Assembly (NCBI RefSeq): GCF_913063425.1
Contig: NZ_CAJXYK010000032.1
Span: forward strand, 1-64,000
Length of the DNA stretch: 64,000 nucleotides
Direction of reading: 5' to 3'
Origin: an uncultured Thiohalocapsa sp.
GTDB taxonomy: Bacteria > Pseudomonadota > Gammaproteobacteria > Chromatiales > Chromatiaceae
The notes under the pieces were generated by a model. That model was not told where the DNA came from. It saw nothing but the letters and a program-made list of their open reading frames with translations, and did no database searches. Positions 1 through 64,000 of the stretch are shown piece by piece. How positions within the stretch are numbered: position 1 is the first letter of the stretch; each line of letters opens with the position of its first letter. The position numbers and the translations under genes were made by a program.

Positions 1-646
1 CGGCCGCGTCATCGGCATGGCCCGCAACCAGGTCCTGATGCCGGGCTTCGCCGCCTACCATCTGGGCCAACAGGGGGTAGACCCGGACCATCGGCTGGCG
101 CCGCCGGTGCGGGACGACCTGTTCTCGGATACCTCGGAGTAGCCAGGTGTGGATCAGGGCTTTGGGCCGGCGCAGGTCCGGGAATCTGCGCTGGCCTTCG
201 GGGATGGTGTTGATGGCCTGCTCGGCGTGCGCGAGCAGTGGATCGCCTTGAGGCACCAGGAACCGAAGGAAGTCTTCCAGGATGCCGGGCAGTCTGTTGT
301 CGGGCATGAGCCAGACGCCGACCCGTGGCAAGAGACTCTGATCTGGCGGTAGGATCACCGTACCGTGGACTTCGGGAGACGCGGGCACCGGGCTGTATCC
401 GGCACCTTCGAGTCGCGCGGCGATGGCCTGCCAACTGGCATCCAGACTCTCGTCCGCATCGAGCAGAATGCCGAGCGCGGCGATGTCGCTCTCCATCAGG
501 CGGACAGGTATGCCTTCAAGCAAGCCGGGCTTCCCTCCATAAGGCTTGATCACATCGATCTTGCCAAGCTGCCTCTTGCCGCAAATGGCCTTGACCACAT
601 GCTCGTCGCTGGACCCCTCGACCATCAGCACTGTCTCGCCGGCCAT
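1..646 (-). CDS. DUF3226 (TOPRIM-like) protein, partial
   Basis: An open frame of 215 codons starts with ATG at 646 and runs off the left edge without a stop. The N-terminus (MAGETVLMVEGSSDEH) and the later LLDADE are the acidic motifs of TOPRIM-like DUF3226 proteins, and a stretch reading VGVWLMPDNRLPGILEDFL is typical of that family. It starts 3 bp after the stop of the AAA ATPase gene, so the two are translationally coupled. In OLD- and PARIS-type defence systems an ABC-like ATPase is paired with a TOPRIM-fold nuclease; the same role is inferred here. The C-terminus is not in the window. Confidence 0.75.
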   Translation of the reverse strand, partial: MAGETVLMVEGSSDEHVVKAICGKRQLGKIDVIKPYGGKPGLLEGIPVRLMESDIAALGILLDADESLDASWQAIAARLEGAGYSPVPASPEVHGTVILPPDQSLLPRVGVWLMPDNRLPGILEDFLRFLVPQGDPLLAHAEQAINTIPEGQRRFPDLRRPKALIHTWLLRGIREQVVPHRRRQPMVRVYPLLAQMVGGEARHQDLVAGHADDAA

Positions 647-649
647 GGC

Positions 650-1987
650 TCAACGCACCTCAATGTGATCGCGCGTCACGATTTCGAGGTCCTTTTCCTT
701 GAAGACCGTCGCGGCGACACGGTCGCTCAACTGAGATAGGCGCACAAGAACGCCGTCCAGCGGGCTCTCGCTCGCCGCCTCCTGAAAGGCGCGCACACAA
801 TCCCAGCTGTGTGAGGTGGCAAAGACCTGGACATTGAGGTCTGTCGCGAGCCGGAAGATCGCTCGCCAGATATCACTTTGGACAGAATAGTGCAGACCGT
901 TTTCGATTTCGTCCACGAGCAGAACCCCATCACGGGCATTGCATAATGACAGCACGATGCCGAACAGCCGGTTAACACCATCACCGAGGCTGCGGAGCGG
1001 AACCCGGTGGGCGTATCGCGAGCTCTTGGCGATGGCCGTTCTGGGGCCGCGACCGCGCTCATCGCTGCCGATAACCGAGATCGCTTGAATGTCATCGGAG
1101 ATCACTTGCAGCGCCTTGACCACCTCTTGCTCTACCTCCGTTAACGCGATGGCATCCCAGAGCGGTCCAAGCTCGCGAGTGGAGCGAGAGCTGAAGGGGT
1201 CGAGATAGACACAGGGTGTCTGCGGTGCATCCGGGTCGGGGCGAATGGGATATGCGCGACGGTTGAGTCGCTGCATGGGCACAACACGCGAGCGCGCCGA
1301 CATCTCCAGCACGAGTGCTGGAAACGACTCTTCGTCATCGAATAGATCCGCTTGCACCGGCTCGTAGGAATAGGTTTTCCGGTCTGGGTCGGCTCTGCGA
1401 GCGAACCAGTCCATGCTTACAGCGATCTTGCGAATTTGCGCGGGGATATCGCCCGTGGCGGAAATCGAGAATCCCTGCCCAACAGCGCCCAATTCCGGAA
1501 AGCCGTGGAACAGGTTGCAGATTGGCGCCACATCGCGCGCCGAGTACACATGCTCGGAGTCCCGGTCGGCGTTCAACTCCTCACGGTCATTCAGTATCTC
1601 GTAGAGTGTTCTGAGTGAGCCGCCCGTTGTAAGCACCCTGATCGCCTCAAGCAGTGTCGATTTGCCCGCGTTGTTCTTACCGGTAATCAGGTTGACCTTG
1701 CCAAAGCCGTCCAACCTCAAGTCACTGAGTGCCCTGAAGCGCCGGATGGCGATGCTCTCGATGAAGACCGTCATGGTGTTGGTCTCTTGCTGCTCAGGTG
1801 CGGTTCCAGGGAAGTCTTGCGCCGAATCGCCGGATGTGACCGCGTCGAACGTGAGTCGTGGGCGCTTGCCCAGCGCAGAACAGCTGTCGGCCAACGTACG
1901 CAGCGTCATGTTGCGCGAACCGTTCAGCAACTGGGAGACGTGGCCCCTGGTCGCGCCCATGCGCTTGGCAAGATTGGTTTGGTTCAC
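650..1987 (-). CDS. AAA (OLD/AriA-like) ATPase with N-terminal HTH segment
   Basis: ABC-type ATPase of the AAA_15/AAA_21 class. Visible motifs are Walker A GKNNAGKST, a Walker B LLVDEIENGLH and a switch-like FATSHS, spanning the usual roughly 370 residues. The frame opens at a GTG (1987), but the ATPase proper begins at the ATG at 1774 (MTVFIESIAIRRFRAL), 8 bp after an AAGAG. The first 71 residues are an XRE-type helix-turn-helix (TNLAKRMGATRGHVSQLLNG) fused in frame. A stop occurs in the neighbouring frame just before the ATG at 1774, so the HTH may originally have been a separate gene joined by a frameshift. The downstream partner is DUF3226. Family assignment is firm; a defence role is inferred. 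Confidence 0.8.
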   Translation of the reverse strand: MNQTNLAKRMGATRGHVSQLLNGSRNMTLRTLADSCSALGKRPRLTFDAVTSGDSAQDFPGTAPEQQETNTMTVFIESIAIRRFRALSDLRLDGFGKVNLITGKNNAGKSTLLEAIRVLTTGGSLRTLYEILNDREELNADRDSEHVYSARDVAPICNLFHGFPELGAVGQGFSISATGDIPAQIRKIAVSMDWFARRADPDRKTYSYEPVQADLFDDEESFPALVLEMSARSRVVPMQRLNRRAYPIRPDPDAPQTPCVYLDPFSSRSTRELGPLWDAIALTEVEQEVVKALQVISDDIQAISVIGSDERGRGPRTAIAKSSRYAHRVPLRSLGDGVNRLFGIVLSLCNARDGVLLVDEIENGLHYSVQSDIWRAIFRLATDLNVQVFATSHSWDCVRAFQEAASESPLDGVLVRLSQLSDRVAATVFKEKDLEIVTRDHIEVR

Positions 1988-2182
1988 GCCGGCCTACTTC
2001 ATCGCCTGCCGGATGGATTCGGTGAATTCCGCGATCAGCAATTCCTGCGCCGCCGGTTTCGCGCTCTCGGGGCTGTCGCTCGCCCAATGTTCCAGAAAGT
2101 CAGTCAAGCACCTGCACCTTGGCTGGTGGATGTCGTTGGCGGCGTGCCCCGCGGCAACGGAGCCAACTGTTGGTGCATTCAA
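1988..2182 (-). pseudogene. N-terminal part of HTH regulator cut by in-frame TAG
   Basis: This frame (ending EFTESIRQAMK) is in phase with the HTH that opens the downstream ATPase frame. The two are separated only by a TAG at 1994-1996 followed by codons for Ala-Gly-Val. XRE regulators of this kind commonly read straight through such a helix (QAMK-x-AGVNQTNLAKRMG), so the TAG looks like a one-base change from CAG. Either the regulator is inactivated, or translation restarts at the GTG at 1987 or the ATG at 1774. The true 5' end of the regulator is uncertain. Confidence 0.5.
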
Positions 2183-2311
2183 GCACGGAGTTTAGTTTCG
2201 GGACCAGCTCCCACGCTGGACAGACCGGGCAAGAATTCACCGGCGGCGGCCACACGGGCCATTGCGCCGCGCGCTGCGGACAGCAGATCAGTCGTTTACG
2301 TGCGCGCGGAT

Positions 2312-2340
2312 GGCGGATGCGCTTCGCTTATCCAGCCTAC
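2312..2340 (-). repeat. 29-bp dispersed repeat, copy 1
   Basis: On the minus strand this reads GTAGG, three variable bases, GA, then AAGCGAAGCGCATCCGCC. A second copy at 53863-53891 matches 25 of 29 positions. Both are intergenic. It resembles the short conserved intergenic repeats found in many copies in some gammaproteobacteria; no function is known to me. Confidence 0.5.
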
Positions 2341-2426
2341 AGCCGATACTTGCCCAGTCTGTGGAGCGTGGGAGTCACAGCGCCTACGCCGTCGCCTCGC
2401 GGCCTGGGCGGGCTGGGCTCGTCCGG

Positions 2427-5400
2427 TCAGCGCCCGGCCTGCTCCAGCGCCTCGATCAGCAGCAGGACCTCGGCGGCGGAGATGTAGTGCAGCGCCGGGT
2501 CCTCGGCGAGGGCGGGGTCGCGACTGCCGGCGGCGATGGCCTGGAGGGCCGCAAGGAAGGGGCGGAGCGAATCGGGCAGGTCCGGTTCGGCTTCCAGCTC
2601 CGCCAGCAGCGCCGCCGCGGCGGCCGGGTCGCCGGCGAGCAGGTGCTCGGCGACGGCCAGGGCGAGGCGGCCGTCGAGAGCATGGTTCTCGCCGCCGTCG
2701 CGGCGGTAGGCCAGGTAGGCCGCGCGCGCCTTGCCTCGGGCCTGTTGGGCGGCGGGCGGGTTGCCGGCGTCCGTCTCGATGGCGGCGAGGATGCCGAAGC
2801 TCTTCCAGGGCTCGGCCGCGTGGCCGAAAGGCGCCTTGCAGGCGATGGCCCGCTCGACCTCGCGGCGGGCCTCGTCGAGGCGCCCGAGCCGGCGCAGGGT
2901 CTCGGCGAGGTTGCTCCTGGCCACGCCCTCCATGGCCACATCCCCGACCTCGATGGACTTGTCCGCCGCCTGGCGGTAGAAGCCCGCCGCGTCCTCGGGC
3001 CGGTCGAGGGCGTCGTCGTAGAGGGTGCCGAGCTGACCCAGCGTGCCGGCCTGTCCGGCGACATTGCCGAGCTGGACCTCGATCTGCAGCGACTGCCGGT
3101 AGGCCGCCTCCGCCGCCTGTGGCTGCCCCGCGCCCTCGTAGGCCAGGCCGGTCTGGTGCCAGAAGACGGCGACGCTGCCCGGCTCGCCCAGCCGGGTGAA
3201 GGCCTCGCGGGCCTCGGCATAGGCGTCCAGGGCGTCCTGGTAGCGGCGCTGGTCCTTGCGCACGGAGCCGAGCTGGCCCTTGCCGACGGCGACATCGCGG
3301 GCGTCGCCGCGCTCCTCGTCGCGGCGGATGCCCTCCTCATAGGCCGCCGCCGCCTCGTCGAGCCGCCCCAGGCGCCAGAGACACTCGCCCCGCTCGCTGA
3401 TGCAGGCGGAGGCCATGCGCGCCGCGGCGCGGCTGGACCGGTCTTCTGCGATGGCCTCGAAGCGCTGCTCCGCCTCGGCGAGCAGCGGCAGGGCCTGCTC
3501 CGCCCCGCCGGCGGTCCTCAGCACCCGGCCGAGCAGCCAGCAGGCCATCGCCAGGTCGTAATCGGCGCCCCGATAGGCCGCCTCCCCCGCCGCCCGGGCG
3601 CGCGCCAGCAGCGCCCGCGCCCCGGTGAGCGCGCCCTGCAGGTCGCCGCCGGCGAGCTGCTGCTCGATGCGGGTGCGCTGGGCCTCGAACCCGGCATGGC
3701 TCCAGCCGTCGCCGAGGGCCTTGGCGGCGGCGTCGCGCGCCGTGGCCACGCGCCCCAGCAGCCGCGGCTTGCCGGCGTTTTGCAGCAGACCGTAGAGGCT
3801 GGTGGCAAGATCGATGGTCGCCGCCGGGTCGTCTTTCGCCTGCAACTGCTCCAGCAGCGCGAACAGGTTGGCGAGCTCCAGTTGCGTCAGGGTCGCCGCC
3901 AGCTCGGTGTCCTGGTTCGACTGCTGTTCGAGAAAGGCGACATAGCCACCCATCGCCTCGACCCAGCGGGCGGTGAGCGCCTCGCGCTCGGCGTCGTCCA
4001 GCCGCGCGTGCAGATAGGGGCAGAGCGCCGGGTTCAGGGTCAGGTGATTGTACGGGTCCGGCGTCGCGAGGCCGGTCTGCACCAGGTCCGCGGCCAGCGC
4101 ATCCAGGTCCGCCTCGTCCCAGTCGGTCATGACGCGCAGCACAGCAAGCTGGACACCGCCATGGAACACCCCCAGCACCCGCACCCGCTCCCGGTTGGCC
4201 TCCGACAGCCGCCGCAGGGACAGCTCGACGCCGGCAAAGACCGACTGCTCCCGGGCCTGGGGATGGCCTGTGGGGAAGCGCCGGGCCATGTCCGCCATCA
4301 GGTCGGTGAGCGCCGCGCGGGTGGCCTCGACGCCCTGGCTTTGCAGCGACGGCGCCAGCAGCGCCAGGGTGCGGGCGTGGCCGTGGACGGCGTCCACCAG
4401 GCGCTCGATGGCCTCGCGGCCGGCGGCGTCGCCGGCGGCGACCGCTCCGCCGCCGCCGTCGGCCGCATCCAGCACCCGCTCCACGAGCTTGATGGCGTCC
4501 TCCGGCGCGAGCCGGTGCAGCTCGCGGCGGTTGCGCTTGGCGTCGAAGGGCGCCGGCAGGGCCTCGCGGCTGGTGAAGACCAGGCGGGTGTCGCCGGCCC
4601 CGAGCAGCCGCTCGCACAGCGATAAGATCTCCGCCAGCTCGGCGCGGGCCTCCTCGGTGAGGGCGTCCGGCGTGGCCTCCGCCAGGTAGGGCGGCAGCAG
4701 CAGGCTCTCCATGTTGTCGACGACCAGGAGGCAGCGCTCCTCGCGCAAGGCGCGCTCCACCTGCTGGATGGCGTCTTCCAGCTCTCCGGCGGCGCTGAAG
4801 GCGGCGCCCACGAGCTGCCGGCCCAGGGCGTCGACCACGGCGCGCAGGTTGCCGTGGATCTCCACTGACACGAAGGCGGCGCGGCGGACCTGGTGGGAGC
4901 GCACCAGCCAGCGGGCCAGCTCGGCGGCGAGCGCGGTCTTGCCCTCGCCGCCCTGGCCGCGGATGACGGCGTAGCGCGCGCCGGCCCTGGCATCCGACTC
5001 CGGCATCAGCAGGCGCTGCAGCGCCAGCAGCTCCCGGGAGCGGCCGATGAAGCCGGTGGCGGGTGCCGGCGGCAGCGCGCCGAGGCGGGCGGCGAGGGCC
5101 TGCTGGAAGTCCGCGCGGGTCTGTTCGGCGGGCCGGCTCTTGAAGAGCTGCGGGTCGTCCTTCTCCTGGAAGAGCACGGGCACGAACCAGTCCTGGAGCC
5201 GCAGTGCCCGGGTGCCGAAGACCCGCCCGCGGGTTGGGTCCTCCGCCAGCGCCCGCTGGCCCGCGAGCATGGCGTCCCCCACCCGCCTGCCGTCCGCGAG
5301 CGCGGTGTAGAAGACGGCGACGAAGCGCCTCGCGGTCTCCACCAGCACGCTGTGGCTCATGGCCACCACGGAGGCGACGCCGACCTTGAGCAGCTCCGAG

Positions 5401-6875
5401 GCCACGGACTCGGAGACGCTTTCCGCCACCGCGCTCTGGCAGGCCTCCAGGAACACCAGCGGGATGCGGTGCTCGCGCAGCAGCGGGCCCAGCGCGTTAG
5501 TGTAGACGGTCAGGTGCCGGCGGCCGTCGAGCCTGCCGGTGTCGTCCGGGTGCTCGAAGCAGAGCCCGCCCAGGCCGACCTGGCGGTCGTAGACGCCGTG
5601 GCCGTCGAAGTGGACCACCTGGTAGGGCCGGCGGGCGTCGCGGGCGCGCTCCAGCGCCAGGCGCAGCGCCGGCAGGGTCGGCGGGCTCAGCACCGTCAGC
5701 GCCACCAGCCCGGGCAGGGCCTCCATGGCCTCCACCAACGGCAGGGCGCTGACGCGGTGGTCGATGTAACCGCAGGCGTCGTCCTCGGGACGGGCGGTGA
5801 CCAGCAGGATGCGGATCGGCGTGGCCACCACCGGCACGTCGAAGCCCTGGGTCCGGGGCAGGCGGCGGCGCACGCGGGTGGGCCTGGCGCCCTGGAACAG
5901 GAAGCTCTTGCCGTCGTGCAGCAGCTCCCAGGGCAGGCCGAGCAGCACCGTGGCGGCCTCGCGGGCGGCCTCGACTTCGGTCTCGGGTGCACCGGCCTCC
6001 AGCGTGGCGTCCACGTCCACGTGCACCGAGAAGCGCCGCCCAGCGTGGTCGTCGATGCGGGTCCAGGCGTCGCGGACGTTCGCGGTGTGCTCCAGCGGCA
6101 TGGCCGCGGCGTGGAGTGCCCGACCCCAGGTCTCGAGATTCTGCTCCACGCGCCCGGCCCGCTCCTGGATGACGGGGACGCCGCTGGGCCAGGTGGCGTA
6201 GTCCTCCAGGTACCAGCGCAGATCGTCCGTGTCCAGGGGGCCGAGGGGGTCCACCAGCCGCCAGGCCCGTTCGCTGTGCACGGCCTCCTGCCCGGGTGTG
6301 GCCGGCGCGTAGACCAGCCGGGCGCGGGCGGAGGCGCGGCGGACCGGCGCCTGGCCCTCGGCCGCGTGCTGCTGGAAGCGCAGGTCCGTCAGCTCCAGCA
6401 CCAGCTCCTCCAGCGGCTCCGCCGGGGGCTGGGGTGTGGCCGGCACGTCGGTGGGCAGGCGCTCGCCGAGGGCCACCAGTATGGCGTGCATGGCCGCCTC
6501 GATGCCGCCGGGGTCGCTGCTGACCGGGATGTAGGCGGGCGCGTCGGCGAAGAAGCGCTCCATGACGCCGAGCCTGGTGCCGTCGAGCGACAGCGGGAGC
6601 ACCGGATACTGCTCCTTGCCCCGTTGCTTCTGGATCTCCAGCGCGTGCACCAGCTCGTCGCCCACGCACCGCGATTGCAGCCCGTCCGGGCTGACGACAA
6701 CGGCGTAGGCGCTCGCGTCCTCGATGGCGGCCTGGACCGTCGGCCACAGCAGGTCGCCGCCGCGCAGCTCGCGGGAGTCGATCCAGCCGTCGTGGCCCTG
6801 GTCGGCCAGCGCCTGCCGCAGGCGCCGCACGAAGTCGTCGTCCGCGGTGCTGTGGGAAATGAAGATCTTGGTCAT
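2427..6875 (-). CDS. TIR-CHAT-STAND NTPase-TPR protein
   Basis: A 1482-residue multidomain protein. Residues 1-140 form a TIR domain (KIFISHS, then a candidate catalytic Glu at about 74 in the C-G-D-E-L helix). Residues about 350-570 form a CHAT caspase-like peptidase with catalytic His in FDGHG (about 426) and Cys in FLEACQS (about 479). A STAND-type NTPase follows, with P-loop GQGGEGKT (about 640-647) and Walker B CLLVVDN. The C-terminal third is TPR-like repeats rich in Ala, Leu and Glu. The ATG at 6875 has a GGGAG ribosome site 8 bases away and is preferred over the GTG at 6902. STAND proteins of this type act as sensors that release an effector on target recognition; here two effector domains sit in one chain. 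A role in phage defence or regulated cell death is inferred. Composition matches the host genome. Confidence 0.88.
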   Translation of the reverse strand: MTKIFISHSTADDDFVRRLRQALADQGHDGWIDSRELRGGDLLWPTVQAAIEDASAYAVVVSPDGLQSRCVGDELVHALEIQKQRGKEQYPVLPLSLDGTRLGVMERFFADAPAYIPVSSDPGGIEAAMHAILVALGERLPTDVPATPQPPAEPLEELVLELTDLRFQQHAAEGQAPVRRASARARLVYAPATPGQEAVHSERAWRLVDPLGPLDTDDLRWYLEDYATWPSGVPVIQERAGRVEQNLETWGRALHAAAMPLEHTANVRDAWTRIDDHAGRRFSVHVDVDATLEAGAPETEVEAAREAATVLLGLPWELLHDGKSFLFQGARPTRVRRRLPRTQGFDVPVVATPIRILLVTARPEDDACGYIDHRVSALPLVEAMEALPGLVALTVLSPPTLPALRLALERARDARRPYQVVHFDGHGVYDRQVGLGGLCFEHPDDTGRLDGRRHLTVYTNALGPLLREHRIPLVFLEACQSAVAESVSESVASELLKVGVASVVAMSHSVLVETARRFVAVFYTALADGRRVGDAMLAGQRALAEDPTRGRVFGTRALRLQDWFVPVLFQEKDDPQLFKSRPAEQTRADFQQALAARLGALPPAPATGFIGRSRELLALQRLLMPESDARAGARYAVIRGQGGEGKTALAAELARWLVRSHQVRRAAFVSVEIHGNLRAVVDALGRQLVGAAFSAAGELEDAIQQVERALREERCLLVVDNMESLLLPPYLAEATPDALTEEARAELAEILSLCERLLGAGDTRLVFTSREALPAPFDAKRNRRELHRLAPEDAIKLVERVLDAADGGGGAVAAGDAAGREAIERLVDAVHGHARTLALLAPSLQSQGVEATRAALTDLMADMARRFPTGHPQAREQSVFAGVELSLRRLSEANRERVRVLGVFHGGVQLAVLRVMTDWDEADLDALAADLVQTGLATPDPYNHLTLNPALCPYLHARLDDAEREALTARWVEAMGGYVAFLEQQSNQDTELAATLTQLELANLFALLEQLQAKDDPAATIDLATSLYGLLQNAGKPRLLGRVATARDAAAKALGDGWSHAGFEAQRTRIEQQLAGGDLQGALTGARALLARARAAGEAAYRGADYDLAMACWLLGRVLRTAGGAEQALPLLAEAEQRFEAIAEDRSSRAAARMASACISERGECLWRLGRLDEAAAAYEEGIRRDEERGDARDVAVGKGQLGSVRKDQRRYQDALDAYAEAREAFTRLGEPGSVAVFWHQTGLAYEGAGQPQAAEAAYRQSLQIEVQLGNVAGQAGTLGQLGTLYDDALDRPEDAAGFYRQAADKSIEVGDVAMEGVARSNLAETLRRLGRLDEARREVERAIACKAPFGHAAEPWKSFGILAAIETDAGNPPAAQQARGKARAAYLAYRRDGGENHALDGRLALAVAEHLLAGDPAAAAALLAELEAEPDLPDSLRPFLAALQAIAAGSRDPALAEDPALHYISAAEVLLLIEALEQAGR

Positions 6876-7095
6876 GGCGTCCGCTCCCTGACGATGGGTC
6901 ACTGGCCTGGGACAGTCTGACGGCCGAATCTACCGCCCGGGCAGCCCTAAGTCACGGGCAGCCCCGCCCGCCGGGGCAGCAGCGACGCCCGGGGGAGCGC
7001 AAGGACGGTGTGCGCGCCGTATGACGGCTTCCGCTCAGCCCATGGCGAAGGGACAATAGGCGGTCAAGAACCGCCCGCAGCAAGAGAGCCCTGCC

Positions 7096-7914
7096 ATGCA
7101 GCATCCGACGGCCGCCAAAACCGGCTCCGCATCATCCCCGGACGGCGCCCAGGCGCCTGGCAGCGCGAGACCGGCGAGTCTGCCGGTGCGGATCAGAAGC
7201 GTCATCTTCGTGATCCTCTCCGGCCTCCTCGCCGTGCTGCATGCGCCGCTGGTGTTCCTGACCGCGCCGTTTCTGAGCTTCGAGCAGCGCTACCGCTTCG
7301 TGAACATCTGGAGCGTGGTGATCATGTGGCTGCTCCGGCATCTGAACCGTGTGCGCATCGAGGTGGAGGGGCGCGAGCACATCCCCAAAGACCGCGGCGT
7401 GGTGGTGATGTCCAATCACCAGAGCCCCTGGGAGACCTTCTATCTGCAGCTGCTGGTGTCGCCGCAGGCGACCATCCTCAAGAAAGAGCTGCTGTGGATT
7501 CCCTTCTTCGGTTGGGGGCTCGCGCTGCTGAAGCCCATCGCCATCGACCGGTCCGCCGGCACCCAGGCGCTCAAGATCATCGTCAAGGAGGGCGCGGCGC
7601 GGCTCGCGGACGGCATCAGCGTGATGATTTTCCCGGAGGGCACCCGCCAGCCGCCCGGGACCATCGGCCACTTCAACTCCGGGGGCGCCATGCTGGCGAC
7701 CCGCTCCGGGGCGGACGTGCTGCCGGTGGCCCACAACAGCGGCGACTGCTGGCCGGCGCGCTCGGTCATGCGCTACCCGGGCACCATCCGGCTGGTCATC
7801 GGGGCGCCCATCCCGTCGAGCGGCAAGTCCGCCAAGGCGCTGACCGCCGAGGTGGAGCGCTGGATCACCGCCCATTACCCCGGTGAGCGGGTGCAGCCAC
7901 CGGCGGCGGCCTGA
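7096..7914 (+). CDS. plsC: 1-acyl-sn-glycerol-3-phosphate acyltransferase family
   Basis: A 272-residue PlsC-family acyltransferase that would transfer a fatty acyl chain to lysophosphatidate at the inner membrane. The catalytic block reads SNHQSPWETF, the HX4(D/E) motif in its Glu form that is common in proteobacterial PlsC, and the second block reads FPEGTR. One hydrophobic segment near residues 35-60 anchors it in the membrane. The first 30 residues are polar and poorly conserved, so a later start is possible. It stands alone between divergent and convergent neighbours. The substrate could be another lysolipid. Confidence 0.85.
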   Translation: MQHPTAAKTGSASSPDGAQAPGSARPASLPVRIRSVIFVILSGLLAVLHAPLVFLTAPFLSFEQRYRFVNIWSVVIMWLLRHLNRVRIEVEGREHIPKDRGVVVMSNHQSPWETFYLQLLVSPQATILKKELLWIPFFGWGLALLKPIAIDRSAGTQALKIIVKEGAARLADGISVMIFPEGTRQPPGTIGHFNSGGAMLATRSGADVLPVAHNSGDCWPARSVMRYPGTIRLVIGAPIPSSGKSAKALTAEVERWITAHYPGERVQPPAAA

Positions 7915-7990
7915 GAGCTTGTGAAGAAGCCCAGCCGCCTACTGCGGACCCCTGCGTACGCGCCCGGCGGCGTTGCGTCGCGCCCCGGCC

Positions 7991-8809
7991 TCAGATGAGG
8001 GCGTGCCGCACCCGGCTGGAGACCCATTCGCTCACCACGACGGTGGCGAGGATGACCAGGAAGATGAGCGTCACCTGGGGCCAGGCCAGGGTGTCCACGG
8101 AGGCCTTGAGCTGAAGGCCGATGCCGCCGGCGCCCACCAGCCCGAGCACCGTGGATTCGCGGATGTTGATGTCCCAGCGGAACACGGCGATGCCCGCCAG
8201 CGCCGGCAGGATCTGCGGCACCACGGCATAGTCCAGCACCTGGGCGCCGCCGGCGCCGGTGGCGCGCACCGCCTCCACCTGGCGCGGGTCGATCTCCTCG
8301 ATGGCCTCGTACAGGAGCTTGCCGATGAAGCCGATGGAGCGCAGCGCAATGGCGATGACGCCCGCGAGCAGGCCGGGGCCCAGGATGGTCACCAGCAGCA
8401 GCGCCCAGATGAGCGAATTCACCGAACGGGACGCGACGATGACGAAGAGCGCCAGCGGGCGCACCAGCCAGCGGCTGGGCGTGGTGTTGCGGGCGGCGAG
8501 AAAGCCCACGGGGACGGCGATCGCCAGCGCCAGCAGGGTACCGAGCGTGGCGATGTTGAGGGTGTCCCAGAGCGGGCGCCAGAGCTGGTCCAGGTACGAC
8601 CAGCGCGGCGGCACCATGCGCTGGAACAGATCCCCCGCCTGCCGCGGCGCGTCCCAGACGAAGGCCCAGATCTGCTCGCGGGTCATCAGCTCCCAGCAGA
8701 CCACGAACAGCAGCACCAGCAGCAGCCAGCCGGTCCAGCGCACGAGCTCCGCAAGCGCGCTGCGCCGCCGCCAGAGGGGGGCAGGGTCCGGTGCCGGGAG
8801 TCCGCTCAC
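7991..8809 (-). CDS. phnE: Phosphonate-type ABC transporter permease (second PhnE)
   Basis: Inner-membrane permease of 272 residues in the PhnE family. It has the BPD-transport EAA-like loop (ATGAGGAQVLDYAVVPQILP) and ends in LVGAGGIGLQL plus two helices. The GTG start at 8809 overlaps the stop of the upstream phnE (GTGA), so the two permeases are translationally coupled. A longer upstream reading is only a shadow of the other permease gene. The pair presumably forms a heterodimeric channel with the PhnC-like ATPase. The substrate may be phosphonate, phosphite or phosphate; no catabolic phosphonate genes lie nearby. Confidence 0.85.
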   Translation of the reverse strand: MSGLPAPDPAPLWRRRSALAELVRWTGWLLLVLLFVVCWELMTREQIWAFVWDAPRQAGDLFQRMVPPRWSYLDQLWRPLWDTLNIATLGTLLALAIAVPVGFLAARNTTPSRWLVRPLALFVIVASRSVNSLIWALLLVTILGPGLLAGVIAIALRSIGFIGKLLYEAIEEIDPRQVEAVRATGAGGAQVLDYAVVPQILPALAGIAVFRWDINIRESTVLGLVGAGGIGLQLKASVDTLAWPQVTLIFLVILATVVVSEWVSSRVRHALI

Positions 8810-9630
8810 TGCACCTGCCTGCGAATCCAGCTGGAGGCGTACTCGGCCACCATCACGATGGCGATGATGAGCAGCAGGATGGCCGCCGCGGCGTCGTATT
8901 CGTACCTGTCCAGCGCGGTGTTGAGCGTGGACCCCACGCCGCCCGCCCCGACGATGCCGATGACCGCCGACTCGCGAAAATTGATGTCCAGCCGATACAG
9001 CGCGAGCCCGATGAGCCGCGGCATCACCTGCGGCTGAACGCCGTAATTCAGCGTCTGAAGCCAGGAGGCGCCGGCGGCGCGGATGGCCTCCACCTGCGCC
9101 TTGTCGATGTCCTCGATGTCCTCGGCGAGGAGCTTGGCGAGGAAGCCGATGGTGGCGAAGGCCAGGGTCAGAAAGCCCGCCAGCGGCCCGAAGCCCACCA
9201 TGGCCACGAACAGGATGGCGACGATGATCTCCTGCAGCGAGCGCGACACCGCGACGATGGCGCGACAGACGAGATACACCGGCAGGGGCGCAAGGTTGCG
9301 CGCGGCGCCGATGCCGATGGGCACGGAGATCAGCACGCCCACCACCGTCGCGGTGAGGGTCATGGTGAGGCTCTCCGTCAGCCCCTGCTGGATATCCCCC
9401 CAGCGGCTCACGAAGTCCGGCTGTACGAAGCCCGCGAGGAAGCGCAGCCCCCGCTCCCAGCCCTCCGCCGCCCGGCCCCAGTTGACCGTAAGGCTGCCGA
9501 TGCCGATGACGAGATAGGCCAGGGCGCCGAGGAGGAGCGCCCAGCGCAGTCGGGCATCGGCGATCAGCGGCGGGCGGCGCCAGCGGGTGGGACCATCGAC
9601 GACGGCGGGCGCACCGGGGGACGGGGTCAT
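8806..9630 (-). CDS. phnE: Phosphonate-type ABC transporter permease (first PhnE)
   Basis: A 274-residue PhnE-family permease with about six membrane helices and the coupling loop AAGASWLQTLNYGVQPQVMP, followed by IGIVGAGGVGSTL. The ATG at 9630 gives the usual N-terminus; codons further upstream cover a REP cluster and are not protein-like. It is similar in layout to the downstream permease, which indicates an old duplication. It lies 238 bp downstream of the ATPase gene in a phnD-phnC-phnE-phnE order. Confidence 0.85.
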   Translation of the reverse strand: MTPSPGAPAVVDGPTRWRRPPLIADARLRWALLLGALAYLVIGIGSLTVNWGRAAEGWERGLRFLAGFVQPDFVSRWGDIQQGLTESLTMTLTATVVGVLISVPIGIGAARNLAPLPVYLVCRAIVAVSRSLQEIIVAILFVAMVGFGPLAGFLTLAFATIGFLAKLLAEDIEDIDKAQVEAIRAAGASWLQTLNYGVQPQVMPRLIGLALYRLDINFRESAVIGIVGAGGVGSTLNTALDRYEYDAAAAILLLIIAIVMVAEYASSWIRRQVQ

Positions 9631-9743
9631 GGCTGGCGGGCGGGGCGTGCCTGGCTGCCCATGGGAAAGGCCCGGTGCAGCCGCGACTGATGGACACTCT
9701 GGGCGCTGCCGGCTGCAGCGGGGCTGCTGGTGCCCCGGCAGTC

Positions 9744-9857
9744 GTCGCGGCCGGGAGGCCGCTCCCACCCGCATGCACTTGTGGGAGCGGCATTCCTGCC
9801 GCGACGCCCGTGGGCGGCGGTGCACCGGCAGTCGTCGCGGCCGGCAGGCCGCTCCCA
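9744..9857. repeat. REP/BIME-like cluster of three palindromic units
   Basis: Three units of about 24 bp occur here: one inverted (GTCGCGGCCGGGAGGCCGCT at 9744), one forward (GTGGGAGCGGCATTCCTGCC at 9781) and one inverted (9834). Alternating orientation and a GTGGGAGCGGC core are typical of gammaproteobacterial REP elements. They sit between phnC and phnE inside the operon and can form strong hairpins that may stabilise or attenuate the transcript. Confidence 0.7.
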
Positions 9858-9868
9858 CCGGCGGGCGA

Positions 9869-10723
9869 TCACAGCGCCGCCGCCAGCTGGTCGTCGTCCG
9901 GCACGTCCGGACCGGCATCGCGCCCGGCGCCCGCCTCGCCCGCGGCGCTCCAGTCCTCCTCGCCGTAGATGGCGGTGAGCACCTCGGGGCTCAGGCCCTC
10001 CGGTGCACCGTCGTAGACGATGCGCCCGTCACGCAGGCCGACGATGCGCATCATGAACTGCCGCGCCAGGGCCACGTCGTGGATGTTGACGATGGCGGCG
10101 AGGCCGCGCTCGGCGCAGACCTCCCGCAGCAGACGCATGATCTGCCGCGAGGTCTTGGGGTCCAGGCTCGCCGTGGGCTCGTCCACCAGCAGGATCTCGG
10201 GCTCCTGCGCCAGGGCCCGGGCGATGCCGACGCGCTGGCGCTGCCCGCCGGAGAGGGCGTCGGCGCGCTTGTCGGCCTGCTCGCGCAGCCCCACCCGGTC
10301 CAGCAGCCGGAAGGCGCGGGCGATGTCCGCGGGCGGAAAGCGCCGCAGCCAGCTGCGCCAGAAGGGCACATAGCCCAGGCGCCCGGAGAGAACGTTCTCC
10401 ATCACCGTGAGCCGCTCCACCAGGGCGTACTCCTGGAAGATCATGCCCATGCGCCGCCGGGCACGCCGCAGCCCGCTGCGGCCGAGGTCCGTGACCGCCG
10501 TCTCGCCCAGCAGCACCCGGCCGGCGGTGGGCTCCACCAGGCGGTTGATGCAGCGGATCAGCGTGGACTTGCCGGCGCCGGAGGGGCCGATGAGCCCCAG
10601 CACCTGGCCCGCCGGCAGGGCGAGGCTCACGTCCGTGAGCGCCCGGTCGCCGGTGGCATAGCGCTTGGCGAGGCCCTCGACGCGGAGCTTAACGGCAGTC
10701 GTAGCTGACACCGTTGGCCGCAT
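9869..10723 (-). CDS. phnC: Phosphonate-type ABC transporter ATP-binding protein
   Basis: A 284-residue ABC ATPase with Walker [10 protein letters not shown], signature [15 protein letters not shown], Walker [13 protein letters not shown] and a switch His in NIHDVAL. These variants ([20 protein letters not shown]) are those of PhnC. It overlaps the 3' end of phnD by 35 bp; a GTG at 10711 is an alternative start. The extra acidic C-terminal tail after residue 255 is not conserved in the family. It energises the two downstream permeases. Confidence 0.88.
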
Positions 10724-11654
10724 CGATCTTGCGGATGACGTCCCAGTGCTCCTGGTAGGTGATGGGGATGAACTTGGCCTCGCCCGACTGCTCGAATTCC
10801 GCCGCCAGCGCGGAGCCCTCCCAGGGGAAGCTGAAAAAGGCCTCCCTGATCTTCTCCTGGAGCGCCGGCGTCAGGTTGTGGGCATAGCCGTAGCCGGTGG
10901 TCGGGAAGGTCTGGGACTTGTAGATGCTGACGATCTGATCCGGCTCGATGACATCGCGGGCGATCATCCGGCGCAGCACGGAGTTGGCCACGGAGGCCGC
11001 CGGATAGTCCTTGTTGGCGACGCCCATGATGGAGTTGTCGTGCTTGCCGGAGAAGGTCGGCTCGAAATCCCGGTCGGCGAGCATGTCGAACTCGCTTTTG
11101 AGGATTGCGGACGGTGCCTTGTAGCCGGAGTTGGACGTGGGCGACGTGAAGGCGAGCTTGCCGCCCCTGATGTCCTGCACCTGATCGATGCCGCTGCCGG
11201 GATGGGTGATGATCTCCATCTCGTAGCCGAAGCTGTCGTCGGCGCCCGCCATCATCGCGAAGGGCACGAAGCCCGCGCAGTTCACGGCCAACGGGTTGGA
11301 GCCCGTGTTGAAGCCGGCGACATGCAGGCGCCCGGCGCGCATGGCCTCGATCTGTGCGGCGTTGGATTGGACGGGAAAGAACTGCACGCGCTTGCCCGTC
11401 ACCGCTTCCATGTGGTCGAGGAAGCCTTCCCAGACCTTGGCATAGACCGACGGGTCCTCCACCGGCGTGTACGCGAACACCAGCACCGGCGGGTCCACCA
11501 GCGCGGCCGGGTCCTCCGGCGTGTCCGCCACCAGATCGCCGTCGGCATCCGTAAACCGTGGGTCCAGGGCCAGGGCCGGCAGGGCCAGGGCCAGGGCCAG
11601 GCCCGGGGCCGCAAAGCCGAGCAGGACCCGACGAAGCGCATCGAAAGGCATCAC
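10689..11654 (-). CDS. phnD: Phosphonate/phosphite-type periplasmic binding protein
   Basis: A 321-residue PhnD-family binding protein. It starts with an export signal (hydrophobic run [19 protein letters not shown]) and then has the family core [21 protein letters not shown] and [17 protein letters not shown], which contact the phosphoryl oxygens in known PhnD structures. It is the first gene of the transport operon. The ATG at 11651 is equally possible as a start. Ligand specificity cannot be read from the sequence. Confidence 0.85.
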
Positions 11655-11716
11655 CGTTACCTCTGCATCACCATCCGCCGGAGATTAACCAGCGAGTGTG
11701 ACAGGGCGATGACGGT

Positions 11717-12064
11717 TCAGCCCGTGGCGGTCTTGAGCGGCGCGGCTGCCTGCTGCTCCGCCTCCGCCTCCAGCTGCGCCTGGTAAGCGGCGTTGACGCG
11801 GTCGCGCAGCTCCTTGCCGGGCTTGAAGTGGGGGACGTACTTGCCGGCAAGCGCCACGGAGTCGCCGGTCTTGGGGTTGCGGCCGATGCGCGGCGGGCGA
11901 TAGTGCAGCGAGAAGCTGCCGAAGCCGCGGATCTCAATGCGCTCGCCGGCGGCGAGTGCAGCGCTCATCTGCTCGAGAATGCAGCGCACGGCGAGCTCGA
12001 CGTCCTTACAGGCGAGATGGCTCTGCTGTTCGGCCAGGATCTCGATGAGCTCCGATTTCATCAT
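11717..12064 (-). CDS. ihfB: Integration host factor subunit beta
   Basis: A 115-residue DNA-bending protein of the HU/IHF family. The segment [26 protein letters not shown] is the beta arm with the intercalating Pro, and [13 protein letters not shown] is diagnostic of the beta subunit. It is about 20 residues longer than E. coli IhfB because of an Ala/Glu-rich tail. Gene order rpsA-ihfB is the classic gammaproteobacterial arrangement. IHF helps sigma54 activators loop DNA, which is relevant to the nif region of this window. Confidence 0.93.
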
Positions 12065-12174
12065 GATGCATCACCCCGAAAATGCTGGGCGGGTTTGGCC
12101 CCGCCGCCACCTGCCCGGCGGGCCGGCGGCGGGACCGCACGCGGGCGGCGGTCCGGCGTGGCCGGTGCTCAGGG

Positions 12175-13857
12175 TCAGTCTTCCTTGGCGGCCTCCTCCA
12201 TCTGCTGCTTGAGGATGTCGCCCAGGGTCGCGGTGCCGGCCTGCGCCTCGCGCGCATAGCCCTTGATGGCCGCCTGCTCGTCGGCCATGTCCTTTGCCTT
12301 CACGGACAGGGAGATGGTGCGGTTCTTCCGGTCCACGCCCATGAACTTGGCCTCGATCTCCTCGCCGGGCTTCAGCACCTGGCGGGCATCCTCGACGCGG
12401 TCGCGGGAGATCTCGGAGGCGCGCAGATAGCCTTCCACGCCTTCGCCCAGGTCCACGGTGGCACCCTTGGCATCCACCTCGCTGATGGTGCCCGTGACGA
12501 TGCTGCCCTTCTCGTTCAGGGCGACAAAGCTGGAGAAGGGGTCCTTGTCCAGCTGCTTGACGCCGAGGGAGATGCGCTCGCGCTCCGGGTCCACCGACAG
12601 CACCACGGTCTCCACCTCGTCGCCCTTCTTGAAGCGGCGCAGGGCCTCCTCGCCGGCCTCGTCCCAGGAGATGTCGGACAGATGAACCAGCCCGTCGATG
12701 CCGCCGTCCAGGCCGATGAAGATGCCGAAGTCGGTGATGGACTTGATCTGACCACTGACCCGGTCGCCCTTCTTGTAGGTGGCGGAGAACTCGTCCCAGG
12801 GGTTGCTCTGGCACTGCTTGATGCCCAACGAGATGCGGCGGCGCTCCTCATCGATGTCGAGGATCATGACCTCCACCTCGTCGCCCAGGGCGACCACCTT
12901 GGTGGGATGCACGTTCTTGTTGGTCCAGTCCATCTCGGAGACGTGCACGAGGCCCTCGACGCCCTCTTCGATCTCCACGAAGCAGCCGTAGTCCGCGATG
13001 TTGGTGACCTTGCCGAAGACGCGGGTGCCCTCCGGATAGCGGCGGGAGATGTTCACCCACGGGTCCTCGCCCATCTGCTTCAGGCCCAGGGAGACACGCT
13101 GGCGCTCGCGGTCGAACTTGAGCACCTTGACCATGATCTCCTGGCCGATCTCGACGACCTCAGACGGGTGCTTCACCCGGCGCCAGGCCATGTCGGTGAT
13201 GTGCAGCAGGCCGTCGATGCCGCCCAGGTCCAGGAAGGCGCCGTAGTCGGTGAGGTTCTTGACCACGCCCTGGAGCTCCAGGCCTTCTTCGAGCTTCTCC
13301 AGCAGGGCCTCGCGCTCGGCGCTGTATTCCTCTTCCACGACGGCGCGACGGGAGACGACGACGTTGTTGCGCCGGCGGTCCAGCTTGATGACCTTGAACT
13401 CCAGGTCCTTGCCTTCGAGGTAGGTGGTGTCGCGCACCGGGCGCACGTCCACCAGGGAGCCGGGCAGGAACGCGCGCACGTTGCCGAGCTCCACGGTGAA
13501 GCCGCCCTTGACCTTGCCGTTGATCATGCCCTTGACGGTGTCGCCGTCCTCGAAGGCCTTCTCCAGCTGATCCCAGGCGGCGAAGCGCTTCGCCTTCTCG
13601 CGCGAGAGCCGGGTGGTGCCGAAGCCGTCCTCGACGGCGTCCAGGGCCACCTCCACCTCGTCGCCGACGGCGACTTCCAGCTCGCCCTCGGGCGAGATGA
13701 ACTGGTTGCGCGGGATGATCCCCTCGGTCTTCAGGCCGGCGTAGACGATGACCACGTCCGGCGTGATGTCCACCACCTCTCCGGTGATGACGGTGCCCGG
13801 TTGGAGCTGGGTGTTGGTAAGGCTCTCTTCGAAGAGCTCAGCGAAGCTTTCGGTCAT
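12175..13857 (-). CDS. rpsA: 30S ribosomal protein S1
   Basis: A 560-residue protein, close to E. coli S1 (557), with six successive S1 RNA-binding domains that bring mRNA to the ribosome. The N-terminus [13 protein letters not shown] is canonical, and repeats carry typical blocks such as [21 protein letters not shown] and [22 protein letters not shown]. It lies between cmk and ihfB in the usual order. Confidence 0.96.
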
Positions 13858-14212
13858 GAGGTTGGGTTTTTCCTGGCCGGGTGGGCGCCGCGGTGCGCTG
13901 TGGTGGGCACGCTGCGGGGCATGTTGCGATGGCAGCGTCGTGACAGCTCGGCCCGCGGCTCGCCGGCGGGGGATGAGAGGTCACCGAGCACGCCGCCCGG
14001 CCTGTTCCTATGCTGCTGCAAGGGTGAATGAAACACCGGTGGCGGACCACCGGCAGCTCGGTTGCGGTGCCCGGCACCGCGGCTCTCTTTCTGCGACAAC
14101 TGCTGACTGCTCGGAGCCGGCTCGATGCCCCGCCCGTAGGATGCCGGCTGGGGCCGGTACGCGCTGGGGCGACGGCGACGGCGACGGTCCCGACGATGGC
14201 ACCGGCGACGGA
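13858..14212. other. rpsA leader / cmk-rpsA intergenic region
   Basis: About 355 bp with no convincing gene on either strand. It contains a perfect stem-loop at 14036-14053 (7-bp arms CCGGTGG/CCACCGG, 4-base loop) about 180 bp upstream of the rpsA start. No T-run follows the stem on the minus strand, so it is not a good factor-independent terminator; a leader structure of rpsA is possible. Near 14167-14187 there is a short GGCGAC repeat. Confidence 0.4.
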
Positions 14213-14932
14213 TCAGGCGCCGGACTGGACGCCGGATGACGCCTGGAGCGCCTGCGGCAGCCGGCGGCGGACCGCGTCCACCACGCATGCCAGCACGGCG
14301 TCGATGTCGAGCGCCGAAGTGTCGATGATCACGGCGTCGTCCGCCGGCGCCAGGGGGCTTGCGGCGCGCTCGCGATCACGGCGATCGCGCTCGGCCAGCT
14401 CCTGCGCAAGACTGTGCAAGTTAGCATCCATGCCCTTGTCTTTCAACTGCTTATAGCGCCGATCCGCGCGCACTTCCGGACTTGCGTCAAGGTAGAGCTT
14501 GAGGGCGGCCTCCGGGAAAACGACGGTGCCCATGTCACGGCCGTCCGCGATGAGCCCCGGTGGGCGCACCGCCTCGCGCTGGAGCCGCCACAGGGCCTGG
14601 CGCACGGCGGGCTGTGCCGCCACGCGGGAGGCGTGCTCGGCGGCGGCGGCGGTACGGATGTCGGTGCTCACATCGAGGTCGTCAAGCAGCACCCGCTCGC
14701 CATCGAAGCGGATGTGAAGGGCCTGCGCCAGGGCGCCCAGCGCGTCGCCGTCATCCAGGTCCAGCCCGCGGCGCACGGCGGCGAGCCCGACACAGCGGTA
14801 GAGCGCACCCGTGTCCAGCACATGCCAGCCGAGCAGCTGCGCAAGCCGCCCGGCAATGGTGCCCTTGCCGGTGCCGGAGGGCCCATCGACGGTGATCACG
14901 GGCGCCGCCAGGCCCGCCGCGGGCTCGATCAT
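14213..14932 (-). CDS. cmk: Cytidylate kinase
   Basis: A 239-residue kinase that phosphorylates CMP and dCMP. It has the P-loop GPSGTGKGT (residues 18-26), the NMP-binding block LIADGRDMGTVVFP and the lid YKQLKDKGMD, and a length near the 227 of E. coli Cmk. Its ATG overlaps the aroA stop (ATGA), so the pair is co-translated. The position between aroA and rpsA is conserved in gammaproteobacteria. Confidence 0.95.
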   Translation of the reverse strand: MIEPAAGLAAPVITVDGPSGTGKGTIAGRLAQLLGWHVLDTGALYRCVGLAAVRRGLDLDDGDALGALAQALHIRFDGERVLLDDLDVSTDIRTAAAAEHASRVAAQPAVRQALWRLQREAVRPPGLIADGRDMGTVVFPEAALKLYLDASPEVRADRRYKQLKDKGMDANLHSLAQELAERDRRDRERAASPLAPADDAVIIDTSALDIDAVLACVVDAVRRRLPQALQASSGVQSGA

Positions 14933-16245
14933 GCCGGTGTCTCCTCGATGCCCAGCCCGGCCGCCGCCGCCAGCGTCGCGAAGCCCGGAAAGGAGGTGTC
15001 CACGTTGGCGCAGTCCTGCACCAGCACCGGGGCCTCCGCCCGCAGCGCCGCCATGGCAAAGGCCATGGCGATGCGGTGGTCACCGTGGCTGTCCACACTG
15101 CCGCCGGCGAGGGGCGCACCGCCCCGACCCTGGATGCGGATGCCGTCCGGCAGGACTTCGGTCTCGACGCCCAGGCGGCCCAGCCCCGCCGCCATCACGG
15201 CGATGCGGTCGCTCTCCTTCACCCGCAGCTCCTCGGCACCGGTGAGCAGCGTTTCGCCTTCGGCGCAGGCGGCGGCGACGAAGAGCGCCGGGAACTCGTC
15301 GATGGCGAGCGGCACCTGCTCGGCGGGGATCTCGATGCCCCGCAGCCGTGCGCTGCGCACGCGCAGGTCCGCCACCGGCTCCGCGCCGCACTGGCGCGGG
15401 TTCTCCACAGCGATGTCGGCGCCCATGGCCTTGAGAATGTTCAGCACGCCCACCCGTGTCGGGTTCACGCCCACCGCCGGCAGGGTCACAGCGCCGCCGG
15501 CGGCGATGCTCGCCCCCACCAGAAAGAAGGCGGCGGAGGAAATGTCCGCCGGGACCTCGACGGGTGCCGCCGTGAGCCGGCTGCCGCCCTCAATGCAGAC
15601 CCGGGCACCGTCGCGCCGAACCGCACAGCCGAAGGTGGCCAGCATGCGCTCGGTGTGGTCGCGGGTGACGGCGGGCTCGGTGACGCAGGTCTCACCGTCC
15701 GCATAAAGTCCGGCCAGCAGCAGGCAGGACTTCACCTGGGCGCTCGCCACCGGCATGGCGTAGTCGATGCCGTGCAGGCGCGGCACCGGGCGGATCAGCA
15801 GCGGCGCGGTGCCGGCGGCAGTGGTCTCGATGTCGGCGCCCATGCGCGCGAGCGGCTCGGTGACCCGGCGCATGGGCCGGCGCGACAGGGACGCATCGCC
15901 CACCAGGGTGGTGGCGAAACGCTGCCCTGCGAGCAGCCCGCACAGGAGCCGCATGGCCGTGCCGGCGTTACCGACATCCAGCGGCGCTGCGGGCGCCGTG
16001 AGCCCGTCGCGCCCGACCCCGCGGATGCGCAGCTCGCCCCGCGCGGGGCCTTCGATGGCGACGCCCATGCGGCGGAAGGCGGCGAGCGTGGCCAGGCTGT
16101 CGGCGCCTTCGAGAAAGCCCGTCACCTGCGTCTCGCCGTCTGCCAGGGCACCGAGCATGATGGCGCGGTGCGAGACCGACTTGTCCCCGGGCACCCGGAT
16201 CTCGCCCACGAGTGTACCGCCCGGCGCCACGGCGTAGCCGCGCAC
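14929..16245 (-). CDS. aroA: 3-phosphoshikimate 1-carboxyvinyltransferase (EPSP synthase)
   Basis: Sixth step of the shikimate pathway. The N-terminal block GEIRVPGDKSVSHRAIM holds the conserved Lys/Ser of the active site, followed by GNAGTAMRLLCGLL, RRPMRRVTEPL, VKESDRI and HGDHRIAMAFA. From the GTG at 16245 the protein is 438 residues, matching the family (about 430). The frame stays open to 16542, adding up to 98 low-complexity residues that family members lack, so the exact start is uncertain; an ATG (MAQAAGRSW) at about 16404 is an alternative. Confidence 0.9.
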   Translation of the reverse strand: MRGYAVAPGGTLVGEIRVPGDKSVSHRAIMLGALADGETQVTGFLEGADSLATLAAFRRMGVAIEGPARGELRIRGVGRDGLTAPAAPLDVGNAGTAMRLLCGLLAGQRFATTLVGDASLSRRPMRRVTEPLARMGADIETTAAGTAPLLIRPVPRLHGIDYAMPVASAQVKSCLLLAGLYADGETCVTEPAVTRDHTERMLATFGCAVRRDGARVCIEGGSRLTAAPVEVPADISSAAFFLVGASIAAGGAVTLPAVGVNPTRVGVLNILKAMGADIAVENPRQCGAEPVADLRVRSARLRGIEIPAEQVPLAIDEFPALFVAAACAEGETLLTGAEELRVKESDRIAVMAAGLGRLGVETEVLPDGIRIQGRGGAPLAGGSVDSHGDHRIAMAFAMAALRAEAPVLVQDCANVDTSFPGFATLAAAAGLGIEETPA

Positions 16246-16659
16246 GGGCGCCGGCGGGACTGCCTGCGGAGGCTGGTCTGTCGCTGGATCCGGGCTCAAG
16301 GCGCTGGCGCTCAAGTCGATGCGGCTCAAGTCAGTGGGGCTCCCAATGCGTCGGTGGGTGAGTCGGGGGCGTCGCAGCCATGATCGGCCGGCCGCCTGCG
16401 CCATCGAGCCTGCGATCAGGCGGCACAGGATCAGACGGCACAGCAGGGCGTGCGGTGCCGGCGGCAACAGGCCAGCATAGCCGGCGTTCCCGACCCCACT
16501 TGCATCGGGGCGGCAAAAACGCTGCAAAATAGCGCAGCCCAAACGCGGTGTAAATCCTCTGCGCGGGGCCCAGCGGCGTTGTGGCCGGCATTGTGCCCGG
16601 CGTTGCCGACAACCGCCGGCGCCCCCGCCCCCGACAACACACCTTCAGGAGAGCATCAG
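16246..16659. other. Divergent aroA / flavoprotein promoter region
   Basis: About 414 bp between the likely aroA start and the flavoprotein start. It is less GC-rich around 16490-16560 (runs such as GCAAAAACGCTGCAAAATAG), where promoters for both directions are expected, but no hexamer pair is convincing. Part of it may code for an N-terminal extension of AroA if a distal start is used. Confidence 0.35.
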
Positions 16660-18078
16660 GTGCAAGAAAGAAGCGTCGACGTGGCCATCATCGGCTCCGG
16701 CACCGCCGGCCTCAACGCCATGGCCCAGGTGCGCAAGGCCGGCAAGTCCTTCGTCCTCATCAACGGCGGCGAGCCCGGCACCACCTGCGCCCGGGTGGGG
16801 TGCATGCCATCGAAAGCGATGATCCAGGTGGCGGAGGACTACCACCGCCGCACGCACCTCGGCAAATACGGCATCGACGGCCACGAGGCGATGACGCTCG
16901 ACATCCCCGAGGCCATGGAGCATGTGCAGGACCTGCGCGACATCTTCGTGGACCGGGTGCTCGGCAGCAGCACCGACGACATGCCGGAGGACCTGTTCAT
17001 CCAGGACTACGCCCGCTTCCTGGAGCCGACGCTGCTGGCGGTGGGCCAGGGCGCAGACGCACAGCGCATCCGTGCCGGCGCCGTGGTCATCGCCACCGGC
17101 TCCACGCCCTTGGTGCCGGCGGCCTGGCGCGAGCTCGGCGAGCGGATCCTCACCACCGACACCCTGTTCGAGCTTGAAGACCTGCCCAGGTCCATCGCCG
17201 TGATCGGGCTCGGCACCATCGGCCTGGAGCTCGGGCAGAGCCTGCACCGGCTGGGGGTCGAGGTGACGGGCTTCGATCAGCAGACGCAGATCGCCGGGCT
17301 GCGCGACCCTGCCGTCAACGAGGCCGCCATCGCGCTGATGCAGAAGGAATTCCCGCTGCACCTGGGCGTCGCCGCCGAGATCGAAGCGGACGGCGACGGG
17401 CTGCGGGTGCGCGCCGGCGAGGCAGCAGTGAGCGTGGAGCGGGTGCTCGTGAGCATCGGCCGGGTACCGAACATCGCCCACCTGGCGCTGGAGAACCTGG
17501 GCGTCCCGCTGGACACCAGCGGTCTGCCGCCGTTCGCCCCCGACACCATGCAGGTGGCGGACCTGCCGGTGTTCATCGCCGGCGACGTCAACGGTCAGCG
17601 CCAGATCCTCCACGAGGCCGGGGACGAGGGCAAGATCGCGGGCTTCAACGCCGCCCGCGGCGAGGTCCGGGCCTTCCGCCGCAAGACACCGATGCACATC
17701 AACTTCTGCGACCCGAACATCTGCGCCGTCGGCGAGCGCTTCGACGCGCTGGAGCCCGCCACCACCGCCGTCGGCGAGATCAATCTCGCCCCCGTCGGCC
17801 GCGCGCTGATCATGGGTAAGAACCGCGGCGTGCTGCGCGTCTACGCCGACAAGGCCGACGGGCGCCTGCGCGGCATGGAGATGATCGGCCCCAAGGGCGA
17901 GCACCTCGCCCATCTCATGTGCTGGTGCATCCAGCAGGGCCTCAGCGTCGGCGAGCTGCTGCGCATGCCCTTCTACCACCCGGTGATCGAAGAGGCCCTG
18001 CAGGCGGCACTGTACGACGCCTACGGCAAGGTGCAGCAGAAGAACGAAGGACTGACGGAGCTTAAGATGATCCGGTGA
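16660..18078 (+). CDS. Dihydrolipoyl dehydrogenase-like FAD/NAD flavoprotein
   Basis: A 472-residue class I pyridine nucleotide-disulfide oxidoreductase. It has the FAD motif GSGTAGLNAM, the redox-active disulfide TCARVGCMPSK, the NAD-binding GLGTIGLELG, and a dimer-domain HP (FYHPVIEEAL) serving as the catalytic His of the partner subunit. The GTG at 16660 follows a CAGGAGAG site by 6-7 bases; upstream in-frame codons are not conserved. It is not next to pyruvate or oxoglutarate dehydrogenase genes, so it may be a stand-alone lipoamide dehydrogenase or a relative with another disulfide substrate. Confidence 0.85.
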   Translation: MQERSVDVAIIGSGTAGLNAMAQVRKAGKSFVLINGGEPGTTCARVGCMPSKAMIQVAEDYHRRTHLGKYGIDGHEAMTLDIPEAMEHVQDLRDIFVDRVLGSSTDDMPEDLFIQDYARFLEPTLLAVGQGADAQRIRAGAVVIATGSTPLVPAAWRELGERILTTDTLFELEDLPRSIAVIGLGTIGLELGQSLHRLGVEVTGFDQQTQIAGLRDPAVNEAAIALMQKEFPLHLGVAAEIEADGDGLRVRAGEAAVSVERVLVSIGRVPNIAHLALENLGVPLDTSGLPPFAPDTMQVADLPVFIAGDVNGQRQILHEAGDEGKIAGFNAARGEVRAFRRKTPMHINFCDPNICAVGERFDALEPATTAVGEINLAPVGRALIMGKNRGVLRVYADKADGRLRGMEMIGPKGEHLAHLMCWCIQQGLSVGELLRMPFYHPVIEEALQAALYDAYGKVQQKNEGLTELKMIR

Positions 18079-18116
18079 GTCAGCGCGCGCCGGCGCAGGC
18101 CAGCCGCCGGGGCAGG

Positions 18117-20416
<2,300 letters not shown>

Positions 20417-20420
<4 letters not shown>

Positions 20421-20950
20421 CACATCAGGTCGTCCGGGACCTCGTAGTCGGCATAAGGGTCGTCCGGGTCGGCGCTGCCCGGCTTGTTCCAGACCACCAG
20501 GGTGGCGGGGTCCGTCGCCTCCACCCGTTCCGCCACCGCGGCGGGCACCAGCTCGTAGAAGTCGTCGTGCCGGACGATGGCGAGCTCGCCGTCGGCAATG
20601 GACTTCTGCTGCGCGCTCTTGACATAGAGCCGCTTCAGGGCCGAGCCGTCGGCAAAGTTGTAGGCGATATCGCCGCCGTCGCGGGAGACGCGGTTGTCGC
20701 GGACCTGCTGCCACAGGGCCACCAGCTCCGCCTTGCGCTGTCGCTCGGCCTCGCGCTGGCGGTTCAGCTCCTGGTCGCGGCGGCGCTTCTCGGCCGCCGC
20801 CTGTTGGGCGGCGGCACTGTGCTCGGCATCGGCGGCGGCCCGGCCGCCGCCGGCACGCTTCTGCTTGCGCTTCTTGCTCTTCGCCTGCTTCAGCTTCTGC
20901 TCGTCCACGAGCCCCGCCTTGAGCAGCTGATCCTGCAGCGAGTTGGCCAT
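20417..20950 (-). CDS. DUF2058 family protein (YaiL-like)
   Basis: A 177-residue cytoplasmic protein of the DUF2058 family. The N-terminus [15 protein letters not shown] is canonical, followed by a very basic Lys/Arg/Ala coiled coil (residues 20-85), then the conserved C-terminal part ([23 protein letters not shown]). It is thought to bind RNA or ribosomes, but no activity is established. It starts an operon-like pair with the hybrid kinase. An ATG at 20950 is the family start; a longer frame upstream is not conserved. Confidence 0.85.
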
Positions 20951-21196
20951 GTCGTCTGCCTCCGCAACCGCGGCCGGCGAGCGCCGCAGGCTGCGCACCG
21001 GGTCCGCCGAGAAACCATCGGCAGATTGTAGCCCAGCGCTGGGCCGGCTTGTCTGCCGCAGGCTGTCCCTCGCCGGGCACCGGCAGTAGAATCCGCGTCC
21101 GGGCGGGAGCAAGCCTCCGCTCCCCGGCCGCCGTCCACCCAGTGCCAGCGTCCCAGCGGCCCCCTGTCAGGGCCACCGTCAAGGAGACTCATCACC

Positions 21197-21739
21197 ATGC
21201 ACCGCCTCCCTGTCCGCCTGCTCATCACCGGCCTCGTCGGCCTGCTGCCCGCGCTCGGGCCGGCCCCCGCCGCGGCCGAGGGCATCGGCTTCGTCAACAT
21301 GGAGCGGGTGTTCGCGCAGAGTCCGCAGGGGCAGGCGGCCCAGGAGCGGCTCAATGCGGAGTTCGGCGAGGAGCAGCAGACCTTCGCCCGGCGCGAGCAG
21401 GAGATCCGCCAGATGCAGGCCCGCCTGGAGCGCGACAAGCCGCTCATGAGCAAGGCGCAGCTGGAAAAGAAGGAGAACGAGATCAAGGAGCTGATTGCGG
21501 CATTCGAAGCGGACTTCGCGAAGATCCAGGAGCAGGTGGCCGAGATCCAGCGCGAGGAGGGCCAGAAGCTGCTGGAGCCGGCGCAGGAGGCCATCGCGAC
21601 GGTCGCCAAGGCGCGGAACATCTCCGCCGTGTTCGAGATCGGCTCCTTCGATCCGAATCGCGCCGGCATGCTCTACTTCGAAGAGGGCGCCGAGGTGGAC
21701 CTCACACAGGCGGTCATCGACGCCCTCAACGCTGACTGA
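21197..21739 (+). CDS. skp: OmpH/Skp family periplasmic chaperone
   Basis: A 180-residue protein with a signal peptide (LLITGLVGLLPALGPAPAAA) and the family start GIGFVNMERVFAQSPQGQAA. Residues 50-130 are predicted helical coiled-coil arms rich in Glu, Lys and Gln, as in the trimeric jellyfish-shaped Skp that holds unfolded outer-membrane proteins. It stands alone here rather than in the bamA-skp-lpxD cluster, so it may be an extra paralogue. RBS AAGGAGA lies 10 bp upstream of ATG. Confidence 0.8.
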   Translation: MHRLPVRLLITGLVGLLPALGPAPAAAEGIGFVNMERVFAQSPQGQAAQERLNAEFGEEQQTFARREQEIRQMQARLERDKPLMSKAQLEKKENEIKELIAAFEADFAKIQEQVAEIQREEGQKLLEPAQEAIATVAKARNISAVFEIGSFDPNRAGMLYFEEGAEVDLTQAVIDALNAD

Positions 21740-22192
21740 ACGCTGACTGACCGCGGACCCGGTCGCCCCCGCCTACCCCGGCGCCGGCAACGCACCCCGG
21801 CGCCACCCCCGGTCGTCTCATCGCACCTGTGTGCATGCACGCCTGCATACAGGTGTCGCCACGTCGCCCAACCGCGCCGCCGGCCCCGACACGGGGCCGC
21901 CGCCGGAACCCCTGCTGTCGCCCCACCACTGCCGTTTGTGGTGCAGAACGGACACTTCCATAACCCAGGTCATCCCGGCGCATCGCTGCGTGGTTCTGGT
22001 GACATGAACGCTGGTTTACAATCGAGGGGCAGCCTGGCTGAACACGGCGCATCGGGCGCCGGTGCGAGGTCTGCGGTACCAAACCCATGCACGCGCCGAC
22101 CCGGCAACGGCGCGTGCGCAACGGACCCGAACCTGCTCCCGGGGCAACCACAGCGCCGTTCGCGGCGCGCTGCTGCGGAGGACGATGACCCG
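21740..22192. other. Intergenic region with imperfect hairpin
   Basis: About 450 bp with no supported gene. It includes an imperfect inverted repeat at 21824-21856 (CACCTGTGTGCATGCA facing CTGCATACAGGTG), which may be the transcript end of the OmpH gene or an operator. The segment 21940-22020 is less GC-rich and is a plausible promoter area for the YdcH gene. Confidence 0.4.
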
Positions 22193-22429
22193 ATGCTCGG
22201 CGAGAAACATGACTTGGTCCACGAGTTCCCGGAGCTCGAAGGCAAAATCGAATCCATGCGCGAATCCGACACGGCATTTGCGGCCCTGATGAACCAGTAC
22301 GACGACCTCGATGCCCGCGTCCGCAAGATCGAGGAGCTCGGCACCCCGGTGGCCGACGAGACCATCGAAGACCTGAAGAAGGAACGCCTGCTGCTCAAGG
22401 ACAAGCTCTACGCCCTGCTGCGACCCTGA
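22193..22429 (+). CDS. YdcH/DUF465 family small protein
   Basis: A 78-residue helical protein. The signature is MLGEKHDLVHEFPE, then YDDLDARVRKIEELGTPV and LKKERLLLKDKLYALL, which defines DUF465. The family is widespread in proteobacteria and forms short coiled coils; its function is not settled. The ATG at 22193 follows a GGAGG site by about 11 bases. The frame opens further upstream but those residues are unlike the family. Confidence 0.88.
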   Translation: MLGEKHDLVHEFPELEGKIESMRESDTAFAALMNQYDDLDARVRKIEELGTPVADETIEDLKKERLLLKDKLYALLRP

Positions 22430-22816
22430 GCCCGCCCCTACTGAGCGCGATCAGCTGCGGGCAATCAGCTGCGCGCGATCAGCCGGACAGCCTCTGGAAC
22501 GCGGGCTGAGGCAGGACCACGCGCAGAGCGGCAGCCAGGACAGACCGCCATCCGGACGCGGCTGCTGTTCCAAGGTTGTATGCGCAGGCTCCATTACGGG
22601 TCCCGCCGTTGACGCGACCCCGCCGGCGCTGCCGAAAAACGCAGCGCTCGCGGGAGCCAACCCCGGATGCAGGTGGCCCGGGCCGACCCGCGCAGCCCGC
22701 TGACTGCCCGGCAGGCCTTGTGTCTGCTTGATCCGAGCCGCACGGCGTCCATCTGACAGCGCAACTCTTCCCGGGGCGCGGCTGTCCCGGCCTCGCCGCC
22801 GAACGAATTCGCCCCG
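22430..22816. other. Intergenic region with short direct repeats
   Basis: About 387 bp without a credible gene. Near 22447-22485 a GATCAGCTGCG-like motif occurs three times in tandem with small changes. The rest is unremarkable GC-rich sequence preceding the ABC exporter gene. Confidence 0.35.
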
Positions 22817-24634
22817 ATGCCCCCACCCGGCACCGCCGCCCACACAGGCTCCGACACCGCCGAGCGCGCGCGCTCCCGCCACCTGGGCCCCCTGTTCCGG
22901 CTGCTCGGCTTCACCTGGCCCTACCGCCGGCGGCTGGCGCTCGCGCTGGCCGCACTGGTGCTGGCGGCGCTGTCGCTGTTGGCCTTCGGTCAGGTGATCC
23001 GCGCCGTCGTCGACCGCGGACTCGCCACCGGCTCGCCGCAGGCGCTGAACCTGGCGCTGGCGCTGTTCCTGGGCGTGGTGCTGCTGTTCGCCGCGTCGGT
23101 CACCCTGCGCAGCTATCTGCTCAACTGGCTCGGCGAGCGGGTGGTGGCCGACATCCGCCGGGCCGTCTTCAACCGGGCGCTGGCGCTGGACGTGGGCTTC
23201 TACGAAACCACCCGCACCGGCGAGCTCATTGCCCGCCTCACCAGCGACACGGCTCTGCTGCAGCTGGTTGTAGGCTCCACGCTGGCCATGGGGCTGCGCA
23301 GCGCCATCCTCGCCGCGGGCGGGCTGGTGATGCTGGCGGTCACCAGCCCAACGCTCACCGCCCTGGTGCTGCTGGGCGTGCCCTTCGTGATCCTGCCCAC
23401 CTGGCTCATCGGGTACCGGGTGCGTCGCCTCTCGCGTGAGAGTCAGGACCGCATCGGCGACATCGGGGCCTATGTGGATGAGACGCTGCACGCCATCCGC
23501 ACCGTCCAGGCGAGCTGCCACGAGCCCGTGGATGCCGCCCGCTACGGCGGGCGCGTGGAAGCGGCCTTCACCACCGCCATGCAGCGCTCCCGCGCCTCGG
23601 CCCTGCTCACCGGGGTGGCGAGCCTGCTCTCCTTCGGCGCCGTCGGCACCGTGCTCTGGCTCGGCGGGCATGCCGTGCTCGCGGGCGACATCAGCGGCGG
23701 CGAGCTGTCGGCCTTTCTGTTCTATGCCGTGCTGATGGCGGGCTCCCTCGGCTCGCTGAGCGAGATCCTGGGGCAGCTGCTGCGCGGGGCGGGCGCGGCG
23801 GAGCGGCTGATGGAGCTGCTCATCACTGAGCCCGCCATTCAGCCACCGGCGCAACCGAGCGCCCTGCCCGTGCGCATCCGGGGGCATATCCGCGCCGAGG
23901 GCGTGACCTTCCGCTATCCGGCCAGGCCCGAGACGCCGGCGCTCGCAGCGCTGAACCTGGACATCGCCCCCGGCGAGCGGGTGGCTCTGGTGGGACCGTC
24001 CGGTGCCGGCAAGTCCACGCTGTTCCATCTGCTGCTGCGCTTCTACGACCCGCAACAGGGCCGGCTCACCTTCGACGGCGTGGACCTGCGGGCGCTGGAC
24101 CCGGCGGAGCTGCGCCGGCACATCGCCGTGGTGCCCCAGGACCCGGTGATCTTCGGCGCCTCGGCGGCGGAGAACATCCGCTACGGCACCGCGGAAGCCA
24201 GCGATGCGCAGGTGCGCGCGGCGGCGGTCGCTGCCCATGCGGACAGCTTCATCGAGCGGCTGCCGCAGGGCTACGACACCTTCGTCGGCGAGCGCGGCGT
24301 GCGCCTGTCCGGCGGCGAGCGCCAGCGCATCGCCATCGCCCGCGCCATCCTGCGCGACCCGGCGCTGCTGCTGCTGGACGAGGCCACCAGCGCGCTCGAC
24401 GCCGAGAGCGAGCGCCTGGTGCAGGATGCCCTCTCTCACCTGATGATCGGGCGCACCAGCATCGTCATCGCCCATCGCCTTGCGACCGTGCGCGAGGCCG
24501 ATCGCATTCTGGTGCTGGACCAGGGCCGCGTCGTCGCCCAGGGCCGCCACGCGCAGCTCCTCGCCCAGGGTGGACTCTATGCCCGCCTGGCGGCGCTGCA
24601 GTTCCAGGATCTGCCGGCGGCGGCCGTGGGCTGA
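22817..24634 (+). CDS. MsbA-like ABC exporter (fused TMD-NBD)
   Basis: A 605-residue half-transporter that would act as a homodimer. Residues about 40-330 carry six transmembrane helices (ABC type-1 exporter fold), and residues 350-595 the ATPase with Walker [10 protein letters not shown], signature LSGGERQRIAIARAIL, Walker B LLLLDEATSALD and the switch IAHRLAT. It is close to lipid A and multidrug exporters of the MsbA type. No companion genes reveal the substrate, which could be a lipid or a drug-like compound. Confidence 0.87.
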   Translation: MPPPGTAAHTGSDTAERARSRHLGPLFRLLGFTWPYRRRLALALAALVLAALSLLAFGQVIRAVVDRGLATGSPQALNLALALFLGVVLLFAASVTLRSYLLNWLGERVVADIRRAVFNRALALDVGFYETTRTGELIARLTSDTALLQLVVGSTLAMGLRSAILAAGGLVMLAVTSPTLTALVLLGVPFVILPTWLIGYRVRRLSRESQDRIGDIGAYVDETLHAIRTVQASCHEPVDAARYGGRVEAAFTTAMQRSRASALLTGVASLLSFGAVGTVLWLGGHAVLAGDISGGELSAFLFYAVLMAGSLGSLSEILGQLLRGAGAAERLMELLITEPAIQPPAQPSALPVRIRGHIRAEGVTFRYPARPETPALAALNLDIAPGERVALVGPSGAGKSTLFHLLLRFYDPQQGRLTFDGVDLRALDPAELRRHIAVVPQDPVIFGASAAENIRYGTAEASDAQVRAAAVAAHADSFIERLPQGYDTFVGERGVRLSGGERQRIAIARAILRDPALLLLDEATSALDAESERLVQDALSHLMIGRTSIVIAHRLATVREADRILVLDQGRVVAQGRHAQLLAQGGLYARLAALQFQDLPAAAVG

Positions 24635-24998
24635 GCGCGACACCCGGCGGACCCCCACCGCGTTCACGCCATGTGAACGTCATCTGACATTCACGCTATC
24701 GTCACCGCACCGTTCCGGAAGCTTCATCTGGAGGTCGCCTGCGGCTGCAAGACTAGCCGGCGACGGCACTCGAGGCCCGGCCCGAATCCCACCGCAGCCC
24801 CATCAGCTGCGGCCGGCGACAGACAGCCGCGTCGCAGCCCCAGCCGGCGCATACGGCTGCGCGCGCGGCCCACGGGCTTGGATGCGGCACAAGCGAGCTT
24901 GTGCGCGCTCCGGCACACCGCTCGCCGCCGCCTCAGTCTGCGCGCCGCCGCCAGGGCCAAGCGCCAACCCGGCACAATCCTGAATGCAAGGTGACTCG
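24635..24998. promoter_or_regulatory. Nuclease gene upstream region with palindrome
   Basis: About 360 bp without a gene. At 24661-24679 there is a perfect inverted repeat (7-bp arms CGTTCAC/GTGAACG, 5-base spacer), a good candidate operator. Just after it, ACGTCAT-CTGA-CATTCAC loosely resembles two Pho-box halves, but the match is weak. A regulated promoter for the secreted nuclease is inferred. Confidence 0.4.
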
Positions 24999-27900
24999 AT
25001 GCATCTCGGTAATCCAATCCCCGCAGCACTGCTGTGTGCGGCCCTCATGGGCAGCGCCTCCGCCGCTTCGGCCGTGGACATCGCCGGTGAAGACTTCACG
25101 GGCCAGGACGGGAAGGGCGCGGTCGGACCTGACCCGACCATCGATCTGGCGGGCGTGCCCTGGAGCATCGACGTTTCCAGCGCCGACCTGACCGCTTCGA
25201 GCGACTGGCTCCAGGTCCAGGCAGAAGCCCTGGAGGGCAGAGACCTGGACGGCGCAGCGCTGTGGCTGTCGCCAGCCTACGACATCAGCGGTTACGTCAA
25301 CGTGGCGCTCGGCATCACGGTCTCGGAAGCAGGCGACCACGAAGCCGCCGACTACGTGGACGTCGAGTACCGGGTCGACGGCGGGGCCTGGGTCTTGATC
25401 GCCGACTGGAACGGCCTCGGCAGTGCCGACCACAGCTTCATCGGCGATGTGCCCGACGATGGCGATTGGGGCAGCGAGCGGGTCATCCAGAGCATCGGCA
25501 CCGGCTCCACGCTGGAGCTGCGGGTGACCATGCAGAACAATGCTGGAAGCGAGTATCTGCGCATCGACGACATCGTCATCAGCGGCGACCCGTCGGACGG
25601 CGCGGACACCACACCCCCGGCGATCCTCGCATCCGCGCCCGCCGACACCGCCACCGGCGTGCCGACGGACCTCGCCGCCATCGTCGTGGACTTCAACGAG
25701 CCGCTGGACACCACCGCGTCCACGGCCGGCAACGTCACCGTGCAATGCCCCGCGGGCACGGGCTCGCGGGTGGCCGCCGCCGGCTTCGACGACGCCGACA
25801 CCCTGACCGTCGGCCTGGACGGCAGCCTGCCCGAGGGCACCCTCTGCACCCTGACCGTCCCGGCAGGAGACATCAAGGACCTCGCCGGCAATGCGACGAC
25901 GACGGACCTCGGCATCGCCTTCGAGACCTACGCAGCGCCGACGCTGCCCTTCGCCGAGACCTTCGACGACTGCGGCCTCGCCGGCTGGACCATCTACAGC
26001 ATCGATGCGGACACCGCCAACACCTGGACCTGCGGCGGCGGCTATGTGGAGGCCAACGCCTTCGGCGCCGCCGCGGCGGGCAACGACTGGCTCATCACGC
26101 CGCCGCTGGACCTGAGCGGCGCCACCGACCCGGCGCTCAGCTTCAAAAGCTACACGGGCTTCACCGACGCCGACTATCCGCAGCTCGCGGTCTACTACGC
26201 CACCGACTACAGCGGCGGCGACCCCGCGGGCGCCACCTGGAACGCCCTCGGCGGCATCGACTACGCCCCCGAGAACGACTTCTCCTGGGCCGACTCCGGC
26301 AGCGTCGACCTGTCCGCTCTGGACGATGTCACCGTGCACATCGCCTTCGTCTACACCTCCTCCGGCACCGGCGCCGGCACCAGCACCCGCTGGCGCATCG
26401 ACGACGTGCAGGTGCAGGAGGCCACACCGCCGGTGGCGAGCAGCTGCGGCGCGGACGGCGCGACACCGATCCACGCGGTGCAGGGCGCCGGCAGCGTGAG
26501 CCCGCTGGAGGGCCAGACGGTGAGCATCGAGGGCGTCGTCGTGGGCGACTTCCAGGCCACCGACGGCACCGGGCTGCGCGGCTTCTTCGTGCAGGAAGAA
26601 GACGCCGACGCGGACACCGACCCGGCGACCTCCGAGGGCATCTACGTCTACGACAACGGCTTCGGCGTGGACGTGATGGTGGGCGACATCGTGCGGGTCA
26701 GCGGCACGGTGGTCGAGTTCCCGTCCGAGGACAAGCCGGACGCACTCACCGAGATCGGCTCCGTCACCGACGTTCAGATCTGCACCGACCTCACCGGCAC
26801 CGCCACCGCAGCGCGCCTGGAGCTGCCGCTGCCCAACGATCAGGCCACCGACCTGGAGCCGCTGGAGGGCATGGCCGTGGACATCGTCGAGGCCGCCGAT
26901 GCCGACGCGGCAGACGATGCGCTGACGCTGGTGGAGTACTTCAACCTCGACCGCTTCGGCCAGATCCGCGTCGCCGCCGGCGGTCGCCCGCTGCAGTACA
27001 CGCTGGACAACGCGCCGGACATTGCCGGCTACACGGCGCATCTGCTTGAAATGGAGCAGCGCACCCTGCTCATCGACGACGGCCGCAGCGGGCAGAACCT
27101 GGACCCCATCTTCTTCGGCCGCGGCGGCATGCCGCTTGACGTCACCCTGGACCCGCCGAACCTGCTGCGCGGCGGCGACACCGTGGACGTGATCCACGGC
27201 GTCATGCACTTCGACTTCGGCGACTACCGCGTCCAGCCGGTGAGCTCCCCCAACTTCGTCGCCGCCAACCCGCGGCCCACCGCGCCGCCGGCGGTGGCAG
27301 GCGCGCTCAGGGTGGCGAGCTTCAATGTGCTGAACTACTTCCAGCAGCTCGACGACGGCACCGCCAAGTGCGGCCCGCCCGAGAACCTTCAGGAATGCCG
27401 CGGCGCCGACGAAGGCCCCGTGGACAGCCTCGGCCGCAACGAGCGCGATCGCCAGGAGGCCAAGCTCATCCCGGCCCTGCTCGCGCTCGATGCGCACATC
27501 TACGGCCTCATGGAGCTGGAGAACGACTTCGGCAGCGGCACCACCACGTCGGCGGAGCGCCTGGCGCAGCTGATGGACGCCGCCAACGGCACCACTGCCC
27601 CGCAGACGAGCTGCACCGACTACGAGGCCATCGCCCCGGAGACCTATGTGGGCACCGATGTCATCGCCGTGGGCTTCGTCTACTGCGCCGCCGGCGTGGA
27701 GCCCGCGCCGGGCACGACGGTGGAGGTCCTGGATGACAGCGACCTGCCCGCGCTCGGCCTCGGCGGCCTGGCGCCGCTGTTCGACGGCAACTCCACCAAC
27801 CGCGCGTCCCTGGCGGCGAGCTTCCGGGAGCTGGCCAGCGGCGCGGTGCTGACCGTCGCCGTCAACCACTTCAAGTCCAAGGGCGGCCCCCGCGACCCGG

Positions 27901-28553
27901 CGGTGCTCGACTGCGACGCCACCCCGGAGGACCCGGACTGCGATCAGGGCGACGGCGCCGGCTTCTGGAACCAGCGCCGCACCGACGCGGCCACCGCGCT
28001 CGCCAGCTGGCTCGCGACGGACCCGACGGGCGCCGGCGACGCGGACTACCTGATCCTCGGCGACCTCAATGCCTACGCCGCGGAGGACCCCATCGCGACC
28101 CTGGAAGCCGCCGGCTGGGAGAATCTGATCGCCACCCGCGGCGATGCCGCGTCCTACTCCTTCCTGTTCGACGCCCAGCTCGGCTATCTGGACTATGTCA
28201 TGGCCAATGCACCGCTGGCCGCTCAGGTGGCCGGCATCGCAGAGTGGCACATCAATGCCGACGAGCCCGATGCGCTGGACTACGACATCAGCTTCAACCC
28301 GGAGCAGTGGCTCGCGGAGGACGAATTCCGCACCTCGGACCACGACCCCGTCATCGTCGGCCTCAACCTCACCCCGCCGGCGAGCCCCGGTGACCTCAAT
28401 GGCGACGGTCAGGTCGACGGCGCCGACTTCAGCCTGTTCCGGCAGGCCCTCGGCAGCCGAGCGGGCGATCCGCGCTGGAACCCGGCGGCCGACTACGACA
28501 ACGACGGCGTGGTCAGCTACCGCGACTACGTCATCTGGTACGGCTATCTGTAA
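24999..28553 (+). CDS. Secreted ExeM/NucH-type nuclease with dockerin
   Basis: A 1184-residue exported protein. After a signal peptide (PAALLCAALMGSASAASA) come an N-terminal beta domain, an SbsA-type Ig-like domain (TTPPAILASAPADTATGVPT), a choice-of-anchor/MAM-like domain (ETFDDCGLAGWTIYS, NDWLITPPLDLSG), an OB-fold of the ExeM type (GQTVSIEGVVVGDFQ), an endonuclease/exonuclease/phosphatase domain (RVASFNVLNYF, LMELENDF, LILGDLNAYA, SDHDPVIVGL) and a C-terminal type I dockerin with two Ca-binding loops (DLNGDGQVDGADF, DYDNDGVVSYRDY). The ATG at 24999 follows AAGGTGA and is preferred over the ATG at 24984. It probably degrades extracellular DNA. The dockerin suggests docking to a cohesin partner, and the next gene encodes a cohesin-like domain. 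Confidence 0.88.
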   Translation: MHLGNPIPAALLCAALMGSASAASAVDIAGEDFTGQDGKGAVGPDPTIDLAGVPWSIDVSSADLTASSDWLQVQAEALEGRDLDGAALWLSPAYDISGYVNVALGITVSEAGDHEAADYVDVEYRVDGGAWVLIADWNGLGSADHSFIGDVPDDGDWGSERVIQSIGTGSTLELRVTMQNNAGSEYLRIDDIVISGDPSDGADTTPPAILASAPADTATGVPTDLAAIVVDFNEPLDTTASTAGNVTVQCPAGTGSRVAAAGFDDADTLTVGLDGSLPEGTLCTLTVPAGDIKDLAGNATTTDLGIAFETYAAPTLPFAETFDDCGLAGWTIYSIDADTANTWTCGGGYVEANAFGAAAAGNDWLITPPLDLSGATDPALSFKSYTGFTDADYPQLAVYYATDYSGGDPAGATWNALGGIDYAPENDFSWADSGSVDLSALDDVTVHIAFVYTSSGTGAGTSTRWRIDDVQVQEATPPVASSCGADGATPIHAVQGAGSVSPLEGQTVSIEGVVVGDFQATDGTGLRGFFVQEEDADADTDPATSEGIYVYDNGFGVDVMVGDIVRVSGTVVEFPSEDKPDALTEIGSVTDVQICTDLTGTATAARLELPLPNDQATDLEPLEGMAVDIVEAADADAADDALTLVEYFNLDRFGQIRVAAGGRPLQYTLDNAPDIAGYTAHLLEMEQRTLLIDDGRSGQNLDPIFFGRGGMPLDVTLDPPNLLRGGDTVDVIHGVMHFDFGDYRVQPVSSPNFVAANPRPTAPPAVAGALRVASFNVLNYFQQLDDGTAKCGPPENLQECRGADEGPVDSLGRNERDRQEAKLIPALLALDAHIYGLMELENDFGSGTTTSAERLAQLMDAANGTTAPQTSCTDYEAIAPETYVGTDVIAVGFVYCAAGVEPAPGTTVEVLDDSDLPALGLGGLAPLFDGNSTNRASLAASFRELASGAVLTVAVNHFKSKGGPRDPAVLDCDATPEDPDCDQGDGAGFWNQRRTDAATALASWLATDPTGAGDADYLILGDLNAYAAEDPIATLEAAGWENLIATRGDAASYSFLFDAQLGYLDYVMANAPLAAQVAGIAEWHINADEPDALDYDISFNPEQWLAEDEFRTSDHDPVIVGLNLTPPASPGDLNGDGQVDGADFSLFRQALGSRAGDPRWNPAADYDNDGVVSYRDYVIWYGYL

Positions 28554-28621
28554 CCGGCCGGCGGCTGGCGCCCTGCCGACGCGTCAGCCGCTGAGCACAA
28601 CGCAACCAAGGTTCAAACGCC

Positions 28622-29182
28622 ATGCGCATCTCCCCTCTGAGCGCCATGCTCGTCATGGTCGCTGCATTCGTGGCGCAGCCCGCCGGCGCCTTTCAGATCT
28701 CACTGGCGCCGCCGCTGAGGCCGATCACGGTGGGTGACAGCTTCAAGGTGCTGGTGAGCGCGGAGGATCTCTTCGCCGGGCGTGCCGGGGATTCGCTCCT
28801 CGCCTACGCCTTTGATGTCGAGACCGCCGGCGCGGCGTCCTTCGACGCTGCAACCGTTGCAACCGCCCAGGGCTTCGCCGACGACTCCGGCCTGACCGGC
28901 CTTGACGTCTCCGCCTCGGCCTTTCCCGGGTTCGCCGATCCCGGCGGCACCACGGACCTGCTGCTCTCGGAGCTGACGCTGACGGCGCTCACCGTCGGTC
29001 CCTTCGCTCTGACCGTGAGCGCTGATGCGGCCGATCCCTTCCAGGGCCTGTTCTTCCTCGTGGACGGCCAGGCCGGCTTCAGCGAGACCGTGCCGATTCC
29101 GGTTCAGGCCGCCCCCAGCCCCGGGACTGTGCTGCTGCTCGGGGTGGGGCTTGCGGCACTGGTGCGCCGACGCCCTGGCTGA
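28622..29182 (+). CDS. Secreted cohesin-like protein with PEP-CTERM-like tail
   Basis: A 186-residue exported protein. Residues 1-24 form a signal peptide (MLVMVAAFVAQPAGA). The body begins PITVGDSFKVLVSAEDL and ends with LTLTALTVGPFALTVSAD, the beta-strand layout of cohesin and related surface domains. The C-terminus APSPGTVLLLGVGLAALVRRRPG has the hydrophobic helix plus Arg cluster of PEP-CTERM sorting signals, but the usual Pro-Glu-Pro is changed to Pro-Ser-Pro. It begins 68 bp after the dockerin nuclease gene, which suggests joint expression. Cohesin assignment is by pattern and is moderate. Confidence 0.65.
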   Translation: MRISPLSAMLVMVAAFVAQPAGAFQISLAPPLRPITVGDSFKVLVSAEDLFAGRAGDSLLAYAFDVETAGAASFDAATVATAQGFADDSGLTGLDVSASAFPGFADPGGTTDLLLSELTLTALTVGPFALTVSADAADPFQGLFFLVDGQAGFSETVPIPVQAAPSPGTVLLLGVGLAALVRRRPG

Positions 29183-29222
29183 TTCGGCTGCACCGGCGCC
29201 ATCGGCGGCGCCTCTGCCGTCC

Positions 29223-29264
29223 GTGCATCTGATGCACATCGACATACATCCAGTGTGTGTCGAT
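29223..29264. promoter_or_regulatory. Two adjacent inverted repeats upstream of pspA-like gene
   Basis: 29223-29237 is a perfect 7-1-7 palindrome (GTGCATC-T-GATGCAC). It is followed at once by ATCGACA (29238-29244) facing TGTCGAT (29258-29264). No T-run follows, so paired operator sites for the downstream gene are more likely than a terminator. No sigma54 -24/-12 box, as known for enterobacterial pspA, is visible. Confidence 0.4.
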
Positions 29265-29398
29265 TTGGGCGACATGCAGTGGCTGCACCCGCGGCTGTCC
29301 GCCAAGTTTCTATCTTTGAAGCGCTTCTCGAAAAGGCCCACATCGGCATGACGCTTGATAGACATGCGTTGCCTTTCCCCGAAACAGAGGAGCAACGC

Positions 29399-30079
29399 AT
29401 GTCCATCTTCAAGCGCCTTTCTGCCACGCTGTCCGCCCAGGTGGACCAGCTGGTGGGTGAGATCGAGAACCACGACGCCGTCATCGAGGCCGGCATCCAC
29501 GATGCCCGCCGGGCCTATGCCACCGCCAAGGTCCGCCTGGCGCGGCTGCAAGCCGACGGCCAGCGGCTGCGCGAGCGCCGCGACGGCCTGCGCGCGGAGG
29601 CCGACACCTGGCGCCGCCGCGCCGCCGGCTGCGCGGAGGAGGCCCGCGGGCTCGAATGCCTGCGCCGGGCGAAGCGCGCCGACGCCGAGGCCGATGCGCT
29701 GACCCGCACCCTGGCCCAGCACGACACCACCACCGCACGCCTGAGCACCGACGTGGACGGCCTGCGCCGCCGCGTCCAAGCCCTGGAGCATCGCCGCAGG
29801 CTCATGCGCAGTCGCGCCGCCGGCGCCGACGCCGCCGCCCGGCTCGCGGACCTGGACGCATCCCCCGCGCTGGACCTGGACGACACCTTCGAGCGCTGGG
29901 AGATCCGCATCGCGGAGCAGGAAGTGCGTGCCGTCCCGGACGACCACATGGACGACGGCTTTGCCGCGGCCTTCGACGCGGATGAAGCAGACACCGCACT
30001 GCGCGCCGAGCTGGCCGCACTGAAGGGCGCCGCGGGCAACGCCGCCGGGCAGGGCCGGGAGGACGACCATGCGCGCTGA
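29399..30079 (+). CDS. PspA/IM30 family protein
   Basis: A 226-residue helical protein. The N-terminus MSIFKRLSATLSAQVDQLVGEIENHDAVI is the amphipathic helix of PspA/IM30 proteins, and residues 30-150 form a long Arg/Glu/Ala coiled coil. Such proteins coat and repair the inner membrane under stress. The ATG at 29399 follows GAGGAG by 6 bases; upstream codons are not conserved. Its 3' end overlaps the following membrane-protein gene by 11 bp, implying that the two work together. The acidic C-terminal 40 residues are unusual. Confidence 0.8.
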   Translation: MSIFKRLSATLSAQVDQLVGEIENHDAVIEAGIHDARRAYATAKVRLARLQADGQRLRERRDGLRAEADTWRRRAAGCAEEARGLECLRRAKRADAEADALTRTLAQHDTTTARLSTDVDGLRRRVQALEHRRRLMRSRAAGADAAARLADLDASPALDLDDTFERWEIRIAEQEVRAVPDDHMDDGFAAAFDADEADTALRAELAALKGAAGNAAGQGREDDHAR

Positions 30080-31613
30080 TCTCGCCACCGACGACCTGAC
30101 GCTGGACTGGCCCGCGGATCCCGCTCCCGCGATGCCCCATCGGCTGCGTGCCCCAGACACCCGTGCCGCTCACGCCCATACCCTTGACCCCAAGGCCCTT
30201 GAACCCAAGGCCCTTGACCCGAGGGACCTTGACCCCAGCCCCGTTGACTCCGGTGCCTTGGAACAAGGCGCTGCCGACGGCCACGCCATCACCGCTCAAG
30301 GCGCACAGGCCACCGGCCGCGACGCGGCGCCCATCCCGGCGGAGACCAACCTGCCGCTGTCGGCGCTGCTGCGGGGCCTGGGCGCCCTGGTGGTCACCGG
30401 CGCCTTCGTGCTCTATCTGTTCCAGGGCTGGCGCGGCGGCGACGACCTGACCCGGGCGCTGCTGCTGCTCGGGCACACCGTCGCGCTGACGCTGGCGGGC
30501 TTCGGGCTCGGGCACTGGCTGCGGGAGCCCCGCGGCGCGCGACTCTTCATTGCGCTGGCGCTGGCGGCCATGCCCGTGAGCTTCGCCTTCCTGGGCGGGC
30601 TCCTCTACAGCCACCTCGGCAGTGTCATGCCGGACCCGGCCGCCGCCGGCTTCTGGCAGCCGGCGCCGGACGGCGCGCTCGCCCTGGGGCCGGTGCTGCT
30701 GCTGACGCTGACGGCGACAGCGGTGCTGGCGCTTGCCATCGGCATCGGCTTTCTGGTGCTGGCGCGGCGCTCGGCGTGGCGCCTGACCGGGCTCTATCTG
30801 CTCGCCAACCTCGCGCTGCTGGTGCCGGTGCGCCATGGTCTCGCGGTGCCGGTGCTGCTGCTCGGGCTCGCGCTGGCGCTGTCGGCCGCGGCGGTGCGGC
30901 TGCGCCGGGCCGATGCCTCCCTGGCAACGACGGAGGGTCGCTTCGCGCGACTGGTGCTGGCGCTGCCGCTGCTGCTCATGACCGGCCGCAGCCTGTGGCT
31001 GTACGCGCCGGATGCGCTCTTCTTCGCGGTGCTCGCGTTGCTGGGCCATGGCGCGCTGCGCATGGCCATGGATGCAGGCGCGCGGTGGCCGCGGCTGCTG
31101 GAGAGCGCGGCAGCCGCGACGGCCATGGTCGCCGCGGGCTGCGTGCTCCTGACGCTGGCGCCGCTCGCCGCCCTCGCAGATGCGGCGAAGCTGCCCATCG
31201 CCACACTGGTCTTGGCGGGGCTGCTGCTGGACCTGGGCAACCGTCCGGGCCACACCGGAGCAGCCTACCGACCGACGGCAGCCGCACTGTTGGCGCTCGC
31301 CATGGCCCTGAACCTGGCCATCCACGGCGGCCTCGGCCCAGCCGTCGGCGCCATCGCCGCCGGCATCGGCACCCTCGCGGCGGGCTACTGGCTGCGCAGC
31401 CGCGGGCTGTTCCTGCTCGGCATGGCCGTCGCGGTGCTGGGGCTCGGCTATGCCGGCGAGGCCGCCCTTGCGAATTTCACCATCGGCACCTGGACCGGGC
31501 TCGTGCTCCTCGGCAGCGCCAGCATCGTCGCCGGCTCCCTGCTGGAGCGCCACGGCACGGCGCTGCGCGCCCTGTTGGCCCGGGGCAGACGCCACTTCGA
31601 CAGCGTCGGCTGA
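30069..31613 (+). CDS. Polytopic inner-membrane protein, unknown
   Basis: A 514-residue protein that I do not recognise. Residues 1-95 are soluble and include a low-complexity stretch with repeated LDP/LEP units (TLDPKALEPKALDPRDLDP). From residue 98 there are roughly twelve or more hydrophobic helices rich in Ala, Leu and Gly (for example LGALVVTGAFVLYLFQGW, GHTVALTLAGFGLGHWL). No transporter signature is visible. It overlaps the PspA-like gene, so it may be the membrane partner of that protein. The layout vaguely recalls DUF2157-type membrane proteins. Confidence 0.7.
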   Translation: MRADLATDDLTLDWPADPAPAMPHRLRAPDTRAAHAHTLDPKALEPKALDPRDLDPSPVDSGALEQGAADGHAITAQGAQATGRDAAPIPAETNLPLSALLRGLGALVVTGAFVLYLFQGWRGGDDLTRALLLLGHTVALTLAGFGLGHWLREPRGARLFIALALAAMPVSFAFLGGLLYSHLGSVMPDPAAAGFWQPAPDGALALGPVLLLTLTATAVLALAIGIGFLVLARRSAWRLTGLYLLANLALLVPVRHGLAVPVLLLGLALALSAAAVRLRRADASLATTEGRFARLVLALPLLLMTGRSLWLYAPDALFFAVLALLGHGALRMAMDAGARWPRLLESAAAATAMVAAGCVLLTLAPLAALADAAKLPIATLVLAGLLLDLGNRPGHTGAAYRPTAAALLALAMALNLAIHGGLGPAVGAIAAGIGTLAAGYWLRSRGLFLLGMAVAVLGLGYAGEAALANFTIGTWTGLVLLGSASIVAGSLLERHGTALRALLARGRRHFDSVG

Positions 31614-31666
31614 ACGCAGAGACGCGGCGGGCAGGGATGCCCGCCCAAATTCTCGGTGACAATTTT

Positions 31667-31684
31667 TGGGGACAGTGTATTGAA
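31667..31684 (-). repeat. GTCCCC-box repeat, degenerate copy
   Basis: On the minus strand this reads AATACACTGTCCCC, close to two copies at 48669-48682 and 48707-48720 (AGTATAC[C/T]GTCCCC). All three are intergenic. Such boxes may be remnants of a small mobile or REP-like element; the assignment is tentative. Confidence 0.3.
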
Positions 31685-31821
31685 CCCTCGCCCTCCGGTC
31701 AGCGCACGCCGCGTACACCGAAAGTGCATCCACTCAGGCCGCCATCACGTCGGCGTTGATATACTGTCAGCGGCCGGCCCCGCCGCCGGCGGCGACAGCA
31801 AGCCCGGAATCGGTACCCCTC

Positions 31822-32529
31822 ATGGCGTTGGCAGAAGAAGACATCCAGTTCATCAAGGACCACCTGGCGGTGTGGCTGGCGGAGCAGAGCCTCGGTAAGC
31901 CGCCGGCGGTGTACGAGATCGAGCTGCGCGAGCGCATGGTGCGGGTGGAAGAAGAGCTGCGCCACCAGCGCGAGCTGATGCGCGAGGGCTTTGCCCAGAT
32001 CGACAAGCGCCTTGAGCAGGTGGATAAGCGCTTCGAGCAGGTCGACAAACGCTTCGAGCAGGTGGACCAGCGTTTCGAAGAGACTCAGGCGTTCATGGAG
32101 AAGCGCTTCGCGCAGGTGGACAAGCGTTTCGAAGAGACTCAGGCGTTCATGGAGAAGCGCTTCGCGCAGGTGGACAAGCGCTTCGAGGACATGCAGACGG
32201 CCATGGGCAAGCGCTTCGAGGACGCGCAGGCCGCCATGGACAAGCGCTTCGCGCAGGTCGATAAGCGTTTCGAAGACATCCAGGCGTCCGCGGACAAGCG
32301 CTTCGAGAGCATGCAGACATCCATGGATAAACGCTTTGAGGAGATGCAGACCTCCATGGATAAGCGCTTCTGGGACATGCAGTCATACATGGACAAACGC
32401 TTCGACGCCGGCCAGCAGGATATCCGCGAGCTGCAGCAGCGCATGGACCGCTTCCTGGTCTGGTCCTTCGGCACCACCGTCGCCGTCGGCGGACTGGTGG
32501 TCACCTTGATCAAGTTCTGGAATCCCTGA
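31822..32529 (+). CDS. Coiled-coil repeat protein with C-terminal membrane anchor
   Basis: A 235-residue protein. Residues 55-200 are about twenty heptad-like units with a DKRFEQV / MDKRFED consensus, forming a long coiled coil. The DNA shows the same tandem repeats, including two near-identical 54-bp blocks at about 32077-32184. A single membrane helix at the C-terminus (FLVWSFGTTVAVGGLVVTLIKFW) anchors it. The N-terminal 45 residues (EEDIQFIKDHLAVWLAEQ) form a separate conserved-looking helix. The ATG at 31822 is the first good start. Function unknown; a membrane-tethered spacer or scaffold is plausible. Copy number of the repeats may vary between strains. Confidence 0.75.
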   Translation: MALAEEDIQFIKDHLAVWLAEQSLGKPPAVYEIELRERMVRVEEELRHQRELMREGFAQIDKRLEQVDKRFEQVDKRFEQVDQRFEETQAFMEKRFAQVDKRFEETQAFMEKRFAQVDKRFEDMQTAMGKRFEDAQAAMDKRFAQVDKRFEDIQASADKRFESMQTSMDKRFEEMQTSMDKRFWDMQSYMDKRFDAGQQDIRELQQRMDRFLVWSFGTTVAVGGLVVTLIKFWNP

Positions 32530-32604
32530 CGCGCCGGACACAGCCCCCGAGCGCTGCCGGCACCAAAGGCGCAGCACAGGGTCCACAGCGGAGCATCCGC
32601 GACC

Positions 32605-34563
<1,959 letters not shown>

Positions 34564-34577
34564 GAGCTACGCAATTT

Positions 34578-34620
34578 CGTTGTACGGCAACGCGATCTCG
34601 TAGTCTACGAGACTTCGTAG
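34578..34620. promoter_or_regulatory. Cluster of palindromes, probable activator sites
   Basis: Three overlapping inverted repeats lie here: CGTTG-N5-CAACG (34578-34592), TCTCGTAG-T-CTACGAGA (34596-34612, perfect 8-bp arms) and CTACGA-N4-TCGTAG (34605-34620). They share a CTACGA/TCGTAG half-site. They lie 15-57 bp from the start of the sigma54 activator gene and about 67-110 bp upstream of the -24 box of the divergent operon, the right distance for enhancer sites that also repress the activator gene. Confidence 0.7.
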
Positions 34621-34685
34621 TGGTTCTCAGCCCAACTGGCGCGGGCAACAGCCGGAAACACCGGACTCAGCGGCATCACGCCTTG

Positions 34686-34701
34686 TGGCACGCCAATTGC
34701 T
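34686..34701 (+). promoter_or_regulatory. Sigma54 -24/-12 promoter of the transporter operon
   Basis: TGGCACGCCAATTGCT matches the consensus TGGCAC-N5-TTGC exactly, with GG at 34687-34688 and GC at 34699-34700 separated by 10 bases. Transcription would start near 34712, about 200 bases upstream of the binding-protein gene. Confidence 0.85.
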
Positions 34702-34915
34702 TGCTACGGATTTGAGTCAACTCTCGCTCGCGGCAGCGGCCGCGAACGCATTGCTGCGACGCACAACCGGGGCGGAAGCACGGACCGGTCGCATCCCGCA
34801 GGGCAGGCGGGTGCCGCACGACGGATTCAATCCGCACGCCGCCAAGCGAGCCCTGCGCCGCCGCACAGATGGCGTCGGGCCGCAGCAACAGCACATCGCA
34901 ACCAAGGGGAAAACG

Positions 34916-36415
34916 ATGTCGTACCGAAGCCTGGGCAATCCCTTCGATGCCAACACCGACCTCCAGCATGGGCCGGCCTGCAACTGCCCCATCTGCGTCT
35001 TCAAGCGCGAAGAGGCGGCCTCCTCCTACGAATGCACCGAGTCCGAGATGACGGAGCGCCTGGAGCGCGCCGTCTTCGACGACGCCGCCACCGACACCGG
35101 CGCTGCGTCTCCCGCGCTCGCCGCCGCCGGTGCGGCCAAGCGCGAAACCTTCGAGACCTCCGACGACATCATGGACCGCGCCATCGAGAGCGCCATCGTC
35201 CGCGGCGTCTTCGGCCACAACGACATGAGCCGCCGGCAGTTCCTGGGCCTCGTCGGCGGCGGCACGCTGGCCTCCATCCTCGGCACCATGCTGCCCATGG
35301 ACAAGATCAAGGCCGCCGCCAAGGAGGAGATGGGCGCGCTCGAGAAGGCCAAGCTCAAGGTCGGCTTCGTGCCCATCACCTGCGCCACGCCCATCATCAT
35401 GGCGCACCCCCTCGGCTTCTACGAGAAGTACGGGCTGGACGTGGACGTGATCAAGACCGCCGGCTGGGCCGTCGCCCGCGACAAGTCCCTGTCCGGTGAG
35501 TACGACGCCTCGCACATGCTCACGCCCATGCCGCTCGCCATGACCATGGGGGCAGGCTCCACCGCGGTGCCCTACCGCATGCCGGCGGTGGAGAACATCA
35601 ACGGCCAGGCGATCGTGCTGCACAACGACCACAAGGACAAGCGCGACCCGAAGGACTGGAAGGGCTTCAAGTTCGGCGTGCCCTTCGACTACAGCATGCA
35701 CAACTTCCTGCTGCGCTATTACGTCGCCGAGCACGGCCTGGACCCAGACCAGGACATCCAGATCCGCGTGGTGCCGCCACCGGAGATGGTCGCCAACCTG
35801 CGCGCCGGCAATCTGGACGGCTTCCTGTCGCCTGACCCGTTCAACCAGCGCGCGGTCTGGGAGAAGGTGGGCTTCATCCACATCCTGACCAAGGACATCT
35901 GGCCCGGTCATCCCTGCTGCGCGTTCGCATGCTCCGACGAGTTCGCCGAGACCATGCCGAACACCTACTCGGCGCTGCTCAAGTCCATCATCGATGCGAC
36001 GCACTACTCGCAGAAGGCGGAGAACCGCAAAGAGATCTCAGAGGCCATCGCGCCGAAGAACTATCTCAACCAGCCGGTGCCTGTCATCGAGCAGGTGCTG
36101 ACGGGCCGCTTCGCCGACGGGCTCGGCAATGTGCAGGACGTGCCGGACCGCATCGACTTCGACCCCTTCCCGTGGCATTCCATGGCCGTGTGGATCCTGA
36201 CGCAGATGAAGCGCTGGGGCTATGTCGAAGGCGACATCGACTACAAGGGTATCGCCGAGCAGGTCTATCTGGCCTCCGACGCTGCGAAGTATATGCAGGA
36301 GCTCGGCTACGAGCCGCCGGACAAGACCTACGAGAATTACACCATCATGGGCAAGGAGTTCGATTGGACCAAGCCCGAGGAGTACATCGCGAGCTTCGAC
36401 ATCAAGCGGACCTGA
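34916..36415 (+). CDS. NrtA/CmpA-family ABC transporter substrate-binding protein
   Basis: A 499-residue binding protein of the nitrate/bicarbonate/cyanate (NrtA/CmpA) type. Residues 1-100 form an N-terminal module with a Cys cluster (HGPACNCPICVFKREE, Cys 22, 24, 27) and then FETSDDIMDRAIESAIVRGVF. A twin-arginine motif MSRRQFLGLVGGG follows (Arg 106-107). The binding domain starts at KLKVGFVPITCATPIIMAH. The ATG at 34916 follows AAGGGGA. Related proteins carry similar Cys-rich pre-Tat segments, so the long N-terminus is probably real. It heads a sigma54-controlled operon. The ligand is an oxyanion or pseudohalide by family, not determined here. Confidence 0.88.
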   Translation: MSYRSLGNPFDANTDLQHGPACNCPICVFKREEAASSYECTESEMTERLERAVFDDAATDTGAASPALAAAGAAKRETFETSDDIMDRAIESAIVRGVFGHNDMSRRQFLGLVGGGTLASILGTMLPMDKIKAAAKEEMGALEKAKLKVGFVPITCATPIIMAHPLGFYEKYGLDVDVIKTAGWAVARDKSLSGEYDASHMLTPMPLAMTMGAGSTAVPYRMPAVENINGQAIVLHNDHKDKRDPKDWKGFKFGVPFDYSMHNFLLRYYVAEHGLDPDQDIQIRVVPPPEMVANLRAGNLDGFLSPDPFNQRAVWEKVGFIHILTKDIWPGHPCCAFACSDEFAETMPNTYSALLKSIIDATHYSQKAENRKEISEAIAPKNYLNQPVPVIEQVLTGRFADGLGNVQDVPDRIDFDPFPWHSMAVWILTQMKRWGYVEGDIDYKGIAEQVYLASDAAKYMQELGYEPPDKTYENYTIMGKEFDWTKPEEYIASFDIKRT

Positions 36416-36716
36416 TCCGCGCGGACGTCATCTTCCGATAAGGCTCTGCAAGCAGGTATGCAGGGCCAGCCCCGACCTTGGCCATGGACGGCCAGGCGTC
36501 GGTACTCCCCCGTTGATTCATCCCGTCGCGATTGCAAATGAAATCGGCAAAGCGATCGGTATTAACCACAGTTTTGCGCACGACCAGCTGACACCATACT
36601 GAAAGGCATGTGAGCGACCCGCACCTCTGCTGCTGCACGTGACGCTCCGCGCCGCAGCCGCGTTTGCAGCTGCGACCCACGAACCGCCTACGCCGATCCC
36701 AAACGAGCACAGCACC
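36416..36716. other. Gap between binding protein and permease genes
   Basis: 301 bp inside the operon with no gene seen on either strand. It is AT-richer than its surroundings around 36520-36610. No clear terminator or sigma54 box is present; a secondary promoter is possible. The long spacing suggests that the binding protein is expressed at a higher level than the permease. Confidence 0.35.
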
Positions 36717-37547
36717 ATGCTCCAATCCATCAACGCCCGCGCAGTACTGGTTTCTCTCGTGCTGCTGGTTGTCACCCTCGGCCTGTGGCAGCTCAGTCAC
36801 ACATCTTCCGAGGCCGACACCGAAATGACCGAGTACGAGCGCCTCATGGGCGGCGCGGAGCCGCAGGCCAAGGTACCGCCGCCGTCGGAGATCATCGGTC
36901 TGGCGGCCAAAGAGCTGTCCAACCCCTTCTACGATGCAGGCCCCAACGACAAGGGCATCGGCATCCAGCTCGGCTACTCCATCTACCGGGTGCTGACGGG
37001 CTTCGGGCTCGCGGCGTTGGTGGCCATTCCGCTCGGCTTTCTCATCGGCATGTCGCCGTTGATGTACAAGGCGCTGAATCCCTTCATCCAGATCCTGAAG
37101 CCCATCTCGCCGCTGGCCTGGATGCCGCTCGCGCTCTTCATCATCAAGGACTCGGAGGCGTCGTCCATCTTCGTGATCTTCATCTGCTCCATCTGGCCGA
37201 TGCTGATCAACACCGCCTTCGGCGTCGCCGGCGTGCGCAAGGACTGGGTGAACGTGGCCCGCACTCACGAATTGACGCCCATGAACACGGCCTTCCAGGT
37301 GATTCTGCCCGCGGCGGCGCCGACCATTCTCACCGGCATGCGCATCAGCATCGGCATCGCCTGGCTGGTGATCGTCGCGGCCGAAATGCTCGTCGGCGGC
37401 ACCGGCATCGGCTACTACGTCTGGAACGAGTGGAACAACCTGGACCTCACCAGCGTCATCTTCTCGATTCTGATGATCGGCCTCGTGGGCATGCTCCTGG
37501 ACATGGCGCTGGCCACCGCCACCCGCTTTGTCCAATACCAGGAGTGA
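36717..37547 (+). CDS. NitT/TauT-family ABC transporter permease
   Basis: A 276-residue permease of the NrtB/TauC/SsuC type with six membrane helices. The coupling loop reads ARTHELTPMNTAFQVILPAAAPTILTGMR. An insertion near residues 25-60 (SSEADTEMTEYERLMGGAEP) lies between helices 1 and 2 on the outer side, as in NrtB. The ATG at 36717 gives a sensible membrane N-terminus. It lies directly upstream of the ATPase gene (5 bp gap). Confidence 0.88.
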   Translation: MLQSINARAVLVSLVLLVVTLGLWQLSHTSSEADTEMTEYERLMGGAEPQAKVPPPSEIIGLAAKELSNPFYDAGPNDKGIGIQLGYSIYRVLTGFGLAALVAIPLGFLIGMSPLMYKALNPFIQILKPISPLAWMPLALFIIKDSEASSIFVIFICSIWPMLINTAFGVAGVRKDWVNVARTHELTPMNTAFQVILPAAAPTILTGMRISIGIAWLVIVAAEMLVGGTGIGYYVWNEWNNLDLTSVIFSILMIGLVGMLLDMALATATRFVQYQE

Positions 37548-37552
37548 CGACC

Positions 37553-38521
37553 ATGGCAGAGCAGCATTTTCTCGAAGTCCGGCACCTCGGCAAGCGCTTC
37601 GACACCGATCACGGCGAGCTCACCGTCTTCGATGACGTGAGCTTCGGCCTCGACAAGGGCGAGTTCGTCTGCATCATCGGCCATTCCGGCTGCGGCAAGT
37701 CCACCATTCTCAATGTCCTCGCCGGACTCGACTCGCCGAGCGGCGGCGAGGTGTACATGGCGGGCAAAGAGGTCCGCGGCCCGTCGCTGGAGCGCGGCGT
37801 CGTCTTCCAGAACTACTCGCTGCTGCCCTGGCGCTCGGCGCTGAGCAACGTGGAGTTCGGGGTGCGGGCGCGCTTCCCGGGCTGGGGCAAGGCCAAGGTG
37901 CGCGAGCACAGCCTGCGATACCTGCACATGGTGGGCCTCAAGGACGGCGCCGAGCACCGCAAGCCCGCCGCGCTGTCCGGCGGCATGCGCCAGCGCGTGT
38001 CCATCGCCCGCGCCTTCGCCACCCAGCCGCAGCTGCTGCTGCTGGACGAGCCCTTCGGTGCCCTGGATGCCTTGACCCGCGGCACCATTCAGGACGAGCT
38101 CCTGAGGATCTGCGCCGAGACCCACCAGACGGTGTTCATGATCACGCACGATGTGGACGAGGCGATTCTGCTCGCCGACCGCATCCTGCTCATGACCAAC
38201 GGCCCATTCGCCCGCGTCGCCGAATCCGTCAAGGTCAGTATCGAGCGCCCCCGGGACCGCACCACCATCGTGCACGATCCAGGCTACTACCCCATCCGCA
38301 CGCACTTGGTGGACTTTCTTGTCTCCCGCTCCCGCGAGCTGTCCGAGCGCGACGACGCCGTCCGCGACGCCGGTCATGCCCGCGAGGTGCGCGCCGAGGC
38401 CATGGCGCCGGTGGAGGTGGACCCGGCCGCCGATGCGCGTGCCGAGGCGGCCGGCCTTGTCCGGGCGCAAGGCCCCGACCCACACGCGCCGCCACCGCTG
38501 AAGGCCGTCAACGGCAACTGA
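37553..38521 (+). CDS. NitT/TauT-family ABC transporter ATP-binding protein
   Basis: A 322-residue ABC ATPase with Walker A GHSGCGKST, signature LSGGMRQRVSIARAF, Walker B LLLLDEPFGALD and switch MITHDVDEAILLADR, characteristic of NrtD/TauB/SsuB. It ends in an Ala/Pro/Glu-rich tail after residue 255, longer than in relatives, which carries no recognisable regulatory domain. It works with the upstream permease and binding protein. Confidence 0.9.
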   Translation: MAEQHFLEVRHLGKRFDTDHGELTVFDDVSFGLDKGEFVCIIGHSGCGKSTILNVLAGLDSPSGGEVYMAGKEVRGPSLERGVVFQNYSLLPWRSALSNVEFGVRARFPGWGKAKVREHSLRYLHMVGLKDGAEHRKPAALSGGMRQRVSIARAFATQPQLLLLDEPFGALDALTRGTIQDELLRICAETHQTVFMITHDVDEAILLADRILLMTNGPFARVAESVKVSIERPRDRTTIVHDPGYYPIRTHLVDFLVSRSRELSERDDAVRDAGHAREVRAEAMAPVEVDPAADARAEAAGLVRAQGPDPHAPPPLKAVNGN

Positions 38522-38577
38522 GGCCGCGCCCTGACGACAGAGCCCGACAGATCAACGAGCACACCACTGGACCCGCC

Positions 38578-40002
<1,425 letters not shown>

Positions 40003-40022
40003 CCGCCCCACTGCCCACCGTG

Positions 40023-41186
40023 ATGCACCCACGCTGGCAGCGGCAGCTGCCGGAGGCGGTCACCGCGCTGCGCTGGCGAAGCGCCGCCGAGCCGGACGGG
40101 CACAGCGCTGGGGCAGAAGACCTGCTCGCCGCAGGCGCCGACGGCTGGCTGCGCAGCCACGCTGGAGGCGACGGTACCGAGCAGCTCGCCTGGCAGGCCC
40201 ATACCGGCGGCATCACCGCCCTCTGCCTGCGTCCAACCCCGAAGCCTGCCCCAAACGAGGCCGGCGACAGCCTCCCCGCCGTGCTCGCCAGCGCCGGCGA
40301 GGACGGTCGGGTGCTGCTGTGGGACACCCGCGGCGGGCTGGTGGCGACCCTCGCCGAGGAGTCGAGCTGGGTGGAGCACCTCGCCTGGACGGCGGACGGC
40401 AGCCTGCTCGCCGCCGCCGCGGGACGCAGCATCCACCTGTGGCGCGGCGAGGAGTCCCTGGGTGTGTGGTACGACGCCAACCGCTCCGTACTGGCGCTGG
40501 CCTGGGCACCGGACGGCAAGCGCCTTGCCACCGCCGCCAACAAAGGTCTGCACCTGTGGCAGGTGGGTGGCGATGCACCGGTGCAGCTCCTCCAGTTTCC
40601 GGGTGCGCCCGTGGTGCTCGGCTGGCGACCGGACGGCAAGGCACTGGCAGTGGGCACCCAGGACGGCTTTCTTCAGGTCTGGCGCCAGGCCGGTGCACGC
40701 GGTCAAGGCGCGAAGGGCGCCGGCCGCAGGGGCGGCTCGTCGCAGCTGACCATGCGCGGCTATCCCGCCAAGGTCGCCTGCCTGGACTGGCACCCGACGC
40801 GCTCCCGCGTCGCCACCGCCGGGGGCCAGGACGTGGTGCTCTGGGACATCCCCGCCGCCGGCGAGGGCAAGCCGACCCCGCTGCGCCTGCACCGCACCGC
40901 CATCACGGCACTGGCTTACGCACCGCACGGCACCCTGCTCGCCTCCGCCGACCGCGACGGCCGTGTCTGCATCTGGTCCGACGCCGGCGCGCCGCTCCAG
41001 TCTCTCGGCCTGGACGCCGAGGTGGCCTGCGCCGCCTGGAACGCCGACGGCTCCGCCGTCGCCTTCGGCGGCACCGACGGCCGTATCACGGTGATGGACA
41101 TCGAGACACAAACAGGCCGTGGTCCGACCGCGGCGAAACACGCCAAAGCTCCGCAACGACCCGACCCCGAGGTGACTCCACGATGA
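40023..41186 (+). CDS. WD40 repeat protein
   Basis: A 387-residue protein made of about seven WD40 blades: recurring GH/D-type strands such as ALAWAPDGKRLATAANKGLHLWQ and ALAYAPHGTLLASADRDGRVCIWS. No signal peptide is visible, so it is cytoplasmic. GTG codons at 39990 and 40020 are alternative starts; the former overlaps the CobW stop. Its own stop overlaps the HupE start (ATGA). As a beta propeller it probably serves as a protein-interaction platform for its operon partners, for example the CobW GTPase. Confidence 0.87.
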   Translation: MHPRWQRQLPEAVTALRWRSAAEPDGHSAGAEDLLAAGADGWLRSHAGGDGTEQLAWQAHTGGITALCLRPTPKPAPNEAGDSLPAVLASAGEDGRVLLWDTRGGLVATLAEESSWVEHLAWTADGSLLAAAAGRSIHLWRGEESLGVWYDANRSVLALAWAPDGKRLATAANKGLHLWQVGGDAPVQLLQFPGAPVVLGWRPDGKALAVGTQDGFLQVWRQAGARGQGAKGAGRRGGSSQLTMRGYPAKVACLDWHPTRSRVATAGGQDVVLWDIPAAGEGKPTPLRLHRTAITALAYAPHGTLLASADRDGRVCIWSDAGAPLQSLGLDAEVACAAWNADGSAVAFGGTDGRITVMDIETQTGRGPTAAKHAKAPQRPDPEVTPR

Positions 41187-41836
41187 CCCGACCCACCGAC
41201 TCCGCACCCGCCAACCTGCTCGTCACCCGCACTGGCACCGCTGCCGCGGGACTGCTCGCCACCATGCCGGCGCTGGCCCACCATCCCATGGGCGGCATGA
41301 CGCCCGCGACCATGACCCAGGGCCTGCTCTCCGGCCTGGGCCATCCCGTCATCGGCATCGACCACTTCGCCTTCCTGGTGGTCGCCGCCCTGCTCGCCTT
41401 CACCGTCACCGGCGCCGCCCGCTGGCTGCTGCCGGCGGCCTTCATCGGCGGCACCGTCGCCGGCACCCTGATCCACGTGCAGGCGCTGGACCTCCCCGCC
41501 GCCGAGCTGCTGGTGGCCGCGAGCGTGCTCGCCGGCGGCGCGCTGGTGGTCTCCGGGCGCAAGCTCGGCGCCGGCGCCCTGGCGCTGCTGCTGGCGGGCG
41601 CCGGCGTCTTCCACGGCTATGCCTACGGCGAGTCCATCGTCGGCGCCGATGCACCGGTGCTCGGCAGCTACCTCGCCGGCTTCGCGCTGATCCAGTACGC
41701 CGTCATCGCGGGCCTGCTGCTGGGCCTGAGCCGGCTCGCCGCCCGCTCCGAGGGCACGGCCGGCACGCTGATCCGCACCGGCGGCATCGGCGCCCTGGCC
41801 GTGGGCGGACTCTTCCTGGTGGCCGGCCTTGTCTGA
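41183..41836 (+). CDS. HupE/UreJ family metal permease
   Basis: A 217-residue membrane protein with about six helices. The family motif HPVIGIDH lies in the second helix region (SGLGHPVIGIDHFAFLVVAALLAF), and a second His/Tyr patch (GAGVFHGYAYGESI) is also typical. HupE/UreJ proteins are secondary permeases for Ni or Co linked to hydrogenase or urease; here no such enzyme is adjacent. Four-base overlap with the WD40 gene supports an operon. Metal identity is not determined. Confidence 0.87.
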   Translation: MTRPTDSAPANLLVTRTGTAAAGLLATMPALAHHPMGGMTPATMTQGLLSGLGHPVIGIDHFAFLVVAALLAFTVTGAARWLLPAAFIGGTVAGTLIHVQALDLPAAELLVAASVLAGGALVVSGRKLGAGALALLLAGAGVFHGYAYGESIVGADAPVLGSYLAGFALIQYAVIAGLLLGLSRLAARSEGTAGTLIRTGGIGALAVGGLFLVAGLV

Positions 41837-42007
41837 GCCCGCGCCGGAACCCACCCGCCAGGAGCCCTGACCACGGATGGTCCCAGCCGGCACCAGCCGG
41901 CAATCTTGATTCAGAACGACGTCGCTGACTGCGGCGCACTCCTGTGCGCCGCCCGGGGTTTCTTTGCCCAAGGAAACCCCACCGAGACCCCCAACGAGAG
42001 CAGTCCC

Positions 42008-42865
42008 ATGCACGAGAACACCCTGATTTCCCCCGAGCAGCTCCACGGCATGATGACCTCCCTGCCGACGGTCATCATCGACACCCGCGCCCCGGAGGCC
42101 TACGCCGCGGGCCACATTCCGGGCGCCGTGAACATCCACGACATCTTCACCTACCTGGCCACGTCGGACCCCGACGGCATGGCCGCACTCAAGGGCAAGT
42201 TCGCCGACGCCTTCGGCGCCGCCGGCCTCTCCGGCGACGAGGTGGCCGTGCTCTACGAAGACACCATGAACTCCGGCTACGGCCAGTCCTGTCGCGGCTA
42301 CTTCCTGCTCAAGTACCTGGGCTACCCCAAGGCCGTGGTCCTGCACGGCGGCTACCAGGGCTGGGTGCACGAGGGCTACGAGACCAGCACCGCGACCGTC
42401 TCCCCGGAGCCCAAGACCTTCCCGGTGGACGAGGCCGCGGCCGACATCATGCTGGACAAGGATGCCATGCTGAAGGCGCTGGAAGACCCGTCCATCATCA
42501 AGCTCGATGTCCGCGACGTGGACGAGTGGGTGGGCCTGAGCTCCAGCCCCTACGGCGTCGATTTCTGCCCGCGCAAGGGCCGGCTCCCCGGCGCCAAGTG
42601 GCTGGAGTGGTACCGCGTCATGAAGCCCGGCGACGTGCCCGTGTTCAAGACCAAGGAAGAGCTCGCCGCCGAGTTCCAGAGCGTCGGCATCAAGGCCAGC
42701 TCCAAGGTCTACCTCTACTGCTTCAAGGGCGCCCGCGCCTCCAACACCTACGTCGCGCTCAAGGAAGCCGGGGTCGAGGACGTCGGCATCTACTTCGGCT
42801 CCTGGAACGAATGGTCGCGTGACCCGTCGCTGCCCATCGACGAGAGCCGGCCGAGCCTCGGCTGA
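42008..42865 (+). CDS. Rhodanese-family sulfurtransferase, two domains
   Basis: A 285-residue tandem rhodanese. The first domain begins IIDTRAPEAYAAGHIPGAVN, the second KLDVRDVDEWVGL and carries the active-site Cys in the loop YCFKGARASN. The first domain also has a Cys (GQSCRGYF) near the matching position. Rhodaneses move a sulfane sulfur to cyanide or thiol acceptors. It lies 171 bp downstream of hupE, so it may be part of the operon or have its own promoter. Start ATG 42008 is preferred over longer readings. Confidence 0.86.
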   Translation: MHENTLISPEQLHGMMTSLPTVIIDTRAPEAYAAGHIPGAVNIHDIFTYLATSDPDGMAALKGKFADAFGAAGLSGDEVAVLYEDTMNSGYGQSCRGYFLLKYLGYPKAVVLHGGYQGWVHEGYETSTATVSPEPKTFPVDEAAADIMLDKDAMLKALEDPSIIKLDVRDVDEWVGLSSSPYGVDFCPRKGRLPGAKWLEWYRVMKPGDVPVFKTKEELAAEFQSVGIKASSKVYLYCFKGARASNTYVALKEAGVEDVGIYFGSWNEWSRDPSLPIDESRPSLG

Positions 42866-42972
42866 TCGCCGACCCCGGGCGCCGGCTTCCATCGGCGCCC
42901 GGGTCCGCCGGCGCCGGGGGACACCGACTCCAGCATGCGGAGATCGATGAGCACTTGCCTTCGGGACTTCGG

Positions 42973-43974
42973 TCAACCGCCCACCACCGAGGCCACCAGC
43001 CACAGGTTGTAGGCGGCGAAGGCCAGCACCAGGAGAGCGCCCTCAAGCCGTTTGATGCGCCCGGGCCGCCCGCGAAAGCCATAGGCCATCAGGAACAGCA
43101 CAGCCATCAGACCCATCATCACCGGCCAGTCGCGAGTCAGCACCGCGGGCGCCAGGGCGGGCATCGGCGTGATGGCGCCGGCGATGCCCACCACCGCCAG
43201 CAGGTTGAACATGTTGGAGCCCACCAGGTTACCGATGGCGATGTCGTGCTCGCCCTTGCGGGCGGCCATCACCGAGGCGGCCAGCTCCGGCAGCGAGGTA
43301 CCGAGCGCGACGATGGTGAGACCGATGACGAGGTCGCTGACACCCAGCGCTTCGGCAACGCTCACGGCCCCCCAGACCAGCACCCGGGAGCTGATCACCA
43401 GCAGCACGAGCCCCGCCAACAGCCAGAAGACGGCCCGGCCAAGGGTCATGGCATGTGCCTTCAGCTCCTGCATCGTCTCGTCTTCCAGCGGGTCGCCATG
43501 CCCGCGCAGCGCGGCCACCACGGACCAGCCGATGAGCCCGAAGAAGCCGGCGAGCAGCAGCGCCGACTCCATGCGCGAGAGCGCCCCATCCCAGAACAGC
43601 GCGCCCGTGGCCAGGCCGATGGCGAAGAGCAGCGGCAGCTCGCGACGGATGATCTTGGAGTGCACGGCGATGGGTGCCACCAGGGCCGTGACGCCGAGCA
43701 CCAGCCCGGTGTTGACGATGTTGGAGCCGAGCGCATTGCCGAGCGCCAGGTCGGGGTTGCCGTCCAGCGCCGCCATGGCCGAGACGACCATCTCCGGCGC
43801 CGAGGTGCCGAAGCCCACGATGACCATGCCGATCAGCAGCGACGGCATACCCGCATGCCCGGCGGTGGCCGCCGCGCCCTCCACGAAGCGGTCCGCACTC
43901 CACACCAGCAGCACGAAGCCGCCGATGATGGCCGCCAGCGCCGGAATCAGCTCCACAACCGTCACCCCCCGCAT
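42973..43974 (-). CDS. CaCA-family calcium/sodium antiporter (YrbG-like)
   Basis: A 333-residue cation exchanger with two inverted halves of five helices. The alpha repeats read GFGTSAPEMVVSAMAA with GNALGSNIVNTGLVLG, and ALGTSLPELAASVMAA with GNLVGSNMFNLLAVVG; the acidic residues bind cations. ATG 43974 starts the protein; upstream in-frame codons are low-complexity. It is convergent with the rhodanese gene. Ion specificity (Ca2+/Na+ or H+) is inferred from the family. Confidence 0.88.
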   Translation of the reverse strand: MRGVTVVELIPALAAIIGGFVLLVWSADRFVEGAAATAGHAGMPSLLIGMVIVGFGTSAPEMVVSAMAALDGNPDLALGNALGSNIVNTGLVLGVTALVAPIAVHSKIIRRELPLLFAIGLATGALFWDGALSRMESALLLAGFFGLIGWSVVAALRGHGDPLEDETMQELKAHAMTLGRAVFWLLAGLVLLVISSRVLVWGAVSVAEALGVSDLVIGLTIVALGTSLPELAASVMAARKGEHDIAIGNLVGSNMFNLLAVVGIAGAITPMPALAPAVLTRDWPVMMGLMAVLFLMAYGFRGRPGRIKRLEGALLVLAFAAYNLWLVASVVGG

Positions 43975-44332
43975 CCAGTCGATTGCCAGCACGACACGGT
44001 AACCCCGAAACGGGGGCGGGGAAAGCCGCGGCGACGCCTGGGACGACTCAGCGGCTGCGTGCGGTGTCGAGGACGGAGATGTGGGTCGTCTCGCCGCTGC
44101 CCGTGGTCGCCCGCAACGCCTGCGCCGCCGCGCGCAGGGCTCCGGCAGTGAGCAGGACGGCGGCCGCGCCCGGGTGCGGCTTGCCGTCCCCGCGTCGCTC
44201 CGGATGACCAGGGATTCTGACGGCGCCATAGCCGCGACAGCGCCGCCCGCCGGCGACGGCGCCGGGAGCCGCGGCGCGCGGTGCCCGGCAGGGTCCTTCG
44301 ATGCTGAAGGTCCAGCCGGGCTCAGCAGCAGC
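43975..44332. other. Intergenic region, nothing recognised
   Basis: 358 bp between two minus-strand genes. Open frames here are Arg/Pro/Ala-rich shadows. It presumably holds the promoter of the antiporter gene, but no boxes stand out. Confidence 0.3.
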
Positions 44333-45622
44333 TCACTGGTCAGGCCGCAGCACGGGCGTCGGCGCCCTCGCGCGCAGCCACCGCCGAAAGATCGCCCGGA
44401 TCCGGTCATGCGTCCGCGCATACCACTGCACGTCCTTGACGATGGCATTGCGGTCGTTGCTCGGATGCGTGGGCAGGTGCGGCTGCATGTCGATGCCGGT
44501 GCCGACGTGGCCGGCGACGCGGCGACTGGCGGAGCGCCGCGCCGGGCCATAAGGCAGATGGCGGGCGAAGCGGGTGAGCGCATCGGTGCCGGTGGCCCAG
44601 CGGATGAAGCGCAATGCGGCGGCCGGATGGCGGCTGCCGGCGGTGATGGTCCAGTTCTCCAGCTCCTGGATCTGGCCGTCCCAGAGGATTTCGATGGGCG
44701 CGCCGCGATCCGCCATGGCGGCGAAGAAGCGGCCGTTGTAGCCGCTGGCCATGACCACCTCGCCGTGCTCCAGCAGCCGCGCCGGCGTGGCACCGTCCTG
44801 CCACCAGGTGACCTGATGGGCCACGGCGTCCAGCTTCGCCAGGGCCAGGCGCAGCCCGCGGCGGGTGCTGAGCAGTCGGTAGAGGTCCGCGGTGGGCACG
44901 CCGTAGGCATGGAGCGCCCATTCCAGGTTGCCGAAGGGGGCTTCCTGGAGGGCGCGGCGGCCGGGGAAGCGCTCCAGGTCGAACAGGTCCGCCACCCGCT
45001 CCGGGCGGATGCCGGGGAAGGCGCGGCGGTCGTAGGCGATGACGGTGGCATAGGCGGTGTGGGCGATGCCGCAGCGGGTGAGCGCGCCGGGGATGAAGTC
45101 GCGATGCGCCGGCGCGCCCTCCGGCGACGGCGGCAGGTCATCCTGGGGCAGTGGGCGCAGCAGCCCCTCCCGACAAGCGGTGAGGGTGTCGCTCATGGTC
45201 ATGTCCACCAGGTCCCAGGTCACCCCGCCGTCGGCGTGCCGGGCGCGCAGCTCAGTGAGGCCGCCGTCGTATTCGGCCACGCGGATCTCGATGCCGGTGC
45301 GGGCCGTGAAGGGCTCGAACAGCGCAGCGCGCTGGGCCTGCTCATAGGCGCCGCCCCAGGTGGCGATGGTGAGTACGGGCGGTTCGGCGCCCGGGGCCGC
45401 CGTGCCCGCGCTCGCGGTTACCGACGGCTCGCCGGTCGCCGCCGCCGGTGCGTCGGGCTGGTGCATGTAGACCGGGTTGGGCGCCGCCAACAGCGCCGGG
45501 CCCGGCGAGAAAAGCATTGCGAGCACCAGGGCCGGCAGCAGCAGGCAGCCATGCACACGCCGCGGGCCGATGCGGCCCCAGTGGCCTGCCGGGCAGCGGC
45601 GGACAGGCTCAACCCCCACCAT
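44333..45622 (-). CDS. PotD-like ABC transporter substrate-binding protein
   Basis: A 429-residue exported binding protein of the polyamine/opine type (family 1-like). Core motifs are LTIATWGGAYEQAQRAALFEPF, the signature of this group, and WQDGATPARLLEHGEVVMASGYNGR. A hydrophobic export segment (LLLPALVLAMLFSPGPALLA) lies near residues 25-45. The ATG at 45622 overlaps the end of the chloride-channel gene by 14 bp and follows GGGAGGAG closely. No permease or ATPase is nearby, so it is an orphan that relies on components elsewhere. Confidence 0.8.
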   Translation of the reverse strand: MVGVEPVRRCPAGHWGRIGPRRVHGCLLLPALVLAMLFSPGPALLAAPNPVYMHQPDAPAAATGEPSVTASAGTAAPGAEPPVLTIATWGGAYEQAQRAALFEPFTARTGIEIRVAEYDGGLTELRARHADGGVTWDLVDMTMSDTLTACREGLLRPLPQDDLPPSPEGAPAHRDFIPGALTRCGIAHTAYATVIAYDRRAFPGIRPERVADLFDLERFPGRRALQEAPFGNLEWALHAYGVPTADLYRLLSTRRGLRLALAKLDAVAHQVTWWQDGATPARLLEHGEVVMASGYNGRFFAAMADRGAPIEILWDGQIQELENWTITAGSRHPAAALRFIRWATGTDALTRFARHLPYGPARRSASRRVAGHVGTGIDMQPHLPTHPSNDRNAIVKDVQWYARTHDRIRAIFRRWLRARAPTPVLRPDQ

Positions 45623-47366
45623 GCTCCTCCCGCCGCACGGCATCCAGGGTCTCCACATGGGCACGCGACAGCGCCACCTCCGGCAGCACCCCCACGAGCC
45701 GCCGGCCGCCGCGCTCGACCACCGGCAGGGCCTCGCCGGTGAGATTGCGCGCCTGGTCCACGGCCATCCACAGCGAGCTGTCGGCGGTCACCACCGGGCG
45801 CGCCGGCTCCGCCGCGTCCTCCGCAGCGCCGTCGCCCTGCCCGCGTCTGGCCTCCAGCGCGGCCAGGGTGACGGTGCCCCGGTAGCCGCCGTCGGCGTCC
45901 ACCAGGTAGCCCTCGGCGCGCCCGCGGCGGCCCAGCAGGTCGATGGCATCGGCATTGGACATCCCGGGCGGCAGGGTCACCGGCGCCGGCTGCACCAGCG
46001 GCGCAATGGGCTGGCCCTGGAGCAGCGCCCGGCTACGCCCGGCGGACAGGTCCAGCCCGCGCCGGCGCAGCTGCACGTCGAACAGCGAGCGGCCGAACAC
46101 CCGCGCGCCGGTCAGGTTGGCCAGGGCAACGCTCGCCAGCGCCGCGGTGGTGAGCGAATAGCTGCCCGTCAGCTCGAACACGATGAGCAGCGTCGCCATG
46201 GGCGCACCGATGACGGGCGCCGTCACCGCCACCATGCCGGCCACGGCGTAGACCACCATGGTCGCCTGCACACCGCCGGTGAGGAGCGCCACCGCGTTGC
46301 CGCACAGCGCCCCGAACAGCGCACCGATGAGCAGCGCCGGGCTGAACACCCCGCCGCTGAAGCCGAAGCCCAGGCACAGCGCCGTCGCCAGCAGCTTGGC
46401 CACCAGGATGAGCGCCAGCTCGGGCGGCGGGATGGCGCCGGCGATGGTGGCGAAGCGCAGGGTCTCGGCGCCGATGCCGAGGATGTCCGGCACCCAGAGC
46501 GCCGCCGTGCCCAGCACCGCGCCGGCGGCGGCCGGGCGCAGCAGCGCCGGGATGCGGGTGCGCGGCGCGAGCCGGGCGGCCCCCAGCACTGCGCGCAGGT
46601 AGGCCGCCGCCACCAGGGCGCCGGCGGCGCCCATGGCCAGGAACACCAGGTATTCCCAGCGGTGCAGGATCTCGGCGGCGGCGACGTGGAAGAGCGGCGG
46701 GCGCTCGAACACGAGGTCCTCCATGACATAGCCGGCGATGGCCGCCGCCGCCACCGGCGCGAAGGCCCGCAGCGCGAAGTGACGCAGCACCACCTCGTGC
46801 GCGAACAGAATGCCCGCCAGCGGCGCCTTGAAGGCCGTGGCAATGGCCGCCGCGACCCCGCAGGCGATGGCGATGTTGCCGTCGGCGCGCCCGGCCCGCA
46901 GCAGCCTGGCCCCGAGGGAGCCGAGCGTGCCCCCCATGTGCACCAGCGGACCGTACTGCCCCACCGAGGCACCCGACCCCAGCGACACCAGACTGCTCAG
47001 CGCCGACAGCAGGCCCGGGTGCAGCGGCAGCCGCCCCCGGCTCGTCTGCACCGCCGCGATCACGTCAGGCGGCCCATGTGCGCGCCCCTCGGCGATGAAG
47101 CGGTGCAGCAGACCCACCACCAGACCCCCGAGCATGGGCACCACCACGGTGACCGCCGCAAGCCAGCCGCGGTGCTCAAACATCATCCGCGCCCGTGGCG
47201 AGATCAACAGCCAGTCGTTCAGCGCGAAGATGGCCAGCACGAAGCTCGCCGTCAGTGCACCCACCACGAGGCCGACACCGGCCCCGAGGGTGACCACCAG
47301 GGTCAGGCTCAGCTCGGCCCTGTGCGGCGGCGGGTGATCGGTCACTGATCCACAGTCCCGGTGCAT
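45609..47366 (-). CDS. clcB: ClC-family chloride channel with CBS domains
   Basis: A 585-residue ClC protein: about 450 residues of channel core followed by a CBS-type regulatory region (residues 460-575). The first selectivity motif is GSGASVGQYGPLVH, in which the gating Glu of exchangers (GxEGP) is replaced by Tyr, and FGFSGGVFSPALLIG is the second. Without the gating Glu this should behave as a passive channel rather than a Cl-/H+ exchanger. A GTG at 47345 is an alternative start. It overlaps the downstream binding-protein gene, so the two are co-transcribed. Confidence 0.87.
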   Translation of the reverse strand: MHRDCGSVTDHPPPHRAELSLTLVVTLGAGVGLVVGALTASFVLAIFALNDWLLISPRARMMFEHRGWLAAVTVVVPMLGGLVVGLLHRFIAEGRAHGPPDVIAAVQTSRGRLPLHPGLLSALSSLVSLGSGASVGQYGPLVHMGGTLGSLGARLLRAGRADGNIAIACGVAAAIATAFKAPLAGILFAHEVVLRHFALRAFAPVAAAAIAGYVMEDLVFERPPLFHVAAAEILHRWEYLVFLAMGAAGALVAAAYLRAVLGAARLAPRTRIPALLRPAAAGAVLGTAALWVPDILGIGAETLRFATIAGAIPPPELALILVAKLLATALCLGFGFSGGVFSPALLIGALFGALCGNAVALLTGGVQATMVVYAVAGMVAVTAPVIGAPMATLLIVFELTGSYSLTTAALASVALANLTGARVFGRSLFDVQLRRRGLDLSAGRSRALLQGQPIAPLVQPAPVTLPPGMSNADAIDLLGRRGRAEGYLVDADGGYRGTVTLAALEARRGQGDGAAEDAAEPARPVVTADSSLWMAVDQARNLTGEALPVVERGGRRLVGVLPEVALSRAHVETLDAVRREEHGGG

Positions 47367-47659
47367 CGGGCGGCCGCGAAGACGCCGCCGGCGGCCTGCT
47401 CATGGCAGGCTGACCCGCAGCGCCCGTGGGCATGCGCGCGGCACAGGCTCGGCTTGAAGATGTCGTGCGTCGGGGCCTTCGGCAATGGTCCAGGGCGGGC
47501 GCCGGTGTGTTGCGCTCATGTCACAGCAGAGTCTGCCCAAGGGCGTCGGGTGCGGCAAGGCGCTGCGCCGGGGACGCAGATGGTGCCGACGCGCGCCGGC
47601 GATGGCCAGCGCCGCCGGGATGGCTGGATAATGACGGGATGGTATCCGGAGGGCAGGAG

Positions 47660-48472
47660 ATGATGGCGGCGCACTACATCCACGGCTTCAGCGATGCGGA
47701 GCGCCGACGCCTCATCGCGCAGGCGCAGATGCTGGCCGCACCGGTCTTCGGCGGTCTGGATTTCTCAGGCGACCACAGCCTGCTGGAGGTGGGCTGCGCC
47801 GTGGGCGCCGAGCTGCACCTGATCGCGCAGCGCGCCCCGCATCTGGCGCTCACCGGCGTGGACCTCAGCGCCCTGCACCTGCGCGCCGGCCAAGCCTGGC
47901 TCGCCGGGCACGCGCAGATCCGCCTGCTCCAGGCCGACGCACGCGCCCTGCCCTTCCCCGATGACAGCTTCGACGTGGGCATGACCATCTGGCTGCTGGA
48001 GCACCTGGCGGACCCCGCCGCCGTGGTGCGCGAGCTGCTGCGGGTGGTAAAGCCCGGGGGCCGGGTCATCCTGACGGAGGTCGACAACCACAGCTTCGGC
48101 TTTGATCCGCCGCAGCCGGCCATCAGCGCCTGGTGGGACGCCTTCAACGCCTGTCAGGCCGAGGTGGGCGGCGGCGATCCCTACATCGGGCGCAGGCTTC
48201 GGAGCATCGCGACATGCCTCGGCGCTGAGGTGCTGGCGGAGGAGCCCAGGCTCGTCATCAGCAGCGCCGATGCCACCCGCCACCGCACCGAGCAGCTCCA
48301 CTACCTGCGCGCACTGCTGGCGTCCGGCGCGGAGCGCATGCTGGCCGCGGGCTATGCGACGGCGGCGATGCAGCAGGCCATGGCGGCGGCCTTCGACGCG
48401 GTGCAGGCGGCGCCCGGCGTCGCCTTTCGCTACGGCGCGGTCCGGCTGATCTGCCGCAAGCCCCGACCGTAG
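47660..48472 (+). CDS. SAM-dependent class I methyltransferase
   Basis: A 270-residue methyltransferase. Motif I is LLEVGCAVGAEL, the acidic motif is LTGVDLSALHL, then ADARALPFPDDSFDVGM and the post-motif LRVVKPGGRVILTEVD, all of the Methyltransf_11 fold. The start is ATG 47660 or 47663, right after GGAGGGCAGGAG. The substrate is unknown; the C-terminal half is helical and could bind a small molecule. It is a single gene between divergent and convergent neighbours. Confidence 0.83.
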   Translation: MMAAHYIHGFSDAERRRLIAQAQMLAAPVFGGLDFSGDHSLLEVGCAVGAELHLIAQRAPHLALTGVDLSALHLRAGQAWLAGHAQIRLLQADARALPFPDDSFDVGMTIWLLEHLADPAAVVRELLRVVKPGGRVILTEVDNHSFGFDPPQPAISAWWDAFNACQAEVGGGDPYIGRRLRSIATCLGAEVLAEEPRLVISSADATRHRTEQLHYLRALLASGAERMLAAGYATAAMQQAMAAAFDAVQAAPGVAFRYGAVRLICRKPRP

Positions 48473-48668
48473 CGGCGCAGGATACGCACGCTGGCGTTTC
48501 GCGCGCTCTAACCCTGCTCTCGGGCCGCCGGCACCATGAATTCGGACCCGGCTGGGTCGGTGACGTACCCGGCGATGATGGCGTCGATGCGCGCCATGGC
48601 CTCGGCTGAATCTCCGGCGAGATATTCGGTGACGGTATACCTAACCGCGCGACGCCAAAGATGAGATG

Positions 48669-48720
48669 AGTATACCGTCCCCGCTAATGTTGGAGCACGC
48701 TTGATCAGTATACTGTCCCC
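48669..48720. repeat. Two direct GTCCCC-box repeats
   Basis: AGTATACCGTCCCC at 48669-48682 and AGTATACTGTCCCC at 48707-48720, 38 bp apart, between the methyltransferase and rnfH. A related box lies at 31667-31684. The spacing and near-identity suggest a small dispersed element rather than promoter boxes. Confidence 0.45.
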
Positions 48721-48731
48721 GTTCTTTGCGA

Positions 48732-49004
48732 TCAGTCTTCGCCGTCCTGATCCCGACGGGGCACCGTCTCCGGGTCGGCGGTGATGGGGCGGTAGATCTC
48801 CACCCGGTCGCCGTCCTTGACCTTGGCATCGGGCTTGGTGAGCTTGCCGAAGATGCCGACCCGCTGGCGGTCGAGGTCGATGTCCGGATACTGCTTGAGC
48901 AGCCCGGCGTGCTCGATGGCCTCGCGCACGGTGCAGCCGTCCGGCACATCGAGCGTGAGCCAGGTGCGCTTGAACTTGTCTGCGTAGGCGACGCCGATGT
49001 GCAT
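48732..49004 (-). CDS. rnfH: RnfH family protein
   Basis: A 90-residue ubiquitin-fold protein. The order HIGVAYADKFKRTWLTLDVPDGCTV, KQYPDIDL, VGIFGKLTKPD and LKDGDRVEIYRPI is the RnfH pattern. It closes the rnf cluster 111 bp downstream of rnfE. Its role in the complex is unresolved; many rnf clusters of diazotrophs include it. Confidence 0.9.
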   Translation of the reverse strand: MHIGVAYADKFKRTWLTLDVPDGCTVREAIEHAGLLKQYPDIDLDRQRVGIFGKLTKPDAKVKDGDRVEIYRPITADPETVPRRDQDGED

Positions 49005-49115
49005 GGTTGCGGGCTCCGGGGTTGGCAGTGTGTTCTCGCGATCGCCCCGTGTCCCGACGATTGGCGCGTGCCCAGAGGGCTGAGGGCTGGGGGCTGGGGC
49101 TGACGGCTGGGTCGG

Positions 49116-49814
49116 TCAGGCGCTTGCGGCGAGGCCCGCCGCTTTTGCTTGCTGCCGCGCCGCGAGCTTGCGGTCCAGCACCCGCTTGCCGGCGAGCAGG
49201 AAGCCCATGGCGATGAAGCCGCCCGGGGGCAGGATCATCAGCAGGAAGCCGCGGTAGTCCGGGATCAGGGTGACTTCCAGCCAGCTGAGGGACTCGCCGA
49301 GGAGCATGGAGGCGTTGGCGAAGAGGGTGCCGGAGCCGAGCGCCTCGCGCACCGCGCCGAGGGCCACCAGCACCAGCGTGAAGCCCACGCCCATCATCAG
49401 CCCATCGAACACCGCCGGCAGCGGCGCCTGGCGCGAGGCGAAGCTCTCGGCCCGGCCGAGGATGGCGCAGTTGGTGACGATGAGCGGGATGAAGAGCCCG
49501 AGGACCTTGTGCAGGTCGTGCATCCAGGCGTTCATGCCGAGGTCCACCAGGGTCACCAGCGTGGCGATGATGAGCACGAACACCGGGATGCGCACCTGCG
49601 GCGTGATGATGCCCCGCGCCAGCGACACGAGCAGCCCTGAGGCCACCATCACGAAGGTGCTGGCGAGCCCGAGCCCGAGCCCGTTGGTGGCGGTGCCGGT
49701 GACGGCCAGCAGCGGGCACAGTGCCAGCGACTGGGCCATGACCACGTTGTTGTCCCAGACGCCGTCGCGGGCGATGCGGGACCAGTTGGTATCTGTCTTC
49801 TCGGCCGTGCTCAC
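49116..49814 (-). CDS. rnfE: Electron transport complex subunit RnfE
   Basis: A 232-residue integral membrane protein with six helices, homologous to RnfA and NqrD. Typical segments are NNVVMAQSLALCPLLAVTGTATNGLGLGLA and VTNCAILGRAESFASRQ with the conserved Cys that helps hold an intramembrane Fe-S centre. The start is a GTG at 49814. It is part of the ion-translocating ferredoxin:NAD+ oxidoreductase that provides reduced ferredoxin or flavodoxin to nitrogenase in diazotrophs. Confidence 0.95.
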   Translation of the reverse strand: MSTAEKTDTNWSRIARDGVWDNNVVMAQSLALCPLLAVTGTATNGLGLGLASTFVMVASGLLVSLARGIITPQVRIPVFVLIIATLVTLVDLGMNAWMHDLHKVLGLFIPLIVTNCAILGRAESFASRQAPLPAVFDGLMMGVGFTLVLVALGAVREALGSGTLFANASMLLGESLSWLEVTLIPDYRGFLLMILPPGGFIAMGFLLAGKRVLDRKLAARQQAKAAGLAASA

Positions 49815-49910
49815 TTGCTCACCTCGGAATCAGGCGCGTGGCGAATTGCGGGTTACGAGCGGCGAGGTAGATCGCAAGACCGGTATGCGCCCCTCGATAC
49901 TCGATACTCG

Positions 49911-50561
49911 TCACTCGCCAGTCGATACTTGCTGCACCGCGGATGCCGTCAGTGCGTCGCGCTGGTCGGCGAACAGCTCCAAGCCGCCCTTGACCGTACT
50001 CACCACCGCCCGCGGCGTGATGGTGGCGCCGCTGAACTGGTCGAAGTCGCCGCCGTCCTTCTTGACGGCCCAGCGCTCCGGTGGCGGCTCGCCCAGGGAC
50101 TTGCCGTCGAAGCTCAGAATCCAGTCGTCCCGGGCCACCTCGATCTTGTCGCCGAGCCCGGGCGTTTCGGTGTGCGACAGCACCCGGGCGCCGAGCACGC
50201 GGCCGTCGGCGTCGATGCCCAGCAGCACGCGGATGGGGCCGGCATAGCCCTGGCCGACGGTCTCAAAGGCGACACCGGCCACATCGAGCCCCGTCAGCGC
50301 CCGATAGACGGTCAGCTCGCCGTCGGCGGTGTCCAGGGTCATGCTGTCCGCCAGCAGGTCATTGTCGTGCAGGTCCGCCGGGATCACCTGCGACAGCGAC
50401 GCCAGCAGGTCCTCGGCACGGCGCTGCTCGATGGCGTCCCGGGTCGCGAGGTCGCCGATCACCAGAAGCGCGGCGGCGACGAGCGCAAAGCCGCCGAGCA
50501 GCGCCGCCTGATAGCCGACGCGCTCGCGGTAGCTCGGGTTGGCGACGGTGGTGGTGCTCAT
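49911..50561 (-). CDS. rnfG: Electron transport complex subunit RnfG
   Basis: A 216-residue periplasm-facing flavoprotein with one N-terminal membrane helix. The FMN attachment motif is [10 protein letters not shown], in which the Thr of (S/T)GAT carries covalent FMN. Other conserved blocks are [13 protein letters not shown] and [11 protein letters not shown]. Start ATG overlaps the rnfD stop (ATGA). Confidence 0.95.
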
Positions 50562-51682
50562 TGCCGGCCCTCCCCGGGCTTGGCCGTGGCAGCGGTTGCC
50601 TCGGGCTGGGGATACTCCAGCGGCTGACCGCGCCGGTCGCGGCCGTAGATGCGCGGCTTGAGGTAGTGGTCGAGCATCGGCGTCGCCGCGTTCATCAGCA
50701 GCACGGCGAAGGCCACGCCCTCCGGATAGCCGCCCCAGGTGCGGATCACATAGACCAACAGCCCGACACCGGCGCCGAAGACCAGCTGCCCGGCGCGGGA
50801 CACGGGCGAGGTCACCGGGTCCGTGGCGATGAAGAAGGCCGCCAGCATGATTGACCCCGTCAGCAGGTGATAGGGTGCGCCGGCGTAGTGCCCGGGGTCG
50901 ATGAGATGCATGCCCGTCGCCAGCACCGCCACCGTGCCGAGCAGGGCCGCCGGGATGCGCCAGTCGATGACGCCCTTGTAGATGAGCCAGAGCCCGCCCA
51001 GGGCGATGAGCAGCGCGGAGGTCTCGCCGAGGCTGCCGGGGACGGTACCGAGCAGCGCGGAGAAGGGATCGAAGACACCGGTGAGCGCGGCATTCAGCAC
51101 CTCACCCTGCCCCAGCTCCGTGCGCACATGGCCCAAAATCGAGGCGCCGGACATGGCATCGAAGCCCAGGGCGTCCAAGGTCTGCCCGCCGAAGGTGATG
51201 GTGAGCCCCTCGAAGAAGCCCGGCGCGTCGCCGGTGAAGAGCGGCGCCGGCGCCACCCAGCGCGTCATCTCCAGCGGAAAGGAGATCAGCAGCGCCACCC
51301 GCGCCACCATGGCCGGGTTGAACAGGTTCTGCCCGATGCCGCCGAACACCTGCTTGCCGAGCAGCACCGCCAGCGCACCGCCCACCACGCCGATCCACCA
51401 GGGCGCCCAGGGCGGCAGCGTCAGCGCCAGCAGCCAGCCCGTGAGCAGCGCCGAGCCGTCCATCAACGTGAGCCGCACCGGCTTGCCGGCGGCCGCGAGC
51501 GACAGGGCCTCGAAACCGAGGGTGGCACCCAGGGTGACCGTGAACAGGAAGATCGCCGGCCAGCCGAACTGAGACAGCCCGAACAGGGTCGCCGGCACCA
51601 GCGCCAGCATCACCAGCGCCATGGTGCGGCCGACAGAGACCGGCGCGTGGGCGTGCGGGCTGGCTGAAAGGGATGGATTCAT
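50558..51682 (-). CDS. rnfD: Electron transport complex subunit RnfD
   Basis: A 374-residue membrane protein with about nine helices, related to NqrB. The block [24 protein letters not shown] is diagnostic. The expected covalent-FMN site lies in [11 protein letters not shown], where Ser stands at the position usually occupied by Thr of SGAT. ATG 51682 starts it, 85 bp after rnfC. Confidence 0.94.
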
Positions 51683-51767
51683 TCGCGTTCGATCTCTTTT
51701 CGGCTGAGGAGCGAGGAGCGAGAAAGACCCTACTCGTCACTCGATCCTCTTTACTCGTGACTCACCC

Positions 51768-53306
51768 TCAATTCGCCTCCGCCGCCTCGACATGGTCTGC
51801 CTTGGCGGCCGCCTGCTCCTTTGCCTGCTCTTTCGCCTTCTGGGCCGCCTGCTCCGCCTTGCGCTTGGCCATGGCCGCGCGCTTGGCCTGCTTCTGGGCC
51901 TCGATGCGGGCGGTGCGGGCCTCGGCGAGGCGCTTGGTCTCGGTCTGCTTCTGCTTGGCGCGACCGCGGGCGGCGAGCTCCCCCTTGGCATGGTTGAAGA
52001 ACTGCACCAGCGGGATGTGCGCCGGGCAGACATAGGCGCAGGAGCCGCAGCCGATGCAGTCCATGAGCCCCTGGTCCACGGCGCCGTCGAGGTCGCCGGT
52101 GCGCACGTGCGCGGCCATGGTGAGCGGCACCAGGCCGCAGGGGCAGGCGCCGACACAGCTGGCGCAGCGGATGCAGGGTGCGGGCGCGCGCTGGCCGGTC
52201 TCGGCGGGGGTGAGCGCCAGCACGCCGTTGCTGCCCTTCATGATGGGCACGCGCAGCTCCGCCAGCGGCTGGCCCATCATGGGCCCGCCGCTGATGAGCT
52301 TGGCCGGCTCCTCGGAGAAGCCACCGCAGTGGTCCACGAGCGCCTGCACCCGGGTGCCGATGGGCACGCGCAGGTTCTTCGGCTGCGCGACGGCCTGGCC
52401 CGTGACCGTGACCACCCGGGAGATGAGCGGCCGGCCGAGCCGCAGCGCCTCGTGCACCGCAAAGGCCGTCGCCGGGTTGTGCACCACCACGCCGATGTCC
52501 GCCGTCAGGCCGCGCGCCGGCGTCTCCTTGCCCGTCAGCGTCTGCACCAGGTGCTTCTCGGAGCCCATGGGGTAGCGCGTGGGCAGCTTGACGACACTCA
52601 CCTCCGCGTGCTCCGCAGCGGCCTCGCGCATGGCGGCGAGCGCCTCCGGCTTGTTGCCCTCGATGCCGATGATGATCCGGCTCACCCCCAGCGCATGGGC
52701 CATGATCCGGACGCCGTCCAGCACCTGCGCGGTGTGCTCGCGCATCAGCCGGTCGTCACAGGTGAGGTAGGGCTCGCACTCGGCACCGTTGATGACGAGC
52801 GTATGCAGGCTGTAGCGGTTGCGCAGATTCAGCTTCACGGCGGACGGGAAGGTCGCCCCGCCCATGCCGACGATGCCGGCGGCGGCGACGCGCTTGGCGA
52901 CCTCCGCGGGCTCCAGCGCAAAAGGGTCCTCCACGCCGCGGATGTCCGGATGCCAGCGATCCTCCCCGTCGGGCTGAAGCGTGATGGTGCGCACGTTGAG
53001 CCCGGAGGGATGGTTGGCGGGATACAGCCCGAGCCCCACGATGCGACCGGAGGTGGGCGCATGGATGGGCGCGGAGACGGCGCCTTGTGCATGGGCGATG
53101 ACCTCGCCCTTACGCACCTGCTGGCGGCGCTGCACCACCGGATTGGCCGCGGCGCCGATGTGCTGCTGAAGCGGAATGTGCAGCAGGCCCGGCAGGGGCA
53201 GATCCTCGATGGGCTGCCCGGCGGCGAGGGACTTGCGGTCGTCCGGGTGGACGCCGCCGCGGATGCCGTGCAGCTCGCCGAAGAGGTTGAAACCCAGGAC
53301 ATTCAT
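51768..53306 (-). CDS. rnfC: Electron transport complex subunit RnfC
   Basis: A 512-residue peripheral subunit that binds NADH/FMN and two [4Fe-4S] clusters. The nucleotide region is GIVGMGGATFPSAVKLN and INGAECEPYLTCDDRLM; the clusters are CIRCASCVGACP and CIGCGSCAYVCP. The C-terminal 80 residues are a highly charged Lys/Ala/Gln coiled coil, as in other gammaproteobacterial RnfC. ATG 53306 shares its A with the rnfB stop codon. Confidence 0.95.
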   Translation of the reverse strand: MNVLGFNLFGELHGIRGGVHPDDRKSLAAGQPIEDLPLPGLLHIPLQQHIGAAANPVVQRRQQVRKGEVIAHAQGAVSAPIHAPTSGRIVGLGLYPANHPSGLNVRTITLQPDGEDRWHPDIRGVEDPFALEPAEVAKRVAAAGIVGMGGATFPSAVKLNLRNRYSLHTLVINGAECEPYLTCDDRLMREHTAQVLDGVRIMAHALGVSRIIIGIEGNKPEALAAMREAAAEHAEVSVVKLPTRYPMGSEKHLVQTLTGKETPARGLTADIGVVVHNPATAFAVHEALRLGRPLISRVVTVTGQAVAQPKNLRVPIGTRVQALVDHCGGFSEEPAKLISGGPMMGQPLAELRVPIMKGSNGVLALTPAETGQRAPAPCIRCASCVGACPCGLVPLTMAAHVRTGDLDGAVDQGLMDCIGCGSCAYVCPAHIPLVQFFNHAKGELAARGRAKQKQTETKRLAEARTARIEAQKQAKRAAMAKRKAEQAAQKAKEQAKEQAAAKADHVEAAEAN

Positions 53307-53833
53307 CAGGCTGCCTCCGGCACGGGCCAAACCCAGTTGCTGAGTGTTTGCGTGGGCGCCCGCAGCTCGATGCACTCGGTGGGGCAGGCGTCCACGCACT
53401 TGCCGCAGCCGGTGCAGGCGTCCTCGAACACGGCGTGGATCTGATCATTGGCGCCGATGATGGCGTCCGTCGGGCAGCGCTTGAAGCACTTGGTGCAGCC
53501 GACGCAGAGCCGCTCGTGGATGTGCGCCACCTGCGGCGCCTGCGCCGCCATGCCGGAGAAGTCCGCGGTGACGCCGAGCAGCGCCGCGAGCTCCTCCGCC
53601 AGCGCCCGGCCCCCCGGCGGGCACAGCGTCACCGGCGCCTCGCCGGCAGCCACCGCGGCGGCGGCAGGACCGCAGCCGGGGTAGCCGCACTGGCCGCACT
53701 GGGAGCCCGGCAGCAGCTCCTCCACCTGGCCGACGATGGGGCTTTCCTCCACCGCCAGATAGCGCGCCGCGATGCCGAGCAGGGCACCAAGGCCAAGCCC
53801 GAGGACACTGAGACTGAGAATGGCTGCAATCAT
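53306..53833 (-). CDS. rnfB: Electron transport complex subunit RnfB
   Basis: A 175-residue Fe-S subunit with one N-terminal membrane helix. It carries the CGQCGYPGC motif and two ferredoxin-type cluster sites (CVGCTKCFKRCP and CTGCGKCVDACP). It passes electrons between ferredoxin and the membrane subunits. It overlaps rnfC by the one base of TGATG. Confidence 0.95.
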   Translation of the reverse strand: MIAAILSLSVLGLGLGALLGIAARYLAVEESPIVGQVEELLPGSQCGQCGYPGCGPAAAAVAAGEAPVTLCPPGGRALAEELAALLGVTADFSGMAAQAPQVAHIHERLCVGCTKCFKRCPTDAIIGANDQIHAVFEDACTGCGKCVDACPTECIELRAPTQTLSNWVWPVPEAA

Positions 53834-53862
53834 TGGTCAGACGCCATAGGGTGAGTCACCGT

Positions 53863-53891
53863 GTAGGGCAGACAAGCGAAGCGCATCCGCC
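53863..53891 (+). repeat. 29-bp dispersed repeat, copy 2
   Basis: GTAGGGCAGAC followed by AAGCGAAGCGCATCCGCC lies between rnfA and rnfB; it is the partner of the copy at 2312-2340 (25 of 29 positions agree). Because it sits inside the rnf operon it may affect mRNA structure. Confidence 0.5.
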
Positions 53892-53912
53892 GCGGTCCAT
53901 GCGCTCGATGCA

Positions 53913-54488
53913 TCACGCCAGCCCGGCAAAGCCCATGAACGCCAGCGACAGCAAACCGGCCACCACGAAGGCGATGGGGGTGCCGGCGAAGGCCGCCGGT
54001 ACCTGCGCCAGCGCGAGCCGCTCCCGCAGGCCCGCGAACAGCACCATCACCAGCGTGAAGCCGAGCGCGGAGCCGAAGCCGAACAACAGGCTCTCGAAGA
54101 AGCCGTTCTGCTCCTGCACGTTCAAAAGGGCCACGCCGAGCACGGCGCAGTTGGTGGTGATGAGTGGCAGAAAGATGCCGAGCACCTGGTAGAGCGTCGG
54201 CGAGAGCTTGCGCACGGCCATCTCGGTGAACTGCACCACCGCCGCGATGACGAGAATGAAGGTCAGGATGCGCAGAAAGCCGATGTCCAGCGGCGCGAGC
54301 ACCAGGTGCTGCAGCAGCCAGCTCGCCGCCGCCGCCAGCGTCAGCACGAAGGTGGTCGCGAGCCCCATGCCGAGCGCCGTGTCGAGCTTGTTGGACACGC
54401 CCATGAAGGGGCAGAGGCCGAGGAACTTCACCAGCACCACGTTGTTCACCAACGCGGTGGCCAGGATCAGCATGAGGTATTCAGTCAT
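53913..54488 (-). CDS. rnfA: Electron transport complex subunit RnfA
   Basis: A 191-residue six-helix membrane protein. [30 protein letters not shown] and [16 protein letters not shown] are the two pseudo-symmetric Cys-containing segments shared with RnfE. It is the first gene of rnfABCDGEH and is preceded by a sigma54 promoter, so the whole cluster is expected to be switched on by NifA. Confidence 0.96.
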
Positions 54489-54618
54489 CGCGGTCTGGGC
54501 TCCCCGTATCGGGGTCCGCGGGGCCTGTCAGACGGCCTCGCGGTTATGAAGGAGTTGGCGGACGCCGGGTCGCACCGGCGCAGGGCGCGGGCGTGGTACG
54601 CTGCTGCCGGAGCCTCGC

Positions 54619-54634
54619 TGCAAACGCGATGCCA
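54619..54634 (-). promoter_or_regulatory. Sigma54 promoter of the rnf operon
   Basis: On the minus strand TGGCATCGCGTTTGCA, with GG and GC 10 bases apart and a perfect TTGCA -12 element. Transcription would begin near 54608, about 120 bases before rnfA. Confidence 0.85.
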
Positions 54635-54759
54635 GGCCCAGGGCGCCACCAGCGGGCCTGCCTCCTTCCGGGGCACCGCGCCCCGAAACTGCCCGTTCTC
54701 AATGCGTTGCGGCGCCGCCGGCACGATGCTCCAGCCGCAGCCTGCGCTCCGGCGCCGCC

Positions 54760-54775
54760 TGTCGGGCATGCCACA
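54760..54775. promoter_or_regulatory. NifA upstream activator site 1
   Basis: TGT-CGGGCATGCC-ACA, a perfect TGT-N10-ACA. It lies about 126 bp from the rnf -24 box and 137 bp from the nifL -24 box, within the usual range for NifA enhancers. Confidence 0.8.
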
Positions 54776-54800
54776 ACCCCATGCTGCACCGCAGCAGGAT

Positions 54801-54816
54801 TGTCGCAATCCCGACA
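54801..54816. promoter_or_regulatory. NifA upstream activator site 2
   Basis: TGT-CGCAATCCCG-ACA, again a perfect TGT-N10-ACA, 41 bp from site 1, which puts the two on nearly the same face of the helix (about four turns). Confidence 0.8.
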
Positions 54817-54911
54817 GGCGACGCCGCCGGCGCCACCGCCCGGTCCAGGCTCGGCCTCGTCGCGACAGCCACTTGGCGGCGCCGGCGTCTCCAGGTCCAG
54901 CCGCGGGTCAC

Positions 54912-54927
54912 TGGCACGGAACCTGCT
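54912..54927 (+). promoter_or_regulatory. Sigma54 promoter of nifLA
   Basis: TGGCACGGAACCTGCT has a perfect -24 TGGCAC and a GC exactly 10 bases after the GG; the -12 element CTGCT departs from TTGCA at its first base. Transcription would start near 54938, about 86 bases before nifL. Confidence 0.7.
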
Positions 54928-55023
54928 GCACTGGTGGTTGGACCCGCCCGGCAGCAGCATCGGTACGGGTGTTCTTCCGCCCAACCGACAGACCACCACA
55001 GAGAACGAGACGGGGAGCAGCGT

Positions 55024-56733
55024 GTGAGCACTCGCAAAGGCATCGACACCCAGCAGGCGGGCGACCTCGCCGCCCACGACCAGGGCGCCCCGGGGGTGGC
55101 GGGCGGCTTCAAGCCGGATGCAGAGCTGCCCGCTGCGAGTGCGCTGGGCGCCTTCCTCGAGTCGCCGCCGCCGGGCACGCCGCCGGAGGTGGTCGAGGCG
55201 CTCACGCTCATGGCGGGCGACCCGACGGACCCACTGCCGCCGCGGCTCTACTTCGAGACGGTGGAGCAGTCGCCGGTGGCCATCTCCGTCACCGATGCCA
55301 AGGCCAACATCCTGTATGCCAACGCCGCCTTCGAGGAGCTCACGGGCTACAGCCGCGACGAGGTGCTGGGCCAGAACGAGGCCATTCTGTCCAGCAACTC
55401 CACCCCGGACAGCATCTACCAGCAGCTCTGGCGCACCATCCAGCGCAAGCGGCCCTGGACCGGCGTGCTCATCAACCGCCGTAAGCAGGGCGAGGACTAC
55501 CTGGCGGAGCTGACCATCTCGCCGGTGCTGGACGCCGCCGGGCGCATTCGTTACTTCCTCGGCATGCACCGGGACGTGACCCGCGAGCACGAGCTGTCCG
55601 TGGCGCTGCGCCAGCAGAAGACCCGCATCGAGACGGTGCTGGACGCGGCCCCCGTGGTCGTCGTGCTGCTGGACACGGAAGGCCGCATCATCCTGGACAA
55701 CCAGGAGTACAAGAAGCTGCTCGGCGACCTGCGCGGGCGCGAGCCGCTGGCGCTGTTCCGCGCCGCGCTGCTGCAGCAGGCGGGCTTCGACCCGCTGGAG
55801 CGCGCCGCCGAAGGCCGCGGCTTCCGCGACGTGGAGATCAGCATCGAGGTGCCCGGCAGCGCCGGGCCGCGCTGGTTCGCCTGCTCCGGCACGGCGGTCA
55901 ACGAGTCGGACAGCAGCCTGTCCGGCTACTTCATCCGCGGCGACGCGGGCGACCAGCGGCTGCTGCTGCTCGCCAACGACATCACCGGCCGCCGCCGCGA
56001 GATCGAGCGCGCGCATCTGGAAAACCTGCGCGCGCGCCTCGCCGAGCAGCAGTTGGCGCAGGGCATGCGCGAGGCCCTCACCGCCGCCAGCTACCAGCTC
56101 CAGGTGCCGCTCAACATGATCCGCGCCGCCAGCGGCATGTTCAAAGACGGCGCCGGCAACCCGGCGCTGTTCGCGGACATGCTGGGCCAGATCACCCAGG
56201 CCGGTGAGACGGCACTGGCCACCCTGCACGCGGCCATGCCGACGGAGGTGCCGGAGCCCGGCGTCAACGTCAATGTCAACGAGCTGCTGCGCCATGTCCT
56301 GGCGCTGGAGACCGACAACCTGCTCGCCGCCGGCATCGTCGTGGACTGGCAGCCGGCGCTGGTGCTGCCGGAGCTCTCCGGGCACAAGAACGAGCTGCGC
56401 TCGCTGTTCAAGCACCTCATCGACAATGCGCTGCAGGCCCTTTATGAGGGCGGCGGCAGCCAGCGCGCCCTGCGTCTGGCCACCCGCGCCCTGGACGACG
56501 CCGTGGAGGTGATCGTCGAGGACAACGGCCCCGGCATCGCGCCGGCAGAGCGGCTCAAGGTCTTCGAGCCCTTCCACATCGGCTGGCGCAACCGCCGCGG
56601 GCGCGCCGGCATGGGCCTGGCGCTGGCGCAGGAGATCGTCAATCAGCACGACGGGGGCATCGAGATCGACCCCGACTACCGCGACGGCTGCCGGGTGCGC
56701 GTGACCCTCGGCAACGTGCGCGCGCGCGACTGA
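55024..56733 (+). CDS. nifL: Nitrogen fixation regulator NifL
   Basis: A 569-residue anti-activator. Residues about 75-190 are the FAD-type PAS domain ([27 protein letters not shown]), about 200-320 a second PAS-like domain, then an H-like domain and a GHKL ATPase domain ([37 protein letters not shown]). In gammaproteobacteria NifL binds NifA and blocks it when oxygen or fixed nitrogen is present. The GTG at 55024 follows GGGGAG. The first 70 residues are unconserved. It lies 73 bp upstream of nifA. Confidence 0.93.
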
Positions 56734-56806
56734 GCGTCCGGCTCAGCATCCAGCCGGGCGGCCGCCTGGGCCCCCGGCACCCCGGAACCCGAGGCCGCAG
56801 TCCCAC

Positions 56807-58429
<1,623 letters not shown>

Positions 58430-58438
58430 CGACTGCTG

Positions 58439-58627
58439 GATAGGGCGTCAGACTGACCTCATTGTCAGCGGATCCAGGCTGACGTACGCCGTGACAGGGG
58501 TGTCGAGTAGGGGAAACCCAGCAAAATCCGGTTGTTGACAGGGGTCCGGGAGTGGTTACACCGCGGTCAATCCTATCTGGGATAGACTGACTTCCACGTG
58601 GACCTCAGCGTAAAAAAACTGTTGGTA
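58439..58627 (+). other. attI-like site, copy A
   Basis: This segment repeats the region next to the integrase (61290-61444) with roughly 80 % identity by eye and an extra stretch of about 33 bp near 58480-58515. It ends in TAAAAAAACT followed by GTTGGTA, the likely recombination point. It starts 10 bp after nifA, so it marks the left limit of the integron. Confidence 0.65.
58535..58562 (+). promoter_or_regulatory. Cassette promoter (Pc-like), copy A
   Basis: TTGACA at 58535-58540 and TACACC at 58557-58562 with a 16-base spacer, pointing into the toxin-antitoxin cassette. Copy B has the same -35 and a better -10. A second TATAAT is visible at 58625-58630. Confidence 0.55.
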
Positions 58628-58697
58628 TAATACAGATTCGACCGATAGCAACCCCATTCAGGAAAGACCCCCGAAGCGAACGTTTTGGGAGATAGAC

Positions 58698-58982
58698 ATG
58701 GAGATTCGCTTCTACAACGACCCGTCAACTGGTGTGCCGCACATTTACGAACATGGAGTTGACGAAGATGAAGACTCGGAAGTACTTCTTGGGCCCGGCG
58801 AGGATTTGCCTGCGAAGCGCAACTCACGAATGAAGATTGGTCAGACGGGCAGCGGGCGATATCTGCAAGTCATCTATGTCCCAGATGAAAGCCCAGAAAG
58901 CGTGTTCGTGATTACCGCCTACGAACTACAAGGCAAATCCAAGACCGCGTACCGACGAAGACAACGGAGGAAAAGCCGATGA
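58698..58982 (+). CDS. Probable toxin of a cassette toxin-antitoxin pair (DUF4258-like)
   Basis: A 94-residue basic protein. The pattern HIYEHGVDEDEDSEVLLGPGEDLP, then GRYLQVIYVPDESPESVFVITAYEL and a C-terminal RRRQRRK, resembles DUF4258/BrnT-HigB-like RNase toxins. ATG 58698 follows GGGAGA. It overlaps the next gene by ATGA, the toxin-first order of BrnTA and HigBA. It is AT-richer than the flanking core genes. Family placement is by pattern only. Confidence 0.6.
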   Translation: MEIRFYNDPSTGVPHIYEHGVDEDEDSEVLLGPGEDLPAKRNSRMKIGQTGSGRYLQVIYVPDESPESVFVITAYELQGKSKTAYRRRQRRKSR

Positions 58983-59176
58983 GTAACGCATTTCCAAAGG
59001 GCTGGGATGAAGATCGTGTGCGTCAAGTCCTCGACCACTACGAAAGGCAGTCCGAAGACGAGCAGTTCGCGGAAATTGAAGCGGCCTTTGAGCAAGAAGA
59101 CACGATAACCATGTCCATACCCGCGAGCCTTGTCCCGGAAGTCCGGGCGCTGCTCGCACGCAGCAGTAATCAATAG
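58979..59176 (+). CDS. Probable antitoxin of the cassette pair
   Basis: A 65-residue acidic protein (many Glu and Asp), beginning MSNAFPKGWDEDRVRQVLDHYERQ and ending TMSIPASLVPEVRALLAR. Acidic N-terminal helices and a short C-terminal IPASLVPEVRALL segment recur in antitoxins paired with DUF4258-type toxins. It is co-translated with the preceding gene. A truncated attC directly follows, as expected for a cassette. Confidence 0.6.
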   Translation: MSNAFPKGWDEDRVRQVLDHYERQSEDEQFAEIEAAFEQEDTITMSIPASLVPEVRALLARSSNQ

Positions 59177-59177
59177 G

Positions 59178-59232
59178 TGCCAACATGCGCACAAGCCCGA
59201 GCGCATGCTGCCGAGCCGCCGCTGACGCGGAT
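59178..59232 (+). other. Truncated attC site
   Basis: This segment matches the left half of the intact attC at 62256 (shared blocks GCCCGAGC and CATGCTGCCGAGCCGCCGCT, then ACGCGG). The right half with the complementary arm and GTTRRRY core is missing, so the site should not fold or recombine. Confidence 0.65.
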
Positions 59233-59299
59233 GCGACCATTGCGTTACGACCATTGGATGCGACTATTTGACGACTATTGTCGGCTATTGGACACCCAC

Positions 59300-59470
59300 G
59301 TCGCTTGCCCCTCGGGAGCCCCTCACCCTCTACAGGACAGCACCCTCTACACCCTCTACAGGACAGCCACTTCAGTGACCACAACGCCTGACCACAGGAC
59401 GGACCTGACCATAGGGCAGCCACTTTGCTTGCAGTGACCACCGTGACCACCGGACAGCCACATTGCTTGC
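59300..59470 (+). repeat. Short imperfect repeats
   Basis: ACCCTCTACA recurs three times (with CAGGACAGC after two of them), and GGACAGCCACATTGCTTGC resembles GGGCAGCCACTTTGCTTGC 50 bp earlier. No gene is seen. The region bridges the truncated attC and a 5'-damaged antitoxin gene, suggesting slippage and deletion. Confidence 0.5.
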
Positions 59471-59689
59471 TCCATTTCCAACCAAGTTGGCGATGCTGCC
59501 GCCCGTGATTACAAGGCCGCCTCGCCTGCCGAGCGGCGTAAGCTCGATGCCTTGCTCACGTTGCGGCTGACTGAGGCAACACGAACCGACCGCTCCCTCG
59601 AACACATCCTGGAAGACCTCGGTCACAAATCACAGGCACGTGGCCTGACACGGGAGCTGCTGGACGACATCCTGCATGGCGCCGACTGA
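59462..59689 (+). pseudogene. VapB-like antitoxin lacking its start
   Basis: The frame reads SNQVGDAAARDYKAASPAER, then RRKLDALLTLRLTEATR and ends LTRELLDDILHGAD. This is the pattern of antitoxins paired with PIN-domain toxins in which a run like ISVQVSDAVARDY begins the protein. Here a TGA lies 7 codons before the first recognisable residue and there is no ATG, GTG or TTG between them. The 5' end was lost, probably when the repeats upstream were rearranged. Its end overlaps the PIN gene start. Confidence 0.6.
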
Positions 59690-59856
59690 GCTGCGCTGTG
59701 TCATCGATACCAATGCCCTGATCAGCGCGGCGCTTTTTGCGAGCTCGATCCCCGGCCAGGTCCTGCACCACCTGCTGCGACACGGCATCCTGCTTGGCTC
59801 GCCGCAAACCCTCGCCGAGCTCGCCGAGGTGCTGGGCCGGTCCAAGTTGGACCGCA
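59676..59856 (+). pseudogene. PIN-domain toxin, 3' end missing
   Basis: ATG 59676 overlaps the antitoxin gene. The first 60 residues (MAPTELRCVIDTNALISAAL, then TLAELAEVLGRSKLDR) are the start of a PIN nuclease, with the first acidic residue in VIDTN and a Glu in LAELAEVL. Homology stops at about 59856, the base before the integrase stop codon on the other strand; the following residues are Pro/Ala-rich and unlike PIN. About half the domain, with its remaining acidic residues, is missing, so it should be inactive. Confidence 0.65.
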
Positions 59857-61269
59857 TTAAAGCACATCCATCGGCGACTTCACCGGCACCACCCCCGGCC
59901 GGTTCAGCACATGGGTGTAGATCATCGTCGTCGCCACGTCCTTGTGCCCGAGCAGCTCCTGCACGGTGCGGATGTCATAGCCGGCTTCCAGCAAATGCGT
60001 TGCGAACGAGTGACGAAGACAATGCGAATTCACCCGTTTCGCGATCCCGGCCCGTTGACCGGCCGCCTTGACGGCCCGCTGCAAGTCGCTCTCGTTCAAA
60101 TGATGCCGGCGCACCGCGCCGCCCTTCGGGTCCCGCGACAGGTTTGCGCTCGGAAACACGTACTGCCAGATCCATTCCCGCGGCGCATTCGGCGACTGCC
60201 GCGCGAGGGCACCGGGCAAATACACCGCACCCGCCCCTGCCGCCAAATCCTCGTCGTGCAGCGCCTTGACCCGCCCCAAGTGCGCCTTGAGCGGCGCGTC
60301 CAGGCGTTCCGGCAACGGCACCACCCGATCCTTGCCGCCCTTCCCGTTGCGCACCAGGATACGATGATTGTCGAAATCCACGTCCCCCACTCGCAGCCGA
60401 ATCCCCTCCATCAGCCGCATCCCGGTGCCATACAGCAACCGCGCCAACATCGCGTGATGCTCGGACAACTGCCCAAGCAACGCCCGAATCTCCTCCCGCG
60501 ACAACACCACCGGCACCCGCGGCGGTCGCTTCGCCTGGCGAAACTGCATCTCGTCCACCGGCCGTTCCAGCACATGGCGGAACAGGAACACCAAGCCGTT
60601 CAGCGCCTGGCTCTGCGTGCTCGCCGAGACCTGCCGATCCGCCGCCAGATGCGTCAGGAAGGCTGAGACATCCGACGGCCCCCACGACTCCGGCGACTTG
60701 CCCTTGCAGAACCGCATGAACCGGTGGCACCAATCCAGGTAGGCTTGCTCGGTACGGATCGCATACCCCCGAGCCCGCATCACCCGCGCCATGCGCTTCA
60801 GCAGCGGCCACTCCTCGGCCGCCTTCACGAACGACGAGCGCGCCTCCACCGCCGCCTCGGCGGGCAGTGCCGCCGCCACGGTCGGATGATCCGCGGACAA
60901 CTCCTCCCCCGCTGTTCGCCAGTAATCCCAATCCAGCGTCTGCGCAGCCTTGTTTCCTGCCAGCTGCACCAGCAACAGGTGCAACGCATCCACCACCTGC
61001 CGAAACTGCCAGCCTGACAGCCGCTGCTCGCGCGCGTAGCGCGTCAGGAACCCGCTGATCTGCTCCGTCGTGACCTCGCCCATCCGCGTCGGCCGCACCG
61101 CCGCGATGAACGCCTGCGCGCGCTCCACGTACCAGCGCCGCTGTGGCTCCGGCACACGCGCGCCCTCCAGCAGCGTCAGATAACGATCCCAGCCGGATGG
61201 ATTCCCGAGCTCCCGGTAAGCGCCGCGCGCACGACCGGGCCTCACCCTTGGATCATCGTATCTCGGCAT
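59857..61269 (-). CDS. intI: Integron integrase (IntI-type tyrosine recombinase)
   Basis: A 470-residue recombinase. Residues about 260-455 form the catalytic domain with Arg285, His416, Arg419, His442 and nucleophile Tyr451 all present. The IntI-specific insertion lies at about 345-390 ([20 protein letters not shown], followed by [21 protein letters not shown]). Residues 155-240 form the usual core-binding domain. Residues 25-105 ([20 protein letters not shown] onward) look like a second core-binding domain, making it about 130 residues longer than typical IntI. It reads away from attI copy B and the cassettes, the normal integron arrangement. Its 3' end abuts a broken PIN gene. Confidence 0.9.
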
Positions 61270-61289
61270 GTGCGACTTCCTCGTCGGAC

Positions 61290-61444
61290 GATAGGGCGTT
61301 AGACTGACGTCAACGTTAGCGGATCTAGGTTAACCGAGCGAAATCCGGTTGTTGACAGGGGATCGGGAGTGGCTACACTGCGGTCAACCCTATCTGGGCT
61401 AGGCTGACTTTCACGTGGACCTCAGCCTAAAAAAACTGTTGGGC
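61290..61444 (+). other. attI site, copy B (next to integrase)
   Basis: Region between the integrase start and the first cassette. It ends with TAAAAAAACT followed by GTTGGGC at 61438-61444, which fits the GTTRRRY core cut by IntI. It is a diverged copy of 58439-58627. Confidence 0.7.
61352..61379 (+). promoter_or_regulatory. Cassette promoter (Pc-like), copy B
   Basis: TTGACA at 61352-61357 and TACACT at 61374-61379 with a 16-base spacer, directed at the lipoprotein cassette. Confidence 0.65.
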
Positions 61445-61456
61445 GGCACCAAAGCC

Positions 61457-62182
61457 ATGCATGACTTTACCCGCATTGTTTTGTTAGTTGGGCTTTCAGC
61501 ATTGATTCACGGCTGCACTGTCGCGCAGTCGGGGGAGCAGCAGTATTGCGCGGCTACGGATGCCCTTTGGGGGCAGTTTCGAACCAGCACGGATCATTGG
61601 CTTGCTAAGCGATCTGGAGTCACGGAGCCTGCGGCTACGATTGCCTATTCCCTTGAACTCTCCGAAATGGAATTGGACGGGATTGACCCTAAACTCCGAA
61701 AGCTAATTTCGCAGTGGTCTACAGCAGTCCAGCGTGCGGCTTCAAGCTGGGAGGAGATTGAGAGAATATTCCTTGCGAATGGAGACTCGCTGGAGCTATC
61801 CATCCGGCTTAGCGAACTCGACGCGGAATATGAGGCCAAGATTGCGAAGACAGAAGCAAAGCCCGGATGTATGAATGGAGCGAACATGATAAATACAGCG
61901 TACTGTAATCAGGAAGTGGGCTTGCTTCGAGCTGAGTTGCTCGATAAGAAAACTTCTCTTCAGCGTCGCACCTTCGAAGACCGCATAGCACGCGGACAGG
62001 TTCCCAGTCCAAGACCTCGGAGTGATGCCCAGGAAGCAGAATTCCAGTTGCTGTACTCGCGGGTAGAAGCGTTTCGACAAGAAACGCCAACACACGTCAA
62101 TGGCATGCTAGACCGAGTTCGGGAACTCGCCGGAAATTGCAAAGTGAGCGGCAATGGCCAATTGCGTGGGCCAGCCGACTAG
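61457..62182 (+). CDS. Cassette-encoded lipoprotein, unknown
   Basis: A 241-residue protein that begins MHDFTRIVLLVGLSALIHGC, a lipoprotein signal with a lipobox-like LIHGC. The mature part is helical and charged (SLELSEMELDGIDPKLRKLI, LSELDAEYEAKIAKTEAK) with several Cys. I do not recognise a family. It has clearly lower GC than the surrounding genes and lies between the attI core and an intact attC, so it is the first gene cassette. Translation from upstream codons (61415) would include the attI end and is less likely. Confidence 0.7.
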   Translation: MHDFTRIVLLVGLSALIHGCTVAQSGEQQYCAATDALWGQFRTSTDHWLAKRSGVTEPAATIAYSLELSEMELDGIDPKLRKLISQWSTAVQRAASSWEEIERIFLANGDSLELSIRLSELDAEYEAKIAKTEAKPGCMNGANMINTAYCNQEVGLLRAELLDKKTSLQRRTFEDRIARGQVPSPRPRSDAQEAEFQLLYSRVEAFRQETPTHVNGMLDRVRELAGNCKVSGNGQLRGPAD

Positions 62183-62255
62183 GGTATGACCGAAACGGGG
62201 GCTAGCGGAAAAGGTGCCACGCGCTATAAGCACGCCGCCGAACGAATGAGAAGAC

Positions 62256-62349
62256 GCCCAACCAGAGCACCAGCCCGAGCACATGCTGCCGAGCCGCCGC
62301 TAACGCGGGCGGCTCGGCAGCATGCGCCGGGCTGTGCTTAAGGTTGGGC
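62256..62349 (+). other. Intact attC recombination site
   Basis: A 94-bp palindromic site. The left core is GCCCAAC (62256-62262) and the right core GTTGGGC (62343-62349), exact complements that fit RYYYAAC and GTTRRRY. Inside, CAGCCCG...CATGCTGCCGAGCCGCC pairs with GGCGGCTCGGCAGCATG...CGGGCTG around a short GCTAACGCG loop. An unpaired base near the left arm gives the strand polarity typical of attC. Confidence 0.9.
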
Positions 62350-62367
62350 TAGCTAAGGAGAGTCATC

Positions 62368-62487
62368 TTGAGCACTGCTGCCAAAGACGTCGCACTCAGA
62401 GCAATCGCATGCGGCAAACTGATCTCACCAGCAGGAAGATCGAAGGTTCGTATTGGCGGATTTGTCGTTTACGTTCGCTTCTGCTCG
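62368..62487 (+). pseudogene. Cassette gene, 5' part (split by ISAs1 element)
   Basis: After the attC core, AAGGAGA precedes a TTG at 62368. Forty codons (STAAKDVALRAIACGKLISP, then GRSKVRIGGFVVYVRFCS) run to the insertion point. Removing the element and one target copy joins this frame exactly to the 63710-63982 part, giving a protein of about 130 residues. It ends at the left target copy GCTTCTGCTCG (62477-62487). Confidence 0.75.
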
Positions 62488-63698
62488 CAGAGCGAGCGCA
62501 TATAAACTAGCGCTGAAACATGTATCTGAGGCATCCTTCGAGAAACTGTCTTAGGAGTTTTTCGTGTCTGCCAGCATCCTTGAGCATTTCGCGCCGGTTC
62601 CGGACTTCCGCATTGAGCGCAACAAGCTCTATCCGCTGCCGGAAATCCTCCTCTTGGTCGTCAGCGGGGTGCTCAGCGGCGCCGACGGCTGGGAGGCGAT
62701 TGAGCAGTTCGGCCAGTCCAAGCTCGACTGGTTGCGCAGGTTCGCGCCCTTCCGCAACGGGATTCCATCGCATGACTGCATTGCCTACGTGATCTCCGGG
62801 CTGTCGCCGAAGGCGTTCCAAGAGTGCTTCGCGAGCTGGACCCGGACGGTGTCGGAGGCGACCGGCGGCGAGCTGATCGCGGTCGACGGCAAGACGGCAC
62901 GCGGCGCGCGCGACCGCCGCCGCGGCAAGTCCGCGCTGCACATGGTCAGTGCTTGGGGCTGCCGCAACCGCTTGGTGCTGGGCCAAGAGGCGACGGCGGA
63001 GAAGTCCAACGAGATCACGGCCATTCCCAAACTGCTGGAGTTGCTGGAGCTCAAAGGCTGCATCGTGACCATCGACGCCATGGGCTGCCAGACCAAGCTT
63101 GCCGCACAAATCGACGACCAAGGTGCCGACTACGTGCTCGGGCTCAAAGGCAACCAGGGCACCCTGCATGAGGAGGTGGAGGACTTCTTCGCCACGGCGC
63201 GGGCCGGCGGCTTCGCTGGTGTCGCCCATGATTACATCGAGGAAACCGACAAAGATCACGGGCGTTTGGAAGTGCGCCGGTACTGGATCACCGAGGAGCT
63301 CGGCACGTTGTCCGAAGCGTCGCGTTGGCGTGCGCTGCGCAGCATCGGCCTCGTCGAGCGCGAGTGTTGGAGCGGCGATGAGCATTCAATCGAGCAGCGC
63401 CTGTTCATCAACTCCATCGGCGCCGACGCCAAGCGCTTCGCCCACGCCGTGCGCGGCCACTGGGGCGTCGAGAACCGGCTGCACTGGCGCCTGGACGTCA
63501 TCTTCAACGAAGATGCGAGCCGCATCCGAAGAGGTAACGCACCGGCGATCATGACCGTAATCCGCCATCTGTGCATGAACCTGTTCGAGCAGGAGCCCTC
63601 TAAGCGGCGGCTCTCGCAGAAACGCCGCGAGGCCGCTTGGAACGACGACTACCGGGCTAAGGTGATCTTCGGCTAAGGATTTTTATGCGCTGGCCCTG
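62488..63698 (+). mobile_element. ISAs1-family insertion sequence
   Basis: A 1211-bp element with 19-bp imperfect terminal inverted repeats: CAGAGCGAGCGCATATAAA at 62488-62506 and, on the other strand, CAGGGCCAGCGCATAAAAA at 63680-63698 (16 of 19 match). It is flanked by identical 11-bp copies GCTTCTGCTCG (62477-62487 and 63699-63709); ISAs1 elements make 8-10 bp duplications, so one base may be chance. It carries one transposase gene and appears intact. Confidence 0.9.
62564..63676 (+). CDS. ISAs1-family transposase
   Basis: A 370-residue DDE transposase. The N-terminal DUF4338/DDE_Tnp_1-associated part reads FAPVPDFRIERNKLYPLPEI; the catalytic Asp residues lie in IAVDGKTARGA and VTIDAMGCQ, and the Glu is probably in IFNEDASRIR. 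GLKGNQGTLHEEVEDFF is the YxLxxKxNQ-like block of this family. The start is GTG at 62564. Full length, so probably active. Confidence 0.93.
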   Translation: MSASILEHFAPVPDFRIERNKLYPLPEILLLVVSGVLSGADGWEAIEQFGQSKLDWLRRFAPFRNGIPSHDCIAYVISGLSPKAFQECFASWTRTVSEATGGELIAVDGKTARGARDRRRGKSALHMVSAWGCRNRLVLGQEATAEKSNEITAIPKLLELLELKGCIVTIDAMGCQTKLAAQIDDQGADYVLGLKGNQGTLHEEVEDFFATARAGGFAGVAHDYIEETDKDHGRLEVRRYWITEELGTLSEASRWRALRSIGLVERECWSGDEHSIEQRLFINSIGADAKRFAHAVRGHWGVENRLHWRLDVIFNEDASRIRRGNAPAIMTVIRHLCMNLFEQEPSKRRLSQKRREAAWNDDYRAKVIFG

Positions 63699-63709
63699 GC
63701 TTCTGCTCG

Positions 63710-63982
63710 ACGAACTTGCGCGCACCAGACAAGTACAAATTCAATATCAATCCAAACACCTTGTCGGCCGACTACGAGCTTTGGGTGTGCGGAAGCGCTG
63801 ACATCTACTACCTGATGCCTATCTCGGTAATGCGGGAAATCTACGAAAACCCGAACACTTACACTGACAATACGCACCCGGAAATTCGAGTAGTGTCAGT
63901 AGACGCATATTCTCACTTTGCAACATTCGCCTCCGGGGGAACTGGTACATCTCTCAAGCCGTATCTCAAGGCGACACTATGA
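63710..63982 (+). pseudogene. Cassette gene, 3' part (split by ISAs1 element)
   Basis: Continuation of the interrupted frame. It reads LRAPDKYKFNINPNTLSADY, then ELWVCGSADIYYLMPISVMR and ends SLKPYLKATL. I do not assign a family; the mix of Lys, Asp and hydrophobic strands is like small nuclease-fold cassette proteins. A TTG at 63716 could restart translation. The stop is followed after 1 bp by the left core of the next attC. Confidence 0.7.
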
Positions 63983-63983
63983 A

Positions 63984-64000
63984 GCCCAACTTTGCGCCGG
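63984..64000 (+). other. Start of the next attC site, cut by window end
   Basis: GCCCAAC at 63984-63990 equals the left core of the intact attC and begins directly after the cassette stop codon, so the cassette array continues beyond the window. Confidence 0.65.

What the first reader, a model, noticed from the sequence alone, without database searches (positions are those of the whole stretch)
34916..42865. Anion transporter plus metal-handling operon without a known enzyme
A NitT/TauT transporter, a CobW GTPase, a WD40 propeller, a HupE/UreJ permease and a rhodanese lie in line behind one sigma54 promoter. The mix suggests import of a pseudohalide, nitrogen or sulfur compound (for example cyanate, thiocyanate or a nitrile) together with Co or Ni delivery to an enzyme encoded elsewhere. 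I know no described system with this full set.
Basis: inference. Interest (0 to 1): 0.72.

Follow-up and report, generated by a model that had tools for sequence, protein, structure and literature searches.

The report
Cyanate operon carrying a metal-handling module
These genes look like the known bacterial cyanate-uptake operon, with its usual enzyme encoded elsewhere in the genome and a metal-delivery module built in, which raises the question of why living on cyanate would need a metal.

Summary
Regulator, sigma54 promoter and transporter match the described cyanate operon cynFABDS: homologues of the binding protein are followed by cyanase (CynS) in 20 of 23 other places. Here cynS is not in the operon; the genome's one cyanase is on another contig. 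The unusual part is CobW-WD40-HupE behind cynD. It is inherited, not an accident of this genome: 16 genomes, 14 of the window's family, carry cyn-linked CobW-WD40 (one is seen only from cynD on). All 16 encode cyanase, 10 inside this operon. These CobWs form one clade. Further downstream lies HupE in 9 genomes, a CbiM-type permease in 6, neither in 1. Nine of the 16 also encode full-length NHase-alpha (one tested is thiocyanate hydrolase), but the window's genome does not. CobW is absent from all 20 cyanase-bearing loci outside this lineage. Reading: CynF/sigma54-controlled cyanate import plus metal importer and GTPase metallochaperone. The cyanate part is well supported; metal and target are inferred. 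New variant of a known kind.

The parts
32605..34563 (-). cynF-like sigma54-dependent activator (PAS, AAA+, Fis-type HTH), divergent
   Evidence: a homologue (44-63% identity) lies in 17 of the 20 SBP loci that have CynS
34686..34700 (+). sigma54 -24/-12 promoter TGGCACGCCAATTGC
   Evidence: only perfect match in 64 kb; of 14 other operons with upstream DNA, best site has 0-1 mismatch in 9, 2 in 5
34916..36415 (+). cynA, substrate-binding protein; Cys-rich N-terminal extension (CNCPIC) ahead of a twin-arginine motif
36717..37547 (+). cynB, permease
37553..38521 (+). cynD, ATPase
38578..40002 (+). CobW/COG0523 GTPase with P-loop, CICC and NKxD motifs
40023..41186 (+). WD40 beta-propeller partner of CobW (start ATG 40023 or GTG 40020)
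   Evidence: downstream of CobW in 70 of 80 named loci
41183..41836 (+). HupE/UreJ-type metal permease (HPxxGxDH motif)
   Evidence: a CbiM-like protein stands in its place in 6 of 16 genomes
42008..42865 (+). two-domain rhodanese, CFKGAR loop; membership of the same transcript not shown
   Evidence: same position in 4 of 16 genomes

Best explanation
A cyanate-uptake operon of the cynFABDS type. Inferred steps: CynF, with sigma54, switches on cynABD when cyanate is present and ammonium is scarce. CynABD imports cyanate. The cyanase encoded on contig C2 converts cyanate plus bicarbonate to ammonia and CO2. The operon has captured a CobW-WD40 metallochaperone pair and a divalent-metal permease (HupE; CbiM-like in a sister genus), which import a transition metal and load it into a metalloenzyme used during growth on cyanate or thiocyanate. 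Likely targets: cobalt thiocyanate hydrolase in relatives that have it; in this genome perhaps a zinc carbonic anhydrase (bicarbonate supply to cyanase). The rhodanese probably moves sulfane sulfur (cyanide to thiocyanate) in the same setting. Shown: gene content, promoter sequence, conserved linkage to cyanase, single clade of cyn-linked CobW. Not shown: transcription, substrate, metal, target enzyme.
For: SBP homologues at E<=1e-110 in a sample of 398 genomes of the phylum: 24 places, 23 not the window's; 20 of 23 have CynS downstream on the same strand. Two CynB and two CynD from operons with CynS carry the same 'nitrate' model names, so those names do not separate cyanate from nitrate. The cynFABDS layout, divergent CynF and sigma54 promoter are described with mutants in PMC6627978 (abstract and passages). 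Own cyanase. 16 genomes with cyn-linked CobW-WD40, cyanase in 16 of 16, in-operon in 10. One clade: 100/97 of 62 rows, 100/96 of 69 rows. Two CbiM-like proteins from the HupE position pass the Pfam CbiM cut-off. A HupE lies beside the thiocyanate hydrolase genes in G811, a CbiM-like gene upstream of them in G779 and G781. Full-length NHase-alpha in 18 of 210 order genomes and in 9 of the 14 with the operon, 1.2 expected.
Against: CobW is absent from all 20 SBP loci with CynS outside this lineage, so cyanate use does not need it in general. The window's own genome has no NHase-alpha match, and 9 of the 18 order genomes with full-length NHase-alpha lack the operon. The co-occurrence counts are not corrected for kinship: six of the nine are one genus. 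Cyanase in the CobW genomes shows no Cys/His site of its own: one Cys is invariant in the 18 CobW-group rows but also present in about half of the 21 others. Metal clues disagree: CobW-WD40 points to zinc, HupE/CbiM to cobalt or nickel. Four of 16 genomes (G699, G779, G783, G184) have no beta carbonic anhydrase match (other classes not tested). For the 2-mismatch promoter sites 12-37 of 200 shuffles do as well, and only 8 of the 20 other cyn loci have a site with 0-1 mismatch within 400 bases.
Confidence: 0.75

Rival explanations
1. The operon is a cyanate operon into which a zinc-homeostasis pair was inserted by chance; CobW-WD40-HupE serves general metal supply and has no tie to cyanate.
For: Most CobW-WD40 pairs are not near cyn genes: of the 80 best named loci WD40 is downstream in 70, ZnuA/ZnuB/Zur present in 28 (53 if ZnuC-like ATPases count), cynA in 3. 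In Prochlorococcus L070/L076 CobW-WD40 lies beside cynABDS, yet that CobW nests among zinc-linked ones, which shows such neighbourhoods can arise without a specialised CobW. The window's genome has five other CobW-domain matches.
Against: The linkage is kept in 16 genomes of three families with one CobW clade, in a set gene order whose permease position is filled by two unrelated permease families; G815 has both a zinc-linked and a cyn-linked copy; no ZnuA, ZnuB or Zur match lies in any of the 16 cyn loci.
Confidence: 0.3
2. The transporter here carries thiocyanate or nitrate rather than cyanate.
For: cynS is outside the operon in this genome; NCBIfam calls the permease and ATPase 'nitrate'; closest solved structures are nitrate and bicarbonate proteins; relatives have thiocyanate hydrolase.
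Against: Nine operons with SBPs 73-77% identical contain cynS; CynB/CynD from cynS operons get the same 'nitrate' names; read by eye, a separate nitrate-type ABC locus lies with nitrate and nitrite reductase genes on C21; scn loci have their own, different ABC set, related to the C2 transporter.
Confidence: 0.15
3. The module delivers metal to a metal-dependent form of cyanase itself.
For: In 10 of 16 genomes cynS lies inside the same operon.
Against: No Cys/His column found only in the CobW group among 18 against 21 CynS rows; cyanase is known as metal-free (recalled).
Confidence: 0.07

Closest known systems
cynFABDS of Pseudomonas pseudoalcaligenes CECT5344 (PMC6627978)
   Same: Divergent sigma54 activator CynF, sigma54 promoter before cynA, ABC genes in the order A-B-D
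   Different: Here cynS is not in the operon; CobW, WD40, HupE and rhodanese follow cynD
COG0523 subfamily 5 clusters with WD40 and znuABC (PMC2770081, passage)
   Same: CobW next to a WD40 gene
   Different: Placed in a cyanate operon, own clade, no ZnuA, ZnuB or Zur match in the locus; membership of subfamily 5 was judged by the WD40 neighbour, not by that paper's tree
scnABC thiocyanate hydrolase cluster with cyanase and a lone cobalt-transporter subunit in Thiobacillus thioparus (PMC5328954, passages)
   Same: NitT/TauT transporter, cyanase, lone cobalt permease subunit
   Different: No NHase-alpha match in the window's genome; CobW-WD40 added
E. coli cynTSX (recalled; carbonic anhydrase as cyn product seen in the reference list of PMC6627978)
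   Same: Cyanate use with a zinc enzyme (carbonic anhydrase CynT) in the operon
   Different: LysR control, no ABC transporter, no metallochaperone (recalled)

Membership tests
cynFABDS cyanate operon | Divergent sigma54 activator upstream of cynA | tested here: met
cynFABDS cyanate operon | sigma54 promoter before cynA | tested here: met
   (sequence match only)
cynFABDS cyanate operon | cynABD transporter homologous to those beside cyanase | tested here: met
cynFABDS cyanate operon | cynS in the same operon | tested here: not met
   cyanase on contig C2 instead; in-operon in 10 of 16 kin. The window is therefore called a cynFABD-type operon, not complete cynFABDS
cynFABDS cyanate operon | Induction by cyanate, repression by ammonium | not testable with these tools
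   needs expression data
COG0523 subfamily 5 (CobW with WD40, zinc) | GTPase motifs and CxCC motif | tested here: met
   GFLGxGKTT, CICC, ETTG, NKxD columns (motif names recalled)
COG0523 subfamily 5 (CobW with WD40, zinc) | Adjacent WD40 gene | tested here: met
COG0523 subfamily 5 (CobW with WD40, zinc) | Zinc regulon neighbours (Znu/Zur) | tested here: not met
   no ZnuA, ZnuB or Zur match in the 16 cyn loci
HupE/UreJ permease | Family profile and HPxxGxDH motif | tested here: met
HupE/UreJ permease | Nickel or cobalt transport | not testable with these tools
   needs uptake assay
Thiocyanate hydrolase system | Thiocyanate hydrolase (NHase-alpha family gamma subunit) in the genome | tested here: not met
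   no NHase-alpha match in G000

The most novel reading that the evidence does not exclude
In this lineage of purple sulfur bacteria, growth on cyanate and thiocyanate depends on a dedicated, cyanate-induced cobalt or zinc import and insertion module (HupE or CbiM plus CobW-WD40), which means a metal-dependent step in cyanate catabolism that the textbook CynABDS pathway does not contain.
Probability: 0.35. Interest if true: 0.6.

Novelty: new variant of a known kind. Interest (0 to 1): 0.42.

Why it matters
It turns an 'unknown' operon into a cyanate operon and gives a COG0523 subgroup, a family whose clients are mostly unknown, a concrete physiological setting. Two permease families that swap in one position make the metal question testable.

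Tried and rejected
Thiocyanate dehydrogenase was considered and set aside: passages of PMC6504805 and PMC5328954 describe TcDH loci with Cus or Cop copper genes, a sigma54 regulator and, in Thioalkalivibrio, four ABC subunits; CobW and WD40 occur in neither text, HupE was looked for only in the second and does not occur. No TcDH search of the genome was run. Nitrate transport was set aside because the 'nitrate' model names also fit CynB/CynD. Metal-dependent cyanase was tested and found no support. Carbonic anhydrase as universal target: beta-class Pro_CA in 12 of 16 genomes only, several of the matches weak. The Prochlorococcus neighbourhood of CobW-WD40 and cynABDS (2 loci) looked like a second recruitment, but its CobW nests among zinc-linked ones.

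Literature searches for the set: CobW+WD40+HupE+rhodanese 0 papers; COG0523+WD40 3 papers; cyanase+CobW 1 paper; six terms, at least three held, 6 papers; cynF/cyanase/sigma54, two held, 9 papers; ZNG1+WD40+bacteria 0; cyanase/HupE/CbiM/metallochaperone, two held, 32 papers, 20 listed; purple sulfur bacteria+cyanase+cyanate 1 paper. No listed title or abstract start names the module in a cyanate operon. Most papers were seen as listings only; I looked inside four (PMC2770081, PMC6504805, PMC5328954, PMC6627978), passages or abstract each. The library holds open-licence papers only.

Rows dropped before the trees: the genome scan kept the best 80 of at least 578 relatives. Of those 80, L034 (same contig as G815's L176) and 14 of 18 Prochlorococcus rows were left out by choice, and 16 failed my open-frame filter, as did L188 and L189. 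One search added L188 and L189 and dropped seven long-branch rows; one search put back seven of the 16 (among them L035, the highest-ranked named row outside the window's kin), nine being split or cut. The 16 cyn rows were one set each time (labels G782 'other' because its contig starts inside cynD). The 'zinc' label counts ZnuC-like ATPases, which are unspecific.
Full report
Observation. The window (contig C32 of a 5.9 Mb, 117-contig genome) holds the described genes. A relative of the same genus, G815, has a contig of the same length (74403) with the same CobW position as a record titled uncultured Thiohalocapsa sp., so the window comes from Thiohalocapsa or close kin. The regulator upstream has PAS, sigma54-interaction and Fis-type HTH domains. 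The -24/-12 sequence at 34686 is the only perfect match in 64 kb, and 0 of 200 simple base shuffles of the 431-base upstream region match as well. Of the 15 other genomes with the operon, 14 have the upstream region; the best site has 0 or 1 mismatch in 9 and 2 mismatches in 5, and for the latter 12-37 of 200 shuffles do as well. Among the 20 other cyn loci, 8 have a site with 0-1 mismatch within 400 bases.

What the transporter is. With the binding protein as query, 21 of 398 sampled genomes of the phylum matched at E<=1e-110, 24 places, one of them the window. I fetched the surroundings of all 23 others. CynS lies downstream on the same strand in 20 of 23; the exceptions are two places in G357 and a second, reversed copy in G282. 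A homologue of the window's sigma54 activator, 44-63% identical, lies in 17 of those 20 loci; none of the 20 has a CobW match. This is the cynFABDS arrangement of P. pseudoalcaligenes, where cynABDS is one transcript, CynF is essential, and a putative sigma54 promoter precedes cynA (PMC6627978; abstract, outline and passages seen). The permease and ATPase pass the cut-offs of NCBIfam models named nitrate transporter, but so do two CynB and two CynD proteins from operons with CynS.

The enzyme. The window's genome has one cyanase match, on contig C2, divergent from a second NitT/TauT-type ABC set. The same pairing is seen in G807, G815 and G847.

The metal module elsewhere. Of 210 genomes of the order, 16 have this CobW at E<=1e-100, 17 places. 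By neighbourhood, 14 places, including the window, are in cyn operons and 3 are next to ZnuABC (G704, G815 second copy, G845). With G247 and G184 of other families this makes 16 genomes with cyn-linked CobW-WD40; for G782 the contig starts inside cynD, so cynA and cynB are not seen. WD40 follows CobW in 16 of 16. Downstream of WD40, after cynS where that comes next, lies HupE in 9 and a CbiM-like protein in 6 (two were tested and pass the Pfam CbiM cut-off); neither was found in G247. All 16 encode cyanase: in the operon in 10 (G184, G699, G779-G784, G840, G847), adjacent and convergent in G811, elsewhere in 5 (G000, G807, G815, G842, G247). The rhodanese follows HupE in 4 of 16 (window, G807, G815, G847).

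Origin of the CobW. The 16 cyn-linked CobWs are one side of a branch with support 100/97 among 62 rows and 100/96 among 69 rows; zinc-linked copies from the same family (G704, G845, G815's second copy) lie outside. In the 80 best loci from named genomes (of at least 578), WD40 lies downstream of CobW in 70, ZnuA, ZnuB or Zur in 28 (53 with ZnuC-like ATPases), cynA in 3 (one is G815 itself, two are Prochlorococcus), HupE in 1 (G815); many loci are cut by contig ends. Haas et al. 2009 (PMC2770081, passage) report that prokaryotic subfamily 5 members cluster with WD40 genes and znuABC.

Which metal, which enzyme. HupE and CbiM are nickel/cobalt permease families (recalled; Pfam calls CbiM cobalt uptake). 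Nine of the 16 genomes have full-length NHase-alpha; the one tested, from G779, is thiocyanate hydrolase gamma by TIGR03887, 394.7 bits against a cut-off of 291.45. In the order, 32 of 210 genomes have some NHase-alpha match, 18 of them at E<1e-60; 9 of the 14 genomes with the operon are among these 18, 1.2 expected; by genus 3 of 4, 0.33 expected. Kinship is not corrected for: six of the nine are one genus, and five more genomes of that genus have the enzyme family without the operon. In G811 a HupE gene lies within 2 kb of the NHase-alpha gene, on the contig that also bears the cyn operon; in G779 and G781 a CbiM-like gene, 72% identical to the cyn-operon one of G779, lies 4-6 kb upstream of the scn genes. 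PMC5328954 (passages) describes cyanase and a lone cobalt transporter subunit upstream of scnABC in Thiobacillus. So in relatives the permease plausibly brings cobalt for thiocyanate hydrolase (a cobalt enzyme, recalled). The window's genome has no NHase-alpha match, so there the target must be another; it has one strong beta carbonic anhydrase match, while four of the 16 genomes have none. Cyanase shows no metal-site signature confined to the CobW group.

Conclusion. Ordinary core, unusual addition. The cyanate reading is strong; the metal step is an inference with two competing metals.

Noticed in passing
window 34916-35240; L024, L025, L070, L076, L139-L158, L175-L187: In the rows printed, CynA precursors have a long N-terminal region with CxCxxC or Cys-x-Cys-Gly motifs ahead of the signal region, with or without CobW in the operon.
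   Followed up: partly
L025, L070, L076, L148, L156, L158, L185, L212, L216: A DUF1348 (NTF2-like) gene recurs near cyanase genes in several lineages.
   Followed up: partly
L030 6498-10411 (G000:C2): Own cyanase is divergent from a second NitT/TauT ABC set, kept with cyanase in G807, G815 and G847; related ABC genes lie in the thiocyanate hydrolase loci fetched.
   Followed up: partly
L143, L144, L145, L150, L152, L154: A rhodanese 61-64% identical to the window's lies near cynABDS, apparently in its own operon with OsmC-like and acyl-CoA-dehydrogenase-like genes (named by eye).
   Followed up: partly
window 31756-32529; L032 6450-7001: A protein of repeated DKRFEQV-type heptads, with a similar copy elsewhere in the genome.
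   Followed up: no
G660, G835, G837, G815:C55: Short clustered NHase-alpha partial matches, probably NHLP leader peptides of RiPP precursors (interpretation recalled).
   Followed up: no
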